Shown here one piece after another: positions 1-64,000 of a stretch of DNA of 64,000 nt; positions within the stretch are counted from its first letter, which is position 1; every line of letters starts with the position of its first letter. The stretch lies in contig NZ_NIDE01000017.1 of NCBI RefSeq assembly GCF_002197845.1, forward strand, positions 976,712 to 1,040,711, in the 5' to 3' direction. The notes under the pieces were generated by a model that had not been told where the DNA came from, ran no database searches, and saw only the letters and a list, made by a program, of their open reading frames with translations. Both the position numbers and the translations under genes were made by a program. The DNA comes from Fimbriiglobus ruber (lineage in GTDB: Bacteria; Planctomycetota; Planctomycetia; Gemmatales; Gemmataceae).

Positions 1-1943
1 GCGGCGTCGTAAGCGGCGCCGTCGTGGGCGTACTGCAGGGCGGCGGCCGTGTCCCCTTCGGCAATCGCGCCGGTGATGATGCACGCGAAGAACGGGTAGC
101 GGTCCGGGCGGGCCGCGTCGGCCGGCTTGCCCGCGCCGGCTTTCGCGAACTTGACCGCCAGTTCCCGCGCGTCCAGCTTGAGTGACGCCCGCATGGCGTC
201 CTCGCAGTCGGCCGCGGACAGCGCCTCGACATCCAGACCGGCGAGGTCGGCCGCATTCATCGCGGTGAAGTCGGGCCGGGCTGCCGGCTTGGGGGCTGGG
301 GCTGGGGCTGGGGCTGGGGCTGGGGCGGCGACTGGCGCTGGCTCACTGACCGCGGGGGTCGCGGGCTCGGCGGGGGCAACCGCGGCCGGCACGGGAACCA
401 CGGGCTCGGGATCGACTGGGACGGGGATGTGCGGCGCCTCGCCCGGCGGTTGGAGTTCGGCGCCGAGCTTGTGGCGGAGGCGGTTGAAGTCGTAGACCTC
501 CATCGGCAAGACTTTCCCGTCCACCTGTTTTCGCGGGGCGGTCCCGGTCGTGCAGTCTTCGAGGAACTTGATGATCCCGATCAGCCGCTTGCGGAGGAGC
601 TTGCTCCCGGCCGCGTCCAGCGGGGTCGCCCCGCCGAGAGCCCGAAGACTGCGTTGCGCCCAAACATCCTCGAAGAAGCGAGAGGCCCGGTCTTTGAGTT
701 TCGCCTCGGCTTGGCCGACGTCGGCCGTCCGCGTCGGGTAGGCGAGGGCTTCCTGGATGATGTCGCCGAACTGCGCCGGGCCCACGCCGGCGACCGGCTC
801 GCCGACCGCCAGGTTGATGCGGTCGCGAACTTCGGTCGCGATCTTTTTCACCGCGTCCTCGTTCGCGTGCCAGAGCCGCAGCACGCCGTTCGAGATGGTC
901 AGGTTCGAGACCACCCGGGCCATCGTCGTCCCGGTGTCGAGCAGGTTCGGGAGTTCCTCGACGACCATGCAACTGAAGAAGCGGCCTTCGGGGTCCGACT
1001 GGGGACCGAGGATCTTACGCTCCTGATCCCACACCTGCAGCAACTTGAAGAACGCCTGCGGATCACGGACCTGCATGTACACGCGGTATTCGTGGTAATC
1101 CGTGTCGTTTTCCATGCCGTGGGCGCAGCGCAGCACTTCAACCAGCGCAGCCGTCTCTTCGGCCTTGGCGTCGTCCCATTCCAGCTCGATCGACTTCTGC
1201 AGCGCCTCGACGGCCGCGGGTTGCTCGCCCAGCCACGCGCGAACGAGGCCGAGGTTGAACCACCCGGCCGGGTCCGCGGGGACAGCCGCGGTCAGTGCTT
1301 CGAACGCCCGCTTGGCGTCCGACATGCGGCCGGTGGCGGAGTCCGCGGACGGGGCTTTAACGGTTTTGCGGAAGGTGTACTTTTTGCGGGCCGCGGCGGG
1401 CAGTCGCGCCTCCGGGCCGAACGTGCCCTCGAACTGCTCGCGGAGTTCGCCGTCGGCGGGGCTGTAGTGGGCGGCCAGTTCGAGGGCGGCCCGAGCCGCG
1501 ACCGGGCGGTTCAGAACGATCTCGTTCCGCGCGATCATCTCGTAGACTTGCGTGAGCTGGTCGTGGGCCTGCGGGTCGTAAGCGTCCGCGGCCTTGCGGA
1601 ACAGCATGAGCGCGCCGATCACCTCGCCTTCCTGCTGGCGGAAGATGCCGCGGAGCAGGTGGCCCATCGCGAAGTTTTCGTTCACCACGAACGCCTTCTG
1701 GAGCACCTCCTCGGCCTTCTCCAGCTGTCCTTCCATGTAAAGAAGGTGGGCGTAATACCCCCAAACCGGGGCGTGCGTCGGGTGGGCGTTGGCGGCCGCG
1801 TCCATCACCCGCACGGCCGTCTCGTGCTGGCCCTGCTGTTGCAGGTCGAGAGCCTGCTCGATCTTGTCGAAGTACGGGGCACAGCACCATTTAAACTTTT
1901 TGCCGCTGCCGCAAGGGCAAGAATCGTAAGGATTTGGTGCCAT
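1..1943 (-). CDS. SEC-C motif / TPR-like protein, 3' end beyond window
   Basis: Open reading frame without a stop from the ATG at 1943 to the left edge, so the C-terminus is missing (about 647 codons visible). The first 21 residues form a SEC-C zinc motif (CPCGSGKKFKWCC: C9, C11, C20, C21), as found at the end of SecA and in many adaptor proteins. Residues about 25-280 are helical TPR-like repeats (for example the stretch around VWGYYAHLLYMEGQLEKAEE). A Pro/Ala-rich linker follows, encoded by a GGGGCT hexanucleotide tract at about 290-325, then another helical region. The protein probably binds other proteins and has no visible catalytic motif. No strong ribosome binding site precedes the ATG, but the SEC-C motif at the extreme N-terminus supports this start. 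Confidence 0.85.
   Translation of the reverse strand, partial: MAPNPYDSCPCGSGKKFKWCCAPYFDKIEQALDLQQQGQHETAVRVMDAAANAHPTHAPVWGYYAHLLYMEGQLEKAEEVLQKAFVVNENFAMGHLLRGIFRQQEGEVIGALMLFRKAADAYDPQAHDQLTQVYEMIARNEIVLNRPVAARAALELAAHYSPADGELREQFEGTFGPEARLPAAARKKYTFRKTVKAPSADSATGRMSDAKRAFEALTAAVPADPAGWFNLGLVRAWLGEQPAAVEALQKSIELEWDDAKAEETAALVEVLRCAHGMENDTDYHEYRVYMQVRDPQAFFKLLQVWDQERKILGPQSDPEGRFFSCMVVEELPNLLDTGTTMARVVSNLTISNGVLRLWHANEDAVKKIATEVRDRINLAVGEPVAGVGPAQFGDIIQEALAYPTRTADVGQAEAKLKDRASRFFEDVWAQRSLRALGGATPLDAAGSKLLRKRLIGIIKFLEDCTTGTAPRKQVDGKVLPMEVYDFNRLRHKLGAELQPPGEAPHIPVPVDPEPVVPVPAAVAPAEPATPAVSEPAPVAAPAPAPAPAPAPKPAARPDFTAMNAADLAGLDVEALSAADCEDAMRASLKLDARELAVKFAKAGAGKPADAARPDRYPFFACIITGAIAEGDTAAALQYAHDGAAYDA
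290..325. repeat. GGGGCT hexanucleotide tract inside the SEC-C/TPR gene
   Basis: About six near-perfect tandem copies of GGGGCT on the + strand. Read on the coding minus strand they give an alternating Ala-Pro linker. Because the unit is six bases, changes in copy number would keep the frame and only alter linker length. Confidence 0.7.
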
Positions 1944-2277
1944 ATCGTGTGCGGTGCCGTGGGTAGGAGAGCGGTGCGAATTTTGGGGCCGGACGCGAAC
2001 GAACCCGCACGACCGGGCGGGTGTCGGGGCGACGGCCGGGGCCGGACCGACCCGGGTCCGGGAACCCAATCCCTTTAAGATAGTGTTTCTGGCCGGGTGC
2101 GAAAACAGGGGGGGATTGTTTGACTCACCGAAACCCTGACCTACGGTTTGAGCAGTTCGAGCGGTAAACGCGACCCGTTACCCGTCCCGTCCGTCGGCCC
2201 CGAGCGCCGCAGCGAGCCTACTGCCCCGAAACGGCAGGCCCGTTGAGCCCGGTGAGCACGGACCGACCCCCGATAGG

Positions 2278-3930
2278 ATGCGTCTGATGGTGACCAACGA
2301 TCTTGGTGCGTGCGAATGGTTCGTCTGGGATCTCCGGCGGAGCGGGTTGATCGACCGCGGCCAGCTGGACCAAATCGTCAGCGAGTTCCTCAAGCGGAAC
2401 CCGCGGGCCGAGGCCCCCGCCCTGGCCGAACACTTGGTCCACCAGGGCACGCTCACAGCCTTCCAGTCCGAGCGGATTCTGAACGGCAAGACCCAGGGGC
2501 TCGTCCTCGGGCCGTACGTCCTGCTGGACGCCATCGGCCAGGGCAGCATGGGGCAAGTCTATAAGGCGTCGTCCAAGAACGACAACAACCAGTACGCGAT
2601 CAAGGTACTCCCCCGGCGGAGCATGTGGAACGTCCGGCTCGCCCGCCGGCAGGTCCGCTCGTTCGGTCAGATCACCCACCCGTCCGTGGTCCCGTTCGTG
2701 GACGTCGGGACGGCCGGCGGGTTGCACTATCTGGTGTGGCCGCTGGCCGAGGGACAAACGCTCGAAACGATGGTTCAACAGAACGGCCGCCTGCACCCGC
2801 AACAGGCCGCCCTGATCGGCGTCCAGGTCGCCCAGGGGCTGGCCCTCTGCCACCAGAACAACATTTTCCACGGGCTGGTCAAGCCGTCGAACGTCATGGT
2901 CGGGGGGGACGGCCAGGCCCGTATCCTCGACTTCGGGATCGGCTCGCTCCTCGTCGAGAACGAAGGCGAGTCGCTGGTGGACACCATGTCCACCGCGAAC
3001 ACGCTGACCAGCGGGCTCGACTGCGCGAGCCCCGAAAGCATCATGGAGCCGACGAACCGGACCCCGCCCGGCGACCAGTACTCACTCGGGTGCGTGCTGT
3101 ATTACTGCCTGACGGGTCGGGTTCCGTTCCCCGAGGGGAGCGCGGTCGAGAAGATGATGGCTCACCAGTCGAAGGAGCCGACTGCGATCCAGGAATTCGC
3201 CCCGGACGTTCCGGAAGGTCTGGTCGCGGTCGTCGCCCGCCTGATGGCCAAGGTTCCGGAGCAACGGTTCTCCACCACGGACGAGGTCGTCGAGGCGCTC
3301 GAGCCGTACATCGGTGAAATGGCCGAGGACCACGGCGCGGTCGCCGCCCAACCGGTCGCCGCCGCGGCCGGCTCGCGTATGGGGGCCAACCGGGGCGGGT
3401 ACGACTTCCCGAAAGCCCCGACGCCGACCGCGAAGCCGGGCATCGGCTCCCGGCCGAGTCTGCCCCCGGTGCCGAGCGCCCGAGACCGCGGGTATCCGTC
3501 CCGCGAGCAGGCTCCGGTCACGCCGCCGCCGGCCGGTCGGCTGAACCCGCCGCCCGCCACCCAGCCGTCCCGCTTTCAGGGCTCGGCACCGGCCCCGACG
3601 GTCCCGACCCGGGCGTCGGCCGCTCCCGCCCGTGCGACGGCCGCTCCCGCCCGGGCTCCCGTTCCCACGCGGGCCGCGGTTCCGAGCCGCGCGTCGTTCC
3701 AACTGCCGCCGATCGAGGACGAAATCGCGCTGACGGCCGCGTTCCCCGAACACGGTGGGTATTCCGACCCGGCCGCCCTCCGGGCATCCGCCGGGTGGGT
3801 AGCCGAAGCGGCCGCTGAATCCGACCGGGGTGGGTCCAGGAAGGGGCTACTCGGTACCATCGGACTCATAGCCATCGCCATGATCCTCATGGTACTCGTG
3901 TTCATCGGTGCGAAGCTTTTGCTGGGCTAA
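2278..3930 (+). CDS. Ser/Thr protein kinase-like membrane protein, probable pseudokinase
   Basis: 550 aa. Residues 1-75 form a short N-terminal helical region common in planctomycete kinases. Residues 80-345 carry a kinase fold: glycine loop IGQGSMGQV (86-94), the Lys of YAIK (K109), a DFG motif (218-220) and an SPE-type activation-segment end. The catalytic loop reads HGLVKPSN (198-205) instead of HRDLKPxN, so the catalytic Asp is Leu200. The helix-C Glu expected about ten residues before 'HP' is replaced by Arg/Gln. A Pro/Ala-rich linker (about 355-475) leads to one C-terminal membrane helix (about 525-549), placing the domain in the cytoplasm. Family knowledge suggests a Hanks-type kinase; the missing residues suggest a scaffold or ATP-binding pseudokinase. 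Met4 (2287) is an alternative start. Confidence 0.9.
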   Translation: MRLMVTNDLGACEWFVWDLRRSGLIDRGQLDQIVSEFLKRNPRAEAPALAEHLVHQGTLTAFQSERILNGKTQGLVLGPYVLLDAIGQGSMGQVYKASSKNDNNQYAIKVLPRRSMWNVRLARRQVRSFGQITHPSVVPFVDVGTAGGLHYLVWPLAEGQTLETMVQQNGRLHPQQAALIGVQVAQGLALCHQNNIFHGLVKPSNVMVGGDGQARILDFGIGSLLVENEGESLVDTMSTANTLTSGLDCASPESIMEPTNRTPPGDQYSLGCVLYYCLTGRVPFPEGSAVEKMMAHQSKEPTAIQEFAPDVPEGLVAVVARLMAKVPEQRFSTTDEVVEALEPYIGEMAEDHGAVAAQPVAAAAGSRMGANRGGYDFPKAPTPTAKPGIGSRPSLPPVPSARDRGYPSREQAPVTPPPAGRLNPPPATQPSRFQGSAPAPTVPTRASAAPARATAAPARAPVPTRAAVPSRASFQLPPIEDEIALTAAFPEHGGYSDPAALRASAGWVAEAAAESDRGGSRKGLLGTIGLIAIAMILMVLVFIGAKLLLG

Positions 3931-3948
3931 CCGGGTGACGTGTAGAAC

Positions 3949-4001
3949 AAGGGGCCGGGCTCGCGGGTGTCCACTTGAGACACCGCGAGCCCGGCCCTTT
4001 T
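3949..4001. terminator. Bidirectional hairpin terminator between the kinase-like gene and trpS
   Basis: Arms 3949-3971 and 3979-4001 form a GC-rich stem of about 20 bp with one bulged G and a 7-nt loop. It ends in TTTT on the + strand and is preceded by AA. It lies between convergent genes, just after the kinase-like stop and before the trpS stop. Confidence 0.8.
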
Positions 4002-4032
4002 CGCTGACCCACCACGCGCCGCGCGCCGACCT

Positions 4033-5115
4033 TTACTCGGCCGGCGCGGCCGCCATCCCGACCGCCTGCCGGACGAGAGCCAGGGTTTTCCGGGCTTCCG
4101 CCCGCGCCTTCCGGGCGCCGGCACGCAGCACGTCTTCGACGGTCACCGGGTCGGCCGCGAGTTGCTTCCGCCGCTCCCGGGCCGGGCCGAAGCGGGCGTC
4201 GATCTTCGCCAGCAGGAGTTGTTTCGCGTCCCCGTAGCCGAACGCCCGGCCCTTACGGGCGTCCGCGTTGAGCATCGGGTTGCGATACTGCTCGGCGAGT
4301 TGCGCCGCCTCGCCCGCCGTAGCGAACAGCTTGTACAGCGCGAAGACGTTGCACGTCTCCGGGTTCTTGGGCTCTTCCAGCGGGGTCGAGTCCGTCACCA
4401 CGCCCATGACGGCCGTTTTCAGCGCCTTCCCTTCGGCAAAGATCTCGATCGTGTTGCCGTAAGACTTACTCATCTTCTGCCCGTCCGTACCCGGCACGGT
4501 GGGGGCGTCGCCGAGCATCTCGCGCGGCTCCGGGAAGACGTCGTCGTAAGCCTGGTTGAAGTACCCGGCCATGTCGCGGGTCATTTCCAGGTGCTGAACC
4601 TGGTCCTTGCCGACCGGCACGAGGTTCGACCGGACGATGAGAATGTCGGCCGCCATCAAGACCGGGTACGTGAACAGGCCCACGGTCGGCGTAATCCCTT
4701 TCGACACCTTGTCCTTGTACGAAGTCGCCCGTTCGAGCAACCCCATCCCGGTGACGGTGGACAGGATCCACGTCAGTTCGGTCACTTCGGGCACGTCCGA
4801 TTGGCGGTAAAACGTCGCCCGGTCCGGGTCCAGACCCAGCGCGAGGTAGTCGAGGGCCACGTCGCGGACGTTCTCCGCCAGAATTTCCCGGGCGGACTTC
4901 CAGGTGGTCTTCCCGGCCTTTTGCGCGGCGTCCGCCTCCCGTGCCTCGGCTTCCTTGAGCGTGGTCAGCGCGTGATAATCAGCGATGAAATAGAACGCAT
5001 CCCCTTGCTCCTGCAGGGCGATGTGCTGCCGGATCGCCCCGAAGTAGTTGCCGAGGTGGAGTTTCCCGGACGGCTGGACGCCGCTCAGGATGCGCTTCGT
5101 GGCTGGTTCGGGCAC
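4033..5115 (-). CDS. trpS: Tryptophan-tRNA ligase
   Basis: 360 aa from a GTG at 5115; AGAGGA about 8 nt upstream supports it over the in-frame start at 5199, whose extra 28 residues are not family-like. It charges tRNA-Trp in the cytoplasm. Class I signatures are clear: PSGKLHLGN with the HIGH-type HLGN at 20-23, then a Rossmann core, and KMSKS at 214-218 in DGQKMSKSYGN. The motif GKDQVQHLEMTRD, typical of TrpRS, is present. Residues about 55-76 form a charged insertion (Ala/Glu/Lys-rich) within the first half of the Rossmann domain. It is monocistronic and converges on the kinase-like gene. Confidence 0.97.
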   Translation of the reverse strand: MPEPATKRILSGVQPSGKLHLGNYFGAIRQHIALQEQGDAFYFIADYHALTTLKEAEAREADAAQKAGKTTWKSAREILAENVRDVALDYLALGLDPDRATFYRQSDVPEVTELTWILSTVTGMGLLERATSYKDKVSKGITPTVGLFTYPVLMAADILIVRSNLVPVGKDQVQHLEMTRDMAGYFNQAYDDVFPEPREMLGDAPTVPGTDGQKMSKSYGNTIEIFAEGKALKTAVMGVVTDSTPLEEPKNPETCNVFALYKLFATAGEAAQLAEQYRNPMLNADARKGRAFGYGDAKQLLLAKIDARFGPARERRKQLAADPVTVEDVLRAGARKARAEARKTLALVRQAVGMAAAPAE

Positions 5116-5259
5116 CGGACGATCCTCTGCGTGGGAAGACGAACAACCAGGGTCGAATCGCCGCGTACCGCCGGGACGCGCGGGTGGGCTTGGCGTCAAC
5201 CGAATGACACGGTTAGATTAGGGGCGGTTCGGTCCGGATTAAAGCACGCGAGATTTGGT

Positions 5260-6084
5260 ATGGATGCCGCCGCGCCGCCCCGCGTCGAAATCGACTTCGG
5301 CCCAGCCCCTGTTCGCCTCGCTGCCGCCCCATCGCCGGCGCCGGACGAGAAACGGACCGAGCTGATCCTCGACGCCTTGAAGCGCGGGCTCGCCGACTCC
5401 GGGGAACACCGGCTCTACCGCTCCGGAAAGCTTCCCGGCCTCTTCCCCACCCGAACCGGCCCCGCGGCCGACGCGGCCCTCGTCGCGCTCGCCGACGGGC
5501 TGATCGACACGGTCCGGACCGAGGCGAAGGGCAAGCTGATCGTCGAATGGGTGCGTGTCACGCCGAAGGGTGTCGCGTTTGTTCACGAACGGGATACGCC
5601 GAAAGCGGTGTTGCGCGAGTTACGCGACCTGATCGGCCCGACCCGCGACGGCGTGCCGGTCTGGATGGCGGACATGCGCGACCAGGTCGCCGCGCTCCAA
5701 TCTACCTTCGAGAACCGGGCCGCCGACCTGCTCAAGCGACTGGATGGCGTGGCCCTTCGCGTCGAAGCGGCGCTGCGCCGCGCGGACCTTGGCAGCCCAC
5801 AAGTCTCGGGTACCGTGAGGAAACTCGTCCCGTGGGCCATCGAAGCGCTCGAATACCTCGACCGCCGGGCGACGACCACCGGGGGCGGCCCGTGCCCGCT
5901 CCGTGAACTGTTTCAGGCGCTACGAGACCATTACCCGGACCTGACTTTGCCCTCGTTCCACGCCGGTCTCCAGCGCCTCCACGACAACCGGGCGGTCCGC
6001 CTGACCGGCGCGAACGGTACGGTGCCCGACCCGGAATACGCGATGTTCATCGGGGCGGGCATGTGTTGTTTCGCGGAACGGTAA
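5260..6084 (+). CDS. Hypothetical cytoplasmic protein
   Basis: 274 aa from the ATG at 5260; the frame stays open far upstream but that part lies opposite trpS and is not coding-like. An N-terminal Pro/Ala-rich segment is followed by a region around residues 25-110 resembling a winged-helix fold (LILDALKRGL, LPGLFPTRTG, VRVTPKGVAFVH), a coiled-coil-like helix (about 130-185) and a C-terminal segment (about 205-274) that could be a second winged helix. No membrane segment or signal peptide. It may be a regulatory or DNA-binding protein, but no family is recognised. Transcribed divergently from trpS (about 145 bp between starts). Confidence 0.75.
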   Translation: MDAAAPPRVEIDFGPAPVRLAAAPSPAPDEKRTELILDALKRGLADSGEHRLYRSGKLPGLFPTRTGPAADAALVALADGLIDTVRTEAKGKLIVEWVRVTPKGVAFVHERDTPKAVLRELRDLIGPTRDGVPVWMADMRDQVAALQSTFENRAADLLKRLDGVALRVEAALRRADLGSPQVSGTVRKLVPWAIEALEYLDRRATTTGGGPCPLRELFQALRDHYPDLTLPSFHAGLQRLHDNRAVRLTGANGTVPDPEYAMFIGAGMCCFAER

Positions 6085-6180
6085 GTACCCGGGTCTGTAA
6101 TCACACGTCGTAAGCACATATCGCGTTCTTGTTCTAAAGTCGGAGGGGTTATGAATCAGTGAGGCTATTGGTGTTCAGTC

Positions 6181-6747
6181 ATGCTGTTAATCTTCTTTTC
6201 TTCCAGCAAACTCCTTGCGCGCGCTCGTCGTTCGTGCAGCAAGTGCGTGACGTGCGAAAAGTGCCACGAGACTTTTACCTACTGCATGTCACGTGAGGCG
6301 TTTGGCGAAGACAAATCGGTGTTCAGCAACACAAGGGAGGTCGCGTGGCGAAAGGCTGAGCAGAACGCCGAGGAAATAGTCCAACGGATGTTGCAGGAGG
6401 AAAGCGACCCCATTCCCTGCCCGTCGTGTGGTTGGGTTCAAGAAGAAATGATCCGGAGCGTCCGGCGGCGGTCTTACACCGGGCTGAAAAATCTGGGCAA
6501 CGCGTTTTTGTTGTTTATCGCTGGCGTGTTCGCTCTGACGGTACTCTACTTATTCCTGCTCGTCTTCTCTTACAAATGGGAGAATAACGCACTTTATGGT
6601 GCGTGCGAGTTCGTGGGTGTTTGCACTGCCATTCTGGGAACCCCGTACTTGCTGCTATGGTTACTACGCTGGGGTCTAAATTCTTTGTACAACCCAAATA
6701 CCAAGTTCGTCGGCCAAAATAGCGAATCACACCCGCATCAAAAGTAA
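6181..6747 (+). CDS. Small zinc-ribbon-like membrane protein, hypothetical
   Basis: 188 aa. Paired cysteines near the N-terminus (CSKCVTCEKCHETF, about residues 19-32) and a second pair (CPSCGW, about 80-85) look like one split zinc ribbon. Two hydrophobic segments follow (about 108-130 and 143-168), then a hydrophilic tail. The DNA is noticeably less GC-rich than its neighbours, so it may be a recent arrival. The initiating ATG lies in a hydrophobic stretch and a slightly later start is possible. No function is recognised. Confidence 0.6.
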   Translation: MLLIFFSSSKLLARARRSCSKCVTCEKCHETFTYCMSREAFGEDKSVFSNTREVAWRKAEQNAEEIVQRMLQEESDPIPCPSCGWVQEEMIRSVRRRSYTGLKNLGNAFLLFIAGVFALTVLYLFLLVFSYKWENNALYGACEFVGVCTAILGTPYLLLWLLRWGLNSLYNPNTKFVGQNSESHPHQK

Positions 6748-6772
6748 ATCGTCCTGCTGATGGCTGGCTCAA

Positions 6773-8488
6773 TCAGTACCCCACCGCGGCCCCATCTTTC
6801 CGGGCTTCTGTGCCGCCGCGAAGGGTGCCGGTCGCGGGATCGATCCAGATCCCCTGATACCCGCCGCCGTTTCGCGCCACACGCCGGACCTGGTGCCCGC
6901 GCTTCGTCAGTTCCTCGACCACGGCTTCCGGTATCCCGCCCTCGGCCTGGATCGTGCCCACACCCCGCGCCGGTCGGCCGGTCGGGGTGGCGGAGCCGAT
7001 GTGTTCGATCCGCGGGGCTTCCCCGGCAGCTTGCACGTCCATCCCGAAATCGAGTAGGTTCACCAGAACTTCGACCTGCCCCTGAGGCTGCATGTCGCCG
7101 CCCATCACGCCAAACACGAACCGCGGCTTGCCCGCTTGCGTGACCATCGCCGGGATGATCGTGTGGAACGGCCGCTTGCCGGGTTCGAGCCTGTTCGCGT
7201 GCGCTTCGTCCAGCGCGAACAGGCTGCCACGGTTCTGGAGCGCGAACCCGAGTTCCGGGACCGCGCACATCGACCCGAAGCCGTAATAGTTGCTCTGAAT
7301 CAGCGAGACACAGTTGTGGTTCTTATCGACGACACAGAGGTAGATGGTGTCGGCCCGGCCGATCTTCGGGTCGCCGGCGGGCACGTCGCGGGCCGCGTGG
7401 TGCGGATCGATTCGCTTTCGCCGCTCGGCCGCGTACTCCTTGCTGATCAGCTCGTCGACCGGAGCCTTGGCGAACGCCGGGTCCGCGTAGAACCGGGCGC
7501 GGTCGGCGTAAGCGAGTTTCTTGGCCTCGGTGAACAGGTGCCAGTAGTCGGGCGAGTTCGGCCCCATCGCTTTGAGGTCGTAGGGTTCCAGCAAGTTCAG
7601 CATCTGGAGGGCGGCGATTCCCTGACCTGGCGGCGGGATCTCCCAGACCTCGTGGCCGCGGTACGTGGTCTTCGCCGGGTCGACCCACGTCGACGTGTGC
7701 GTGGCGAAGTCTGGCTTCGCGAACAGTCCGCCGACGCGGTCGGAGAAGGCGACGATCCGATCGGCGATCGGGCCTTTGTAATAGGCGTCCCGGCCGTCCT
7801 TGGCGATGAGCTGATACGTTGCCGCAAGGGCGGGGTTTTTGAACACCTCACCGGCCTTCGGCGCCTGGCCTTTCGGGCCGGGCAGGTAGACGGCTGCCGT
7901 CCCCTGGCCGGCACGCAGCCCGCGCTCGCCTGCTTTCCAATAGCCGGCGATCACTTCGGGCACCGGTGCCCCGTCGGCCGCGTAACCGATGCTCGGCTCC
8001 AACAATTCGGCGAACGGTTTCGACCCGAACCGCTTGCGGAGTTCGTCCCAGCCGTCCACGCAGCCGGGCACCGACCAACTCAGCGGCCCTGTCTCCGGGA
8101 TCTCGGTCAGTTTTCGATCGGCGAATAGTTGGCGGGTCGCTTTGCCGGGCGCCCGGCCGCTGGCGTTCAGGCCGTAGAGTTTCTGGGTTTTCGCGTCGTA
8201 GACGATCGCGTACAGGTCGCCGCCGATACCGCACGACATCGGCTCCAGAACGCCCATGGCGGCGCTCGTGGCGATGGCGGCATCGACCGCGTTCCCGCCG
8301 CGCTTGAGGACGTCCAACCCGATTTGGGCCGCGAGCGGATGGCTGGTGGCGATCATTCCGTGGGGAGCCATCGTGACCGACCGGCCGGACTTCCCGGCGA
8401 CGGCCGTCGGCCGCTCGGCGGCGAGCCCGAACGGTGAATTGATTACCACAAGTGACAGGACGCCCAGAAAAGGCACAAAGCGAAGCAT
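6773..8488 (-). CDS. ggt: Gamma-glutamyltransferase, secreted
   Basis: 571 aa with a signal peptide (hydrophobic residues about 5-22, ending AAE). Ntn-hydrolase family: hydrolyses or transfers the gamma-glutamyl group of glutathione in the periplasm. The large-subunit region contains GGNAVDAAIATSAAMGVLEP and GIGGDLYAIVYD. The autocleavage nucleophile is Thr381 in RADTIYLCVVDKN, followed by PFHTIIPAMV and GVMGGDMQPQG, which match small-subunit motifs. Length and order fit a complete enzyme that self-cleaves before Thr381. Monocistronic as far as seen; it converges on the zinc-ribbon membrane gene. Confidence 0.95.
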   Translation of the reverse strand: MLRFVPFLGVLSLVVINSPFGLAAERPTAVAGKSGRSVTMAPHGMIATSHPLAAQIGLDVLKRGGNAVDAAIATSAAMGVLEPMSCGIGGDLYAIVYDAKTQKLYGLNASGRAPGKATRQLFADRKLTEIPETGPLSWSVPGCVDGWDELRKRFGSKPFAELLEPSIGYAADGAPVPEVIAGYWKAGERGLRAGQGTAAVYLPGPKGQAPKAGEVFKNPALAATYQLIAKDGRDAYYKGPIADRIVAFSDRVGGLFAKPDFATHTSTWVDPAKTTYRGHEVWEIPPPGQGIAALQMLNLLEPYDLKAMGPNSPDYWHLFTEAKKLAYADRARFYADPAFAKAPVDELISKEYAAERRKRIDPHHAARDVPAGDPKIGRADTIYLCVVDKNHNCVSLIQSNYYGFGSMCAVPELGFALQNRGSLFALDEAHANRLEPGKRPFHTIIPAMVTQAGKPRFVFGVMGGDMQPQGQVEVLVNLLDFGMDVQAAGEAPRIEHIGSATPTGRPARGVGTIQAEGGIPEAVVEELTKRGHQVRRVARNGGGYQGIWIDPATGTLRGGTEARKDGAAVGY

Positions 8489-8890
8489 ACTTGTTCGCCC
8501 GAAAAGTACGGTGGCCGACCCCAGGGTAGTATCCCATCCCGCGGTGGTCGTGAGTACAGGATTCCGAGCCTGAAGCCAGACGCGGTTATGGAGCCAAAGG
8601 TATTCTCGTCAGAGCAGAGTATTCTTGATTGAGGCAGGAGCCGAACAACAACGGAAACCTTGAATTTTCAAATCACTATGATCGGCAACTCGACCCGAAA
8701 CAGTCACAATCGTTCCGTTCTTGCGAAAAACGGGTAGCGCCGTTAACCCTTGCTTACGACTATTCCGTTGCCTGATCGAGAAATCCGAGCGAACCGGCAA
8801 AATTCGCCTCGCTTACCGGGCACCCGACTTGCTACCGTGCTAGTGCGTAGCGCATTTCAGGGCATGGATTCCTGATCGGACCGGCAAAAT
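8489..8890. other. Intergenic region between ggt and the metallophosphoesterase
   Basis: About 400 bp separating divergent genes. Part of it is less GC-rich. A 63-codon frame on the minus strand (8609-8800) has no recognisable product and is not called. Promoters for both flanking genes should lie here, but no convincing -35/-10 pair stands out. Confidence 0.4.
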
Positions 8891-9706
8891 ATGAACCGTC
8901 GCCAGTTCCTCCGCACCTCCGCAATCGCCGCCCTCCCACTCGGCGGTGTTTGCTACGGGTTCGCAGAATCCAATGACCTCCGCGTCGACCGCCAGACGAT
9001 CTCGATCCCCCGACTTCCCGCGGCATTCCGCGGGCTAACGGTCGCGTTTCTGACAGATATTCACCACGGGCCTTACATCTCGAAGGAGTACGTATCCGGC
9101 GTCGTCCGCACGACCCGGCTCCTGAACCCGGACCTCGTTCTGCTCGGCGGCGATTATTCGCACCGCGACGTCAAGTACATTGCCCCGTGTTTCGAGATCC
9201 TGTCGCACTTGACCGCCCCCTTCGGCGTTTACGGCGTTTTGGGCAACCACGATTACAAAGATGGGCTGCAGGAGACCCGTGAGGGCTTCCGCTCCGCGAA
9301 TATCGAGGAACTTACGAACCGTGGCGTCTGGCTAACTCGGGGCGGCGAGCGGTTCCGCCTGGCCGGGGTGGACGACCTGTGGATGGGCGACCCCCAACTC
9401 GCCCCCGCCCTCGGCGACGCCCGCCCGACCGACGCCTGTCTCCTGCTCAGCCACAACCCCGATTTCGTCGAAACAATTACCGATCGCCGCGTCGGCCTCG
9501 TTCTCAGCGGACACACCCACGGCGGTCAGGTCGTCCTCCCCGGCGCCGGCGCCCCGATCGTCCCGAGCCGGTACGGCGCGAAGTACGCGCACGGTCTGGT
9601 CGAAGCGCCTGCCACGAAGGTGTACGTGTCGAGCGGCATCGGCGTCTCCGTCCTCCCCGTCCGGGCGAACTGCCGGCCGGAAATCACGCTCATCACGCTG
9701 GCGTAA
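8891..9706 (+). CDS. Tat-exported metallophosphoesterase (YaeI-like)
   Basis: 271 aa. The N-terminus MNRRQFLRTSAIAALPLGG is a twin-arginine signal. Calcineurin-like metal-binding motifs occur in order: DIHHG (about 56-60), GGDYS (about 85-89), GNHD (about 119-122), SHNPD and GHTHGGQ. This arrangement matches the YaeI/YkuE group, which acts on UDP-2,3-diacylglucosamine-like or related phosphoesters outside the cytoplasm; the substrate here is inferred only. The family often sits beside envelope genes, but no such neighbour is seen here. Confidence 0.92.
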   Translation: MNRRQFLRTSAIAALPLGGVCYGFAESNDLRVDRQTISIPRLPAAFRGLTVAFLTDIHHGPYISKEYVSGVVRTTRLLNPDLVLLGGDYSHRDVKYIAPCFEILSHLTAPFGVYGVLGNHDYKDGLQETREGFRSANIEELTNRGVWLTRGGERFRLAGVDDLWMGDPQLAPALGDARPTDACLLLSHNPDFVETITDRRVGLVLSGHTHGGQVVLPGAGAPIVPSRYGAKYAHGLVEAPATKVYVSSGIGVSVLPVRANCRPEITLITLA

Positions 9707-9729
9707 GCACTTCTGACGGCGTAGCCCGC

Positions 9730-9900
9730 ATGACGACTTTCCACCCGACCCGGTTCCGTTGGCCGGTTCCGTGGCAGCCTCTGACCGACGAGACGGCTGC
9801 TCTGGGCGAACTCCGGCGGGAAACCTGCGACCACCACCCGCTCGCTTGCGTGGAGTGTCACCCGATCGTCTCAGATCCCCGAGCCGAACAGGAAAAGTAA
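9730..9900 (+). CDS. Small hypothetical protein, 56 aa
   Basis: A 56-aa frame 23 bp after the metallophosphoesterase. It has Pro/Trp-rich N-terminal residues and a C-terminal Cys/His cluster (CDHHPLACVECHP), which could bind a metal. Codon use is GC3-rich like real genes nearby. It ends 10 bp before the insertion sequence. No family recognised; a chance frame cannot be excluded. Confidence 0.45.
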   Translation: MTTFHPTRFRWPVPWQPLTDETAALGELRRETCDHHPLACVECHPIVSDPRAEQEK

Positions 9901-9909
9901 AAAGAAGTC

Positions 9910-11189
9910 CAGTAGTTCAAAATCCCCGTGAGTGAAACCCTTTATTCTTTAAACAGTTATGTTCGCGTATCAGAAAGCGTTTCGTTGTCGTTATTTCCTT
10001 GAGCAAGTACGGCCAACATCCACCTGAACTGGAATCGTTTCGATGCCGCTTGCACTCGCGGGTGCCTGTCCTCCCCGAACCAGAGCGCCTGAAACCACAC
10101 CCAAAGGTTTCGCAGCAACAGGGCCAGACCCACGAAGAACGATCGCAGGATCGGGTTCCGGGTACTGGTCCGGATTCGCGCCTGACCGAGTTGCCGATAG
10201 CTGCTTTCGATCCCGAACCGTGTGCGATACGCGTCACGCACGTCCCTCGGTGCACCCGACACACGCCAGCTGGCGAATACCAACGTCTTGGCCCGCCGCT
10301 TGTTCGTCCGGTGGTGGCGGTAGCTCTTGTAACTCACACAGACCCTCACGGTCACCTCCTCACCCTTGTGACGGTGCGTGTGACGATACCAGCCGGCGGG
10401 CTTGCGCCGGAACATCCGCCATCCCGTGGACTTCTTCCCGCGACGCGGCTTCCGCCCGCGCATCACCACGGGCATCAGGAAGGGACAGTTGCGCTCCTGG
10501 AGAAACTGCATCACGGCGACGCTGAAAAACCCCCGATCCAGAAGCAGTTTGCGAATCCTCACGCCGCTGTTCCCGACCTCGGTCAGGAGTCGTTGCAGAA
10601 CCTCGACCGTCGAGTCTTCCGCCCGGACCCACGTGTACGCCAGGGTATACCTGTGCCCATGATGAATCAGACAGGCGGTGGCGTAGGTAAAAAACGTGGT
10701 CGTCCCCGAGCGTGGCTTGTTGCCCCGGACGTGATTCTTGGGACCGTGTCCGTGATACGGAATTTCGTGGTAATCGATCGCCAGATCCCGAGACCGGCGG
10801 CGCGTGTTCGGCGGCAGCGGTTCGCGCAAGGCGTGGTTCAGCTTGGCTTCGAGCGGCTTGCGCTGTTTGGGCAGACGCGACTTCAATTCGCTGCGCGCCG
10901 TCTGATCGGAGATCGTACCCAGACGAAGGCAGGCCCCGAACAACGAGATGATGTTGGCCGCAGCCGTCAACACGACCTGGAGCAGAACCGGCGCAGAACA
11001 TTTGCGCGAACTCGATGGTCTGAAGATCGGAGAGATCAGTTCCGCAGCCCGATCTTGAATTTGCCGGGAACACAGTTTAGGCTTCTTGGCAGAACGCATG
11101 TTTCGCCACTCCATGGCTAGGTCGTGCTAACCCACTATGGAGCCGAAACATGCGTTTTTTTCAAGACCACCTCCAATTTTGAACTACTG
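9910..11189 (-). mobile_element. Insertion sequence (DDE type, ISH3/IS4-superfamily-like), complete
   Basis: 1,280-bp element with 14-bp perfect terminal inverted repeats CAGTAGTTCAAAAT (9910-9923 and its complement at 11176-11189). It carries a single transposase gene on the minus strand. No target-site duplication is visible at these boundaries (left flank ...GAAGTC, right flank AATTCG...), so the exact ends are uncertain by a few bases or the insertion was followed by a deletion. Confidence 0.8.
9957..11114 (-). CDS. DDE transposase of the insertion sequence
   Basis: 385 aa. RNase H-like DDE triad visible: D114 in LAIDYHEIPYHG, D193 in LLLDRGFF, E303 in RFGIESSYRQLGQ; the last is the Y-(2)-R-(3)-E-(6)-K/R-type signature of IS4-like families. 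A basic N-terminal region probably binds the ends. The reading frame is intact, so the element may be active. The ATG lies within a hairpin: 11095-11114 can pair with 11134-11155, so read-through transcripts from outside would hide the start codon, a known way for IS elements to limit impinging expression. Confidence 0.9.
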   Translation of the reverse strand: MEWRNMRSAKKPKLCSRQIQDRAAELISPIFRPSSSRKCSAPVLLQVVLTAAANIISLFGACLRLGTISDQTARSELKSRLPKQRKPLEAKLNHALREPLPPNTRRRSRDLAIDYHEIPYHGHGPKNHVRGNKPRSGTTTFFTYATACLIHHGHRYTLAYTWVRAEDSTVEVLQRLLTEVGNSGVRIRKLLLDRGFFSVAVMQFLQERNCPFLMPVVMRGRKPRRGKKSTGWRMFRRKPAGWYRHTHRHKGEEVTVRVCVSYKSYRHHRTNKRRAKTLVFASWRVSGAPRDVRDAYRTRFGIESSYRQLGQARIRTSTRNPILRSFFVGLALLLRNLWVWFQALWFGEDRHPRVQAASKRFQFRWMLAVLAQGNNDNETLSDTRT

Positions 11190-11191
11190 AA

Positions 11192-11629
11192 TTCGTCTGC
11201 ACGTTCGCCGACCTGTCGCGCTCCCCGGTTCCCGCCGCCAAGCCGGCCCTTCGCTTGCCGCAGATGCGGGCCATTGCCGCGGACTTCTCGGTGGTCGATT
11301 ACTTCGGCGATCTGGCGGTCGAGCAGGATTTGCGCTTGCTCCCCCAACCGGTCTACCGCTACTCCGAGGAAGGGAAGATCACGGACGGGGCGATGTTCGT
11401 TTTCGCCCACGGGACCAACCCCGAGTGCGGCGTGCTGGTCGAAGCCTACCAGGACGATGCCGGCGCTCGGTATCGGTACGCCGTCGCCCCGATGTCGATC
11501 TACCAGTTGCAAGCTCGGTACAAGAACGCCCCGGTCTGGTCCGTCGAACGGCGTCATACCGGCCGCAACGCCCGCTCGTACTATGCGGGCGTTTACACCC
11601 CCGAAGAAGGGGAGTCCTTACCCGAGTGA
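11192..11629 (+). pseudogene. 5'-truncated hypothetical gene adjoining the insertion sequence
   Basis: An open frame in coding-like sequence runs from the right end of the insertion sequence (FVCTFADLSRSPVPA...) to a stop at 11629, and the coding character starts upstream of the first possible ATG at 11255 (124 aa from there). This suggests a gene whose 5' part was removed or displaced when the element inserted. The visible part is rich in aromatic residues and beta-strand-like (YRYSEEGKITDGAMFVFAHG, YRYAVAPMSIYQLQARY). No matching 5' half is seen left of the element. If the ATG at 11255 is used, it could still be a functional short gene. Confidence 0.55.
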
Positions 11630-12042
11630 GTTCGCGATCGTTCTTCACCTTCCTGACTCGGGACGTGATCCGTCGTAGCGATCCTGACCCCGCGGATCGA
11701 TCCTTCCCTTCGACCTCAGACTAACCTCGGGAGTGGGACGCTCCAAAAGTGTGGGGGCACGTTTCCAACGTGCCCCCACAACGAAACCTGGACTTGAGGG
11801 GGTTTTTGCGCTTTTTGCGCCTTGCAGCGTGTTTTCTGACAGTGGACGGACCAGGATATCCATGCACGGAAAAAAGTCGGCTCAGTGGACAACGTTTCGT
11901 CGACAGGCATCGACTTGCACGCGCGGGCCGGGGAGGTTTCTGCGCGATTGTGCTCTCGGATCGACCGAAGGATACAGTCTCAAGAAGCGAGGTCGAAGAA
12001 CATTCCTATCAGGTCTTCAACTTCCTGATCCGCCGAGCGATC
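11630..12042. other. Intergenic region with a 13-bp hairpin
   Basis: About 410 bp with no convincing gene. Short frames on the + strand around 11880-12040 have partly coding-like sequence (a stretch reading EEHSYQVFNFLIRRAIL) but no clean start and may be remnants. The region contains the hairpin at 11751-11779. Confidence 0.4.
11751..11779. repeat. REP-like palindrome
   Basis: Perfect 13-bp arms, GTGGGGGCACGTT (11751-11763) and its complement (11767-11779), around a 3-nt loop TCC. There is no T-run after it, so a dispersed palindromic repeat or mRNA-stabilising hairpin is more likely than an intrinsic terminator. Confidence 0.65.
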
Positions 12043-13344
12043 CTACGCGACCCGGCGGGCAGGAAGCGAAGGTTCTTCTGCCCTCAACGCGACTTGCATA
12101 CCGAGTCGCTCGACCCACGCCGCGGCAGTGGTGAGTACAGCCGATGTCGTCTCCCGGCCGGTCGCCAGTTCCGCCCGCGCCGCGGCGGGGAAGTCGATGC
12201 CGACGACGCGGCCGGGCCGCACCGCGAGGCGGGCACACGCGACGACACTTTGCAGCGGTACGCCCAGGATCGCGTGCGGCGACATCCGCGGTTCGAGGAA
12301 CCCGTAGGGCGGCCCGGACTCGGCACCCGTCACCACGACGAACCCGGCGTGGGCCAGTGACGCGAAGTCGCCGGCCGTCAGCACCCGGTTACGAGCCTGG
12401 TCGGCTTCGAGGGGCGTCGCCCGCCCGCGGCGGACGGCTTCCACGAGCGCCCGGGTCAGCGAGGCGTTGTCGCCGGCAACGACCACGACCCGCGTCCCGC
12501 GCAGCGCGACCTCGGCCGCGAACCGGCCCGCGTGGTCGTCTTCGCCGATGACGCCGGTCAGTTCGGGGAAGACGGAAGTGACTTCTGAAATCGTCGGCGG
12601 ATAGCTCGCGAAAGTAATCTCCGATTGACTGAGGGCGGCCTGAAGGGCGCGCCGTTCGGCGGCGAGCTGTTCGCCCAACGGCGCGGCGAACGGCCGCCAA
12701 GGTAGCCTTCGCTTGCGGGGGCGACGCTGGAGGCGGTCGAGGAACGTCCGCAACGCGATCTTCGCCCGCCGCGCGCAGAAGGCTTCGTCCACCAGCCCGA
12801 CCGCGGCAGCTTCCCGCGCGGAGAGCATGGCCCCCGTCCGCATCAACTCCTGACCGCGGCGCTGCCCGAGCAGACGGGCCGACCGGACGGTTCCCCCCCA
12901 ATGCGGCGACAGGCCGCGGGCCGCGTCCGGAAAGCCGAACACCGAATCCGGCCCGGCTACCGCGAGCCGGTAGTCGCAGGCGAGCGCGAGTTCCAACCCC
13001 GGCCCAGTACACGGCCCCTCGACGAACGCGAGCGTGATCAGGTCGGCCGCGGCGAGTTGGTTCAGAGCCTGCTGGCCGGCGGCGGCGAACCCACCCGGGT
13101 CGTCGCCGCCGGCCAGCGTCGCGAGCCACGCGGGGTCGTACCCGCCACAAAAGCCGGCCGGCTTGCCGGAGCGGATCACGAGGATTTCGACGTGCGGGTC
13201 GAGTGACACCGCGGCGACGGCGCGGGCGACGGTCACGAGTCGGGCGGGCGAGAGGGCGTTGACCGGGGTGCCGGGGAATTCGAGCCAGAGGGTGGCAATG
13301 CCGTCGTCGGCCGTGACCCGCACGTGTGGAGATTCGTAGAGCAT
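12043..13344 (-). CDS. Enoyl-CoA hydratase/isomerase family protein with degenerate 3-hydroxyacyl-CoA dehydrogenase-like tail
   Basis: 433 aa from ATG 13344, with GAGG 6 nt upstream; a longer frame to 13419 is less likely. Residues 1-215 are a crotonase fold with both oxyanion-hole motifs (KPAGFCGGYDPAWLA and CTGPGLELALACDYRLAV) and the SVFGFPDAARGLSPHWGG segment. Residues about 265-425 follow the order of the N-terminal domain of 3-hydroxyacyl-CoA dehydrogenase (ALRGTRVVVVAGDN, then AGFVVVTGA, ILGVPLQSV, GRVVGIDFPAAARAELATG, ETTSAVLTTAAAWVERLG), like FadJ/FadB. The GxGxxG nucleotide-binding motif and catalytic His are missing and the C-terminal domain is absent. It may act on acyl-CoA, but dehydrogenase activity is unlikely. 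Confidence 0.85.
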   Translation of the reverse strand: MLYESPHVRVTADDGIATLWLEFPGTPVNALSPARLVTVARAVAAVSLDPHVEILVIRSGKPAGFCGGYDPAWLATLAGGDDPGGFAAAGQQALNQLAAADLITLAFVEGPCTGPGLELALACDYRLAVAGPDSVFGFPDAARGLSPHWGGTVRSARLLGQRRGQELMRTGAMLSAREAAAVGLVDEAFCARRAKIALRTFLDRLQRRPRKRRLPWRPFAAPLGEQLAAERRALQAALSQSEITFASYPPTISEVTSVFPELTGVIGEDDHAGRFAAEVALRGTRVVVVAGDNASLTRALVEAVRRGRATPLEADQARNRVLTAGDFASLAHAGFVVVTGAESGPPYGFLEPRMSPHAILGVPLQSVVACARLAVRPGRVVGIDFPAAARAELATGRETTSAVLTTAAAWVERLGMQVALRAEEPSLPARRVA

Positions 13345-13476
13345 CCGTGCCTCGGTGTTCCGGACCCGAACATGGTCGGGAACCCGGGCGGGCGGGTCAA
13401 GGGCATTTCGCGCGAGCAAAACCTCGTATTTTCAAGAGATTATGAGGCTTGCTCCGAGCCGTGAAAGTTGCGGACA

Positions 13477-15273
13477 TCACCCCTTGCTGCGTCGAGAGGC
13501 GGGGCAGGCGTGCGGGGTGGCGACGTTCATGGCCGTGTTCACCAGCCCCACGTGCGAAAACGCCTGCGGGAAGTTCCCGACCTGCCGCTTCGCGACGGGG
13601 TCGTATTCTTCGCTCAACAAGCCCACGTCGTTACACAGGCCGGCCAGTCGCTCGAACAACTCGCGGGCCTCGTCGGTCCGTCCGGCGAGGGCGTAGTTGT
13701 CCGCCAGCCAGAAGGTACACGCCAGGAAGGCGCCCTCGCCCGGCGGCAGGCCGTCCTTGGTCTTGGACGTGTCGTACCGGGCCACGAACCCGTTCTTGAG
13801 TAGCGTCCGCTCGACCGCCGCCACCGTCCCCGCGACGCGGGGGTCGCTCGCCGGGAGGAAGCCGACGAGCGGAATCATGAGCAAGCTCGCGTCCAGTTCC
13901 TTCGACCCGAAAGCCTGCACGAACGAGTTCAAGTTGGCATCGAAGCCGTCGCGGCAGATGCGATCGTGGATCTCCCGGCGAACCTTCTTCCAGCAATCAA
14001 CCGGCCCCTCCAGGTGCCACTTCTGGGCCGACTTGATCGCCCGGTCGAGGGCCACCCACGCCATCACTTTCGAGTGCGTGAAGTGCTGCCGCGGGCCGCG
14101 GACTTCCCACAACCCCTCATCCGGCTGGTCCCACGCCTTTTCCACGAACCGGACGAGTGCCCGTTCCAGATTCCACCCGTTCATCTCGGGGCTCAGGCCG
14201 GCGAGCCGGGCATGATACATGGCGTCGCTCAATTCCCCATACACGTCGAGTTGAAACTGCTCGTGGGCCGCGTTCCCGACCCGCACCGGCTTCGACCCTT
14301 CGTACCCGGTTAGCCACGGGATTTCGTACTCGGTCAGGCGCCGCTCGCCGCCGAGCCCGTACATGATTTGCGTTTTGGTCGGGTCGCCGGCGACCGACCG
14401 GAGGAGCCACTGCTGCCAGTCGCTGGCCTCGTTCGTGTACCCGGCGTGCAGGAACGCGAGCAGCGCCAGGGTGGCGTCGCGGAGCCAGCAGTACCGATAG
14501 TCCCAGTTGCGGACGCCGCCGATGTGTTCGGGCAGAGACGTGGTGGCCGCGGCCACGATCCCGCCGGACGGGGCGTACGTGAGTGCCTTGAGGGTGAGCA
14601 GCGACCGGACGACCAAATCCCGCCACGGCCCCTTGTAGTGGCACCGGTCGGCCCACTTACGCCATCGGGCGACGGTGTCCGTCAGTTCCGCGTGCGGGTC
14701 GATTTTCGGCGGCGGCGGGTCATACGACCGGTAGCCGGTCATGACGAACGGCACCGTCTCGCCTTCCGCGACGTCGAACTCCGCGACGGTGGTGAAGTTT
14801 TCCCCGCGGGTTTCAACCGGCGACGTCAGTCGGATGGCGACCGGCCCCGCGATGGCGACAATGCCCCCGTCCTCCCGGCGGACCCACGGGACGATCGAGC
14901 CGTAATCCGTCCGGATGATGAATTCCGATCGCACCCGCACCCGCCCGCGAACCCCGCGGACAATCCGCACCAGGTCCGGCGCGGCACCGCGGACGTGGGG
15001 CATGAAGTCGGTGACGGCGACGGTCCCGTCGGCCGTCTCGAACTCGGTGTCGAGGACGAGGGTATCCTGGCGGTACGCCCGGCGGGTGGCCCGGACTTCC
15101 CCGGCCGGCGCGATCTGCCAGCGGCCGTTGTCCGGGGTGCCGAGCAGGGCGGCGAAACAGGCGGGCGAATCGAATCGCGGCAGGCAGAGCCAGTCGATCG
15201 ACCCGTCGCGGCCGACCAGGGCGGCGGTCTCGCAATCCCCGATCAGCGCGTAATCCTCGATTCGTCCTGCCAT
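13477..15273 (-). CDS. Glycoside hydrolase family 15 protein (glucoamylase/trehalase-like)
   Basis: 598 aa from ATG 15273 ([20 protein letters not shown], the usual GH15 N-terminus in bacteria; the frame is open further upstream but opposite another gene). N-terminal beta-sandwich (about 1-215) followed by an (alpha/alpha)6 barrel. Catalytic acids are in place: Glu390 in LWEVRGP and Glu555/Glu556 in LLSEEYDP. Conserved [16 protein letters not shown] and [13 protein letters not shown] segments are present. No signal peptide, so it acts in the cytoplasm on alpha-glucosides such as trehalose, glycogen-derived oligosaccharides or maltodextrins; the exact substrate is not decided by sequence. Divergent from the DJ-1/PfpI gene with only 69 bp between. 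Confidence 0.95.
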
Positions 15274-15342
15274 AAAGTAGACCCTACACTCTGGTGGACA
15301 CGAACGGGCGACATCCCGCCCATTAATAGAAGGGAGCGAGCC

Positions 15343-15924
15343 GTGGCCGCGAAGAAAATCCTGATGCTGGTCGGCGATTACGTGGAAGACTACGAGGTGA
15401 TGGTGCCGTTTCAGACCCTCCTGACCGTCGGCCACACGGTCCACGCGGTCTGTCCCGGGAAAGAAGCGGGCGACAAAGTGCGCACGGCGATCCACGACTT
15501 CGAGGGCGATCAAACGTATTCCGAAAAGCGCGGGCACGATTTCGCCCTGACCGCGACCTTCGCGGGCGTCCGGCCCGAGGACTACGACGCCCTGGTGATC
15601 CCCGGCGGCCGGGCGCCGGAATACCTGCGGCTGAACCCGCAAGTGATCGCGATTGTGAAGCACTTCTTCGCCGCGAACAAGCCGGTTGCGGCGATCTGCC
15701 ACGGCCCGCAAATCCTCGCGGCGGCCGGCGCCCTCAAGGGCCGGACGTGCAACGCGTACCCGGCGGTCGGGCCGGACATCGCCCTGTGCGGCGGGACGTT
15801 CGCCGAGGTGCCGATCGACGGCGCCCACGTCGACGGCAACCTCGTCACCGCCCCGGCCTGGCCGGCCCACCCGGCGTGGCTGCGGGCGTTTCTCAAGGTG
15901 CTGGGGACAAAGATCGAGGCGTAA
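15343..15924 (+). CDS. DJ-1/PfpI family protein
   Basis: 193 aa from GTG 15343, with AGGGAG 6 nt upstream. Class I glutamine amidotransferase-like fold: [19 protein letters not shown] at the N-terminus with the conserved Glu, [12 protein letters not shown] in the middle and the nucleophile elbow with Cys119 in [10 protein letters not shown]. Family members act as glyoxalase/deglycase-like or stress proteins in the cytoplasm; which applies here cannot be told. It shares a short divergent promoter region with the GH15 gene. Confidence 0.92.
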
Positions 15925-15966
15925 ATAGGGGCACACATAAACCCGCGTTGGGGGAGGCTCTCGCCG

Positions 15967-16284
15967 ATGAGCGTCGAGTTGGGCATCCGCGACCGCGACA
16001 CGGGGCAATACGATGTCGTTCCGATCGCCACCGCTGAAACTTTCCGCCGGGTCTGGTTGCCGGCCTGTGACCGGCTCGGGTTGGAACTGGTCCCACTGTT
16101 CGCCTGCGGGGCATTGACCACCGTGCCGCCCGAACTGATGTCGCGAATTATCGCAGAAGCCGAGCGCCTGCGAGAGGGCGCTGTGGGTCTACCCGAGGGC
16201 GAATATCTGGCGGACCGTTGTTCCTGTATCTTGGCGGCGTTTGCTCGCACCGATCCCGCGAAGTGCGAATACGACTTTGGGTAG
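15967..16284 (+). CDS. Hypothetical protein, 105 aa
   Basis: Short acidic protein 42 bp downstream of the DJ-1/PfpI gene, probably in the same transcript. GGAGG lies about 14 nt before the ATG. Starts SVELGIRDRDTGQYDVVPIA and has three cysteines (one in FACGALTTV, two in DRCSCILAAF) but no recognised motif, signal peptide or membrane segment. Codon use matches real neighbours. It converges on the DUF1810 gene with 18 bp between stops. Confidence 0.7.
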   Translation: MSVELGIRDRDTGQYDVVPIATAETFRRVWLPACDRLGLELVPLFACGALTTVPPELMSRIIAEAERLREGAVGLPEGEYLADRCSCILAAFARTDPAKCEYDFG

Positions 16285-16302
16285 GACGGCCGCCCGATGT
16301 GT

Positions 16303-16782
16303 TTACTTGAATTCCCCCGGCCGGGGCTCGGAGGGCTTACCTATCAGGCTGAGCGTTCTGTCGTCGCGCTCTCCCTGGAAATACTTCTCAAGCAGCCGGT
16401 CGAACACCGAACCCGGGGGCGACACGTGCGCGAACAAGGTCGCACACGATTTCAGCTTCATGTCGTCCGGGGAGCCGAAGATCTGGAGCGCGGAACTCCC
16501 CTCGACGCCGAGGGCCGCCTCGCAGCAGGCCAAGAGCCGCGGGCCGAGTACGGGGTGTTTCAGGTACTCGTCAGCTTCCGCGAGACTCTTAATCGCGTAA
16601 TGCTTTGAAGTCGAACTGAACCCGAGTCCGTCGTACTGGGGGAAAATGTACCACATCCAGTGCGATCGCTTGTGGCCACGTTTGATCTCGGCAAGTGCCT
16701 GCTCGTAATCCCCTTCCTGCGCCTGAAGAAAGCGATTCAGGTCGTGCGGATCGCCAGCGCCGGATGCGTTCGCGTCTGCCAT
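16303..16782 (-). CDS. DUF1810 family protein
   Basis: 159 aa from ATG 16782, preceded by GAGAGG at 5 nt; the frame also opens at 16794. Family hallmarks: DLNRFLQAQ, ALAEIKRGHKRSHWMWYIFPQ, a YAIKSLAEADEYLKHPVLGPRL block and LQIFGSPDDMKLKSCATLFA. DUF1810 proteins are small, soluble and of unknown function; they turn up scattered among bacteria. Nothing here indicates a role. Confidence 0.93.
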   Translation of the reverse strand: MADANASGAGDPHDLNRFLQAQEGDYEQALAEIKRGHKRSHWMWYIFPQYDGLGFSSTSKHYAIKSLAEADEYLKHPVLGPRLLACCEAALGVEGSSALQIFGSPDDMKLKSCATLFAHVSPPGSVFDRLLEKYFQGERDDRTLSLIGKPSEPRPGEFK

Positions 16783-16864
16783 ACGGCCTCTCATCTGAAC
16801 AAGAAGTCTGAAGGGGTGTCACACAACCGACGGTGAATGTGGAACGTGACGCTTGGACGCGTTG

Positions 16865-17509
16865 CTAAAGCAATTCAAATAATTGTTTCACAGGCACACG
16901 GAAGCCCAGCAACACATCGCCGCCATCCAGAGTATCGGCCTCCGTAAGCTCGATCGGGTCAGTGTTGCCGGTGTAGACGCGGATGGTTCGCGTCGCCGGG
17001 TCGACATACCACACGAGCCGCACGCCGACTTGAATATAGTCGTCGAGCTTGCGATCCATTTCCCGAGTCGTATTGCTGGGGCTAATCACTTCGATTGCGA
17101 GGTCGGGCACGAGGTTTGGCACGGGCTCGGCCGGATATTTCCGGGCCGGCAGGCGGTCCCAGCGGGTAAACGAACCGTCCGGGATTCGCACCAACCCACG
17201 CATCAACTGCATCGTGCCATCCGCGCCCAGTAGCAGTCCGAGGTTGCCGGATTGCTTACTAAACATGCCGATCAGCACCATGAGTTCCAGCGCAACGGCT
17301 GATTCCTTCGCGCCCATGGTCTTCTCCACCAGCGTTCCGTCAATCAGCTCACACAGCCGATCTTCCGTATCGTGGATGCGGACAACGTCCTCTTCCGTGG
17401 CTGTACCCGGGGACGGGAACAGGCGGACCCGCTTGGGCGAGATGCCGCCCAGACTTTCGAGTAAGTCATCGATCGTATCAAAGCCCGTGCGGATTTCGGT
17501 CTGGGACAC
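16865..17509 (-). CDS. Uma2 family (DUF820) endonuclease-like protein, copy 1
   Basis: 214 aa. PD-(D/E)XK-type fold: N-terminal ELIDGTLVEKTMGAKES, then PDLAIEVISPSNT with the active-site Asp and Glu and DYIQVGVRLVWYVDP towards the end. Uma2 proteins are very numerous in planctomycetes and cyanobacteria; biochemical role unknown. Clearly a tandem duplicate of the next gene (27 bp upstream), sharing the N-terminal layout and the segment GLVRIPDxSFTRWDRLP. Confidence 0.92.
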   Translation of the reverse strand: MSQTEIRTGFDTIDDLLESLGGISPKRVRLFPSPGTATEEDVVRIHDTEDRLCELIDGTLVEKTMGAKESAVALELMVLIGMFSKQSGNLGLLLGADGTMQLMRGLVRIPDGSFTRWDRLPARKYPAEPVPNLVPDLAIEVISPSNTTREMDRKLDDYIQVGVRLVWYVDPATRTIRVYTGNTDPIELTEADTLDGGDVLLGFRVPVKQLFELL

Positions 17510-17536
17510 GGGGTGCCCTCCGGATTCGGAATACCG

Positions 17537-18181
17537 TCATAGTTTCGCGAAAAGCTGCCTCACGGGCAACCGAAAGCCCGGCAGCACGTCGGCTCCGTCC
17601 AGCACGTCGACCTCGGTGAGTTCCGTTGCGTCGGTCGAGCCGGAGAAAACGCGGACGGTCCGCGTCGCCGGGTCGGCGTACCACACGAGCCGCACCCCGC
17701 AGAGGATGTATTCCTTGAGTTTCCGTTCCATCTCGCGGGTGCCGTTTTCGGAACTGAGGACTTCGATCGCGAGATCGGGAATGAGATCTGGGATTGGCTC
17801 GGCTGGCACTTTCCCGCCCGGTAGACGGTCCCAGCGGGTGAACGAGCAGTCCGGGATTCGCACCAACCCGCGCATCAATCGAAACGCACCGTCCGCGCCG
17901 AGAAGCATCCCGCGGTTGCCGGATTGGGCGTTAAAACTTTGAACGTGGAATGCGAGTTCGAGTGCGAGGAAAGACTCGCGGGCTCCGGCTGTCTTTTCAA
18001 CAAGTGTCCCGTCGACCAACTCGCACAGTCGATTTTCCCTGTCGTGGATTCGGATGACATCCTCGACCGTCGCCGTTCCCGGGTGCGGGACCAAATGGAC
18101 GCGCCCGGGCGGGATACCGCCCAGGCTTTCGAGTAAGTCGCCGACCGTTTCGAAGACATAATCAGGTGCAGTCTGGGCCAC
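17537..18181 (-). CDS. Uma2 family (DUF820) endonuclease-like protein, copy 2
   Basis: 214 aa, the same length as its neighbour and about 60% similar by eye. Key motif PDLAIEVLSSENGTREMERK keeps the Asp and Glu of the nuclease fold, followed by LVWYADPATRTVRVF. The pair probably arose by local duplication and is co-transcribed after leuA (34 bp from the leuA stop), though that spacing does not show a functional link to leucine synthesis. Confidence 0.92.
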   Translation of the reverse strand: MAQTAPDYVFETVGDLLESLGGIPPGRVHLVPHPGTATVEDVIRIHDRENRLCELVDGTLVEKTAGARESFLALELAFHVQSFNAQSGNRGMLLGADGAFRLMRGLVRIPDCSFTRWDRLPGGKVPAEPIPDLIPDLAIEVLSSENGTREMERKLKEYILCGVRLVWYADPATRTVRVFSGSTDATELTEVDVLDGADVLPGFRLPVRQLFAKL

Positions 18182-18215
18182 GGGCCGCCCTCGGTCGGGT
18201 CAAGGAGTGCCGCGG

Positions 18216-19802
18216 TCAGTTCGCCGGGACGAGTTCCTGGGGAACGTGGTCGGTCGGCTTGAGGCGGTCGCGGGTCTGGCGGGAGACGAGCCGGTTGATG
18301 ATCTCCAGGTACGCCATCGCGCTCGCCTCGACGATGTCCGTGGATACCGCCCGGGCGCTCATCCGGCGGCCGCCGTGGTCGGCCTCGACGTAGGCTTCGC
18401 CCTGGGCGTCCGTCCCGATCGTCACCGCCCGGATGCGGTAGTCGACCACGTGGATGTGCGTCCCGGTGATCCGGTCGAGGGCCTTGAAGACGGCGTCCAC
18501 CGGGCCGTCGCCGACGGCCGCGTCCTTGCAGATGGTCCCGTCGCTCCGCCACAGACAGACGGCCGCGGACGGCAACGTGCCGGTGCCCGCGTTGCACGTG
18601 AACGCTTGCAGGGTCCACATCTTTTGGGACGAATTGTGCAGCTGGTTCTCGGCCAGCGCCTCGATGTCCGCGTCGTACACTTCCTTCTTCCGGTCGGCCA
18701 AGGCTTTGAAGGCGTCGAACACCTTGTTGAGCTGGTCGTCGGTCAGGTGGTAGCCGAGGTCGACGATCCGCTGGCGGAGGGCGTGCCGGCCGCTGTGCTT
18801 GCCGAGGACCAGTTCGGTCTTCGGGATGCCCAGGTCTTCGGGCCGCATGATCTCGTACGTGCTGCGCTCCTTCAGCATCCCGTCCTGGTGGATGCCGGCC
18901 TCGTGGGCGAACGCGTTCTGCCCGACGATCGCCTTGTTCCGCTGGACCTGCATCCCGGTCACGTGCGACAGCTTGCGGCTCGTCGAGAACAGGAAGCGGG
19001 TGTTGATGCCGGTCGTCAGGCCGTAGAAGTCCTGCCGCGTCCGCAGGGCCATCACGACCTCTTCGAGGGCCGTGTTGCCGGCCCGTTCGCCGATGCCGTT
19101 GATCGTACACTCGACCTGCCGGGCGCCCTCGTGGAGGGCAGCCAGGGTGTTCGCCACGGCCAGTCCGAGGTCGTTGTGGCAGTGGACGCTGAGGACGACG
19201 TCGTCGATCCCGCGGACGGTCTTCTTGAGGTGCCGGATCACGTTCGCGTAGTGGGTCGGGACGGCGTACCCGACGGTGTCCGGGATGTTCAGCGTGGTGG
19301 CCCCGGCCTCGATCGCCTTCTCGACCACTTCGCTCAGGAAGTTGAGTTCGGTCCGGGCCGCGTCCTCGGGCGAAAACTCGACGTCGTCCACGTACCCCTT
19401 GGCCCGCTTGACCCCCTCGACCGCCCGCCGGACGACTTCCTCCGGCGTCATCCGCAGCTTGAACTCGCGGTGAATGGCGCTGGTCGCGAGGAACACGTGG
19501 ACGCGGGGTCGAGACGACTCCTTGACCGCCTCGGCCGCCCGGTCGATGTCGGCCGGGTTGCACCGGGCGAGCCCGCAGATGACCGGCCCGTGGACCTGCC
19601 GCGCGATCTCCTGGACCGACTCGAAGTCGCCCGGCGAGGCGATCGGGAACCCGGCCTCGATGACGTCCACCCCGAGGTCTTTGAGTGCGTGCGCGATCTC
19701 GAGCTTTTCGTTGAGATTCATGCTGCACCCAGGGCTCTGCTCCCCGTCGCGCAACGTGGTGTCGAAAATCAGGACGCGGTTCGGGTCGGTGGACGGAGTC
19801 AT
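18216..19802 (-). CDS. leuA: 2-isopropylmalate synthase
   Basis: 528 aa. Condenses acetyl-CoA with 2-oxoisovalerate in the first committed step of leucine synthesis. The TIM barrel starts with [14 protein letters not shown] (metal/substrate motif) and contains [19 protein letters not shown] with the HxH metal ligands and [10 protein letters not shown] linker and a C-terminal LeuA dimer/allosteric domain (about 390-510) complete a bacterial-type enzyme of normal length. GAGGAG lies just before the ATG. The upstream leader peptide and hairpin suggest attenuation by leucyl-tRNA supply, and leucine feedback would act on the C-terminal domain. Confidence 0.97.
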
Positions 19803-19842
19803 CGTCTCCTCGTGGTCGAGAACACGCGGTCTACGAAACGCA

Positions 19843-19876
19843 AACGGCCCCGGAACTCCTCAGTCCCGGGGCCGTT
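19843..19876 (-). terminator. Candidate attenuator hairpin in the leuA leader
   Basis: Arms AACGGCCCCGG and CCGGGGCCGTT form an 11-bp GC-rich stem with a 12-nt loop between the leader peptide stop and leuA. It is followed on the minus strand by a weak T-rich stretch (TGCGTTTCGT) rather than a clean T-run. The leader-peptide segment CCCGGGG (19923-19929) is complementary to CCCCGGG in the first arm, so an alternative pairing is available. Confidence 0.6.
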
Positions 19877-19894
19877 GTTGAGCGATTCAGAGGC

Positions 19895-19975
19895 TCAGCC
19901 AGCGCGGACAGAGGAACTCACCCCGGGCAGCCGGAGAAGTAGAATGTCCAAAAGTCGCAGGGCCGATGTACGCAC
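19895..19975 (-). CDS. Leucine-rich leader peptide upstream of leuA (candidate)
   Basis: A 26-codon frame from GTG 19975 to TGA 19895 reads VRTSALRLLDILLLRLPGV followed by SSSVRAG. It has seven Leu codons in 26, including CTA-CTT-CTC in a row and two more within a few codons, and ends just before the hairpin ahead of leuA. This is the layout of ribosome-mediated leucine attenuators known in Proteobacteria and Actinobacteria. The SD is weak (GGAAAG) and an in-frame GTG further upstream (20017) exists, so the exact start is unsure. Confidence 0.6.
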   Translation of the reverse strand: MRTSALRLLDILLLRLPGVSSSVRAG

Positions 19976-20361
19976 GGGAACACTTTCCGGGAGTTCAGAT
20001 AAGGGAATCTTACCCACCGATCGGCACGGGATCAACTGGGAGTTGAAATTCTCAACCGAATCGAGCGGCTACGGAGCGTCGCGGTGCCGCCCGTCGGTTA
20101 CGTCCCGTGGAAAAATGCCGGCTCATGAGGCGGCTGAGGTCGAGTAAACATCCCGCCGCAATAGCCCCCGCGCCGAACGCGGGTTGTTATCTATCGCCAG
20201 CGAAATGACCTGAACTGCTGATTCCAGCCCCTTTTCTCAACGATTTACGGAAACGCGAAATGGCCCTGCTCACCGTTACCCGCCTCGCGCAGTTGGCATT
20301 GTGTGGTTCTGAGCGAACGGTATGGTCGTGTGCAAATACGCGGACTGTCGGAGGGGGAATC
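19976..20361. other. Intergenic region upstream of leuA and the PLD-like gene
   Basis: About 385 bp between divergent transcription units. It should hold the leuA promoter upstream of the leader peptide and the promoter of the PLD-like gene. A frame opening at 20260 in phase with the PLD-like gene gives a 34-residue extension that is not family-like and is not used. Confidence 0.4.
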
Positions 20362-20967
20362 ATGCCGGAGTGGTACATCGCCGGGGCCGGAGCCGGCGTC
20401 GGGTTCGGGGTTACGATTCTGATCGCTTACGCGTTCGAGTGGCTCAAGCGGCAGTTCGTGACGCCGCCGACCGTCACCGCGCACTATTCGCCCAAGGGTG
20501 GCTGCAAAGACGCCGTCATCACCGAGATCAGCCACGCGCGGCGGGAGATCCTGGTGCAAGCTTACTCCTTCTCGTGCAAGGAGATCGCCCAGGCGCTCGT
20601 CACCGCGGCCGGCCGCGGGGTGACGGTCCGCGTACTGCTCGACAAGTCGAACGAGAAGGAAACGTATTCCGAGATCGGCGACCTGGAGCAGCACAAGATC
20701 GACCTGCTCATCGACGCCTCCCACGCCATCGCGCACAACAAGATCATGATCATCGACGCCGCGACGATCCTGACCGGCAGCTTCAACTTCACCCGCCAGG
20801 CGGAGCTGGAGAACGCCGAAAATCTACTCGTCATCAAGGGGCACGGTGCCCTCGTCGACCAGTACCGCCAGAACTTCCACGCCCACCGCGACCACTGCCT
20901 CAAGCCCGGTACGGCCGCCAACCGGCCCGCCGCGCCCGGTCGCGTCGTGCAACTACAAGCGGCGTAA
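20362..20967 (+). CDS. Phospholipase D-like nuclease family protein with membrane anchor
   Basis: 201 aa from ATG 20362 (GGAGGGGG just upstream). One membrane helix (about 5-25) then a single PLD domain with the HKD motif H125-N-K127-IMII-D132 followed by GSFNFT. This is the layout of Nuc/BfiL-like monofunctional PLD proteins, which dimerise to form one active site and cut DNA or phosphodiesters, typically outside the cytoplasm. The N-terminal helix implies anchoring with the domain on one face of the membrane. The domain start, AHYSPKGGCKDAVITEI, fits the Nuc type. Confidence 0.9.
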   Translation: MPEWYIAGAGAGVGFGVTILIAYAFEWLKRQFVTPPTVTAHYSPKGGCKDAVITEISHARREILVQAYSFSCKEIAQALVTAAGRGVTVRVLLDKSNEKETYSEIGDLEQHKIDLLIDASHAIAHNKIMIIDAATILTGSFNFTRQAELENAENLLVIKGHGALVDQYRQNFHAHRDHCLKPGTAANRPAAPGRVVQLQAA

Positions 20968-20986
20968 TCTGCTAGAACAAAAAGAG

Positions 20987-21143
20987 TTTAGCCACAGAGG
21001 TCACAGAGGTCACAGAGAAGTAGAGGAAGGCGAGAGACGCCGCAAATTAAAAGTCTGCATACGAATCGTGATTGACAGAGAAGCGTCTCTCTTACCTGCA
21101 TGAATTTCTTATCTCTGCGTTCTCTGTGACCTCTGTGGCTAAA
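20987..21143. repeat. Inverted repeat pair bounding 157 bp
   Basis: A 22-bp perfect inverted repeat, left arm starting TTTAGCCACAGAGGTCACAG (20987-21008), right arm its complement (21122-21143). The left arm is followed by a partial direct copy (GAGGTCACAGAG). The 113 bp between have no gene. Similar 'GCCACAGAGGTCACAGAG' sequences occur in many unrelated bacterial genomes, so this is probably a dispersed repeat of the kind that folds into a long hairpin between genes. Confidence 0.75.
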
Positions 21144-21175
21144 ATTTGCTCTTAAGCACACCACCAAGACTCTCC

Positions 21176-22714
21176 ATGAAATCCTGGTTCCGCACCGAAG
21201 ACACGCTTGCCGTCGTACTCGGGTTCCTGATCGTGGGACTCGGGTTGACCCCGCTCGTCGGCGTCGACCTGCTCGGGTGGGCGGTCGCGGTCAAGGAATG
21301 GGTCGACCCCGCGAAAGCACTGGCCCCCGCGTCCGGCACTTACGCCGCGTTGACGGGGTTGGGTAGCCTGGGGGCGACTTACGCATTCCTGCTCGTGGCT
21401 CTCTCGGTCGGCATCGCGACTTTAGGTGGCAAGCCGGGCCAGTTCGCCGTCCGGTTCACGGTCCTGTTCGCGCTCGCGTTCGCCTGCTGGACGGCGGGGC
21501 ACTACGGGTACATCGCCGCGACGCCGGACAAGCAGAAGGCGCTCGGCGTCGAGTGGTCGCTCGGGCTGACCGGCGAGGCGGGATATTTGTTGGCCCTGGT
21601 GGGCGGGCTGCTGATCGGGAACCTGTCGCCGCGGACCGCGGAGTGGTTCAAGACCGCGTCCCGGTCGGAACTGTACATCAAAACCGGCATCGTCATTTAC
21701 GGTGCAGGGTTGGGCGTCAAGGCAGCCGAGGAAAGTAGCCGCGCGGGCGTCGTGCTGTTCCGCGGGCTGGCCGCGATCGTCGAGGCGTACCTGATTTACT
21801 GGGCGCTGGTCTACTTCGTCGCCCGCAAGTTCTTCAAGTTCAGCCGCGAGTGGGCGGCGCCGCTGGCGTCCGGCATTTCGATCTGCGGCGTGTCGGCCGC
21901 GATCACCACGGGGGCCGCCATCCGTGCCCGCCCCGTCGTGCCGGTCATGGTGTCGTCGCTGGTCGTGGTCTTTTCGGTCGTCGAGATGCTGATCCTGCCG
22001 TTCGCGGCCCGCACGTTCCTGGCGGATGAACCAATGGTCGCCGCGGCCTGGATGGGGCTCTCGGTCAAGACGGACGGGGCGGCGTTCGCGTCCGGCACGA
22101 TCACAGAATCACTGGTGTACGCGAAGGCGGCCGAGAACGGCCACGTTTACGAAAAAGGCTGGATGACGCTGACCACCACCACGGTGAAAGTGTTCATCGA
22201 CCTGTTCATCGGCGTGTGGGCGATCGTTCTCGGGGCGGTGTGGGCGTGGAAGATCGACAAGCAGCCCGGTCGCGGCGTGCCGCTCGCGGACATCTGGAAT
22301 CGGTTCCCGAAATTCGTGTTCGGGTACGTCCTGACGTTCGGCGTCTTCCTCGCGGTCGGCCTCACACACCCGGAAGCCGTCTCGGCACCGAAACCAACGG
22401 CGCACGCACCCACAGCCGTTAAAGCCGAAGCGAAGACGGAAGCCGCGCCCCCGGCCAAGCCGCCCGCCGTTCCCGCCCTGAAACGTGGGACCGACCAGAG
22501 CGACGTGTTCCGCCGGCTGTTCTTCGTCCTGACGTTCTTCGCGATCGGCTTGTCGGCGAATTTCAAGCGCCTGTGGGCCGAGGGGCTGGGGCGGCTCGCG
22601 CTGGTTTATGTGATCAGCCTGTTCGGGTTCGTGATCTGGATCGGGCTGGCGATTTCCTGGCTCTTCTTTCACGGCGTCCTGCCCCCGCTCGCGCCGGCTA
22701 CCGGAGGATCGTGA
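21176..22714 (+). CDS. YeiH-type putative sulfate exporter family membrane transporter
   Basis: 512 aa from ATG 21176 (a TTG at 21146 abuts the repeat and is less likely). At least ten hydrophobic helices. Family features: KTGIVIYGAGLGVKAAEES, SGISICGVSAAITTGAAI, and WMGLSVKTDGAAFASGTITE; the last parts fit the Cons_hypoth698/YeiH family. An Ala/Pro/Lys-rich loop around residues 405-445 interrupts the helices before the final bundle, longer than in typical YeiH (about 350 aa). Substrate not proven; sulfate export is only the family name. It overlaps the next gene by 1 nt. Confidence 0.88.
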   Translation: MKSWFRTEDTLAVVLGFLIVGLGLTPLVGVDLLGWAVAVKEWVDPAKALAPASGTYAALTGLGSLGATYAFLLVALSVGIATLGGKPGQFAVRFTVLFALAFACWTAGHYGYIAATPDKQKALGVEWSLGLTGEAGYLLALVGGLLIGNLSPRTAEWFKTASRSELYIKTGIVIYGAGLGVKAAEESSRAGVVLFRGLAAIVEAYLIYWALVYFVARKFFKFSREWAAPLASGISICGVSAAITTGAAIRARPVVPVMVSSLVVVFSVVEMLILPFAARTFLADEPMVAAAWMGLSVKTDGAAFASGTITESLVYAKAAENGHVYEKGWMTLTTTTVKVFIDLFIGVWAIVLGAVWAWKIDKQPGRGVPLADIWNRFPKFVFGYVLTFGVFLAVGLTHPEAVSAPKPTAHAPTAVKAEAKTEAAPPAKPPAVPALKRGTDQSDVFRRLFFVLTFFAIGLSANFKRLWAEGLGRLALVYVISLFGFVIWIGLAISWLFFHGVLPPLAPATGGS

Positions 22715-22899
22715 TGTCGCTGCAATCGCACCCCGTCGTACCGACCGAACGGGAAACGGCGGAAGCCCTCGCCCAGGTGGAAGCGGAGCCGCTTCTACCG
22801 ATCGAAAAGCAACTCATCTTCGGGAGCCTGGCACTCGGCGCAGCCCTGTTGGGCGTTCTCCTGTGGGTGAGCGCTACCTATTTCCCGAGCGGGCACTGA
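22714..22899 (+). CDS. Small single-pass membrane protein coupled to the YeiH-type transporter
   Basis: 61 aa. The ATG overlaps the transporter stop (TGATG, 1-nt overlap), so translation is coupled; GGAGG lies a few bases upstream. The first 37 residues are polar (with ETAEALAQVEAEPLLP), followed by one membrane helix (about 38-57) ending YFPSGH. It may be an accessory subunit or stability factor. No family recognised. Confidence 0.75.
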   Translation: MSLQSHPVVPTERETAEALAQVEAEPLLPIEKQLIFGSLALGAALLGVLLWVSATYFPSGH

Positions 22900-22929
22900 C
22901 GCCGCCAGGGAGCACAACGACTTCGCCCC

Positions 22930-23361
22930 CTATTCCAACGGGGGCAGTACGTCCGGCTCGATTTGGTAGCCGTCGGCCAGGGCATTGGTCGAGTTGAACA
23001 GCCCCACGATGGCCAGCACTTCGCCGAGTGTTTCCACGTCCATTCCCAACTTCCGTAGCGCGGCCGTGTGCGAGTTCACGCAGTACGCACACCCGTTCGT
23101 CGCCGAAACGGCCAGCGCGATGATCTCCCGCGTGCGCGGGTCGAGTCGCGCCGGGCGGCCGACAGCTTCGGGATGCATCAGGGCTTTGAGCCGCGTCCAG
23201 ACCAGTTCGAGGTGGTCCGGGTTCGTAGCGAGGACGCGCCACATATTCGGTACGAACGCAATTCCCTTGGTTCGCTTAATATCCGCGTAAATCTCGGCGA
23301 CCTTGCCCGTCGCAGACTCTTCGGGAACCGGGGCGACGGTGGCAACGCGCGGCGTGGTCAT
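22930..23361 (-). CDS. Carboxymuconolactone decarboxylase/AhpD-like protein
   Basis: 143 aa from ATG 23361 (AAGGA upstream); a longer start at 23388 is less likely. The AhpD-like core contains REIIALAVSATNGCAYCVNSH, with the CxxC redox pair and downstream His, then AALRKLGMDVETL. The motif order points to peroxidase-related alkylhydroperoxidase proteins using the two cysteines, rather than true carboxymuconolactone decarboxylases, which lack the CxxC. Soluble. Convergent with the small membrane gene. Confidence 0.92.
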   Translation of the reverse strand: MTTPRVATVAPVPEESATGKVAEIYADIKRTKGIAFVPNMWRVLATNPDHLELVWTRLKALMHPEAVGRPARLDPRTREIIALAVSATNGCAYCVNSHTAALRKLGMDVETLGEVLAIVGLFNSTNALADGYQIEPDVLPPLE

Positions 23362-23665
23362 GTTCGTTCCTTGAATCGGGTAGTACATTAGTCGTCCAGA
23401 TCTGGTTTATACCCATTTTACCGCCCAATCCGGGCAACCTGCGTAACTGGTATCGTCTGGGTAACATCGTGTTTTTACGGATCGGGTAATTCGCGCGGAT
23501 GGAGTGGGGTTGCGGGGCCGATTCGCCCGATCACATCTCACGACACGCGGCTGGCGGTCTTTTCCGACCCCGCCGCGTGGCTGGTCACGGATTGGACCGG
23601 CCAAAGGGTACTCGGGGCTCCGACGGAGCGACCGAGTTAACAAGGGCGGCCACGGAGGGCGGCGC

Positions 23666-25126
23666 ATGGGCAGCCGGGTCGCGGCGCTGGTGTTCGTTAT
23701 TGGACTGCTGGGGACCGGCGCGCCGGCCCTCGCGCAGCCGATCGAACCCCCACCGCTCCGCGACACCACGCCCGCGCCGGCTTCCATGCGAGAACACCCG
23801 GCCGCCTACTTGTTGCCCCCCGTCGCCCCACGCGGCAACACGTCGTCGTCCACGCCGGACGCGCCCAGCAGTTCGGCTGCACAGACGACGACACCGCCGG
23901 CCCCGCAGCCGCTATCCGGTTCCCCCGCACCACAGCCGCTATCCGGTTCGCCCTCGCCACAGCCGCAGTCGAGTTCAACTTCGTCTCCGCCGGTCGACGA
24001 CCGGGCGAACCTCCCGCCGCCCGCGGCGCGATTCGCCGTACCCAAAGACCTCCCGACCGTTCCCGCGGCCGTCGTCGAGAACCAAAACCGGATTCAGCCG
24101 GCCGGCGCGCAGAAGCCGCTCGAAGGGGACGACCTATTTGACTATTTGAGCGACGGCCGGCGGCGCAAACGGACGTCCGATTCGGACGCGGACAGCAAGG
24201 ATAAGGATAAAGACAAAGACGGCCACTCGTCGCACAAGTTCGGCGACCGCATCCGGGACATGTTCGACTTCGATACGGATAAAAAGAGCGGCCACGGCTG
24301 GTTCTGCAGTGACCACGCCTTCGACACGTTCGTTTCACCGGTCACGAACCCGTTCCTGTTCGAAGACCCGCGGGCGTTGACCGAAATCCGGCCGATCTTC
24401 ATTTACCAGAAGGTGCCGAGCGCGCAGCCGAACTTCCAGGGCGGGAACATCTGGTTCGTCGGCGCGCAGACGCGGGTCGCGTTCGGCGACCGGTTCTCGT
24501 TGACGATCAACAAGCTCGGCGTGACCGGGGTCGACGCGGGCAGCGGGTCGCCTTACGGGGACCACACCGGGTTGGCGGAACTCTGGCTCGGCCCCAAGGT
24601 CACGGTCATCCGGGACGAAGCCTCCAACACCCTGCTCGCCGTCGGGGGCATTTTCCAGATCCCGATCGGGTCGAGCAACGTGTACCAGAACACCGGCACG
24701 CTGACAATGACGCCGTACGTGAGCGGCGGACAGAAGTTCCTGAAGGACAATGCGTTCGGGAGCATCAACACGTTGGCGAGTACGGGGTATTCGTTCTCGA
24801 CCGACCGCTCGCGGAGCGATTACTTTTACGTCAGCGGCCACGTCGACTTCGACGTGATGAACACCCACCGGTTCTACCCGTTGGCGGAAATGAACTGGTA
24901 CCAGTACACGACCAACGGCACCGCGAACCTGATCGCCGGCGAGGGCCGCGACTTGGTCAACTTCGGCAGCTCGGCCAAGGGCAGCGGCCTGGTGACGTGG
25001 GCGCTCGGCGGCCGGATCAAACTCACCAAGAACGTCGAACTCGGGGGTGCGTACGAAATGCCCCTGTTCGAAAACCGCGACTTCTTCCGCTACCGCTTCA
25101 CCACGGACTTGATCTGGCGCTACTAG
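23666..25126 (+). CDS. Secreted outer-membrane-type protein, hypothetical
   Basis: 486 aa from ATG 23666 with GGAGGG upstream. Signal peptide (hydrophobic 5-21, cleavage after ALA). Residues about 25-125 are Pro/Ser-rich with a duplicated unit (two copies of PQPLSGSP). A charged DKDKDKD segment near 185 precedes about 290 residues of beta-strand-rich sequence with many aromatic alternations and a final aromatic residue (LIWRY), as in outer-membrane barrels. No enzyme motif. It may be a porin-like surface protein. The frame is open to 23504, but the signal peptide fixes the start. Confidence 0.8.
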   Translation: MGSRVAALVFVIGLLGTGAPALAQPIEPPPLRDTTPAPASMREHPAAYLLPPVAPRGNTSSSTPDAPSSSAAQTTTPPAPQPLSGSPAPQPLSGSPSPQPQSSSTSSPPVDDRANLPPPAARFAVPKDLPTVPAAVVENQNRIQPAGAQKPLEGDDLFDYLSDGRRRKRTSDSDADSKDKDKDKDGHSSHKFGDRIRDMFDFDTDKKSGHGWFCSDHAFDTFVSPVTNPFLFEDPRALTEIRPIFIYQKVPSAQPNFQGGNIWFVGAQTRVAFGDRFSLTINKLGVTGVDAGSGSPYGDHTGLAELWLGPKVTVIRDEASNTLLAVGGIFQIPIGSSNVYQNTGTLTMTPYVSGGQKFLKDNAFGSINTLASTGYSFSTDRSRSDYFYVSGHVDFDVMNTHRFYPLAEMNWYQYTTNGTANLIAGEGRDLVNFGSSAKGSGLVTWALGGRIKLTKNVELGGAYEMPLFENRDFFRYRFTTDLIWRY

Positions 25127-25386
25127 TCGCTCAGCTATTCGGACGCCGTACAAGCGAGAGGTCGTTGCGACCAAGTCCAAGTCCCCGCGAAGATGTTCCC
25201 GGGCGTTACCCCGGGCTGAGAACCACCAGTCCTTCGGACTGAAAACCTTCCGCACGACCTGATATCGACCTCTGGCAGTCCCGCGTCACCTCGGTCGGAA
25301 TGGCGCAGTGCCAAACGTCCCCACGAGGTCGACCCTCCGGTCTTCAGTCCGAAGGACTGGTGGTTCTCAGCCCGGGGCAACGCCCC

Positions 25387-25543
25387 TCGTTGTACCCCAT
25401 AAGTCGGAAGCGGCGAAAATGCCCCTTCCGAATGGCCTGGAAAACAAGCGATTTCCGAACGGCGAAGCGGATTTGGGCCTTCCGAATGCCGTTTCTGCAA
25501 CATCTTGTTACGAAAGACGTTGCAGACTTGTGGGGTACAACGA
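25387..25543 (-). repeat. 157-bp MITE-like unit, copy 1 (inverted)
   Basis: Bounded by TCGTTGTACCCC and its complement (19-bp terminal inverted repeats with one mismatch, including the next bases) and flanked on both sides by the direct 12-mer GGGCAACGCCCC (25375-25386, 25544-25555). Confidence 0.75.
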
Positions 25544-25611
25544 GGGCAACGCCCCGGGGAACATCGCCCCAGCCCTCTCAGCCTGAAAGGCTGATACAGG
25601 AGAGATGTATC

Positions 25612-26058
25612 ATGTCCCAGTCTCTCTCACGGATTCTGATTCATCTTGTTTTCAGCACGAAACACCGCGAGCCGTTTCTCGGAGCCGATTCCCGCGAACG
25701 GGCGTTCGCCTATCTCGCCGGTACGCTCAACGAGTTAAACAACCCGGCAATTCTCGTCGGTGGAATGTCTGACCATGTGCATCTTCTCTTCGTGCTGGCG
25801 CGATCACAACCATTGAGTAAGGTGGTCGAGATCGTCAAAAAGCAGTCCTCGAAGTGGGCCAAGGAACACGTCCACCCGGGTTTCTATTGGCAGACTGGTT
25901 ATGGGGCATTTTCAGTCAGCCCGTCGAACATTCCAGACGTTAAAGCCTACATTGCGAATCAGGAAAAGCACCACAACGGGCTTACTTTTCAGGATGAGTT
26001 CCGGGAACTGCTCCGCCGGCACGGGGTCGAATGGGACGAAAAATACTTGTGGGATTGA
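25612..26058 (+). CDS. REP-associated tyrosine transposase (Y1/IS200-like)
   Basis: 148 aa. HUH-type single-strand nuclease: H55 and H57 in GMSDHVHLLF, catalytic Tyr113 in VKAYIANQEKHH. N-terminal ILIHLVFSTKHREPFL is the usual Y1_Tnp opening. Such proteins move or spread REP-type palindromes through single-stranded intermediates. The frame is intact with a plausible SD (AGGAGA). It sits exactly between palindromes AGCCTGAAAGGCT, which would be its recognition hairpins. Confidence 0.9.
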   Translation: MSQSLSRILIHLVFSTKHREPFLGADSRERAFAYLAGTLNELNNPAILVGGMSDHVHLLFVLARSQPLSKVVEIVKKQSSKWAKEHVHPGFYWQTGYGAFSVSPSNIPDVKAYIANQEKHHNGLTFQDEFRELLRRHGVEWDEKYLWD

Positions 26059-26121
26059 AACGGTCTTTCCATCAGCCTTTCAGGCTGAGAGGGTTGGGGC
26101 GATGTTCCCGGGGCGTTGCCC

Positions 26122-26278
26122 TCGTTGTACCCCACAAGTCTGCAACGTCTTTCGTAACAAGATGTTGCGGACACGGCATTCGGAAGGCCCAAATCCGCTT
26201 CGCCGCTTGGAAAACGCTTGTTTTCCAGGCCATTCAGAAGGGGCATTTTCGCTGCTTCCGACTTATGGGGTACAACGA
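26122..26278 (+). repeat. 157-bp MITE-like unit, copy 2
   Basis: Same ends as copy 1 in opposite orientation, flanked by direct 12-mers GGGGCGTTGCCC (26110-26121 and 26279-26290). Part of the right arm of the RAYT cassette. Confidence 0.75.
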
Positions 26279-26456
26279 GGGGCGTTGCCCCGGGCTGAGG
26301 ACCACCAGTCCTTCGGACTGAAGACCGGAGGGTCGATTTTGCGGGAGTATTTGGCATCGTGCCGTGCCAACCGAGTTGGCGCGGGACCGCCAGAGGTCGG
26401 CATCAGGTAGGCCGGATGGTCCTCAGTCCGAAGGACTGGCGGTTCTCAGCCCGGGG

Positions 26457-26841
26457 CAACGCCCCGGGAGACCGTTTCCCGGCGTGTTTGCCGTCTTCAG
26501 CCCGGGGCAACGCCCCTCGTTGTACCCCACAAGTCTGCAACGTCTTTCGTAACAAGATGTTGCGGACACGGCATTCGGAAGGCCCAAATCCGCTTCGCCG
26601 CTTGGAAAACGCTTGTTTTCCAGGCCATTCAGAAGGGGCATTTTCGCTGCTTCCGACTTATGGGGTACAACGAGGGCAACGCCCCGGGAGACCGTTTCCC
26701 GGTGTGTTTGCCGTCTTCAGCCCGGTGCAACGTCCGGGAGACCGTTTCTCGTTTCTTCCATTGGATGCCCTTGTTATCTGCAGGCACCGGGGGCAACGCA
26801 CGGGGCAACACTCCGCGAGCATCTGAAACCACCCGTTCTCC
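26457..26841. repeat. Repeat-rich tail of the RAYT island
   Basis: No gene. Contains direct repeats of a segment including GGGAGACCGTTTCCCGG and GTTTGCCGTCTTCAGCCCGG (about 26465-26510, again about 26687-26735, then a partial third start), interrupted by copy 3 of the 157-bp unit. The rest (about 26740-26841) is degenerate repeat sequence. Confidence 0.65.
26517..26673 (+). repeat. 157-bp MITE-like unit, copy 3
   Basis: Same orientation as copy 2 and nearly identical over the full 157 bp, flanked by direct 12-mers GGGCAACGCCCC (26505-26516, 26674-26685). Unlike copies 1 and 2 it lies outside the transposase cassette. Confidence 0.75.
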
Positions 26842-27666
26842 CTACACCGGCAGCGCCTTGAATTGCTTCACACACCCGGTGATCGCCACCTCGGTCGGCA
26901 ACCGCTCGATGCTGGACGCCCCGAAGAAGCCGACGATGCCCTTGGTATGTTGCATCACGTAACGGACGTCTTCCGGCTCGGAGATCGGACCGCCGTGGCA
27001 GAGGACGAGGATTTCCGGGTTCACCTTTTTGGCCGCGTCGTGGAGGCGCTGTACGCTCCGGGCCGCGTCGTCGAGCGTCATCGCGGTGTGCGCGCCGATT
27101 GTGCCCTTCGTGGTCAGGCCCATGTGCGGAATGAGGACGTCCGCCCCGGCCTTGGCCATCGCTTCCGCTTCGCCTTCGGTGAACACATATGGGCAGGTCA
27201 ACAGGCCGAGGTCGCGGGCGGTCGCGATCATCTCGACTTCTTTCACGTAACTCATTCCCGTCTCTTCGAGGTTCTGCCGGTATTGCCCGTCGATCAGTCC
27301 GACGGTCGGGAAGTTTTGCACGCCACTGAAGCCCGTATCGCGGACATCGAGCAGAAACCGCTTCATGATCCGGAACGGGTCGGTTCCGCACACGCCCGCC
27401 AGGACCGGCGTCCGTTCGACCACGGGGAGAACTTCCCGGGCCATGTCCATGACAATTTGGTTGGCGTCGCCGTAGGGCATCATGCCGGACATTGACCCGC
27501 GGCCGGCCATGCGGAAGCGGCCCGAATTGTAAATGATGATGAGGTCGATGCCACCTAGCTCGGCACACTTGGCGGAAATGCCGGTGCCGGCGCCGCCGCC
27601 GATGATGGGCTTGCCGGCAGCGATTTGGGCGCGGAGGCGGGAGAGGATCTCTTCGCGTGAGAACAT
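26842..27666 (-). CDS. Phosphoenolpyruvate hydrolase-family TIM-barrel protein (Tm-1 C-terminal domain type)
   Basis: 274 aa. Begins [29 protein letters not shown] in the manner of the PEP-hydrolase/phosphomutase-like family; other conserved parts are [34 protein letters not shown] and HGGPI near the end. In the plant resistance protein Tm-1 and its bacterial relatives this domain is fused C-terminal to a UPF0261 domain; here the UPF0261 half is a separate gene at 28418-29644. Reaction unproven. Soluble. Confidence 0.9.
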
Positions 27667-27717
27667 GGGGCTTCCGGGGGCCGAGCGGGTGGGGAGCCCG
27701 GCCGCCGAACGACCGGT

Positions 27718-28257
27718 TTATGCCCGGTGAGCCGTCGCGTCGTGGGGAACCGGGACCGGGCTATTGTCGGTCGCCGCCGATTCGGGGCAAGGTGCAGCCA
27801 ACTCGACCGCGTCGTCGCAATGGGTCAGATCAACCGGCGGGGGTGTCATCATCGAGGTGTCGATCATCGCCTGCGCTTTCGCGGCCCGGTCGGCTTCCGC
27901 CCGACGCAGCAACTCGTTGAGCAGCATTTCGGTTTCGCGTTCGGACGGAACTGCGAGCGTCGGCTTCGGCGGGGCGGCCTGGCCGCGCCAGAACCAGTTC
28001 AGCAGTTCAAATGTGGCCACGACGCTTAAACCACACGCCGCCATCAGGATCGGGAGGCGTATTCTCAACACCTGGGCGACCTGCCGGCCGTCGGGTTCTA
28101 CGGCGGCCGCCCTCGCGTCGGGGTCAACCCCGACGCGAGGGCGGGTGTTCCCGGCCACGAACATTCCGGCCAATTCGCCCATGAGGAAGCCAATCAGCGC
28201 GAGCATGGCCGCCGCGGGTAATCCGTGCTTCAAAATGCGAATGAGCGTAAAGCGCAT
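27718..28257 (-). CDS. Hypothetical two-helix membrane protein
   Basis: 179 aa. Two hydrophobic helices (about 14-34 and 68-90) separated by a loop, then a long polar C-terminal tail with charged helix (LLNELLRRAEADRAAKAQAM) and Pro-rich end. It lies upstream of the PEP-hydrolase-type gene on the same strand (51 bp), so the two may be co-transcribed. No family recognised. The reading frame has good codon bias and a clear ATG. Confidence 0.7.
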   Translation of the reverse strand: MRFTLIRILKHGLPAAAMLALIGFLMGELAGMFVAGNTRPRVGVDPDARAAAVEPDGRQVAQVLRIRLPILMAACGLSVVATFELLNWFWRGQAAPPKPTLAVPSERETEMLLNELLRRAEADRAAKAQAMIDTSMMTPPPVDLTHCDDAVELAAPCPESAATDNSPVPVPHDATAHRA

Positions 28258-28417
28258 ACCCTACCTCGGGACGCACCGGGGCCGCGAAAGTGTACCCGCG
28301 TGCGTGGAAGTCGCGTAGTTCGGGTGTAGCATAGCATTCATTTTCCTCCGGCGCCCCACATCCGACTCGGTCGGCCGGGTAGTCCTGGGGTAAAACGAGT
28401 CAAAGAAGGGACGAGCC

Positions 28418-29644
28418 GTGACGGTTCTACTCATCGGGACGCTCGACACGAAGGGCGAAGAAATCGCTTACGTCCGCGACCGCCTGCTGGCGGCCGGGGT
28501 CGGCGTGTTGGTGGCGGATGCCGGAGTCCTGGGGCCGCCGACCGTGTCCTATGATTTGTCCCGGCAAGAGCTTTACGCCGCGGGCGGGGGGCGGTTTGAC
28601 GACATCTCCCGGGCGGCCGACCGCGGGCGGGCGATGACGGCGGCGGCGGAAGGGGCGGCCAAGTTAGCCGATCAGCTGTACCGGGGCGGGAAAATAACCG
28701 GCGTATTCGGCCTCGGTGGGTCGGCCGGGACGACGATCGGCACCGCCGCCATGCGGGCCCTGCCGGTCGGCGTTCCCAAGGTCATGGTCAGTACACTCGC
28801 GAGCGGACAGGTCCAGCCGTTCGTCGGCACGCGGGACGTGACCATGATATATTCCGTGGTCGACCTCGCCGGGATCAATCGTGTGAGCCGCCGCGTCCTC
28901 GATAACGCCGCGGCCGCCATGGCAGGCATGTTAAAGGGCCGTGAAGCGGGACTGGCGGGAGTAGACGACAAGCCGGTCGTCGCGGCGACCATGTTCGGCG
29001 TGACCACGCCCTGCGTGGAGGCGGCCCGGAGGGTTGTAGAAGCGGCCGGGTTCGAGGTGCTGGTGTTCCACGCGACCGGCTCCGGCGGCCGCACAATGGA
29101 AGGGCTCATCCGCGATGGCCTGATTGCCGGTGTACTCGACCTGACCACGACCGAATTGGCGGACGAACTGGCAGGTGGCATCCTCTCAGCGGGCCGCGAC
29201 CGGCTCACCGCGGCCGCGATCACGGGCGTGCCGCAGGTCATCTCGGTCGGCGCGCTGGACATGGTCAACTTCGGGCCGCCTGACACGGTCCCGGACAAAT
29301 ATCGTGACCGGCGCTTCTACCAGCACAACCCGAACGTCACGTTGATGAGGACGACGCCCGAAGAGAACGACCGTCTCGGCCAAGAAGTCGCCCAGAAGGC
29401 GAGCGCCGCCCGCGGCCCGACGGCGATCCTGCTCCCGCTCCGGGGCGTTTCCGCGATCGACGCCGAGGGGAAACCATTCTGGTGGCCCGAAGCCGACGCC
29501 GCGCTGTTTCAAAGCATCCGCAACTGGGTCGCCCCGGACGTGGACGTCGTGGAACTCGACCTGCACATCAACGACCCCGCGTTCGCAGCCGCGGCAGCAG
29601 AGAAGTTGCTGGGCATGATTCGCATCCCGACACGGTCGGCTTGA
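28418..29644 (+). CDS. Tm-1-like ATP-binding domain protein (UPF0261)
   Basis: 408 aa from GTG 28418 with GAAGGG upstream. Opens TVLLIGTLDTKGEEIAYVRD, the UPF0261 signature, followed by GVFGLGGSAGTTIGTAAMRALPVGVPKVMVST (nucleotide-binding loop), and HATGSGGRTMEGLI in the second half. In tomato Tm-1 this domain binds ATP and viral replicase; bacterial role unknown. The gene is divergent from the PEP-hydrolase half and the two-helix membrane gene, so the two halves are not co-transcribed. Confidence 0.92.
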   Translation: MTVLLIGTLDTKGEEIAYVRDRLLAAGVGVLVADAGVLGPPTVSYDLSRQELYAAGGGRFDDISRAADRGRAMTAAAEGAAKLADQLYRGGKITGVFGLGGSAGTTIGTAAMRALPVGVPKVMVSTLASGQVQPFVGTRDVTMIYSVVDLAGINRVSRRVLDNAAAAMAGMLKGREAGLAGVDDKPVVAATMFGVTTPCVEAARRVVEAAGFEVLVFHATGSGGRTMEGLIRDGLIAGVLDLTTTELADELAGGILSAGRDRLTAAAITGVPQVISVGALDMVNFGPPDTVPDKYRDRRFYQHNPNVTLMRTTPEENDRLGQEVAQKASAARGPTAILLPLRGVSAIDAEGKPFWWPEADAALFQSIRNWVAPDVDVVELDLHINDPAFAAAAAEKLLGMIRIPTRSA

Positions 29645-29657
29645 TTGTGTGACAGGA

Positions 29658-30008
29658 TTAGATGTCGACGACCGGCCACGGTTTCTCACCCGGCCATTCG
29701 GAGGGATCGGCGACCCATCCGGGAAGGCGAGAAGTTTCGCGGATCAGCACGCGACGGATGATGATTTGATTCGCGCTGGCCTCGACATGAAATATGACCT
29801 CGATCAACGTGGCTCGCCCGTCGGGATGTCTGCACCAAAGCCCCGCTTCGAGTGCCGGTCTTCGAGGGACCGATGTCGGCAAACTGTAGCGAGCGTAATC
29901 ACTCCCGATTTGCACCAGCAACTCGCGCACGGTCGGCGTCAATTCCGCCCGGATGTCTCGGAGATCGTCCAGAGCTTTCGGAGAGTACGCGACTGGGAGA
30001 GGGTTCAC
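29658..30008 (-). CDS. RelE/ParE-like toxin of a Panacea-type toxin-antitoxin pair (candidate)
   Basis: 116 aa from GTG 30008, whose GTGA overlaps the stop of the upstream Panacea-domain gene by 4 nt; a longer frame to 30161 lies inside that gene and is rejected. Starts VNPLPVAYSPKALDDLRDI and contains LIEVIFHVEASANQIIIRRVLIR, a fold typical of RelE/ParE RNases or gyrase poisons. Short basic protein downstream of its likely antitoxin. No toxin family can be assigned with certainty. Confidence 0.7.
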   Translation of the reverse strand: MNPLPVAYSPKALDDLRDIRAELTPTVRELLVQIGSDYARYSLPTSVPRRPALEAGLWCRHPDGRATLIEVIFHVEASANQIIIRRVLIRETSRLPGWVADPSEWPGEKPWPVVDI

Positions 30009-30550
30009 CAGTCGACTTCCTTGGTCAACTGGTCGATGGTCAACACCCGCGCGGACGCTATGGAATAGTCCGCGTCGTCGTCGACAGGTTCGCCCGTGAT
30101 CCGCTGGTATTCGTCTTTGAAAAACCGCGCCAGTTCGTCGCCGGGAATCACGTTCTTGCACCGGCCGTCCGAATTCGCGTCGTAATGATTTTTCCAGGGC
30201 GATTCATTGTGGGTCATATCCCTCAGACCCCAAGCGGAATATTTTCTGTAACCGCGCCAGACTTGCTCGATGGCTTTCTGATCCACCGCTGAAAGATCGC
30301 ACGGGTCGCCGAGGTCGCCGATCGGCCCCGACCCGCGGCCCCACGAGTGCGCGTAAACCACCGGCACGACCGGGCCGTGTTCCCACGCCTCGACTTCATC
30401 GGCGAATAGGGGCCGGTCATACCACGCGAGGTACCATCCTTGACAGAAATAGAGCAACTTATGAAGGCGCAGGGGTGTCATGGGCTCATCTTCCGGGTCC
30501 GCAGTCGCCAACTGGACTAAATATCGGGCCGCCTCGGTCGCGGTAGCCAT
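30005..30550 (-). CDS. Panacea (DUF4065/SocA-like) antitoxin
   Basis: 181 aa from ATG 30550, with AGGGGGCG upstream. Core motif MTPLRLHKLLYFCQGWYLAW, then DEVEAWEHGPVVPVVYAHSWG, both hallmarks of the Panacea (PanA/SocA) domain, which neutralises a wide range of toxin domains. Gene order (antitoxin first, 4-nt overlap) is the usual toxin-antitoxin design, likely with transcriptional autoregulation. An in-frame extension upstream to 30628 looks like a toxin N-terminus but is not used. Confidence 0.85.
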   Translation of the reverse strand: MATATEAARYLVQLATADPEDEPMTPLRLHKLLYFCQGWYLAWYDRPLFADEVEAWEHGPVVPVVYAHSWGRGSGPIGDLGDPCDLSAVDQKAIEQVWRGYRKYSAWGLRDMTHNESPWKNHYDANSDGRCKNVIPGDELARFFKDEYQRITGEPVDDDADYSIASARVLTIDQLTKEVDW

Positions 30551-30781
30551 CTGTGCCCGCCCCCTGGCTGGTGAGTCAAGAACTCCGTCGAGTACCTCAC
30601 TGGAGTATACCACGGGCAGGTAACGCACAAATCCGGCAGGGAGCCGATCAATCCTTCGTTACGACACCATCGTGCCCACCGGTGGTATACGGGTTGTCCG
30701 CCTCTTGCCGCCCCTCGCCGCCGCGCGGACAATGCCGCCACCGACTTGTACTTTCTCTCCCTCGATACCCGGAGCGCACTC

Positions 30782-31630
30782 ATGAAAATCGGGATGAACC
30801 TGCTGCTGTGGACCGGTTTCGTCACCGAGGCCGACTTCCCGACGATGGCCAAGATCAAGGCCGCCGGGTTCGATGGCGTCGAACTTCCGCTCTTCGATGG
30901 GAACGCGGACCACTACAAGACAGTCCGCGCGGAACTCGACCGGCTTGGGCTGGCCTGTTCGACCGTGACCGTCATGACGCCCGAAATGAACCCGATCAGC
31001 CCGGACGCCGCGGTCCGCGAGAAGGCGGTCGAGCGGCTGAAGTGGGCGGTCGAGATGAACCACGTCCTCGGCAGCTTTGCGATGTGCGGCCCATTCCACT
31101 CCCCCCTCGGCGTCTTTTCCGGGACCGGCCCGACGGCGGACGAAAAGGGCCGGGCGGCGGACGTCCTCCGCAAGGCGGCCGAGTTCGCCAAGGACGCCAA
31201 GCTGACCCTGGCGATCGAGTACCTGAACCGCTTCGAGTGCTACTTCCTCACCACCGCGGTCGACGCCAAGGCGCTCGTCGAATCGGTCGGCCACCCGAAT
31301 TTCCGCTGCATGTACGACACGTTCCACGCCCACATCGAAGAGAAGAGCCAGGCGTCGGCCGTCAAGACGGTTGAGAAGGTGTTCGCCCACGTCCACATCA
31401 GCGAGAACGACCGCGGCACCCCCGGCACCGGCCAGGTCCGCTGGGACGAGGCGTTCAAGGCGATCCGCCAGACCGGGTACGACGGGTGGTTCGTGATCGA
31501 GGCGTTCGGCCGCGCCCTCCCCGACCTCGCCGCCGCCACCCGCGTCTGGCGCGACCTCTTCCCGACCCCGGACGAGGTGTACACGAAGGGCATCCAGTTC
31601 ATCAAGGAGAAGTGGGCGGCGGCGGCGTAA
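30782..31630 (+). CDS. Sugar phosphate isomerase/epimerase family protein (ketose 3-epimerase-like)
   Basis: 282 aa from ATG 30782. TIM barrel with the four metal ligands of D-tagatose/psicose 3-epimerases: Glu146 (AIEYLNRFE), Asp179 (MYDTFH), His205 (HVHISENDRGTPG) and Glu240 (VIEAFG). The segment ENDRGTPGTGQVRWDEAF is strongly family-like. Cytoplasmic; the natural sugar substrate cannot be decided. The next gene starts 24 bp downstream but is unrelated in type. Confidence 0.92.
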   Translation: MKIGMNLLLWTGFVTEADFPTMAKIKAAGFDGVELPLFDGNADHYKTVRAELDRLGLACSTVTVMTPEMNPISPDAAVREKAVERLKWAVEMNHVLGSFAMCGPFHSPLGVFSGTGPTADEKGRAADVLRKAAEFAKDAKLTLAIEYLNRFECYFLTTAVDAKALVESVGHPNFRCMYDTFHAHIEEKSQASAVKTVEKVFAHVHISENDRGTPGTGQVRWDEAFKAIRQTGYDGWFVIEAFGRALPDLAAATRVWRDLFPTPDEVYTKGIQFIKEKWAAAA

Positions 31631-31654
31631 GTGCCGAGTAGAGGGGAGTGAGAC

Positions 31655-32143
31655 GTGACGCCCGAACAGCAAATGGAGCAATTCAGCCTGGCATACGTCC
31701 GGGCGGTGGCCGCGGCGGCGGGCGTCAACGTCGCCCGTCCCGAGGTCGACTCGGATAGCGTTGATCTCATGTTTTCGTTGAAGAGCGTGCGGGATCGGCT
31801 TCAATCGCCGATCCTGCAGGCCCAAATAAAGTGTACGGCCAAGAAAATCCCCGCGGGGATCAAGCCGCTCCGTTTCGAACTCAAGCTCAAGAACTACACC
31901 GAACTGATCGGTCCGCGCCTGATTCCCAAGATTTTGATCGTCGTTTGTGTCCCGCCCAAACCGGCGAATTGGCTGACGCAGGACGAAAAATCGCTCGCCT
32001 TGATGCACTGCGGGTACTTCGTGTCTCTTGCCAACCGACCGGACACCCCGAACGAGCGGTCTGTTACAGTACGTCTGCCGCGAGAGAATCTCTTTTCGGT
32101 CGCGAAGTTGCGGGCGCTGCTGGAGCCGGGAGGTCTGGAATGA
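31655..32143 (+). CDS. DUF4365 domain protein, nuclease-like
   Basis: 162 aa. DUF4365 layout: EQFSLAYVRAVAAAAGVNVA, then a PD-(D/E)XK-like site (D37 in SVDLMFSLK and Q57-x-K59 in ILQAQIKCTA) and the segment IPKILIVVCVPPKPANWLT. DUF4365 is a putative restriction-type nuclease domain common in accessory gene pairs. Here its stop overlaps the next start (ATGA), so the two genes form a coupled module. Catalytic carboxylates are present, which suggests an active enzyme. Confidence 0.88.
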   Translation: MTPEQQMEQFSLAYVRAVAAAAGVNVARPEVDSDSVDLMFSLKSVRDRLQSPILQAQIKCTAKKIPAGIKPLRFELKLKNYTELIGPRLIPKILIVVCVPPKPANWLTQDEKSLALMHCGYFVSLANRPDTPNERSVTVRLPRENLFSVAKLRALLEPGGLE

Positions 32144-33294
32144 GAGTGCAAATCCGCGACCCCGATGCCTTCCGCAACCTCAACCCCCAAGACATCACCG
32201 CGTACCTTCGGACGACGGGATGGAAAGAAGCGGAAACTAAGCCAGGCCACTCTTCGATCTGGCTCAAACGTGTCGACGCGGAAGATGCCGAAATCGTGGT
32301 GCCGTTGAACTCGGGCTTCCGCGACCTGCTTTCGCGATTGGCCGATGTCGTGGCGAACCTGGCCGCTTTCGAGGACCGCTCGGAATTGGCCGTGTTGGCC
32401 GACCTTCAAGAATCCAGCGCGGACGTGATTCGGATCCGGTTGACGCAACCGGACACCGCGGACGGCACGGTCGGGCTCGTCGACAGCGGCGTCCCGCTCA
32501 TCGAGAACGCCCCGGAACTCATGCTCGCGGCCGCCTGCGCTGCCGTCGAACCGCGAGCCCGCTACGCCACGAAGAAACCCCAGGACGCGACGGATTACGT
32601 CCGGAAACTCCGTTTGGCTCAGAGTGAACACGGCAGTTACGTACTGAAAATCCTGTCCCGCGTACCACCGTCGTTGACGCACCAGCCGATTCTCTTTGGC
32701 GACACCGAGGAACCGTTCGAGCGCCGCGCCGTTCAGACACTCGGTCGGGCCCTGCGCGCGGTGCGAGTCGCTTCGGATCAGGCTCTGGCGTCCGGCAAGT
32801 TCGATCACTTCCAGGCCGCGGTCAAACAGGGCGTGAGTTCAAACCTGTGTGAAGCGTTGCTGAAGATGGGTGGCTCACAGCTTAAACAGGGTAACGAGCT
32901 GGTCATTTCGTGGACGTGGGCCCGGTCGCGACCGGGCGAGAAAAACGACGTTCGCGAAGTGTCGATTCCGGGCGATCGGCTGCCCGTCATTTCCGAGGCC
33001 GTTCGGCTCTACAAGGAGACAACCCCGCAGCCAGAGTTTGAATTGCGAGGGACGGTCTCCCAATTGACCGCGAAAAATGTCGAAGGGCCGCCCATCGGAC
33101 CTGTCACGATCAACGGTTTCGTGGAAGGCTCGCCCAGAAAAGTCGTGGTGACGTTAAGTGAAGAAGACCACACGTTGGCGATCGAGGCGTACAGGAAACG
33201 CGCCTTCATCAGTTGCACGGGCGATTTGGCCAGGCAAGGGGCGCAGTTTGTACTGAAGAATCCGCGCCACTTCATCATCGTCGACGACGATTGA
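32140..33294 (+). CDS. Unknown partner protein of the DUF4365 gene
   Basis: 384 aa from ATG 32140, with GGAGG about 8 nt upstream; the start overlaps the DUF4365 stop by 4 nt, implying translational coupling. Soluble, without signal peptide or membrane segment. The first 60 residues (MRVQIRDPDAFRNLNPQDIT, then TTGWKEAE, WLKR) look like a small alpha/beta domain; the middle is helical with ALGRALRAVRVASDQAL; the end (GTVSQLTAKNVEGP, VTINGFVEGSPRKVVVTL) is beta-rich and OB-like. No catalytic motif recognised. Possibly a regulator or target-recognition partner of the nuclease. Confidence 0.8.
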   Translation: MRVQIRDPDAFRNLNPQDITAYLRTTGWKEAETKPGHSSIWLKRVDAEDAEIVVPLNSGFRDLLSRLADVVANLAAFEDRSELAVLADLQESSADVIRIRLTQPDTADGTVGLVDSGVPLIENAPELMLAAACAAVEPRARYATKKPQDATDYVRKLRLAQSEHGSYVLKILSRVPPSLTHQPILFGDTEEPFERRAVQTLGRALRAVRVASDQALASGKFDHFQAAVKQGVSSNLCEALLKMGGSQLKQGNELVISWTWARSRPGEKNDVREVSIPGDRLPVISEAVRLYKETTPQPEFELRGTVSQLTAKNVEGPPIGPVTINGFVEGSPRKVVVTLSEEDHTLAIEAYRKRAFISCTGDLARQGAQFVLKNPRHFIIVDDD

Positions 33295-33604
33295 CCCCCG
33301 GAGCCGAAAGCCAGATCGTTTCAGGATGGCATGAATCATTGACCCGGGCGACATGCGCGATAGACATTTGCGACGTGTCGCCCAAGGGGGATTGGTGAAT
33401 AATCGGCACTTCAGAGCGCCTGTGTGCCGAAAATGGGTAAGATAGCTGACTCGTACCCGGAGTTGGGGTAAGATGCGTTCCGTTTCCGGACCCGTTCTCG
33501 CCAGGCGATGGGCCGCAGTGGTCGCCGGTGCCGATGACTATCGTGCCCCGGACGTCAGGACGGCAGACCGCTGCGCCCCGGCCGAGCGGCAGGAGGCGTG
33601 TGGG
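33295..33604. other. Intergenic region before the DUF1573 gene
   Basis: About 310 bp without a gene. A frame in phase with the DUF1573 gene opens at 33473 but lacks signal-peptide character until Met at 33605. Contains the promoter for that gene by position; no clear boxes seen. Confidence 0.4.
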
Positions 33605-34744
33605 ATGAGCCGGTATTTCGCACCCGTGTTGAGCATTCTGGTCGTTTTTTCCCTGACGGTTCCCGCTTTCGCTCAAGGACCGGCTGCGCCGATCCCCTGG
33701 GCGAACAAGATGTTCCTCCAGGACATTGAAAAGAATCCCTCTCAGCCCCCGCCCCCAGTTATCGTGCAAGACTTCGGCACCATCCCCTACGGGACGCTCT
33801 GTTCGCACAAGTTCACGATCACCAACATTTACGACGTGCCGATGCAGGTACTCGACATCCGCCGGTCGTGCGGGTGTATGGAAGCGTTTCCCCCGCTCAA
33901 GGTACTCCAGCCGACCGAGACGGCCGAGTTCCTGATCACCATGGACGCCGGCAAGTTCAAAGGGCCCGGGTCGCAAACGATCCACGTCACTTTCGGCCCG
34001 CGGTTCATTTCGCAGGCGATCATCCGCGTCACCGCGAACAGCCGAGCGGACGTGACCCTGAACCCGGGCTTGATCCAGTTCGGAACGGTCGCTCAGGGCA
34101 CCACGCCGACGGCGATGGCCGAACTCCGGTATCAGGGCAAGCAGAAGGACTGGAAGGTAACCGGCGCGGTCGCCCCGACCGGCCCGTTGACGATCGACGT
34201 GAAAGAGGCCCCGCGCGATTCGGCGGCGGTCAAGTATTACGTGTCCGCGAATTTGAAGGCGGACGCGCCGGCGGGAGCCATTTCCGAAGTGATCTCGCTG
34301 AAAACGAACGACCCGACGGCGCCCGTGATCCAGGTGAAAGTAGCCGGCAGCGTACTCGCGCCGCTCACGCTCAGCACGAACCATGTGCAATTCGCGGGCG
34401 TGAAAGTGGGCGAAATTGTGTCGCACAAGGTCATCCTGCGCGGGACCGAACCGTTCAAGATTCAACCCGTGGGGGATGCCGGCGATGGTCTCTCGGTCGT
34501 GGACGTGCTGCCCGCCGCCGGCCCGGCACAAGTGATCACAGTGCGCTTCCAGCCGACGCGGCCCGGTCCGGTCCGCAGAGACATCGCGATCAAGACTGAC
34601 TTAAAGGGCGGAACGACGGCCGTCATCCAGGTCGAAGCCGACGCAGAGGCTGCGGCCATCGTCCCCGTCGTTCCGGCAGCGGTCCCCGCCCCGCCGACGA
34701 ACCCAGGATCGCCGATTCCCCCGGTCGCTGTGCCCAAGCCGTAA
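33605..34744 (+). CDS. Secreted DUF1573 domain protein
   Basis: 379 aa from ATG 33605, preceded by AGGAGG. Signal peptide (hydrophobic about 5-21, ending AFAQG). DUF1573-type immunoglobulin-like region: FGTIPYGTLCSHKFTITN, then DIRRSCGCMEAFPP with the conserved CGC, followed by further beta-sandwich repeats (GLIQFGTVAQGTTPT, HVQFAGVKVGEIVSHKVILRG). Pro-rich C-terminus. Very common and of unknown function in planctomycetes; probably periplasmic or surface-located, without an enzymatic site. Confidence 0.92.
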   Translation: MSRYFAPVLSILVVFSLTVPAFAQGPAAPIPWANKMFLQDIEKNPSQPPPPVIVQDFGTIPYGTLCSHKFTITNIYDVPMQVLDIRRSCGCMEAFPPLKVLQPTETAEFLITMDAGKFKGPGSQTIHVTFGPRFISQAIIRVTANSRADVTLNPGLIQFGTVAQGTTPTAMAELRYQGKQKDWKVTGAVAPTGPLTIDVKEAPRDSAAVKYYVSANLKADAPAGAISEVISLKTNDPTAPVIQVKVAGSVLAPLTLSTNHVQFAGVKVGEIVSHKVILRGTEPFKIQPVGDAGDGLSVVDVLPAAGPAQVITVRFQPTRPGPVRRDIAIKTDLKGGTTAVIQVEADAEAAAIVPVVPAAVPAPPTNPGSPIPPVAVPKP

Positions 34745-34770
34745 TCGGAATCGTTACAAGCCATAAAAAC

Positions 34771-34797
34771 TCTGCCCCCGGTTGTATCGGGGGCAGA
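34771..34797 (-). terminator. Intrinsic terminator downstream of ilvE
   Basis: 10-bp stem TCTGCCCCCG / CGGGGGCAGA with a 7-nt loop (GTTGTAT). On the minus strand it is followed by GTTTTTAT, a usable T-run, so it terminates ilvE; it may also stop the convergent DUF1573 gene. Confidence 0.8.
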
Positions 34798-34836
34798 TGC
34801 GCAAACGGACCCGGCACCCTATCGAAGACGGTGGAC

Positions 34837-35697
34837 CTACGCCCGCACCAGCTTGGCGTACTCCGCCTGGAGCGATTTCGTGATCGGCCCGACCTCGTAA
34901 GCGTGGTCGTCGATTGCGGACACGGCCGTCACTTCCACGGCGGTCCCGGTGATGAACACTTCTTGGGCCTTCGGCAGTTCGTTCGGCCAGATCGCCCGCT
35001 CGATGACCTTGAGGCCGCGGGCCTTGGCGAGGCCGATGACCGTTTGGCGGGTCAGGCCGTTCAGGAAGCAGTCGGCCGTCGGGGTGTGGAGTTCGCCGTC
35101 CATCACGAAAAACAGGTTCGCGCCCGTCGCCTCGGCCACCTGGCCGCGGTAGTCGAGCATGAACGCGTCCTGGTAGCCGGCCGCGATCGCCTCGTCCCGG
35201 GCGAGCGTACACAGGACGTACAGGCCGGCACACTTGCTGGCCGTCGGGGCGGACTCGGGGCTCGGCCGCTTCCACCGGCTCGTCTTCAGCTTGATCGCCT
35301 TGTCCGCGTAGTACGCCGGCCACGGCCAGACCGCGATCGCCACCTGCACCTTCGTCCCCGCGGCGGACACCCCCAGCACTTCCGCCCCCCGCCACGCGAT
35401 CGGCCGCACGTACCCGTCGGTCAGGTCGTTGCCGGCTACGACCGCCTTCGTCGCCTCTTCCAGCACGGCGACGGAGTACGGGATTTCCATGTTGAGCAGG
35501 CGGCCGGACGTGTGCAACCGTTCGGTGTGCTCGGTGAGCTTGAACACCTTCCCGCCGTAGATCCGCGCCCCCTCGAAGACCGCGTTCCCGTAGTGTAGGC
35601 TGTGGGACAGGACGTGCAGCTTGGCGTCCCGCCACGGGACCAACTTGCCGTTCAACCAGATCACGCCGTCGCGGTCGTCGAGAGGGACCAGACTCAT
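34837..35697 (-). CDS. ilvE: Branched-chain amino-acid aminotransferase
   Basis: 286 aa from ATG 35697, AAGGGTG upstream (a frame to 35766 is not family-like). Class IV PLP fold: WLNGKLVPWRDAKLHVLSHS and HYGNAVFEGARIY at the start, the PLP-Lys in ASKCAGLYV, and RGQVAEATGANLFFV and FITGTAVEVTAV at the end. Transfers amino groups to the 2-oxoacids of Leu, Ile and Val; with leuA (about 16 kb away) it belongs to the branched-chain pathway but the two are not in an operon. Confidence 0.96.
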   Translation of the reverse strand: MSLVPLDDRDGVIWLNGKLVPWRDAKLHVLSHSLHYGNAVFEGARIYGGKVFKLTEHTERLHTSGRLLNMEIPYSVAVLEEATKAVVAGNDLTDGYVRPIAWRGAEVLGVSAAGTKVQVAIAVWPWPAYYADKAIKLKTSRWKRPSPESAPTASKCAGLYVLCTLARDEAIAAGYQDAFMLDYRGQVAEATGANLFFVMDGELHTPTADCFLNGLTRQTVIGLAKARGLKVIERAIWPNELPKAQEVFITGTAVEVTAVSAIDDHAYEVGPITKSLQAEYAKLVRA

Positions 35698-35845
35698 GAC
35701 ACACCCTTGTGCGGCTCGCCATAACGACTCGACCCGCCGGACACGGGCCGGCGGGGTTGAGTTCACTTTACCAGACGCGGCCGCGCGCGGCCGCTCCCCC
35801 GGGTCAAGAGGCGTCGAGATGAGGGGAACGGCCGCAAGGCGGACG

Positions 35846-37210
35846 TCACCGCTTGATGAGCCGGAAGGTGAGCAATAAGGCGGCGATCCCGAAGAACGCG
35901 TCCGCGCCCCAGACGCCGACGAACATCGGGACCTTGCCGTCCTTGGCCAACCCGCCGCCGGATAGGAGGAGCGGGTAGTAGACGATGATCGCCGGCAGGA
36001 AGCAGATCACGAACGTACTCAGGTAGTCCGACCGATTCGCCCAGATGCCGACGGGACAGCCGATGACGGCGAAACAAAGGCAGCCGACCGCCAGGGCCGG
36101 GCGGTACTGGAATTCGTACATGGTGTTCCGGACCTGCCGCTCCATGTCTCGCGCTTGCGCCGCGTACATCGGTTCCTGCTGTTTCATCAGTAACTTCACG
36201 GCGGGGTCGGGCTCCGTCTCGGCCTGCGCCTTCATTTCCGCCCCTTTGGCGAGGATCTTCAGCCGCTTCTGCTCCAGCTCCTGCGCGCGGGGCAGGAGTT
36301 CGTCCCAGTCCAGGAGCCCCGGCCGCCCCTTGTCGTTCTTCGCGGACGTGAAGATTTCCGGGAGCGGAACCTTGATCGGGCTGGTGTCCTTGCTGTCGAT
36401 GGTGGAGGTGGGACCCCACACCATCCAGCGGTCGGGGTCGATCGACACTTCCCCCGCGTCGAGGTCGACGAACAGCCGGGCTTCCCGGGCCCGGGCCACG
36501 AAGTCGTACGTGTTGAACATCGTCCCGCCGGGGCCGACGATCTGGACCTTTTTCTTGACGACGACGTCGATCAGGCGTTTGCCCTGGACGTCCCGCACGT
36601 ACACCACCCACGGGAACGACGGGTTCCGGAGCGTCCGCTCCCGCTTGAGGAGGTTGTACATCGTCTCCTCCGGTTCCTTGAGGGCCTCGGCCTGCACCAT
36701 CTGCTGGGTCCGCGGGATCAGCGAATACGACAGCGCGAGGGTGACGCCGGTCGTCGTCACCCCGAGGAGCAGGGCGGGGCGGAGGACCGTGAACAGGTCG
36801 ACCCCGGCCGCCTTCATGGCCACGGCTTCGTTGTCGTTCGAGATGCGGCCGTATACGACGCACGACGCGAACAGCGTCGTGGCCGGGATGGTGAACGGGA
36901 GCGTGAACGGGATCAAGAGCGGGATGATCGCGAGAACCTGGGCCGGGGACAGCCCCATCTGGGTCGCCTGCTGGTACAGGCCGCCGATCAGGAAGAGCCC
37001 GGTCAGGCCGATCAGCGACAATAGGAACACCTTGAGGAGTTCCCAGAAGATCATCCGGTTCAGCCGGTGGAAGAAGGGGACGCAGCACAGGCCCGCGAGC
37101 GCGACCAAGCCGATCTTAATCAACTCCAGGCTGATCGGGTCCGGCTTGTTCTGTTCCCATACCGTCCTGATCTCGTCCGGCAGAATCGGGAACACGGCGG
37201 ACCTCCTCAA
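35846..37210 (-). CDS. LptF/LptG family permease (YjgP/YjgQ)
   Basis: 454 aa. Inner-membrane subunit that, with LptB, pulls lipopolysaccharide towards the LptC-A bridge. N-terminal helices (about 33-125, with FWELLKVFLLSLIGLTGLFL and the PFTLPFTIPATTLFASC stretch), a periplasmic beta-jellyroll-like middle (about 165-345) and C-terminal helices from about 375. The motif YGRISNDNEAVAMKAAGVD is diagnostic. A charged/coiled insert (AQELEQKRLKILAKGAEMKAQ) lies before the last helices. The AsmA-like gene follows upstream on the same strand. Confidence 0.93.
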   Translation of the reverse strand: MRRSAVFPILPDEIRTVWEQNKPDPISLELIKIGLVALAGLCCVPFFHRLNRMIFWELLKVFLLSLIGLTGLFLIGGLYQQATQMGLSPAQVLAIIPLLIPFTLPFTIPATTLFASCVVYGRISNDNEAVAMKAAGVDLFTVLRPALLLGVTTTGVTLALSYSLIPRTQQMVQAEALKEPEETMYNLLKRERTLRNPSFPWVVYVRDVQGKRLIDVVVKKKVQIVGPGGTMFNTYDFVARAREARLFVDLDAGEVSIDPDRWMVWGPTSTIDSKDTSPIKVPLPEIFTSAKNDKGRPGLLDWDELLPRAQELEQKRLKILAKGAEMKAQAETEPDPAVKLLMKQQEPMYAAQARDMERQVRNTMYEFQYRPALAVGCLCFAVIGCPVGIWANRSDYLSTFVICFLPAIIVYYPLLLSGGGLAKDGKVPMFVGVWGADAFFGIAALLLTFRLIKR

Positions 37211-37214
37211 TCTG

Positions 37215-37395
37215 AGTCATCAAGTCATCAAGTCGCGAAAACCGGCACGCGGGGAAGTGGGGCGGTCGGTCCCCCGGTGTCCCCTGAGTTCATATCAGGG
37301 CTATTGTATGGCGCCCATTGGGGCTCAAAACTGGTGCCTCCTCCGCTCGGCTGTCTTCGACCTGATGACGTGACGACTTGATGACTTGACGACTC
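37215..37395. repeat. Inverted repeat pair with GTCATCAAGTCATCAAGTC motif
   Basis: 22-bp arms at 37215-37236 and 37374-37395 with one mismatch (arm begins GAGTCATCAAGTCATCAAGT), enclosing 137 bp without a gene. The arms themselves are short tandem repeats of GTCATCAA. Sits between the LptF/G and AsmA-like genes; layout mirrors the pair at 20987-21143. Confidence 0.7.
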
Positions 37396-37400
37396 ATTTT

Positions 37401-40400
37401 TCACCGCGATCCGGTCGCGCGGGCGGTGGCCGGCGGGTCGGTGGGGCTGGGCGGGGTGGTCGGGCGGCCGAAGCGGTTCCGCAACCGCTCGGCGACCGCC
37501 CGGACGGGTTCGGTCACGACCGGGGCCATGTGCCCGATGTAGTCCATCGCCCCGTTCTTCTTTTTGACCATTTCGATCTTGAACAGGTTGCCGCTGGTGA
37601 GCGCCGCGAGGTCGCCGAACGGGGTCGTTAGCCACCGTTTCAACGCCTGCGACCAGATCGTGTAGAACTCGAACCGGACCTCTTCCCCGCGGGTGTCCAG
37701 CTCGCCCGACCCGCCGAGACTGACGGCCGTGCCGATCAAGTCGAGCTGCGACACCTTCACGCGGTCCCCGCGGAGTTCGAAGGTGGCGTGCGCCTCCTCG
37801 AACGCGGTCTGGTCCGGGGCCTGGAGCTTGAGCAGTTTCAGCAGCGGGAGCAGGACCGGCAGGTTGTACATCCGCCCGCTCGGGACGTCGATCTGGCCGG
37901 CCCCCACGGCGACGAGTTCCCCGGTCTTCAGGTCGGGCACGTTTTCGACGACCAGTTTCCCCTGGGCCAACCCGCGCAGTTCGGCCCCGGTGCCGATCTT
38001 GTTCGCCCGCGCGAGGTCGTCCAACCGGACGTTCGCCGCCGTCAGCCACACCCGGTACCGGACCGAGTCGTCGAGGACGATCCGTGCCTCCCCGCCGACC
38101 GTGCCCTGGTAGAGTGTTGCGACGATGTCCGGGAACTCGGCCACCGGCGGGGCGTACCGCCCGGGGTGGGCCGGGTCGGGCTCCTGCGGGCGGACGTGGA
38201 ACTTGAACTTCACCCCGGTCAGCGGCTGCCGGGTGACGGTCGCGCGGTCGAGCCAGGTGTTCCCGACCACCGCCCCGAGGTGCGTCCCCTCGTACAGGCC
38301 GACGACGGCGATCGCCCCGTGGACGTCGCGCCATTCGAGCCCGGCGTCGAGCGCGGCCCCGAGGAACTTGAGTTCGGCGTTCCAGTAAACGATCGGGTCC
38401 GGGTCCGCGACGGTCCCGCCGGCGGGCACGGCAACGGCCGGCAGCGGCGAGCCGGGGACCGCCGGGATCGCGTCTGGGGCGGTGCCGAGTGTTCCCGGGG
38501 CGGACACCGTGATCACCGGCGGCGCTTCCGACAGCGGGATCGGCGCGGGCAGCGGCCCCGGTGCCTGCCCGCGGGCGACCAGGGGGCCGGGGGGAGTGGG
38601 GGCCGGGGGCCGGGGGCCGCCGGGCGCCGGAACCGCGGCCCCCGGGGCTGGGATTTTCACGACCATGTGTTTGACGGCGAGTTCTATCGGCCCGCGGAGC
38701 TTCAGTCCGCCGACCCCGGCCCGGAACTTCTCCGGCAGCGCGGCCAGGAACGTCTCGTCCGCGACGAACGGCCGCACCGATACCCTGCCCAGGTTCGCCC
38801 ACACCTCCCCGTCGTCCGCGAACCGGATCTCGCCTTCACCCAGGGCGAGGTCGGAGGTGCCGTGCCGGGCCATGAAATCTTTCAGGTCGATTTTCCCGCC
38901 CTGGTAGCGCAGTATGCCCGCGAGGTCGTCCAGGTCGTAGGGGAAAAACGCCGGGGTGACGGTCGGGCCTTTGAATTTCATCGTCAGCTTCAAATCGGTG
39001 GCCGGGTTGAAGGGCGGCTCGCCGGGGAGGGTGGCGGACACGGCCGCGACGCCCGCCGGCGGGTCGTCCCCGGTCGGCCCCCCGGTCGGCCCCCCGGAGT
39101 TCGCCGCGGCCGCCCGGTCGTAGATATCGAGGTCGGCCCCGAACGTGATCCGCCCGCGGGGGAGGAACCGCTCCCACGTCGACTCCAATTTCATCGCCTT
39201 GAGGGCGGCCCGCAGGTCGGCGTCCACCGGGCAATTCTCGCCCTGGACGCGGAGCGTCATCTTGCGGTCCCGGGTGCCCGGCACGGGGTCGTTGGCCCCG
39301 CTGATCCACAGGCGGCCGTCCGCGTGGGTGCCCTCGAACTCGTGGAACTCGACCCGGTCCGTGTCCGCCGGCTTCTTGAGCGGGAGCCCGGGCTGGAGCG
39401 GGCGCCCGGCGTCGCACGCCGAGACGTGGATCGCGATCCGCCCGCGGACCGCGGCCAGCGCGTACGGGAACTGTTCGTACCTGATCGTCCCGTCGTACAC
39501 CCGGATGCGGAACGTGTTCTCGCACAGGTTCACGTCCTGCGCCTGGCGGATCTCGGCGACGAAGTCGCCCCGGGCGTCGGCGTGCAGTTTCTTCAACGCC
39601 GCCTCGTATTTGGGCGGGAGCGCGGCGAACAGCTTGTCGTCGATCGGGATGTCCGTCCCGGCGATCTTCAGGTCGATGAGCGGGTCCGGCCCGTCGGTCC
39701 CGAGGCGGCCGGTCATCTCGACCCGCCGGCCGCCGCCGGCCCCGGTCACCTGGATCTTGATCTCGTCCGGCCCGTCGGACGTGGCCACCCACTTGATCGA
39801 CCCGGAGATGTCCTTGATCGGGTACCGGAACTTCTCGTACACGATCCCGAGCCGGTTCGGGTGGACGTCGACCTCCCGCCGCCAGCCGCCGGCGGACCGG
39901 ACGAACTTCACGTTCACGTCGACCGCCCCGGACGGGGTGAACATCCGGCGGACCTTGCCCGCGGTCGTCGCGGCTCGTCCGGGCAGGCGGGCGAAGAAGT
40001 CGTCGTCCAGCGCGATGTCGCGGACCTTCAGGGTGAACTGCTCGAACCGCTCTTCCACCGCCTTGATCGGGTCTTCGGGCGGGGCCGCGGACCGGGCGGC
40101 GAGGTGGAGGAGGGTTCGCATGTCGGTCGGGTGCCCGCGGGCCGCCCCGCGCCGCGGCCCGGGGCCGGCCGCCGGTGACGGGGGCGGCGGGAGGGCCGGC
40201 GGGTCGTTCGTCGTCCGGGTCTCCAGGGCGATGTCGACCGCCGCCTTGCCCAGCTTCGCGGACCCCTTCTCGACCGTCACCTTGCCGTCCTGAACGCGGA
40301 CCACGGCGGAAAGTTGCTCGACCGGCCACGGGAGGGCCGGGTTCTCGAAGTGCCCCTCGCGGACATCGACCTGGAGGTCGTATTTGATTGCGTTCCCGGC

Positions 40401-41201
40401 GTCGGGCTGGGTCGCCAGGTCGACGTGGACCTTGACCCGGGCCGAGAACTGGGCCGCGTATTCCGCCAGGGCCGGGTGGGCGCGGGCGACGACCGGGGCC
40501 AAGTCCGGGGTGAACGCCAGGTCCGCGACTTCGAGCCGGGCCTGGATGCCGTTCGTCGCCCGGTTGTATTTCACGGCCGCGGTGAACGGCACCGCGAGGC
40601 CCGGCGGGTCGCCCGGCTGGGGCGGCCCGAGGTCCGGCGCGACGACCCCGGCGGCGTCGATTTTCAGGACCGCGATCGGGTCGTTCAGGAGCGTCACCTT
40701 GATGTCGGTGATTTTGACCGGGGGCAACCCGTTCGGCCGCTGGTCAGTCAGGAAGACGGTGGCGTTCCGGACCACGATCGTGGGCACCGGCTGGTCGGCC
40801 GGCGTCGGCGGGCCGGCATCGGGCACGGCCCAGGAGCCGTCCACCCGCCGGACGAGCCGGACCGTGGCCCCGTCGATTTCGATCTTCCGGATCGCGAGCT
40901 TGCCGCGGCCGAGTTGTTCCTTGTCGTGGTAAATGACGGCGGCGGGGGCCGCGAAGTAGGGGGCCGGGTCGCCCTTGCGGGTGAGCGTCAGGTCCGTCAC
41001 GGAGATGCCGCCGAAGATGCGGACGTGGGCGGACCCGATGGACACGTCCGCGTCCGGGTGCCGCTCGCGGAGGGCGGCGAGGACGGCCTCCCGGACCTTC
41101 TCCGGACTGACCCAATCGTGCATGACCCACGCGGCCGCCCCCGCGGCCGCCAGGCCGCAAAGGATCAGGCCGCGTATGACCCAACTCCGTAGGAGTCCCA
41201 T
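37401..41201 (-). CDS. AsmA-like giant membrane-anchored protein
   Basis: 1,266 aa from ATG 41201 (MGLLRSWVIRG starts the membrane helix; the frame is open to 41405 without coding character). One N-terminal helix (about 7-25), then a very long beta-rich region with many repeated short units of the type found in AsmA/DUF3971/TamB proteins, such as VSIGSAHVRIFGGISVTDL and VRVSQLDLIGTAVSLGGSG. Pro/Gly/Ala-rich linker around 890-960. AsmA-like proteins bridge inner and outer membrane and move phospholipids. Neighbouring LptF/G fits an envelope-lipid role. Upstream is a 577-bp gap. Confidence 0.88.
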   Translation of the reverse strand: MGLLRSWVIRGLILCGLAAAGAAAWVMHDWVSPEKVREAVLAALRERHPDADVSIGSAHVRIFGGISVTDLTLTRKGDPAPYFAAPAAVIYHDKEQLGRGKLAIRKIEIDGATVRLVRRVDGSWAVPDAGPPTPADQPVPTIVVRNATVFLTDQRPNGLPPVKITDIKVTLLNDPIAVLKIDAAGVVAPDLGPPQPGDPPGLAVPFTAAVKYNRATNGIQARLEVADLAFTPDLAPVVARAHPALAEYAAQFSARVKVHVDLATQPDAGNAIKYDLQVDVREGHFENPALPWPVEQLSAVVRVQDGKVTVEKGSAKLGKAAVDIALETRTTNDPPALPPPPSPAAGPGPRRGAARGHPTDMRTLLHLAARSAAPPEDPIKAVEERFEQFTLKVRDIALDDDFFARLPGRAATTAGKVRRMFTPSGAVDVNVKFVRSAGGWRREVDVHPNRLGIVYEKFRYPIKDISGSIKWVATSDGPDEIKIQVTGAGGGRRVEMTGRLGTDGPDPLIDLKIAGTDIPIDDKLFAALPPKYEAALKKLHADARGDFVAEIRQAQDVNLCENTFRIRVYDGTIRYEQFPYALAAVRGRIAIHVSACDAGRPLQPGLPLKKPADTDRVEFHEFEGTHADGRLWISGANDPVPGTRDRKMTLRVQGENCPVDADLRAALKAMKLESTWERFLPRGRITFGADLDIYDRAAAANSGGPTGGPTGDDPPAGVAAVSATLPGEPPFNPATDLKLTMKFKGPTVTPAFFPYDLDDLAGILRYQGGKIDLKDFMARHGTSDLALGEGEIRFADDGEVWANLGRVSVRPFVADETFLAALPEKFRAGVGGLKLRGPIELAVKHMVVKIPAPGAAVPAPGGPRPPAPTPPGPLVARGQAPGPLPAPIPLSEAPPVITVSAPGTLGTAPDAIPAVPGSPLPAVAVPAGGTVADPDPIVYWNAELKFLGAALDAGLEWRDVHGAIAVVGLYEGTHLGAVVGNTWLDRATVTRQPLTGVKFKFHVRPQEPDPAHPGRYAPPVAEFPDIVATLYQGTVGGEARIVLDDSVRYRVWLTAANVRLDDLARANKIGTGAELRGLAQGKLVVENVPDLKTGELVAVGAGQIDVPSGRMYNLPVLLPLLKLLKLQAPDQTAFEEAHATFELRGDRVKVSQLDLIGTAVSLGGSGELDTRGEEVRFEFYTIWSQALKRWLTTPFGDLAALTSGNLFKIEMVKKKNGAMDYIGHMAPVVTEPVRAVAERLRNRFGRPTTPPSPTDPPATARATGSR

Positions 41202-41778
41202 TCGTGCCGTCCGTGGCCGCGAGGGATAAAGTCTGTGCCGGCCGGCGCCCCTGGCACCCCGGTCCGGTGTCGCACCGTCTCGGGCTGAGGCGCGGGGCGG
41301 GATAATACGCGCGGCCGGGGGAACGGTCAATTCCGAACGGCAGACTCGGTAGGGGCCGGAAGTTTGGGCAAGGAAAGGGGAAGCGGCCGGAGCCCGGCTC
41401 GCCACATCGGGGCGCTGTGCGACACAGGTGCCCGGTGCCGATACCCCGCAAAGCTTGCCTTAATCAGCTGTGGCCCGAATAAGAGGGGGGCTTTGGGCTG
41501 ACTGGTGCAATCGTGAGAAGCGGCGGGTCGCCACCGGTCCCGATGACCCGCGGGCGTTCTGCCATAAACTGGTCCGCGGTGTGCATTCCGGCGCCGAAAT
41601 CGCGTAGCATGACCTGCCACGCGAATGTTCGGGCGCGGTCGCTCGGGGCGACCGGCCCGGGAAACCGCACCGCGGGAGTTCCTGAAACAGACCTGTCCGG
41701 CGCGGGGTACATCAATAAGTCCGTCTCGGGCACGAACGCCCGGGTCAACCGCAGCTCTATTCTGAGAGGATATCGAGA
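41202..41778. other. Intergenic region between divergent AsmA-like gene and secreted protein
   Basis: About 575 bp. A + strand frame over 41513-41884 (Arg/Ser/Ala-rich, running into the next gene in another phase) lacks coding character and is rejected. The region must hold the two divergent promoters; none is clear. Confidence 0.4.
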
Positions 41779-42759
41779 ATGTTCCGTCGCTTGTGGGTCG
41801 GGGCCGCGCTGGTGGTTCTGGCCGCCGCCCCCGCCCGGACTGCCGAAATCGACAACGTGCTTCCGGCCGAGACCGACTACGTGATGTTCGTCAACGTCCG
41901 CCAGGCTCTGGACTCCGACATCACCAAGAAGTTCGCGCTCGGGCAGTTGAAGCAGGCGCTCGAAGGAAACGACGCGCAGAAAATGATCAAGAAGCTCGGC
42001 CTCGATCCGCTCAAGGACATCGACCGCGTCACGATCGGGGGGTGGGGCAAGGACACGAAAGACCAGAGCTTCGTCCTCGTCGTTCGCGGCAAGTTCGACG
42101 CGGAAAAGCTGTTCACCGCGGCCCAGGAAGAAGCCAAAAACAACGGTGACAAGCTGGCGATCGTGGAAGAAGGTAAATACAAGCTGGTGAAAGTCACCAT
42201 CGACAACCAACCGAAGCCGATTTTCGTTGCCGTGGCGGACGAGAAGACCGTCGTCGGCGGGTCCGACCCGAAAGTGGCCGTCGCGGCGATCCAGGCCGTC
42301 GAGAAAAAGGCCAACCCGGTGCTCAAGAAAGAACTGGCGGCGCTCGTCCTCAAGCAAGATGAAAAAGCGACCATGTTCGCCTGCGGCCTGACCGAAGGGA
42401 AGATCGACAAACTCCCCCCGAACGTCAACATCCCGAACGTCGACACCGCGAAGCTGTCCAAGCAACTGGAAAAGCTGCAAAGCATCGCCATCACCCTCCG
42501 GATGACGGAAGACGTGGCGCTCGAGGTCAACGCCGGCATGAAGGACGGGGACGCGGCCGAGGACTTCGGTGATTCCGTCGACAAGCTCATCAACACCGCC
42601 AAGACGTTCATCCCGTTCATCGCGGGCCAACAGCCGAAGATGAAACTGCTGGCCGACGAACTGGGCCAGACGCTCAAGAGCAAGGTCAAAGAGAAAGACG
42701 TACTCATCACGCTGAAACTGTCCGCCGAAGCGATCAACAAGGCGACGACCGGCGAGTGA
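41779..42759 (+). CDS. Secreted hypothetical protein (planctomycete type)
   Basis: 326 aa with a signal peptide (hydrophobic about 6-20, AAAPARTAE). The mature part alternates helices and strands: VLPAETDYVMFVNVRQALDS, VTIGGWGKDTKDQSFVLVV, KADEKTVVGGSDPKVAVAAI-like segments and a C-terminal KEKDVLITLKLSAEAINKA. Lys-rich and lacking cysteines except one. Similar secreted proteins without known function are widespread in Gemmataceae. Strong terminator follows. Confidence 0.85.
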   Translation: MFRRLWVGAALVVLAAAPARTAEIDNVLPAETDYVMFVNVRQALDSDITKKFALGQLKQALEGNDAQKMIKKLGLDPLKDIDRVTIGGWGKDTKDQSFVLVVRGKFDAEKLFTAAQEEAKNNGDKLAIVEEGKYKLVKVTIDNQPKPIFVAVADEKTVVGGSDPKVAVAAIQAVEKKANPVLKKELAALVLKQDEKATMFACGLTEGKIDKLPPNVNIPNVDTAKLSKQLEKLQSIAITLRMTEDVALEVNAGMKDGDAAEDFGDSVDKLINTAKTFIPFIAGQQPKMKLLADELGQTLKSKVKEKDVLITLKLSAEAINKATTGE

Positions 42760-42785
42760 GTTGAGTTCGTTGAGTCTGAAAGCGT

Positions 42786-42832
42786 AAAAGCCGCGTCCGG
42801 TGTCGCCAAACGACACCGGACGCGGCTTTTTT
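42786..42832 (+). terminator. Strong intrinsic terminator
   Basis: Perfect stem of about 20 bp (arms ending at 42805 and starting at 42811, outer part AAAAGCCGCGTCCGG) with a 5-nt loop CCAAA and TTTTTT at the 3' end. Lies 26 bp after the secreted protein stop and can also serve the convergent zinc-ribbon gene. Confidence 0.92.
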
Positions 42833-42864
42833 GTCAATTCGCTCATGTCGACGACGGTCCCGGA

Positions 42865-43341
42865 TCAGCTCCCCAGCATGAAGCCGGTCGCGAACGCCAG
42901 CGCGATGAGAACGATCATGAGAATGGCGAGGATCACGATCGCCCCGCGGCTCACGTAAACGCCGTCGTCCCCGTCGTGGTGCGGGGCGGGGGATGAATAG
43001 CCGGAACTCGACCTCCCCGACCCGGTGTCGGCCGTTTTCACCGGCCGCTCGGGCATCGGTTCCATCATTTCATCGAGGTCGATCGTCTCGAACAGCGGGC
43101 GCTCGCCCGCGGCCGCCTTCGCCGGTTGGCGGGCGGGCTCAGCCGGGGCGGAGCGGGTTCCGTTCTCCTGATACCACGCGCCCGGCGTTTCATCTTCCGC
43201 GGCGGCGGCGGGCGGGACGGTGTCCTCACTCGGGACGGTGACCCCGACCCGACACCTCGGGCACTCGACCTGCGACCCGACTTTCCGGCGGGCGGTACTC
43301 AGCAGTCCGCCGCACGTCGGGCACCGGAACCGAATCGGCAT
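42865..43341 (-). CDS. Zinc-ribbon, single-TM membrane protein
   Basis: 158 aa from ATG 43341. N-terminal zinc ribbon (IRFRCPTCGGLLSTARRKVGS, then CPRC, two CxxC pairs), a charged/Pro-rich linker with ETIDLDEMMEPMPERP, and one C-terminal membrane helix (about 135-156). This 'zinc ribbon plus tail anchor' arrangement is common in planctomycetes and of unknown role. The longer frame to 43731 covers the promoter of the next gene on the other strand. Confidence 0.82.
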   Translation of the reverse strand: MPIRFRCPTCGGLLSTARRKVGSQVECPRCRVGVTVPSEDTVPPAAAAEDETPGAWYQENGTRSAPAEPARQPAKAAAGERPLFETIDLDEMMEPMPERPVKTADTGSGRSSSGYSSPAPHHDGDDGVYVSRGAIVILAILMIVLIALAFATGFMLGS

Positions 43342-43534
43342 TCGAGACCTCCAACACTTCGGCGGGTCGCCCGTTACGTTGAAAGATGCCTTCCCGCTCT
43401 CCGACCGGCCCGTTCGCCGCTTGACTGCCGGCGCCGGCGTGGAAAAATGGGGCAAGTCGTCCGGTGACGACGGTGGGGGCGACGAACTCGACCCCGCGGG
43501 TCTACCGGCACGCACGCCGCCGAAGAGGTTCCCC

Positions 43535-44218
43535 ATGTCGATCGTAGCACATTCCGCTCCCGTACCAACGCCCGAGTCGGGCGAACCGTTGGCGACTCGC
43601 GACCGCCGGCCCCGCGTCACCCGCGCGGTGATCGCGGCCCTCACGTTCGCGGCCGCCACCGCCGCCGTGGCCGTCGGGGCGGACGCGGTCATCATGCCGG
43701 ACGGGTTCGTCATCCAGGGGAAGTGGTTCAAGGAGACCGAATTATACGAAGGGATTCAGATCAATAAGGCGAACGGGTTCGACGTGGTCGAGGACGGCCC
43801 CAAGTACGTCGTCTTCAGTACCAACGCGCAGAAGGGCGGCAAGATCGAGAAGGACGCCGTGCGGACCGAGTTCGTCGGGTACAAGACGAAGCTTCCGAAT
43901 AGGTTCGGCTGGCAGGTCGCGCCGGTGGTCGGCGTGCATTACAAGCCGGAGGACAAGAGCTTCGACGAGAAGTGGCACCGCGTGATGCTAGCGCGAGATG
44001 CCGAAACCAACTACGCCTTTCGGATGGAACAGTACGTCACTTACCTGGACCCGTACCACGTCATGATCGAGTCGTCCACGCACAAGTGGAAGTCCGGGTA
44101 TCACACGACCGAACTGCCCATCCCCGTCGTCCTCAAATTGCTCCGGACGCACCCCGACCTGAAGGACGTCGGGGGAAAGTCGACCCGCTCCGGCGGCTCA
44201 AAATCGCGACGTTCCTGA
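43535..44218 (+). CDS. N-terminal part of a frameshifted secreted alpha/beta-hydrolase-like gene
   Basis: 227 aa from ATG 43535 (GAAGAGG upstream) to the stop at 44218. Membrane/signal helix about 28-48, then MPDGFVIQGKWFKETELYEG, a small beta domain, and VVLKLLRTHPDLKDVGG. The last residues (after about residue 214) are a -1 frame tail: real coding continues in the next frame over GGGAAAG at 44173-44179. By itself this would end in 12 basic residues (STRSGGSKSRRS) unrelated to the rest. Belongs with the following feature as one gene. Confidence 0.8.
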   Translation: MSIVAHSAPVPTPESGEPLATRDRRPRVTRAVIAALTFAAATAAVAVGADAVIMPDGFVIQGKWFKETELYEGIQINKANGFDVVEDGPKYVVFSTNAQKGGKIEKDAVRTEFVGYKTKLPNRFGWQVAPVVGVHYKPEDKSFDEKWHRVMLARDAETNYAFRMEQYVTYLDPYHVMIESSTHKWKSGYHTTELPIPVVLKLLRTHPDLKDVGGKSTRSGGSKSRRS

Positions 44219-46140
44219 AAGACATGGGGTGGCTCAAACAAGCCCGGGACGAACTCGCGCGGGCGAAGAAAGACGTCCCGGGGGAGTGGGGGAAAGACGA
44301 GACCGACCAGCTCGAGAAGGCCAGGACCGAGATCGACCGGGCGGAGACCAAGATGGCTCTGGACGCGGTCGAGGCCGCGGTCGGGTCCGGGCGGTACGAG
44401 GCGGCCCGGCGGTTTTTGGCCAACTATCCGTTTAAGGGCGAAGACCCCAAGGACACGCTCCGTCGCGGGACGTTGAGTGCCCAGGTCGAGTCCATGCAAC
44501 CGCGGTTCGAGTCGGCCGTGCGGTTGCTCGGGGCGCTAATCGAGCGGGAGACCGGCGGGACGGCGGCGGCCACGCACGCGGCCCTCGGCGGGCCGGTGGC
44601 CGGCCTCCACTCACCCCGCCCGCCGAGTACCCCGGAGATGAGAGCCCTGCTCGTCGCGGGGGCAACGATCCTTGGCGAGTTACACCCGGACACGACCGCC
44701 CGGGTCGACCTGTTCCTGGCCCAGGCCGAGCAGGACGCGAAGCGCCGGGCGGAAGGGAAAGACCCGATCGACAAGCCCGAAGAACTCCTGGCCCTGGCCA
44801 TCACCGGGTGGCTCAAGGGGAAGAACGGGGCGGAGAAGAACGTCGCGTCCGCCCTCCGCTGCTGGGAGACCCGGGAGATGGCCCTGGGGTACATCCGGGA
44901 GCCGGTCGGGAATAAGCGTTCGCAGTTGCTCGACGCTTACCTCAAGAATGGCAAGCCTCTGGGGCCGGACGAACTGTCTCAGATCATTACCCTGCTGCCG
45001 CCCCCATCGCCCGACGACTTGCAGAACATCCGCGGGGAAAAGGTGCCCGTTTCGGCCACCGGGCTCGACGGCATTTACAAGTGCAACGCGACCTCGCCGC
45101 TCCTCCCGGCGGGGGCCGACTATTACCTCCGGCTCCCCCCGGAGTACCACCACGGGCGGTCGTACCCGGTCATCATGGCCCTCACCGGCCACGAACTCCC
45201 GTCCGAACAGATGATCGCCCTCCTGTCCGGGTACGCGGACCAGTTCGGTTACATTGTCGCCGCCCCGGTCTGGACCAACCAGTTCGCGCAGAAGGGCAAC
45301 AAGGCGTACGACTTCACTGGCAAGGACCACCCGAAGCCGCTGGCCGTCCTCCGCGACCTACAACGGCGGTTCCAGGTCGACACCGACAAGGTGTTCCTGA
45401 TGGGGTTCAACGACGGGGCGAACTTCGCGCTCGACTTCGGCATGTCGCATCCGGACCTGTTCGCCGGCATGATCCCGATCGGGCCGAACCCGCCGCAGTC
45501 GATTTACATCAACTACTGGAAGAACAACCAGAAACTCCCGACGTACGTGGTCGCCGGGGACATGGCCGGCACCCCCGGCAACCTGCGGTCCCTTTATCAG
45601 AAATGGATGCAGCCCGGGTATCCCGCGCTGATGACGCTCTACAAGGGCCGCGGGCCGGAGTGGTTCCCGATAGAATTGCCGCGGATCTTCGACTGGATGG
45701 GCCGGAAGACACGGGTCCGCGGGACCGCCAGCCTGCGGTTGAACCAGGCCGGGTTCGAGCCGTGGCAGATCCTCCGCGAGTCGGACAACCGATTTTACTG
45801 GGTCGGTATCCCGTACGACGGGATGCGGTTCAAGAACAACGTGGCGAACGGCGTCCCGAAGGGCCAGTTCAACCCGGCCCAGTTTCGCGCCGACATTGAA
45901 AAAGATGGGTCCATCAAAATCGACGAGGTGCGGGGCGTCAAGAAGTTCGTGATCTGGCTCGACCGCGACCTGATTGACTGGTCGAGGCCCGTCCGTGTGA
46001 CGGTGAACGGGCTGACGCCGAACGGATACACGCCGAAGAAACTGGAGCCCGACCTCCACATCATGTTCGAACATCTGTACCTCAACGGCGACCGCAAGTT
46101 GCTTTTCCAGGGCATGATCGAGGTGAATTCCGCGGGCTGA
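44174..46140 (+). CDS. C-terminal part of the frameshifted gene: tetratricopeptide-like plus esterase-like domain
   Basis: Continues the previous protein after a -1 shift (VDPLRRLKIATFLKDMGWLKQARDELA...; first internal ATG 44224). Helical region to about residue 275 of the joined protein, then an alpha/beta-hydrolase domain (YYLRLPPEYHHGRSYPVIMAL, LSGYADQFGYIVAAP). The nucleophile elbow reads GFNDG (45403-45417): Asn replaces the usual Ser. A C-terminal domain follows to 46140. Related to secreted PHB-depolymerase/esterase-like proteins, but probably not an active serine hydrolase. Confidence 0.8.
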
Positions 46141-46157
46141 TCGGCGTCATTCGGGAA

Positions 46158-46182
46158 GCGGACGGGGATAACGCCCGTCCGC
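46158..46182. terminator. Hairpin downstream of the esterase-like gene
   Basis: 9-bp stem GCGGACGGG / CCCGTCCGC with a 7-nt loop, extended by ATTCG/CGAAT beyond a 4-nt bulge. No T-run, so a factor-assisted or 3'-end hairpin is likely. Confidence 0.55.
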
Positions 46183-46347
46183 GAATGAGACATCGTCGAG
46201 CGTCCGGGAGTTGAGAGAGGCGACCGTGACGCCATTGGCTCCGTGTGTGTTGCCACGCGATCCAACGCCACCTGAACGACTGCCGAACGTCGGGTGGTCT
46301 CGCCTATATCGGCGGAACCTTGTCAACGACGCGTCGAAGTCCCTTCG

Positions 46348-47739
46348 TTACTTCCTGATTTCGCAGTTCGGGAGTGCCTGTCGGAGTTCTTTCAACCCCG
46401 CGTTCGTCACCTTCGTGCGGAGCAGTTCGAGCCTGGTGAGTTTCTGGAGTGCGGCCAGCTCCTTCAAGCCCGCGTCCGTCACCGACGTGAAATTCAAGTC
46501 GAGACTGGTGAGGTTTTTGAGTGCGATCAATTCCTTCAGCCCTGCGTCCGTTATTTTTGTGTTGTGCAGGTTAAGTTCAGTGAGGTTTTTGAGCGGCCCT
46601 AGTTCCTTCAATCCCGCATCTGTCACTTTTGTGCGACCCAGGTAGAGCGTGGTGAGGTTTCCGAGAGGAGCCAAGTTCGTTAATCCAGCGTCGGTCACTT
46701 CCGTGCCGAACAGCATGAGTGTGGTGAGGTTGTTGAGAGCGGCCAAATTTTTTAAACCATTGTCTGTCACTTTCGTGCTGTTAATGGCAAGTGTTGTGAG
46801 GCTGTTGAGGGTGGCCAACTCCTTCAGTCCCGCATCCGTCACCGGCATGTATCCAACGTGGAGTGTGGAAAGTTTTTTGAATACGACCAGTTCTTTCAGT
46901 TCTGTGTTCGTTACTTTCGTGTGGTTAATGTTGAGTGAGGCGAGATTTTTAAGCGGTGCCAGTTCCTTCAGGCCCGCGCCCGTCACGGACGTGAACTCTA
47001 GGTCGAGCGCAGTAATGTTTTTGAGCGGTACCAGTTCCTTCAATCCCGCGTCTGTCACGTTCGTGTGGTTAATGTTGAGTGAGGCGAGATTTTTGAGCGG
47101 TGCCAGTCCCTTCAGTCCCGCGTCCGTCACGTTCGTGAGGCTGATGTCAAGAGCGGCGAGGTGCCGAAATGCTTTCAGTTCGGTGAGTCCCGCGTTCGTT
47201 ATTTTCGTGCTACTAATGTCGAGCGAGGTTAGGTTTTTGAGCGGTGCCAGTTCCTTCAGCCCCGCGTCCGTTATCTTGAAGCTCAGGCCGAGCGTGGTGA
47301 GGTTTTGGAGCAGGGCCAAATCCTTCATTCCCGCATCCGTCACGTCCGAGGCACCCAGGCGCAGTGTGGTGAGGTTCGGGAATGCGGCCAAATCCTTTAG
47401 TCTCGCGTCTCCTACGTCCGTACTTCTCAGGTCGAGTACGGTGAGCCGTTGGAGAGGAGCCAGATCTTTTAACCCCGCGTCCGTCACCTTTGTAAAATGT
47501 AGGATGAGTGTGGTGAGATTTTTGAGCGGAGCGAGCTTTTTCAGATCCGGATCCCTCACACTCCTGAGATTCAGATCGACGGTGACGACTGGTTTGCCGG
47601 CAATCTTGTCGTCACGGATAACCTTTCCGCCACGTTTCTCCACGAACTCGACGGCCTGATTCTCGGCGTCGGAGGCCCGAGACGATGAGCACAGGCACAG
47701 CCCCGACAACGCCAGGGCGAACGCCAGAGTCTTTGACAT
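46348..47739 (-). CDS. Secreted leucine-rich repeat protein
   Basis: 463 aa from the second of two adjacent ATGs (47739; the first, 47742, sits too close to GGGAG). Signal peptide (hydrophobic about 4-20). About fifteen LRRs of 23-24 residues, consensus LAPLKNLTTLxLxxTKVTDAGLKEL. An initial ENQAVEFVEKRGGKVIRD segment precedes them. LRR proteins of this type are a hallmark of Gemmataceae and probably bind proteins outside the cell. The DNA is more AT-rich than its flanks because the repeats use Leu/Thr/Asn codons of mixed composition. Confidence 0.92.
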   Translation of the reverse strand: MSKTLAFALALSGLCLCSSSRASDAENQAVEFVEKRGGKVIRDDKIAGKPVVTVDLNLRSVRDPDLKKLAPLKNLTTLILHFTKVTDAGLKDLAPLQRLTVLDLRSTDVGDARLKDLAAFPNLTTLRLGASDVTDAGMKDLALLQNLTTLGLSFKITDAGLKELAPLKNLTSLDISSTKITNAGLTELKAFRHLAALDISLTNVTDAGLKGLAPLKNLASLNINHTNVTDAGLKELVPLKNITALDLEFTSVTGAGLKELAPLKNLASLNINHTKVTNTELKELVVFKKLSTLHVGYMPVTDAGLKELATLNSLTTLAINSTKVTDNGLKNLAALNNLTTLMLFGTEVTDAGLTNLAPLGNLTTLYLGRTKVTDAGLKELGPLKNLTELNLHNTKITDAGLKELIALKNLTSLDLNFTSVTDAGLKELAALQKLTRLELLRTKVTNAGLKELRQALPNCEIRK

Positions 47740-47825
47740 CATCTCTCCCGGGTGCGGACAGACGGACGGGTCGTGCGGTGATGCTATTCGGATATGCGGC
47801 AACTGAAAGTAAACATGGGCAAAGC

Positions 47826-47862
47826 GCCCGGGCACCGGCGGCTTAACCGCCGGCGCCCGGGC
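47826..47862 (-). terminator. GC-rich terminator hairpin after the oxidoreductase gene
   Basis: 16-bp stem (arms 47826-47841 and 47847-47862, one mismatch) with loop CTTAA, 8 bp after the stop of the Gfo/Idh/MocA gene on the minus strand, followed by a short T-rich stretch (GCTTTGCCC). Confidence 0.75.
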
Positions 47863-47870
47863 GAACGGCG

Positions 47871-48995
47871 TCAGTACGCCGGGATGTGGACCCGCTCGCC
47901 GCCCTTGACGGCCGACTCGTGTGCGCAGATGCCGACCAGCGTCCAGTTCGCGCTCGTCGGGGCGTCCGGGAAGGCGGGCTGGGAGCCGAGGACTGCCGTC
48001 AGGAAGTTGTGGACTAGGTGTGGGTGGCTGCCGCCGTGGCCGCCGCCCTGGACGAAGCTCAGGTGGGTGGCGTCGTGGATGGCGCCGGTGAACTTGCGGA
48101 TCGGCTCCGGCAGGCGGCCGGCGTAGTCCGGCACCTTCACCCGCCGTGGGATCTGCCCTTCGGGTAGACCACGGGTGTGCAGCACCGGGTCTTCACCCTC
48201 GACCTGCTGCCACTCGAAGCTCACGTTGCTGGCCGTCACGTCGAAGCTCTCGCGGTACTGCCGGGCCGTGTCGAACAGGCTGCGCGTCACTTCCGCCACC
48301 ACGTCCGAGTCCTTGATCTTGAACGTGGCCGTCTCGATCGCGAACGGGCAGTTGTACTTGGGGATCAACGACTCGCGGATGCGGCCAGATCCGTGGCAGA
48401 CGACGCTCTCGGCCAGCGCGGACTTGCCCGGTTGGCTGAGGATCGCCAGGCACGGGCTGACGCAGTGGGTGGCGTACCACATCGGCGGCAGGCCCGGCCA
48501 GTAGTCCGGCCAGCCGTCCATGTCCTGCTGGTGGCTCCCGCGAAGGAACTGGATGCGGCCGAGGACGCCGCGGTCGTACAGGTCTTTCGCGAACAGGTAC
48601 TCCCGCGCGTACGCGACGGTTTCCATCATCATGTAGGTTTTGCCGGTCTGCCGCTGGAGTTGGACGATCTCGCGGATCTGTTCCTTGTCCGTGGCCATCG
48701 GCACGGTGCAGGCGACGTGCTTGCCGGCCTTGAGCGCCTTGATCGTCTGCGGCCCGTGGTCGGGGATCGGGCTGTTGATGTGGACCGCGTCGACGTTCGG
48801 GTCTCTCAGCATCTCGTCGAAGTCGGTGTACCGCTTGGCGATCCCGAACTTGTCCCCGCAGGCGTCGAGTTCGGCCCGGTTCCGCCGGCAGACGGCGTAC
48901 ATCTCGGCGTTCGGGTGCAGCTTGTAGATCGGGATGAACTCGGCCCCGAACCCGAGGCCGACGATGGCGACGCGCACTTTCCGGTCAGCGGACAT
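47871..48995 (-). CDS. Gfo/Idh/MocA family oxidoreductase
   Basis: 374 aa from ATG 48995 (frame open to 49139 without coding character). N-terminal Rossmann fold with VRVAIVGLGFGAEFIPIY and AVHINSPIPDHGPQTIKALKAGKHVACTVPMA (the equivalent of the EKP motif reads TVP, so the usual Lys is missing), then a C-terminal dimer/substrate domain with GGGHGGSHPHLVHNFL. Probably acts on sugar derivatives with NAD(P); loss of the EKP lysine suggests altered chemistry. No operon partner seen. Confidence 0.92.
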   Translation of the reverse strand: MSADRKVRVAIVGLGFGAEFIPIYKLHPNAEMYAVCRRNRAELDACGDKFGIAKRYTDFDEMLRDPNVDAVHINSPIPDHGPQTIKALKAGKHVACTVPMATDKEQIREIVQLQRQTGKTYMMMETVAYAREYLFAKDLYDRGVLGRIQFLRGSHQQDMDGWPDYWPGLPPMWYATHCVSPCLAILSQPGKSALAESVVCHGSGRIRESLIPKYNCPFAIETATFKIKDSDVVAEVTRSLFDTARQYRESFDVTASNVSFEWQQVEGEDPVLHTRGLPEGQIPRRVKVPDYAGRLPEPIRKFTGAIHDATHLSFVQGGGHGGSHPHLVHNFLTAVLGSQPAFPDAPTSANWTLVGICAHESAVKGGERVHIPAY

Positions 48996-49377
48996 GGGGA
49001 GAAACTCCGTGCGGTGACGTGCCGCCGCGCGGCGGGAGTGCCGGCGGAGCGATGGGGCAAAGATTAGGCGCCCGCCGCGGCGCGGGCAACGGGGGCGGGA
49101 CGGAAAGTGGCGACCCGATAAGAGATCACACGACGGCATGAAAATTAATAAAAAGGACAGCCGATTGGCAACATCGCCAATCGTACGAACTACGGCTTTT
49201 TCTGCTACGTCCGGTGCCTCGTATGCACACCAGTAATTACTCGGACTTTCTGGCGTCTTCCAATGCCAGCCCGAAGCATTAGCTGTACTGTACCCAGAGG
49301 TCGATTCCTACCTATATTTTTATGTAAACGATCGCGGCCAGCACAAGGTTCGATCATAAAGCGATTGGGTATGTACC
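48996..49377. other. AT-rich intergenic region upstream of the low-GC gene
   Basis: About 380 bp; GC content drops sharply after about 49139. Contains a perfect 8-bp hairpin CGATTGGC-aacatc-GCCAATCG (49162-49183), a possible operator. The promoter of the low-GC gene is expected here; AT-rich stretches near 49305-49330 (TATATTTTTATG) could contain a -10. Confidence 0.5.
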
Positions 49378-50979
49378 ATGTTAATTGATGAAAAAAAATT
49401 GATTGATTCGCTCAAAGCGGGAACGCTAGATATCGACTGCACTGAAATTACGCTTACACAAGACTCACATGAAAACCCTCGCATTTTTCGTGGACCTGGC
49501 TACATTCGTCAAGGTGACAACGAGGAAATTATTTTCAAAATCTATACCGATCATCCCGTACAAGAATTAGAACCTCTTGGGACTCCCGGTGTCCTCATTC
49601 CACCTGACCGATTTTACAATTTTAACGCCACAGATATTCAAGGCTATGTCTGGGTCGGAAATAGGGTATTGCCATTGGTTTCAATAAGATACCTTTCCAA
49701 TGGAACGACCACCATTGTCGAGGGAAAAATCCACACAATAACAAAAGAGGGGAAATCGCTGTCCCGTACGGCAACAAATGTTATTGTCTTAAGAATTTTC
49801 ACGGACCAAGAAATCCCTTGTCATTCGGCAACTGTCGTTGAGACTAATGTACCAGATTACCATCATCATCGATTGTCGACATTGAACTTGGTGACTATTA
49901 CATCTTGCGGAAGTGATTTCTTACTTACAATGCAGCCAGGAGAGCTAACAGTTGAGGTGTGGTCTGATCAGCCATTTTCTCCGCATTTCGACAACCGAAT
50001 TCTTGAGGCTCTTCAGTTCGTCTTGGCTCGACGACTTCAGTGGCGAGTGCTTGAAAAAGAATCGGAGGGGAAACGTATTACACAACTTTCATCTCCGATT
50101 CCGCTAGCGAAATCCCGGCTTCAGGCACCAATCAATTTGAACGAAATACGAGCAAGGCATTGGACTTGGATATTATTTGATAATTATCTGGTATTTATAG
50201 CAAATTACACAGAGCAGGTTTGGCATCCGTGTTCTGTGCAATTAATGATGGTATATGAAGCCAGCGCCGGTTCAATTGATGCTGAAATTCTTGCGCTCTC
50301 AGTTGCGGCAGAAGGACTCGCAAAAATCTTGTTCTCTACAATCGTCTCTGTGACCGAAAAATTCCAGACGACTGTTAACGAGCTAAAGGTAGTTGTCGAC
50401 AAATGGATAGAAGAGAATACAGCCGCTGAGAAGTCGGGACTTTCAAAGCGACTTTCAGGTCTTTTCAGTATGCTAAAAGAAATCCGTGCGGTAGATCGTC
50501 TCTTGCAACTAGAACAACTGGGGATAATCGAATCCAAGCATATTAATGCTTGGAAGAAACTCCGAAATGCTGCAGCACACGCGGCGACACCTGGCACCCA
50601 AGAATGGCAACAACTGCTCGATCGTCGCGATTTGGTTTTAGCGCTACTTTATCGACTAATTTTTCATGCTATTGGTTACGAAGGCTACTGCTCCGATTAT
50701 GGCACTCGGCTTTGGCCAGTCATCGAACTCCCACAGCATAAAATCGACACAGTACTTGGTGAGGATGGACAGATTACCTGTACTACCCGAGCTTTTCGGC
50801 ACGTTCTCACATACTGTGGCAACCCCGAACAAGGAAACTGGAAGTGGCAGATTCGTTCGCAACAATCAGAGGAAATTGAGGAGTCTGGCACAGGGTTAAA
50901 TCAAGCAGATGCATTCAGACTCGCGAGAATTTGCGCAGAAAACCGGCACAAAAACCGCGTGGTACGCGAGAAAATTTAA
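49378..50979 (+). CDS. HEPN-motif protein, likely acquired (defence candidate)
   Basis: 533 aa, low GC (clearly below the window average). N-terminal half (1-210) is beta-rich (GPGYIRQGDNEEIIFKIYTD, LVSIRYLSNG, LTVEVWSDQPFS), resembling the N-terminal domain of ApeA-type proteins. C-terminal half is helical with DAEILALSVAAEGLAKILF (acidic residue of HEPN helix 1) and R396-NAAA-H401 in WKKLRNAAAHA, the Rx4-6H RNase motif of HEPN proteins. No signal peptide. ApeA is an abortive phage-defence effector; that role here is inferred from this layout, not proven. It stands alone, with no obvious antitoxin. Confidence 0.82.
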   Translation: MLIDEKKLIDSLKAGTLDIDCTEITLTQDSHENPRIFRGPGYIRQGDNEEIIFKIYTDHPVQELEPLGTPGVLIPPDRFYNFNATDIQGYVWVGNRVLPLVSIRYLSNGTTTIVEGKIHTITKEGKSLSRTATNVIVLRIFTDQEIPCHSATVVETNVPDYHHHRLSTLNLVTITSCGSDFLLTMQPGELTVEVWSDQPFSPHFDNRILEALQFVLARRLQWRVLEKESEGKRITQLSSPIPLAKSRLQAPINLNEIRARHWTWILFDNYLVFIANYTEQVWHPCSVQLMMVYEASAGSIDAEILALSVAAEGLAKILFSTIVSVTEKFQTTVNELKVVVDKWIEENTAAEKSGLSKRLSGLFSMLKEIRAVDRLLQLEQLGIIESKHINAWKKLRNAAAHAATPGTQEWQQLLDRRDLVLALLYRLIFHAIGYEGYCSDYGTRLWPVIELPQHKIDTVLGEDGQITCTTRAFRHVLTYCGNPEQGNWKWQIRSQQSEEIEESGTGLNQADAFRLARICAENRHKNRVVREKI

Positions 50980-51027
50980 TGGTTTCCAGAAACACTAGAC
51001 AGGTAAATTTAACTGCTTTACTAACAG

Positions 51028-54000
51028 TTAATCCGTGACCCCTCTCCCCAGCGGCCGGCCCAGCTTGTCTCCCACCTCGGGCAACAGCCCGTAGGCCAGC
51101 GCGAGGTATTGGACCGGGTGGAGCGTCCGCTTGCCGGTCCCGTCTTGCATTTGCATGCGGCACGCTCCGCACTCGGTCGACCCGAACAGCACCCGCGGGC
51201 GGTTCAGCTCGGCCAACATCGGGCCGCCGGCGGCGAGCGACGCCGCGTAGTTCTCGGCCCGCAGACCCCAGGTGCCGGCCATGCCGGAACAGCTCACGTC
51301 GATCGTGTGGACGCGGACGCCCGGGATCAGTTCCAACAGGCGCGGGCCGGCGGTCGGGCCGTGCAGCGCTTTGAGGTGGCAGGGGACGTGGTGGCCGAGG
51401 GCCACGTCCAGCGGGCGGAACTCGGTCCGCAGGCGGCCGGCGTCGTGGAGGCGGCCGAGGAAGGTGGTCAGCTCCACCGTGTTCGCGGCCACTAGCCGGG
51501 TGTCCGGGTCGTCGGACAGGTCGAGGTAATCCTGCGTGAGCGCGAGGGCGGCCGTCGGCTCCGAGCAGACGACCGTGTACCCCTCGCGGACGAGGTCGGC
51601 GAGCGTGCGGACGTTGTACGCGGCGATCTCCCGGGCGGTCTCGGCATCCCCCTGCGCGAGCGGCGCCATCCCCGACCCCCGCTGCCGACGGGGGACGTGG
51701 ACCGTGAAGCCGTTGTACCGGAGGACCGCGACCGTCGCCTCGCCGATGAGCGGATCGTTGTAATTCGCGTAGGTGTCAACGAAGTACGCGACCTTGCCCG
51801 CCGACCCTTCCGCCGCGGCGTCCCGGCGGGTCAGCCCGGCCGTCCGCGCCCGGCGGAGGAACGTACGATGCGTGAACCGCGGCAGCGCCCGCCGCCGGGA
51901 GACGCCGAAGATCTTTTCGATCGCCCACCGCCCGGTTCGACTCGCGAGCAAAAAATTCGTGGTGAAGGCGAAGTTCCCGGCGAGGGCGGCCAGCATCTCG
52001 ATCCGGGCGGCCACCCAGTCGCCACGGTCCCAGCCGTATTCGGCCTGGAGGAACGCCTTCGCCTCCAGCATCAGCTTGGGTACGTCTACCCGTCCCCGGC
52101 ACTCGTCCCGGCACATCTTGCAGTTCACACACAGATCCGCCACCGCGCGGACGTCGTCCGCGGACAACTTCTCCGCGGCGGACGCCGGGTCGAGCATGTG
52201 CCGGAGCAGGTTCGCCTTGGCCCGCGGGGTGGCGGCTTCGGCGCCGGACGCCCGGAACACCGGGCACATGCGGCTCGCCGGGGACCGCGTCCGGCAGTCC
52301 CCGCATCCGTTGCACGCGCCCGCGGTCGCGGCCGGGGAGGACGCCGGCCATACGAGCAGCGGGGTCCGTTCGGCCGGCGCGGGAGGGTCGGCCGGCGCGG
52401 GAGGGTCGGCGGTCCCGTTGGCTACCGGGGTCGTTGTCGGGGTGGGAACCTGAGCGACGAGTACGGGCCGCAGGGGCCAGGCCGGGCGGCTCGGGTCGGG
52501 GCCAACGATCTTGCCGGGGTTGAGGATCGACTTCGGGTCGAACACCCGTTTCAGTTCGCGGAAGACCGGGATGAGCGGGCCATACTGCTTCTCGACCCAC
52601 GGCGTCCGCGCGAGGCCGGTGCCGTGCTGCGTGCTGATCGTCCCGCCGAGGGCCAGCGCGAGCGCGTGGACTGACTCGGCCAGCGGCCAGAGTTTGACAC
52701 GGTCGGCCGGGGCGTCGAGGTCGACCAGCGGGCGGGTGTGGATTTGCCCGGTCAGGACGTGCATCAGGATCGTCGCGGTCACGTCGTATTTGTTCAGGAG
52801 CCCGCGGAGTTCGGTCAGGAACCGCGACAGCTCCTCGACCGGGACGGCCACGTCCTCCACGCACGACACCGGCCGCGGCCCGCGGCCGAGGGCATACAGG
52901 CTGCCGACCGAGTGTTCGCGGAACCGGCGGACCCGACCCACATTGTCCGGGTTGCACGCCGGCTCCATCAGGACCACGGCCCGGTGGGTATCCTGGACGG
53001 CCGCGAGCGCGTCCTGGGTGAGTTGCATGGCCCGGCGCTCGGTCTCGGCCTCGACGGTGACGATGAGGGCCGCGCCGACGGTCGGCGGGATCGGCCCGAC
53101 GCCGTCGGCCGCCCGCGTGGCGGCGGCGAGCGCGAGTAGCCGCTGGTCGAACAGGTCGCACCCGGTCACGCCCTCGGCCGGTCGAAGCGCGAGCCCGCCC
53201 TTGACCGCCGCGTCGACGGACGCGAACCCGAGGATGGCGTAACACGTCCCGCCGGCGAGCGGGACGGTGCGGAGTGTGGCACTGGTGACGAACCCGAGCG
53301 TCCCTTCGGACCCGACGAGGATCTTCGCTAGGTTCAGGCCGGCCGGGGTGAGCGCGTCGTGGAGGACGTACCCGCAGCGGTTGAACCGGGTGAGCGGGCG
53401 GGTGAGCTGGATGAGGTCGCGGTTCTCGGCCAGCAGGGCGGCCGTCTGCGCGCGGATCTCGATCGTCCGCTCGGGCCGGACGCCGGCCGGCGGGTCGGCC
53501 GAGAGGTCGTCGGCCGTCGCGTTGTCCCAGACGACCCGCAGGGCGTGGACGTAATCCCGCGTGTACCCGTGCCGGAACGCGTTCCCGCCCGAGGCGTTCG
53601 TCGCGACCATCCCGCCGACGGTACACGCCTGGGAGCTGGCCGGGTCCGGGGCGAACCGCCGGCCGTGGAGGGCGAGGGCCGCGTTCAACTCGGCGTGGGT
53701 GACGCCGGGCTGGACCGTCACCCGGTCGCCCGCGACGGGGCCGACGGCCCGGAAGTTCGTACTCAGGTCGACGACCAGCCCCCACCCGAGTGCCTCGCCG
53801 GCCAGCCCCGTGCCGCCGCCGCGCGGGATGAGCGAAATCTGGTTCTCGTGCGCGTAGCGGACAATCGCCTGGAGGTCCGCCTCGTCGACCGGAACGGCGA
53901 CGCCGAGCGGGGTGATCTGGAACGGGCTGGCGTCGGTAGCGTAGAGCGCGCGGGCCGGCGCGTCGAAGTGCAGCGCGCCGCGGAATTCGCCCCGGAGGTC

Positions 54001-54033
54001 GTCACGGATTTGGTGCGGGGAAAGGACGGAATC
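51028..54033 (-). CDS. FAD-linked oxidoreductase with Fe-S and CCG domains (glycolate/D-lactate dehydrogenase type)
   Basis: 1,001 aa from GTG 54033 (GAGG upstream; an alternative GTG at 54111 adds 26 residues). FAD_binding_4 region (IPRGGGTGLAGEALG, QACTVGGMVATNASGGNAFRHG, KILVGSEGTLGFVTSATLR), FAD-oxidase C domain ending QHGTGLARTPWV and FDPKSILNPGKI, then after a Pro-rich linker a ferredoxin-like part (CNGCGDC; CVNCKMCRDEC) and CCG/heterodisulfide-type cysteine motifs (CHLKALHGPT; CSGMAG; GSTECGACRMQ). It probably oxidises a 2-hydroxy acid and passes electrons to quinone. It unites GlcD and GlcF/LutA-like functions in one chain. Confidence 0.93.
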   Translation of the reverse strand, partial: DSVLSPHQIRDDLRGEFRGALHFDAPARALYATDASPFQITPLGVAVPVDEADLQAIVRYAHENQISLIPRGGGTGLAGEALGWGLVVDLSTNFRAVGPVAGDRVTVQPGVTHAELNAALALHGRRFAPDPASSQACTVGGMVATNASGGNAFRHGYTRDYVHALRVVWDNATADDLSADPPAGVRPERTIEIRAQTAALLAENRDLIQLTRPLTRFNRCGYVLHDALTPAGLNLAKILVGSEGTLGFVTSATLRTVPLAGGTCYAILGFASVDAAVKGGLALRPAEGVTGCDLFDQRLLALAAATRAADGVGPIPPTVGAALIVTVEAETERRAMQLTQDALAAVQDTHRAVVLMEPACNPDNVGRVRRFREHSVGSLYALGRGPRPVSCVEDVAVPVEELSRFLTELRGLLNKYDVTATILMHVLTGQIHTRPLVDLDAPADRVKLWPLAESVHALALALGGTISTQHGTGLARTPWVEKQYGPLIPVFRELKRVFDPKSILNPGKIVGPDPSRPAWPLRPVLVAQVPTPTTTPVANGTADPPAPADPPAPAERTPLLVWPASSPAATAGACNGCGDCRTRSPASRMCPVFRASGAEAATPRAKANLLRHMLDPASAAEKLSADDVRAVADLCVNCKMCRDECRGRVDVPKLMLEAKAFLQAEYGWDRGDWVAARIEMLAALAGNFAFTTNFLLASRTGRWAIEKIFGVSRRRALPRFTHRTFLRRARTAGLTRRDAAAEGSAGKVAYFVDTYANYNDPLIGEATVAVLRYNGFTVHVPRRQRGSGMAPLAQGDAETAREIAAYNVRTLADLVREGYTVVCSEPTAALALTQDYLDLSDDPDTRLVAANTVELTTFLGRLHDAGRLRTEFRPLDVALGHHVPCHLKALHGPTAGPRLLELIPGVRVHTIDVSCSGMAGTWGLRAENYAASLAAGGPMLAELNRPRVLFGSTECGACRMQMQDGTGKRTLHPVQYLALAYGLLPEVGDKLGRPLGRGVTD

Positions 54034-54385
54034 CACAAGAGCCTCGGCGGGCGGCGGTGCGAGTACAAGAATTGTACTCAAAACGGGCGACTTCTCGCCC
54101 GACTCGGTCACCCCGTCTTACATTCTTTGCGCTGATGTCATTATGAGCCTGCGCCCGGAACACGATCCAAAGGGCGCGAAGCGTGACTCTGGTCAACGGA
54201 CTGAAAGCCATCGCGGCCCGAACTTAACTGAATGTCAGTCAATCTTGATTGAGCAGGTGTGACCGCTAAGCAACCCGAACACCAGACCATCCCGGGCGGG
54301 CAGCTCCTTTGCTAAAATAACGGCGGACGCGGCATCCCGATTGGGCCGTCGTCCTCGCGACCGCCAGAGACGCTGGGGAAAAATC
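54034..54385. other. Intergenic region between the oxidoreductase and the HEPN module
   Basis: About 350 bp between divergent genes, without a recognisable gene. A TAAAAT-like -10 (about 54314) occurs about 70 bp before the module's first ATG, but no good -35 was found. Confidence 0.4.
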
Positions 54386-54886
54386 ATGAGCAAACCCGCG
54401 AGCCTGTCATTCAGCGAGTTTCTTCAAAACAAGGCGAAGAGTTACGAGGTGGAAGCCGGGAAGAACGGCGAAATCATCCACGAGTGGCAGGATGCCGTCG
54501 CAAAACTATTCGTCGAACTTCGTATCTGGCTCGCCAGCTCGGACCCGACGGGAGTTCTTCAGATCAGTGAGCGCAAGATCGAGGTCAAAGAGCCTCGTCT
54601 CGGTCGCTACGAGGCTCCCTGCCTGGACATTCGAGCCTTTGGCAAATGGATCGGGATCATACCGAAAGCCCGGAAAACGATTAAGTTGGCTCTCCCTCCC
54701 CAATCCGGTGCGCCCGAGCGTGCGACGGGCCGGATCGACATCACCGACGAGGTGCGCCGGTGCGTACTTTACCGCTTCTCGAACGAGAGCGGCGACGCGT
54801 GGTTCATTGAGGATGCATCTTCCGAAGATCCCCAGGAACTCACGCAGCAAAACTTTGAAGAGGCTTTAATGAGCTACTTCCAATGA
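54386..54886 (+). CDS. Hypothetical partner of the HEPN protein (possible antitoxin)
   Basis: 166 aa from ATG 54386, with GGGGAAAA upstream. Mixed alpha/beta sequence (SFSEFLQNKAKSYEVEAGKN, LEVRIWLASSDPTG-like region, WIGIIPKARKTIKLALPP, RCVLYRFSNESGDAWFIED) with no signal peptide, membrane segment or DNA-binding motif. Its stop overlaps the next start (ATGA, 4 nt), so the two proteins are translated together. Position before a HEPN protein is that of an antitoxin or regulator. No family recognised. Confidence 0.75.
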   Translation: MSKPASLSFSEFLQNKAKSYEVEAGKNGEIIHEWQDAVAKLFVELRIWLASSDPTGVLQISERKIEVKEPRLGRYEAPCLDIRAFGKWIGIIPKARKTIKLALPPQSGAPERATGRIDITDEVRRCVLYRFSNESGDAWFIEDASSEDPQELTQQNFEEALMSYFQ

Positions 54887-55497
54887 AGACTCTCAAAGAT
54901 GCTTGGCGCTCGTACGAATCAGCGAGAACGAATCTCGAACGGACGCAACGACTCGGGTACAGACACTGGAACGACGAGACACTGATCCCAGCCTCGATCT
55001 GGGACGACGAAAAGTTCAAACAACTCGAATCGTCCGACATCGTCCGCGAGACGGCACTCGCGCTACAACCGCTCGACGATCTGGGCGTCCTGGTACTATT
55101 CTCCGTGTTCGAGGCGGCCGTCCGCGACCACCTCGAAGGGGTGGTCAAACCGTTGACGATTGGATTCGGTCACCCGATTCTCCAAGATGCGGCTGAAGAC
55201 GTACTCGATGGCATCAGGCAGGGCAGTTTTGCCAACAAGGTGCTGAGCCCGTTACAAAAGCAAAAACACATTTCCCCAGAACTCAGCGACAAGATCAAGC
55301 AGGTGCGGGATTATCGGAATTGGGTCGCTCACGGCAAGCGCGAGCCGCGGCCACCGGAAATCATCAACTTGACAGCCAAGAAAGCGTTCGACAGGCTCAA
55401 AGACTTTCTCGGTATCCTCGGCATTGCGGTCGAAGCCGAGTTGGACGAAACAACCGAGTTCGGCGACATTGACGAGAAGCCCGGCTCGGGCAGGTGA
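54883..55497 (+). CDS. HEPN-motif protein, candidate toxin/RNase
   Basis: 204 aa. Mostly helical. Around 72-85 it has VLFSVFEAAVRDHLEGV (HEPN helix 1, acidic residue E77), and R145-NWVA-H150 in VRDYRNWVAHGKRE is the Rx4-6H RNase motif. Family knowledge: such RN..AH(G) HEPN proteins cut RNA in toxin-antitoxin or abortive infection systems. Overlap with the upstream gene suggests a two-gene unit. GC is close to the window average, so it is not obviously recent. Confidence 0.8.
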   Translation: MKTLKDAWRSYESARTNLERTQRLGYRHWNDETLIPASIWDDEKFKQLESSDIVRETALALQPLDDLGVLVLFSVFEAAVRDHLEGVVKPLTIGFGHPILQDAAEDVLDGIRQGSFANKVLSPLQKQKHISPELSDKIKQVRDYRNWVAHGKREPRPPEIINLTAKKAFDRLKDFLGILGIAVEAELDETTEFGDIDEKPGSGR

Positions 55498-55551
55498 GCG
55501 AATCCGGTCGGCCCCTCCTACGCAACAGTCGACCGAGTCACACAAGCAGGG

Positions 55552-56667
55552 CTAAAAGAAGATCCCCTCGCGGGTTTCGGCGACGAGCTGGTCGGTGACG
55601 GCCCGGATGCACCCGTCCGTCTTCGCGAACGTCTTCAACTGGCGGTCCGCGCTCGTTCCCCCGTCCATGATCTTGTAAGCGTACTCGACCTCTCGACGGG
55701 AGCCGAGTTCGTCGATCGCGTCCCGCAGGAACCAGTCGATCAGCTCGTGGATCACCTCCCGCGCCGGGACTTCCTTCACCTTGCCCAAGTCGATGAGTTT
55801 CCCGTCCAACCCGTACCGGACCGCCCGCCACTTGTTTTCCTCGATCAGTTCGGTCGGGTACACGCGGAACGTCATGTTGTCCTGGCGGAGCTTCCAGAGC
55901 TTCATGATGAGCGCCTGGAATAGGGCCGCGATACACACCGTCTCGTCCACCCGGGTGCAGACGTCGCAGATGCGGAACTCCAGCGTCGGGAAGCGCGAGT
56001 TGGGGCGGAGGTCGTACCAGATCTGCGTCGCGTCCGGGATACAGCGGGTGGACACCATCGTGTCGACCATGTCGGAGTATTCGTCCCACGAGCCGAACCG
56101 CGGCGGGATGCCGGACCGCGGGAAGTGGCGGAACAGGATCGACCGGTACGACTTCAGGCCCGTATTTCGGCCGGTCCAGAACGGGGAACTCGTCGCCAGG
56201 CAGAGGATGTGCGGGAGGAAATATCGGGCCACGTTCAGGCAGTCGATGAGGAAGTCTTTGTCCTCGATCCCGATGTGGACGTGCGTCCCGAAGATGAGGA
56301 GCTGCTGGGCGAGGTCGGCCATGTCCTGGCGGACGCCGAGGTACCGCTCGAACGGCGTGATTTCCTGCGTCTCCCACGCCGAGAACGGGTGCGTGCCGGC
56401 GGCCGCGATGGTCAGCCCGTGCTTGCCCAACACGTCGAGGACCGTCCGCCGCAACCGGACCAGTTCCTGCCGCGCCTCGGCCGGCGTGCGGCAGACCGCC
56501 GTCCCCACCTCGACGACCGACTGGTGCAGTTCGGCCTTGATCTGCCCGGTATACCGGGGGTCGTGGTCTTCCAGGATGCGCGTGATGAACGACTTCAGCT
56601 CGCCCGTCTTGGGATCGATGATTTGATACTCTTCCTCGATCCCGATTGTTAGCGACGGGGCGCGCAT
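55552..56667 (-). CDS. ybdK: Carboxylate-amine ligase, YbdK family (glutamate-cysteine ligase type 2)
   Basis: 371 aa. GCS2 signature: LTIGIEEEYQIIDPKTGELK at the start, AELHQSVVEVGTAVC, GTHPFSAWETQ, FGTHVHIGI and SSPFWTGRNTGLKSYR. ATP-grasp-like fold that joins a carboxylate to an amine; some members show weak gamma-glutamylcysteine synthetase activity, so the substrate is open. Cytoplasmic. The gene converges on the HEPN module (54 bp between stops). Confidence 0.94.
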   Translation of the reverse strand: MRAPSLTIGIEEEYQIIDPKTGELKSFITRILEDHDPRYTGQIKAELHQSVVEVGTAVCRTPAEARQELVRLRRTVLDVLGKHGLTIAAAGTHPFSAWETQEITPFERYLGVRQDMADLAQQLLIFGTHVHIGIEDKDFLIDCLNVARYFLPHILCLATSSPFWTGRNTGLKSYRSILFRHFPRSGIPPRFGSWDEYSDMVDTMVSTRCIPDATQIWYDLRPNSRFPTLEFRICDVCTRVDETVCIAALFQALIMKLWKLRQDNMTFRVYPTELIEENKWRAVRYGLDGKLIDLGKVKEVPAREVIHELIDWFLRDAIDELGSRREVEYAYKIMDGGTSADRQLKTFAKTDGCIRAVTDQLVAETREGIFF

Positions 56668-57219
56668 GGGGTGTTACCGAGGGGCGGGGGACGATGGGGG
56701 CTCGTGCGCGGGTCGCACATCGGATGAACGGACCCGGTATCGACACTTGCGCGGTCGGAAAGGCGGCCGGTCGGGGCTCACGAGACAACAGGTCGCCCCA
56801 ATCCCCGCTGCCGGGGAAGAAGGGCACGCCTTCCCCATTCTGCCATCCGGCGGCCGGGAGTACGCCCGTAATTTGAGCAATTTGCCGAGATTGGGCCGCC
56901 GTGGAAAAACGCGGACCGCCCGATTGCCGATGTTATTGTTCCCGCGACGAACCCGCCGTCGCTCGCGGTTCGGGCGTCGGCAACGATCACATGCCCAGTC
57001 CGAACCGCGCCTCCGGAACGTTAACCCCCACCTTCCTGGCTTGCGGGAGTGCTCTGAGCGGCCGGGCCACGCAAAAGCGTCTTTTCCCGCAACGATTACA
57101 TGAATGTCTCCAATCGCTCGCCAACACGTTGACGCAGCCGCTTTGACGGACCCCCGCGCGAGCATAACATGGACACCGACGGCGCGAGGGAGCCTGTAGT
57201 CCGCGAGGACGGATCGTCT
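56668..57219. other. Intergenic region between YbdK-type gene and zinc-ribbon protein
   Basis: About 550 bp with no convincing gene. A long Arg/Pro/Ser-rich minus-strand frame (56674-57231) is opposite GC-rich noncoding sequence and is rejected. Promoters of the two divergent genes are expected here. Confidence 0.4.
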
Positions 57220-58473
57220 ATGCCCGACCACGAATTACGGTGTCCGCAGTGTGGAACCCCGATCCCGGCGGCCGCCGACCCCCACGACGGGGCGGTCCGC
57301 TGTCCGAGTTGCGGGGCCGAGATCGCGGAAATCGCGGCCGACGCTCATTCCCCTCCCCGGGACGACCCGCCACACCCGGCTCTTGATGCCTCACCCCCGT
57401 CGTTGTCCGAATCGCCCGCGGCTTCCGACATGCCGTTGATGTCGCTGGGAATCGAGTCGTGGTTTCAGGACGGCGAGCGCGAGCGGCAAGAATCCATCCC
57501 GGTGCCGGCGGGCGAACCGTCACTCTCGGCGCTGGATAGCCTAGGACTCGAACCGTCCCCGGAGCCGCGGACACCTCCCGGTCGGGAGGAACCCGCGCCG
57601 TTGTCGACAGAAGTGCCGGCGGTTGCCGCGCTGGAACAGTTGGCGCCGGTTCCTTCAGAGGTGCCGCCACCTTCAGACGAGCCCGCGCCGGAAATCGCCG
57701 CGCTGGAACAGTTCGCGCCGGTTCCCTCGGAAGCGCCGCCGCCGCCGCCATCGGCAGACGAACCTGCACCGGAAATCGCCGCGCCTACACTTGAGGAGAA
57801 GCCCGCGCTCGACTCTGCGAAATTGCTTTTGTCCGGCCCGCCAGACCCGCCCCCATTGCCAGACGACGAACTGCAAATCCTCGACACTCCGGCCGAGTCG
57901 CCGGCCGCCTTGCCGTCCGGCCTTCCTCCCATCCCGTCAGTCGTAGGCGTCCGGCCGCACGCGACCGAACCGGGCAACGACATCCCGGTCGCGCGCCCGA
58001 CCGCACGCCGGGTTTCGAGTTCCAATGATCCCCCTTTGGTTCGGCCGGCACGACGGGCGATGCCGGTCAGCGCCGCGGGATCGGCCGCGTCGGTAACCGA
58101 CCTGCCCGAAGCCGTGCCGTTGGCCCCCGAGCCGCGGGTCGCGCGGGGTGCCCCCGCCGCACCGCGGGCGCCCCGAACCGAGCCGCCCGCGCCCCGCTCG
58201 CGAGCGCTGACTCAGGTGCCGCTCCCGCCGGTGCGGGACGATCTCCCGGTGCGGCCGAAGCCGCGGGTCGGTACCGTCATTGTGGTACTCTTCTTGCTGT
58301 TCCTGGGCTTCGTCGGCGGGCTCTCAGTGTTGCTGGTCGCGCTGCTGGTCGGGTTTAAAAAGGTGTCCCGCCCGCAAAAAGCCGAAAACGGCCCCCCGGT
58401 CGAACTACGGGTCGAACTACGGGCGGCTCCAGCCAGGTTCGTGGTGCCCGCGAGCGGGACGGAGCGAAGGTAA
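57220..58473 (+). CDS. Zinc-ribbon, proline-rich, single-TM protein
   Basis: 417 aa from ATG 57220 (GAGG about 12 nt upstream; an upstream ATG at 57169 adds 17 residues). N-terminal zinc ribbon (HELRCPQCGTPI, VRCPSCGAEI). A long Pro/Glu/Ala-rich region includes a duplicated block (AALEQLAPVPSE... and AALEQFAPVPSE..., about 24 residues apart in phase), then a basic segment and one membrane helix (about 350-375). Structure like the zinc-ribbon/TM gene at 42865-43341. Likely a cytoplasmic sensor or scaffold tethered to the membrane. Confidence 0.82.
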   Translation: MPDHELRCPQCGTPIPAAADPHDGAVRCPSCGAEIAEIAADAHSPPRDDPPHPALDASPPSLSESPAASDMPLMSLGIESWFQDGERERQESIPVPAGEPSLSALDSLGLEPSPEPRTPPGREEPAPLSTEVPAVAALEQLAPVPSEVPPPSDEPAPEIAALEQFAPVPSEAPPPPPSADEPAPEIAAPTLEEKPALDSAKLLLSGPPDPPPLPDDELQILDTPAESPAALPSGLPPIPSVVGVRPHATEPGNDIPVARPTARRVSSSNDPPLVRPARRAMPVSAAGSAASVTDLPEAVPLAPEPRVARGAPAAPRAPRTEPPAPRSRALTQVPLPPVRDDLPVRPKPRVGTVIVVLFLLFLGFVGGLSVLLVALLVGFKKVSRPQKAENGPPVELRVELRAAPARFVVPASGTERR

Positions 58474-58516
58474 CCGGACGAAAGCGGCCGGTTACCGGGA
58501 AACGTGAGTACGTGTC

Positions 58517-59215
58517 TTGAAATACAGCCTGGTGTTCCTGGCACTGGCGACCGCGAACGTGTTCGCGGGTCTCGCGGCGTGGGACGTACTCGGGTGGGGT
58601 AGCGTTCTCTTTTTCGGCTTTGCGGTCACGTCCGGGCTACTTGCTTTGGCGTATGCCGGGGTATGCGGGCGCGGGTTAGGGAAGCGGGCGGACGGCCGAC
58701 ATTCGGTCGCGGGCTGGGCGGCGTTCGGCCCCTATTTCTTGCTCAGTGTGGCGACCTTTTGGGCGTACCGCTGCTTTTCCCGAGAGTGTGCGTTCGCACG
58801 GGTCGTTCCCAATCTTTACTTCGGCCGGCGGTTGACGCCCGGCGAAGCCCGGGCTGTGACGTGGGTTCGAGTTCTGGACCTGGCCGCCGAGTTCACCGAG
58901 ACCCGACCGCTCCGCGAGTCGCCGGGCTATCGCTCGATACCAGTCCTGGACACGACCGCCCCGACCGAATCGCAACTGCGGGCAGCCATCGGCGAGATCG
59001 AAGCCGGTGTGAGGTCCGGCCCGGTGTACGTTCACTGCGCTTTGGGGCACGGCCGCAGCGCGTGTGTCGTCGTCGCGTACCTGCTCTCGACCGGTCACGT
59101 TGCCCGGGCCGCCGACGGCGTCCGCTTACTGCGGTCGCTGCGCCCCGGCGTTCGTCTCAACGCGGCTCAGAATCGTGGGGCGCGAGCTTTCGAGTCGGGG
59201 GGGCCGGAGGCGTAG
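58517..59215 (+). CDS. Membrane-anchored dual-specificity phosphatase-like protein
   Basis: 232 aa from a TTG at 58517. Hydrophobic helices about 4-25, 28-50 and 67-85, then a phosphatase domain: D145 as candidate general acid in IPVLDTTAPT, and the signature HCALGHGRS with C174 and R180 (Cx5R). Related to PTPMT1/dual-specificity phosphatases, which act on phospho-residues or phosphatidylglycerophosphate. Its end overlaps the convergent pssA by 59 bp. TTG starts are less common, so the exact N-terminus is uncertain. Confidence 0.85.
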   Translation: MKYSLVFLALATANVFAGLAAWDVLGWGSVLFFGFAVTSGLLALAYAGVCGRGLGKRADGRHSVAGWAAFGPYFLLSVATFWAYRCFSRECAFARVVPNLYFGRRLTPGEARAVTWVRVLDLAAEFTETRPLRESPGYRSIPVLDTTAPTESQLRAAIGEIEAGVRSGPVYVHCALGHGRSACVVVAYLLSTGHVARAADGVRLLRSLRPGVRLNAAQNRGARAFESGGPEA

Positions 59216-60104
59216 TGCCCCCTCCCGTCGCGCCCCCGTCTTGACCGTTGCTTCCGGTGGGCCGCGGCCACGGCTCCTTGTTCGGAGCGGGTTGGAGGTC
59301 CATCGGCCCGAATCCTAACATTCGGCGCAGGTATCGGTCCCACAGGGCCAGGGTCGGGGTCGCGAACGCGTACCAGCAGGCCAGTAGGGGGACCGCGACC
59401 CGCGGCACGGCCACGACGACTGCTGCCGCGAAGACCATCTTGATGAGGAACGCCCCGCTCCGCGGCTTGCGGAAGAGCCGGTGGAGCATGTGCATGTACC
59501 TGACCTTCGACACCATCAGGCACGCGACGCCAAATGTGATGAGCGGCAAAATCCGGCTCACCCACACGTCCAAATCCGGCAGGTCCGCCCATTCCTCCCC
59601 GCTCGACAGCAGTTGTGGGCCGAACAGCATGATCGGGAACGACGCCACCACCGCCGCCGCGGCCGGGGAGGGGAGCCCGCAGAAGACGCCCGGCTGGTGG
59701 TCTTCTTCCGACTCCACGTTGTACCTGGCCAGCCGCAGCACCGTGCAAATCACGTACAATCCCGCGGCTACCCACAACACCCGCGGGTGGTACATGTGCG
59801 GCTGCGACAGTTCGAGCATCAGGATCGCCGGCGCCGCCCCGAAACTGATCGCGTCGCAAAGCGAATCCAGTTGGGCCCCGAACTCGGTCGTCTGGTTCGT
59901 CCAGCGGGCGGCGGCCCCGTCGAACCCGTCGAACACCATTGCCAAAAAGATCAGGCAGCCGGCGACGAATAGGGACGTGGGCGTGTCGTGGTTGGTCCAC
60001 TTCGCGGCGAACGTGATCGCCCCGAACCCGCACACCGCGTTCCCGAGCGTGAGCAGAGTCGGCAGGACGGCGAAGACCTTCCGGCGGGGGGCGCTGATCT
60101 TAAT
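59157..60104 (-). CDS. pssA: CDP-diacylglycerol-serine O-phosphatidyltransferase, probable ATT start
   Basis: 315 aa. CDP-alcohol phosphatidyltransferase motif DGAAARWTNQTTEFGAQLD plus SLCD fits D-G-x2-A-R-x8-G-x3-D-x3-D exactly. The family-like N-terminus PRRKVFAVLPTLLTLGNAVCG has no ATG, GTG or TTG before it back to an in-frame stop at 60168. The likely start is ATT at 60104, with GGAGG 6 nt upstream, overlapping the psd stop (CATTAAG). Makes phosphatidylserine for psd. At least six membrane helices. Ends with a long Pro/Gly-rich tail that overlaps the phosphatase gene. Confidence 0.9.
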   Translation of the reverse strand: MKISAPRRKVFAVLPTLLTLGNAVCGFGAITFAAKWTNHDTPTSLFVAGCLIFLAMVFDGFDGAAARWTNQTTEFGAQLDSLCDAISFGAAPAILMLELSQPHMYHPRVLWVAAGLYVICTVLRLARYNVESEEDHQPGVFCGLPSPAAAAVVASFPIMLFGPQLLSSGEEWADLPDLDVWVSRILPLITFGVACLMVSKVRYMHMLHRLFRKPRSGAFLIKMVFAAAVVVAVPRVAVPLLACWYAFATPTLALWDRYLRRMLGFGPMDLQPAPNKEPWPRPTGSNGQDGGATGGGTTPPAPPTRKLAPHDSEPR

Positions 60105-61149
60105 GGGCGTCCTCCCGGCCGGCGGCGGGAGCCCCGGCGTATGACGCCAGGACTGTCGCCCCGGCCTTCACCTTGTCCCCGATCCGCGCCCGGATCGTCA
60201 ACCCGGCCTCCCGAGGTAACACCAGCTCGGTCCGCGACCCGAGTTTGATCATCCCGAACGTTTCACCCCGGCCCAGATCGTCCCCAGGCTTCAGCCAGCA
60301 CACGATCCGGCGGGCGAGCGCCCCGGCGATCTGGCGGACGACGTACCGCCGGTACGGGGCGGCCGTCTCCTGCATCCGGAGCGCCAACTGCTCGTTCTCC
60401 AAGACCGACGCCGCCCGGAGGGCGTTCAGGTACTTCCCGGCCTTGTACCGCAGTCCGATGACTCGCCCGGCCACCGGCGCCCGGTTCAGGTGGACGTTGA
60501 AGATCGAGAGAAAAATCCCGATCTGGACCGCCGGCCCGCCGACGAACTCATCGAACTCAAGCTCGTCGATCGCGACAAGTGTCCCGTCCGCCGGGGAAAC
60601 CACCAGCCCGGGTTCGACCGGAATCCGGCGGGGCGGGTTGCGGAAAAACCAGACGATCAGTAACCCGATCACCACGACCGTCGCCACCACCAGCCACCCG
60701 ATGACCTGGAGAGGTAAAGGGATCTCGGCACCGGCGTAAGCCAGCCCAGCTGACAACCCGGCCGCCGGGAGAAAAGTCAGCGCCGAAAAGACCAGCAGCT
60801 CGGCCAGGCCGGCGCGGGCGAACGGGATGCGGTCCCGCCACCGGAACGGGTCGTCCTGGGGCTCCCAGTAATACCCCCCCTGGTTCCGGTAGTATTTCAG
60901 GTCGCGGGGGTCGAGGACCTCGTGGGGGCACCCGTTGTAATCCCCCTTGCGGAGGGCGGCCATCCGCCGGACGTACCCGGGGCGGAATGTTTTCAACCAA
61001 AACCGCCGCCACCGGCCCCAGGCCAGTTCCAGCCGGCAAACGACCCCGCCGCCGGGCTGAATCCACGTCAACTTCGGGTCCATCGGTTCGAGCGGAAGCA
61101 GCCCGGGGGGACGCGGCGGCGCGGGCGGGTCGGTGGAAACGACTGTCAT
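60100..61149 (-). CDS. psd: Phosphatidylserine decarboxylase with N-terminal extension
   Basis: 349 aa. Short-type (archaetidylserine-like) decarboxylase: FFRNPPRRIPVEPGLVVSPADG, NVHLNRAPVAGRV and the self-cleavage site LGS with G304/S305 in IKLGSRTELVLP (pyruvoyl from S305). Residues 1-110 are a soluble extension with no known match (LDPRDLKYYRNQGGYYW), followed by two helices (about 113-140 and 147-168). Converts phosphatidylserine to phosphatidylethanolamine. It overlaps the pssA start and follows the methyltransferase gene by 63 bp. Confidence 0.95.
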   Translation of the reverse strand: MTVVSTDPPAPPRPPGLLPLEPMDPKLTWIQPGGGVVCRLELAWGRWRRFWLKTFRPGYVRRMAALRKGDYNGCPHEVLDPRDLKYYRNQGGYYWEPQDDPFRWRDRIPFARAGLAELLVFSALTFLPAAGLSAGLAYAGAEIPLPLQVIGWLVVATVVVIGLLIVWFFRNPPRRIPVEPGLVVSPADGTLVAIDELEFDEFVGGPAVQIGIFLSIFNVHLNRAPVAGRVIGLRYKAGKYLNALRAASVLENEQLALRMQETAAPYRRYVVRQIAGALARRIVCWLKPGDDLGRGETFGMIKLGSRTELVLPREAGLTIRARIGDKVKAGATVLASYAGAPAAGREDAH

Positions 61150-61212
61150 TCGGACTCCGGAATTGGTGAGGACCGGAGCGGGCGGTCAGGCGTTCGCCCG
61201 CCGGGGGTCGAC

Positions 61213-61779
61213 TCACTCATCGCGGGTAAACGAGAGTACGATGGCCGGCGGGATGTTCCGCCAAACGCGCCGGTGCGGGAGCCACCGGAAGCCGACCGTG
61301 TCGAACCGCCGCCACGCCCGCCTAAAGTACGTGAATTGTATGTACCGGCGGCCGGGTCGGAGTACCGCCGCCACCGACGCCAGGATCTTCTGCGGCAGGT
61401 CGCCGGGCAGCGACAGCAGCGGCAGCCCGCTGACCACGGCCGCGACATCCGACGGGCTGAGCCCGAGGTTGGTCAGGTGTTCGTCCAACCGGGACGCGCA
61501 TCCGTTTACCACGGTCAGTCCGGGCACGGCCGCGGAGAGGTGGGAGGCGAACACGTCGTTCACCTCGACCGCCACGACGCGGGCGTGGGGGAACCGGCGG
61601 ACCAATTCGCGACTGAATACGCCCGTCCCCGGCCCGAGTTCGAGGATCACCTGGCCGCGGGCGACCTCGCCCACGGCGTCGGTCATCGCCCGCGCGAGGG
61701 GGTCGCCGCTCGGGGCGACGGCCCCGGTGACCCGCCACCGGCGGACGATCTGCCCGAGGAACATCATCGTTTCCCGCAT
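61213..61779 (-). CDS. Phospholipid N-methyltransferase-like SAM enzyme (PmtA type)
   Basis: 188 aa from ATG 61779; a GTG at 61800 is an alternative. SAM motif I ILELGPGTGVFSRELVRRFP, motif II-type VVAVEVNDVFASHL, then VVSGLPLLSLPGDLPQ. This pattern is that of PmtA/KsgA-like phospholipid N-methyltransferases, which turn phosphatidylethanolamine into methylated forms and phosphatidylcholine. Operon context with psd and pssA (same strand) strongly supports that role, but RNA methyltransferases share the fold. Confidence 0.85.
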   Translation of the reverse strand: MRETMMFLGQIVRRWRVTGAVAPSGDPLARAMTDAVGEVARGQVILELGPGTGVFSRELVRRFPHARVVAVEVNDVFASHLSAAVPGLTVVNGCASRLDEHLTNLGLSPSDVAAVVSGLPLLSLPGDLPQKILASVAAVLRPGRRYIQFTYFRRAWRRFDTVGFRWLPHRRVWRNIPPAIVLSFTRDE

Positions 61780-62285
61780 CGGCTCGCTCCGGGAAAGCAC
61801 CCGAGACGGCTCCCGCCAGCCGGATCGCCGGCCGGTTTCTGGGATGCCGTCTTTCGGTGCCCGTCCCCACCCTCTGGGTCGTACCTCTCGGTGTAGGAAT
61901 CAGCGGACGCGGGGCGAGGGCGAGAATGGATCTAACTGGTGGGAGATTCGGGCGGGACACGCACTTTCGCGGTCGGGTAAGAACGGGCGAGCGTCGAAAG
62001 ACGGTTCGCCGCGGTTGCGATCGGTTGCGGCATCGAACGGACGCCGAGCAGCCTCGCGTCACGCCGTCTGCTGGTGGAAGGCGAGTTACGGAACGAACCG
62101 CTCGCGGGGGCGCCGATTCATCGAACGGATGACCGTGAACGTCAGTTGCAAGGCCCAAGAGCGGAGCATCCTGACCTTTTTCTTGGACGCAATCGCTGCC
62201 GCCCGAACCGGCGCCCGGTCACTTCACTCATCCCCTTCACTGGTTGAACGCTTGCCGTCATTTCCCCACGTCGAAATATTGCTAT
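61780..62285. other. Intergenic region before the phospholipid operon
   Basis: About 505 bp with no supported gene. Several Arg-rich frames lie opposite each other and are rejected. The operon promoter should lie near 61780-61900. The GC content falls towards 62200, marking the start of a low-GC segment. Confidence 0.4.
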
Positions 62286-63209
62286 TCATTGTTGATTCGT
62301 TTTGAATAGATCCTCCGCCATCACTTTTCCACGACTCCTTTCTTGCAATACACCTTTTCGTTTCCACACTACATTGGTGGCAAGAAAAGACAGCGGAAAA
62401 TCTTCCGTCTTGAGGTTTGGAAATTTATTTTTAAAAGCATTTGGCACGGCATCGGATAAAACTATATGTGCTTTTTGAGGAACCATTACTGGGTATACCG
62501 CTGTTATTTTGTCGATTTTTAACGGAATGCCATCTTTCTTCCATTTGCCCGTTGAAAAAAACAATTCGGGCAACCGTTCGGGTGGTGATAGAATTGGTAA
62601 TCCGGGTAGCTCGAAAAATGATCCGTTTATCCCACTCATGACCAAGTCCTTACCTGGAAACCGGAGTTCGCCCACGATACAATTTTCCCGCGATTCGTGA
62701 TGATATACCGAAGCCCTGACCCATGTGGCTGGGCCATCTTTGGTGTCCGCGTCATCCATTTTCGTTAAAGTAAAAGTGTACCGCCCCTTTTTGGGCTTTG
62801 TAGGCGCTCTCACACCAACATGACGGCCTTCAAAATCACCCACCAGATAATAGCCATTCTTGGGAGGCCGAGTGCATGCTCGATCGACTGTGTTCCACCT
62901 CGTAAACATAAATCCCGGACCAAGATCAACCTGCATCTTCTCCGAGCCGGGCACAATACCGGCGTTAATCATGTTAGTAATTCCGAAGTAAAACAGCGTA
63001 TCATTTATGAACGAACTGATTGGCACTATAAAAATCCTAGGAGAATCGGGCAAATCGCTTTGTAGCAGCAAATCTCCCGAAACAGTTTGGAACGGGAAAG
63101 AATGTTCTTTATAAATTATGTCCACACCGGCCAAATGCTTCGTGGCGATTTTTTGTGCATATACGGCATTTGTTAAAATTGCCGAGGCGAGAATGGTAAC
63201 TAGATACAT
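62286..63209 (-). CDS. Secreted hypothetical protein, low GC
   Basis: 307 aa. Signal peptide (hydrophobic 2-17, NAVYAQK). Mature protein is beta-rich with segments HSFPFQTVSGDLLLQSDL, GYYLVGDFEGRHVGV, FELPGLPILSPPERLPELFF and KAHIVLSDAVPNAFK, but no recognised domain or catalytic motif. The coding sequence is much more AT-rich than neighbouring genes, with AT-rich flanks. It could be a recently acquired gene. A perfect 54-bp palindrome lies 27 bp upstream of its start. Confidence 0.75.
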   Translation of the reverse strand: MYLVTILASAILTNAVYAQKIATKHLAGVDIIYKEHSFPFQTVSGDLLLQSDLPDSPRIFIVPISSFINDTLFYFGITNMINAGIVPGSEKMQVDLGPGFMFTRWNTVDRACTRPPKNGYYLVGDFEGRHVGVRAPTKPKKGRYTFTLTKMDDADTKDGPATWVRASVYHHESRENCIVGELRFPGKDLVMSGINGSFFELPGLPILSPPERLPELFFSTGKWKKDGIPLKIDKITAVYPVMVPQKAHIVLSDAVPNAFKNKFPNLKTEDFPLSFLATNVVWKRKGVLQERSRGKVMAEDLFKTNQQ

Positions 63210-63236
63210 AAGATCGCTTCGCTGTGTTGTTTGTAG

Positions 63237-63290
63237 TGATTAGCAAAACTCCAGGGCAGCTGATCAGCTGCCCTGGAGTTTTGCTAATCA
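63237..63290. repeat. Perfect 54-bp palindrome
   Basis: 27-bp arms meet with no spacer (left arm begins TGATTAGCAAAACTCCAGGG, centre TGATCA at 63261-63266). All 27 pairs match. Lies between the low-GC gene start and the YhaM-like stop. Could be a cruciform-forming site, a remnant of a mobile element, or an unusual bidirectional terminator; no T-run on either side decides it. Confidence 0.85.
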
Positions 63291-63400
63291 ATTTATTTGT
63301 CTAAACGATTGCGTTCACGTGCAATTTATTTGCCTCTCAACCTTTACCCGAACATGTCAATACCGCCCGGTTTAGCTATAACTTCTCGCCACATCTGGCG

Positions 63401-64000
63401 TCAGTCGTAGGAATCCGGCGCGGGGGCGTACAGGTCGCCGTTCGCCCCGCCCTTGTAGACGCGGCGCTGGAGCGTGTGGTTGAACGGGGTCCAGGCGGTC
63501 GAATTGTTGCGGTCTTCTTTGATCTCGCGGAGGATCATGTGCATCCGGGTATCGATCATGTCGATCCCGTGCAGCAGCATGGCTTCCGGCGTCATCGGCA
63601 CCTTGGGGCTGCCGAACTCGTGCGTCCCGTGGTGGCTCAAGACCATGTGCTTGAGGCGGACGAGCAGTTCGCGGGGGAATGCCTCCCCGGTCAGTTCCGG
63701 GACACGGGCGACTTTTTCCGTCAACATCTCGACGCCGATGGCGATGTGCCCGAGGAGCTGGCCCTCGTCCGAATAGCCGAACGCGCGGCCGTAGGTCAGC
63801 TCGCGGATCTTGCCCGCGTCGTGCAGGAAGACGCCGACAATGACCAGGTCGCGGTCGGTGCCTGGGTAAAACGGGACGAGCCGGTCGGCGATGTCCATCA
63901 TCGTGGTGACGTGTTCGAGCAGGCCACCGACGTAGGCGTGGTGCAGCTTGACGCCGGCGGGGCAGGCGGTGAACCCGCGGACGAACGTGTCGTCCATCAG
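63401..64000 (-). CDS. HD-domain protein (YhaM-like 3'-5' exoribonuclease), 5' end beyond window
   Basis: At least 199 aa visible, running off the right edge; the Met at 63997 is probably internal. HD metal motif: HHAYVGGLLEHVTTMM and VGVFLHDAGKIRELTYG, then VLSHHGTHEFGSPKVPMTPEAMLLHGIDMID, the typical YhaM C-terminal half. YhaM family proteins trim RNA from the 3' end and usually have an N-terminal OB-fold domain, which would lie outside the window. Confidence 0.88.
   Translation of the reverse strand: MMDDTFVRGFTACPAGVKLHHAYVGGLLEHVTTMMDIADRLVPFYPGTDRDLVIVGVFLHDAGKIRELTYGRAFGYSDEGQLLGHIAIGVEMLTEKVARVPELTGEAFPRELLVRLKHMVLSHHGTHEFGSPKVPMTPEAMLLHGIDMIDTRMHMILREIKEDRNNSTAWTPFNHTLQRRVYKGGANGDLYAPAPDSYD

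Follow-up and report, generated by a model that had tools for sequence, protein, structure and literature searches.

A probable leucine-responsive, ribosome-mediated transcription attenuator of leuA in Fimbriiglobus ruber and related planctomycetes

The stretch of DNA analyzed here (the window) spans 64,000 nucleotides of the 12.36-Mb genome of Fimbriiglobus ruber, a member of the Gemmataceae. It carries leuA on the minus strand (Table 1), for which the best match among the named records listed was in a Limnoglobus assembly, at 81% identity. No other leu gene was seen directly downstream of leuA, and the next ORF on the same strand had no NCBIfam match. Two adjacent 214-amino-acid ORFs downstream of leuA (minus strand, 16865-17509 and 17537-18181) look alike by eye; the ORF at 17537-18181 gave no NCBIfam match. 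The next upstream ORF, at 20260, is divergent from leuA and resembles phospholipase D-like nucleases at a score below the cut-off. An inverted repeat around CCACAGAGGTCACAGAG / CTCTGTGACCTCTGTGG was seen by eye at 20988-21150.

Table 1. Features of the leuA locus, in positions of the window
Feature	Position	Strand	Remarks
leuA, 2-isopropylmalate synthase, 528 aa	18216..19802	minus	NF002086, 783 bits (cut-off 532); TIGR00973, 736.3 bits (cut-off 598.7)
Imperfect U tract TTGCGTTTC, 3' of hairpin	19835..19843	minus	5 T in 9 bases
Segment 4, terminator 3' arm, AGTTCCGGGGCCGT	19844..19857	minus	14-bp stem, -29.4 kcal/mol
Segment 3, terminator 5' arm	19862..19875	minus	core CCCCGGG, 19871-19865
Leader ORF, 26 sense codons, (M)RTSALRLLDILLLRLPGVSSSVRAG	19895..19975	minus	GTG start 19975-19973; TGA stop 19897-19895
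Segment 2, CCCGGGGT, antiterminator 5' arm	19920..19927	minus	in leader ORF, right after last Leu codon
Segment 1, CTTCTCCGG	19931..19939	minus	can pair with segment 2 (CCGGGGTGAG), local stem of -9.3 kcal/mol, from MFE folds; putative role
CTA-CTT-CTC, consecutive Leu codons	19934..19942	minus	candidate control codons, from sequence reading
Candidate promoter TTGATC (20035-20030), 17 nt, TAAGAT (20012-20007)	20007..20035	minus	8/12 consensus matches

Upstream of leuA, at 19975-19895, the minus strand bears the leader ORF that the earlier note had described. Seven of its 26 codons specify Leu (CTG, CTT, TTG, CTA, CTT, CTC and CTG), three of them in the consecutive CTA-CTT-CTC run. The GTG start is favored because the leaders of relatives start alike in a comparison by eye, for example MRTLSQLLDLRLLRAPGAVHSFA in L009; no Shine-Dalgarno sequence was evident by eye before this GTG, and the detector scripts took an inner TTG start (18 codons) for the window's leader. 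The TGA stop lies 92 nt from leuA. CTA and CTT are absent from the 42 Leu codons of leuA itself and supply three of the leader's seven (CTT twice, CTA once). Six of the 725 stop-to-stop intervals in the window that contain an ORF of 10-40 codons reach five Leu in eight codons; thus, a Leu-rich mini-ORF alone is a chance event of about 1%.

The GC-rich hairpin that the same note had placed between leader and leuA was recovered as ACGGCCCCGGGACT-GAGG-AGTTCCGGGGCCGT at 19875-19844 on the minus strand, with 14 pairs at -29.4 kcal/mol and a distance of 41 nt to leuA. The 211-nt stretch folds at z = -2.70, with 3 of 200 shuffles folding as well, and the hairpin is by far its strongest element. Since the upstream ORF is divergent, this hairpin probably does not terminate a neighboring transcription unit. 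A consensus terminator scan of the window did not list it, probably because of the imperfect U tract (TTTGCGTTT). A constitutive intrinsic terminator or transcript-stabilizing hairpin before leuA, beside a frame that is Leu-rich by chance, would suit both a hairpin so much stronger than any other element and a kind of mini-ORF that chance yields at about 1%.

The earlier note had proposed that the leader be sought in relatives, and there the comparison bore it out. Upstream regions of leuA were scored with a detector that required an ORF of 10-40 codons with at least four Leu in eight codons and, at most 110 nt downstream, a hairpin at least as stable as -12 kcal/mol whose next nine bases hold four or more T. 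A previous hairpin picker sometimes chose the wrong hairpin (e.g., in L025 and L108); the final detector searches downstream of the ORF stop. A Leu-rich leader with a terminator was detected in 112 of 142 leuA upstream regions; the controls gave no hit among 284 dinucleotide shuffles and two among 142 antisense strands. Positives comprised 70 of 82 regions in the Gemmataceae (own copy included) and 42 of 60 hand-picked, nonrandom loci covering 16 other families of the Planctomycetia (f2-f17), 13 of which had positives. The family sample was drawn from 95 genomes, 94 with a leuA match and 82 with an upstream region and readable gene start, F. ruber included; the 60 other-family loci came from the score-ordered matches listed, in which 146 of 151 other-family genomes had a match. 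By detector criteria the device is lacking from 30 of the 142 genes, including all four examined of genus g35. By eye, the detector skips some real-looking copies (L025, L093), so that 112 of 142 may be low.

The 112 detected leaders had a median of 22 codons and 7 Leu and ended in TAG (58), TGA (46) or TAA (8). When 18 leaders of one genus were aligned, two columns were Leu in 18/18 and 17/18 (CTC or CTT) and two further columns were Leu in 14/18, through three or four different Leu codons. The joint retention of leader and terminator in 112 of 142 regions, against none of the 284 shuffles, and the keeping of Leu through different codons argue against a chance frame and make a constitutive hairpin beside such a frame very unlikely.

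Among the matches listed beyond the main sample, 14 of 80 leuA loci passed the detector, several of which look like chance; they include two family members (L146, L147) and three verrucomicrobial loci (L180, L186, L214). The three verrucomicrobial genes have Leu-rich mini-ORFs and terminator-like hairpins in a similar layout, so the device may reach beyond planctomycetes. A set of 78 genomes included 18 of the phylum, from outside the class, that gave a leuA match at 1e-100, and 4 of these 18 upstream regions passed: L299-L301 (f34, 47-48% identity) and L284 (f39) have Leu-rich leaders with terminator-like hairpins before leuA.

Relatives also bear on where transcription begins. A sigma-70-like site, TTGATC-N17-TAAGAT, ends 31 nt 5' of the leader GTG, from which a transcription start near 20000 is predicted. 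Of 105 leaders, 65 had a promoter-like site, defined by at least 8 of 12 consensus bases (TTG..., 16-18 nt, TA...T), in the 110 nt before them; the same search hit 42 of 2100 shuffles and none of 105 antisense strands. This count leaves out seven of the 112 detected leaders, whose upstream sequence was shorter than 90 nt. A stricter promoter scan of the window listed no promoter upstream of the leader. The earlier note had named a transcription start mapped downstream of the leader as contrary evidence; the candidate site lies upstream of the leader and is of a kind enriched in relatives, and the stricter scan did not list it.

The nine bases after the hairpin held at least six T in 69 of the 112 detected copies and five in the window's copy. 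This imperfect U tract would fit a leader ORF that acted on translation and not by transcription termination, whether by aiding reinitiation, by coupling or by hiding the leuA start, a mode suggested for the LEU element of Actinobacteria. Short upstream ORFs of Planctomycetes are also described as peaking at short spacing, which was proposed to aid reinitiation (PMC4833913). However, the effect described there concerns spacings of about 10-11 bp, and the window's leader stops 92 nt from leuA. Moreover, the hairpin lies upstream of the leuA start rather than over it, and hairpin and T-rich tail are conserved together. An action on translation without termination is thus highly improbable.

The leaders favor rare Leu codons. 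CTT made up 43% of the Leu codons in 26 GC-rich leaders of the family, compared with 3% in the leuA genes that follow; in family f3 the corresponding values were 36% and 7%. In other families the enriched codon was CTA, at 24% of leader Leu codons versus 0% in leuA for f4 and 36% versus 2% for f6 with f11. In all these comparisons, loci fetched as short stretches contribute only the first part of leuA. Such rare-codon use is a further argument against a frame that arose by chance. The sensitivity of particular Leu codons has been discussed, with CUA as the control codon of the Salmonella leu attenuator, and the shift of the enriched rare codon from CTT to CTA between lineages offers a natural test of the selective tRNA charging theory treated in the same source (PMC1183508).

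The leader also holds a sequence that can compete for the hairpin. CCCGGGG, which had been proposed to pair with the first arm, does so in computation: CCCGGGG(T) at 19927-19920 pairs with CCCCGGG at 19871-19865 at -17.2 kcal/mol for the core, and none of 20 shuffled leaders paired as well as the window's segment 2. Over the 112 leaders, pairing with the first terminator arm averaged -21.6 kcal/mol, compared with -16.7 kcal/mol for shuffled leaders (single-base shuffles, 20 per leader). All 20 shuffles were beaten by 38 of the 112 antiterminators, the window's copy among them, and fewer than half by four (L026, L070, L123 and L127). The paired stretch overlapped the interval from -20 to +12 around the leader stop in 106 of 112.

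Covariation was evaluated in the 58 leaders with a TAG stop, a set that leaves out the window's copy (TGA) and most of its nearest relatives. The anchors were the TAG for segment 2 and the terminator's first CCC for segment 3, a choice that avoids a circular alignment; four rows anchored on the wrong CCC (L006, L007, L104 and L135) were kept in. In register, 69.7% of cells were paired; one step off, the values were 56.7% and 45.2%. None of 2000 partner shuffles (mean 65.8%) reached the in-register value. With one row for each of 43 genera, 70.2% of cells were paired versus 66.3% after shuffling (sd 1.1). Position -1 paired in 35 of the 58 leaders (C-G in 16, U-A in 15), and the A of the stop codon was mismatched in 30. 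With arms this conserved, partner shuffles are exceeded by a modest margin, in values uncorrected for phylogeny. The antiterminator of TAG-stop relatives covaries modestly, beyond the controls, and this stop-anchored antiterminator is at odds with a constitutive hairpin.

A terminator and an antiterminator alone would equally fit an RNA that senses a tRNA or a ligand (T-box, riboswitch), or an attenuator bound by a protein, either of them using the hairpin, with the ORF incidental. What is conserved, however, tracks the Leu codons and the stop codon, and when the window region and 16 representative loci were searched with the Rfam 15 covariance models, T-box included, no family reached its gathering score. 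A sensing RNA or a protein-bound attenuator of this kind is accordingly most improbable.

In every free RNA that was folded the terminator was preferred, and antitermination must therefore be kinetic. In many relatives the leader stop codon lies inside the antiterminator arm, so that a ribosome at the stop would mask segment 2. Pairing of segment 2 with Leu codons was found in 19 of 42 leaders of the window's subtype and 56 of 70 of the other subtype, counts that carry no shuffle control, and for the window's subtype the four-segment anatomy is only partly supported. With an assumed footprint of +15, stalling on the CTT or CTC of the run would put segment 2 itself under the ribosome, which places the halt at CTA or earlier. 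The leader peptide might instead act after its release or as an arrest peptide, and a tail, SSRVG/SSRF, is indeed strongly conserved in the leaders of genus g6. By eye, and uncounted, most leaders of other genera are devoid of this tail, and the region before it overlaps the pairing segments, which makes an effect of the peptide itself extremely unlikely.

The genome of F. ruber contains a second gene of the same enzyme superfamily, the citramalate synthase gene cimA (TIGR00977, 682.7 bits; cut-off 450). Citramalate synthase carries out the first step of a route to isoleucine. Upstream of this cimA (at 1020684 of G000:C14) there is an Ile/Val-rich leader with a terminator (L002:1303-1452); in this leader, MFPVLPATRIAITAAQGVRTVVVVSTG, the sequence GCTTCGGGGC adjoining the stop can pair by eye with GCCCTGAAGC of the terminator. 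For 20 cimA genes among the matches listed and the F. ruber copy, an Ile/Val detector with a threshold of five of eight codons (Leu detector, four of eight) was positive in 13 of 21 upstream regions, compared with 0 of 210 shuffles and 1 of 21 antisense strands. The Leu detector was positive in 0 of these 21 upstream regions and fired on 2 of 210 shuffles and 1 of 21 antisense strands; conversely, the Ile/Val detector was positive in 0 of 82 leuA upstream regions of the family. The codon read by the leader thus follows the pathway product, Leu for leuA and Ile/Val for cimA, and such pathway-matched codons are not expected of chance frames.

The Leu detector was positive in 0 of 30 ilvB upstream regions of the family, one of which (L236) has only 159 nt upstream. 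A broad Ile/Leu/Val detector fired on 1 of the 30 (L243), apparently a spurious hit, with a stem that begins at the ORF stop and a long way from the gene; ilvB was rejected as a further attenuated gene. Inspected by eye and unscored, the leuS and trpE upstream regions of F. ruber showed no such device.

Two other sequences were seen near cimA. The 14-mer GCGCAGGGAGTGCG lies in the cimA leader (L302, G000:C14:1020537-1020550), where by eye it belongs to a possible hairpin whose loop is GGGAG. The F. ruber genome has the 14-mer once, and 11 of 41 genomes searched contain it, F. ruber included; it stands just upstream of cimA in all five others compared (G006, G033, G035, G049 and G066). A 92-base stretch, 82% identical between its copies, occurs at only two places in the genome, window positions 20178-20269 and L315 (G000:C14:1020314-1020405); the first copy precedes the leuA attenuator and is oriented away from leuA, and the second precedes the cimA attenuator and is oriented towards cimA. 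Among the remaining 94 genomes of the family, one had a weak 25-base match to this stretch, which had no Rfam match.

Collectively, the parts of the locus, their conservation, the covariation in relatives and the codon specificity, all read from sequence, suggest that the region upstream of leuA is very probably a leucine-responsive, ribosome-mediated transcription attenuator, as the earlier note had proposed; its function in vivo, from transcription start and leader translation to termination and leucine dependence, would take the following course. Transcription would start upstream of the leader, and a ribosome trailing the polymerase would translate the 26 codons. When charged tRNA-Leu is ample, the ribosome would clear the Leu codons and arrive at the stop. 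Segment 2 would then be out of play: in the window's copy it would be paired with segment 1, and in many relatives the ribosome at the stop codon, which falls within segment 2, would mask it; segments 3 and 4 would form the terminator, and leuA would not be made. When Leu-tRNA is short, the ribosome would stall on the rare Leu codons, segment 2 would capture segment 3 ahead of the synthesis of segment 4, and transcription would run on into leuA.

The leu attenuator of Salmonella and Escherichia coli has a leader peptide with clustered rare Leu control codons and mutually exclusive antiterminator and terminator structures before leuA. The proposed planctomycete attenuator shares the clustered rare Leu codons, the exclusive structures and the position before leuA, a likeness drawn from anatomy. 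It differs in its enriched rare codon, which is CTT in the Gemmataceae and f3 or CTA in f4, f6 and f11, in the stop codon that many relatives have within the antiterminator arm, and in that no other leu gene was seen directly after the window's leuA. In the trp attenuator of E. coli, the terminator forms when a ribosome that has reached the stop codon blocks segment 2. The relatives whose TAG falls within segment 2 match this arrangement, although the amino acid is different and the four segments are only partly supported in the window's subtype.

A Leu-rich leader ORF before leuA also characterizes the actinobacterial LEU element (Seliverstov et al. 2005, PMC1262725). That element is described as a candidate pseudoknot in which Leu codons pair with the leuA Shine-Dalgarno sequence, other attenuator elements being missing (PMC1262725), whereas the window's leuA has a terminator-like hairpin and an antiterminator. 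The Corynebacterium ilvB uORF and the Staphylococcus aureus ilvD attenuator, as described in PMC11109978 and PMC5794164, likewise combine branched-chain codons, a terminator and an antiterminator; they belong to other phyla and other genes, and before ilvB of the Gemmataceae the Leu detector found 0 of 30.

The earlier note knew of no such attenuator in planctomycetes, and our literature search agrees, having found no earlier description of attenuation in the phylum, with at least one likely relevant review outside its scope. A 2010 survey stated that, to its authors' knowledge, no leader peptide system had been shown outside the Proteobacteria and Actinobacteria before their own case in Firmicutes (PMC2965389). 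Classical attenuation is thus most likely extended here to planctomycetes, a phylum for which that search yielded no description.

Segregation of transcription and translation has been reported for Gemmata in a 2014 study, as cited in PMC5287468, PMC5394234 and PMC6212462; some ribosomes are stated to lie with the DNA, the extent of segregation being unclear (PMC6212462). An attenuator of this type needs a ribosome on the nascent leader and fails under full separation, and its conservation in the Gemmataceae therefore argues for coupling. We consider it likely that the leu and Ile/Val attenuators of the Gemmataceae reveal ribosomes on nascent transcripts beside RNA polymerase, and that the segregation reported for Gemmata cannot hold for these genes. 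If so, attenuators would be a genetic read-out of coupling that is measurable in living cells; the conserved switch bears on the old dispute over segregation in Gemmata and offers a coupling assay in the family.
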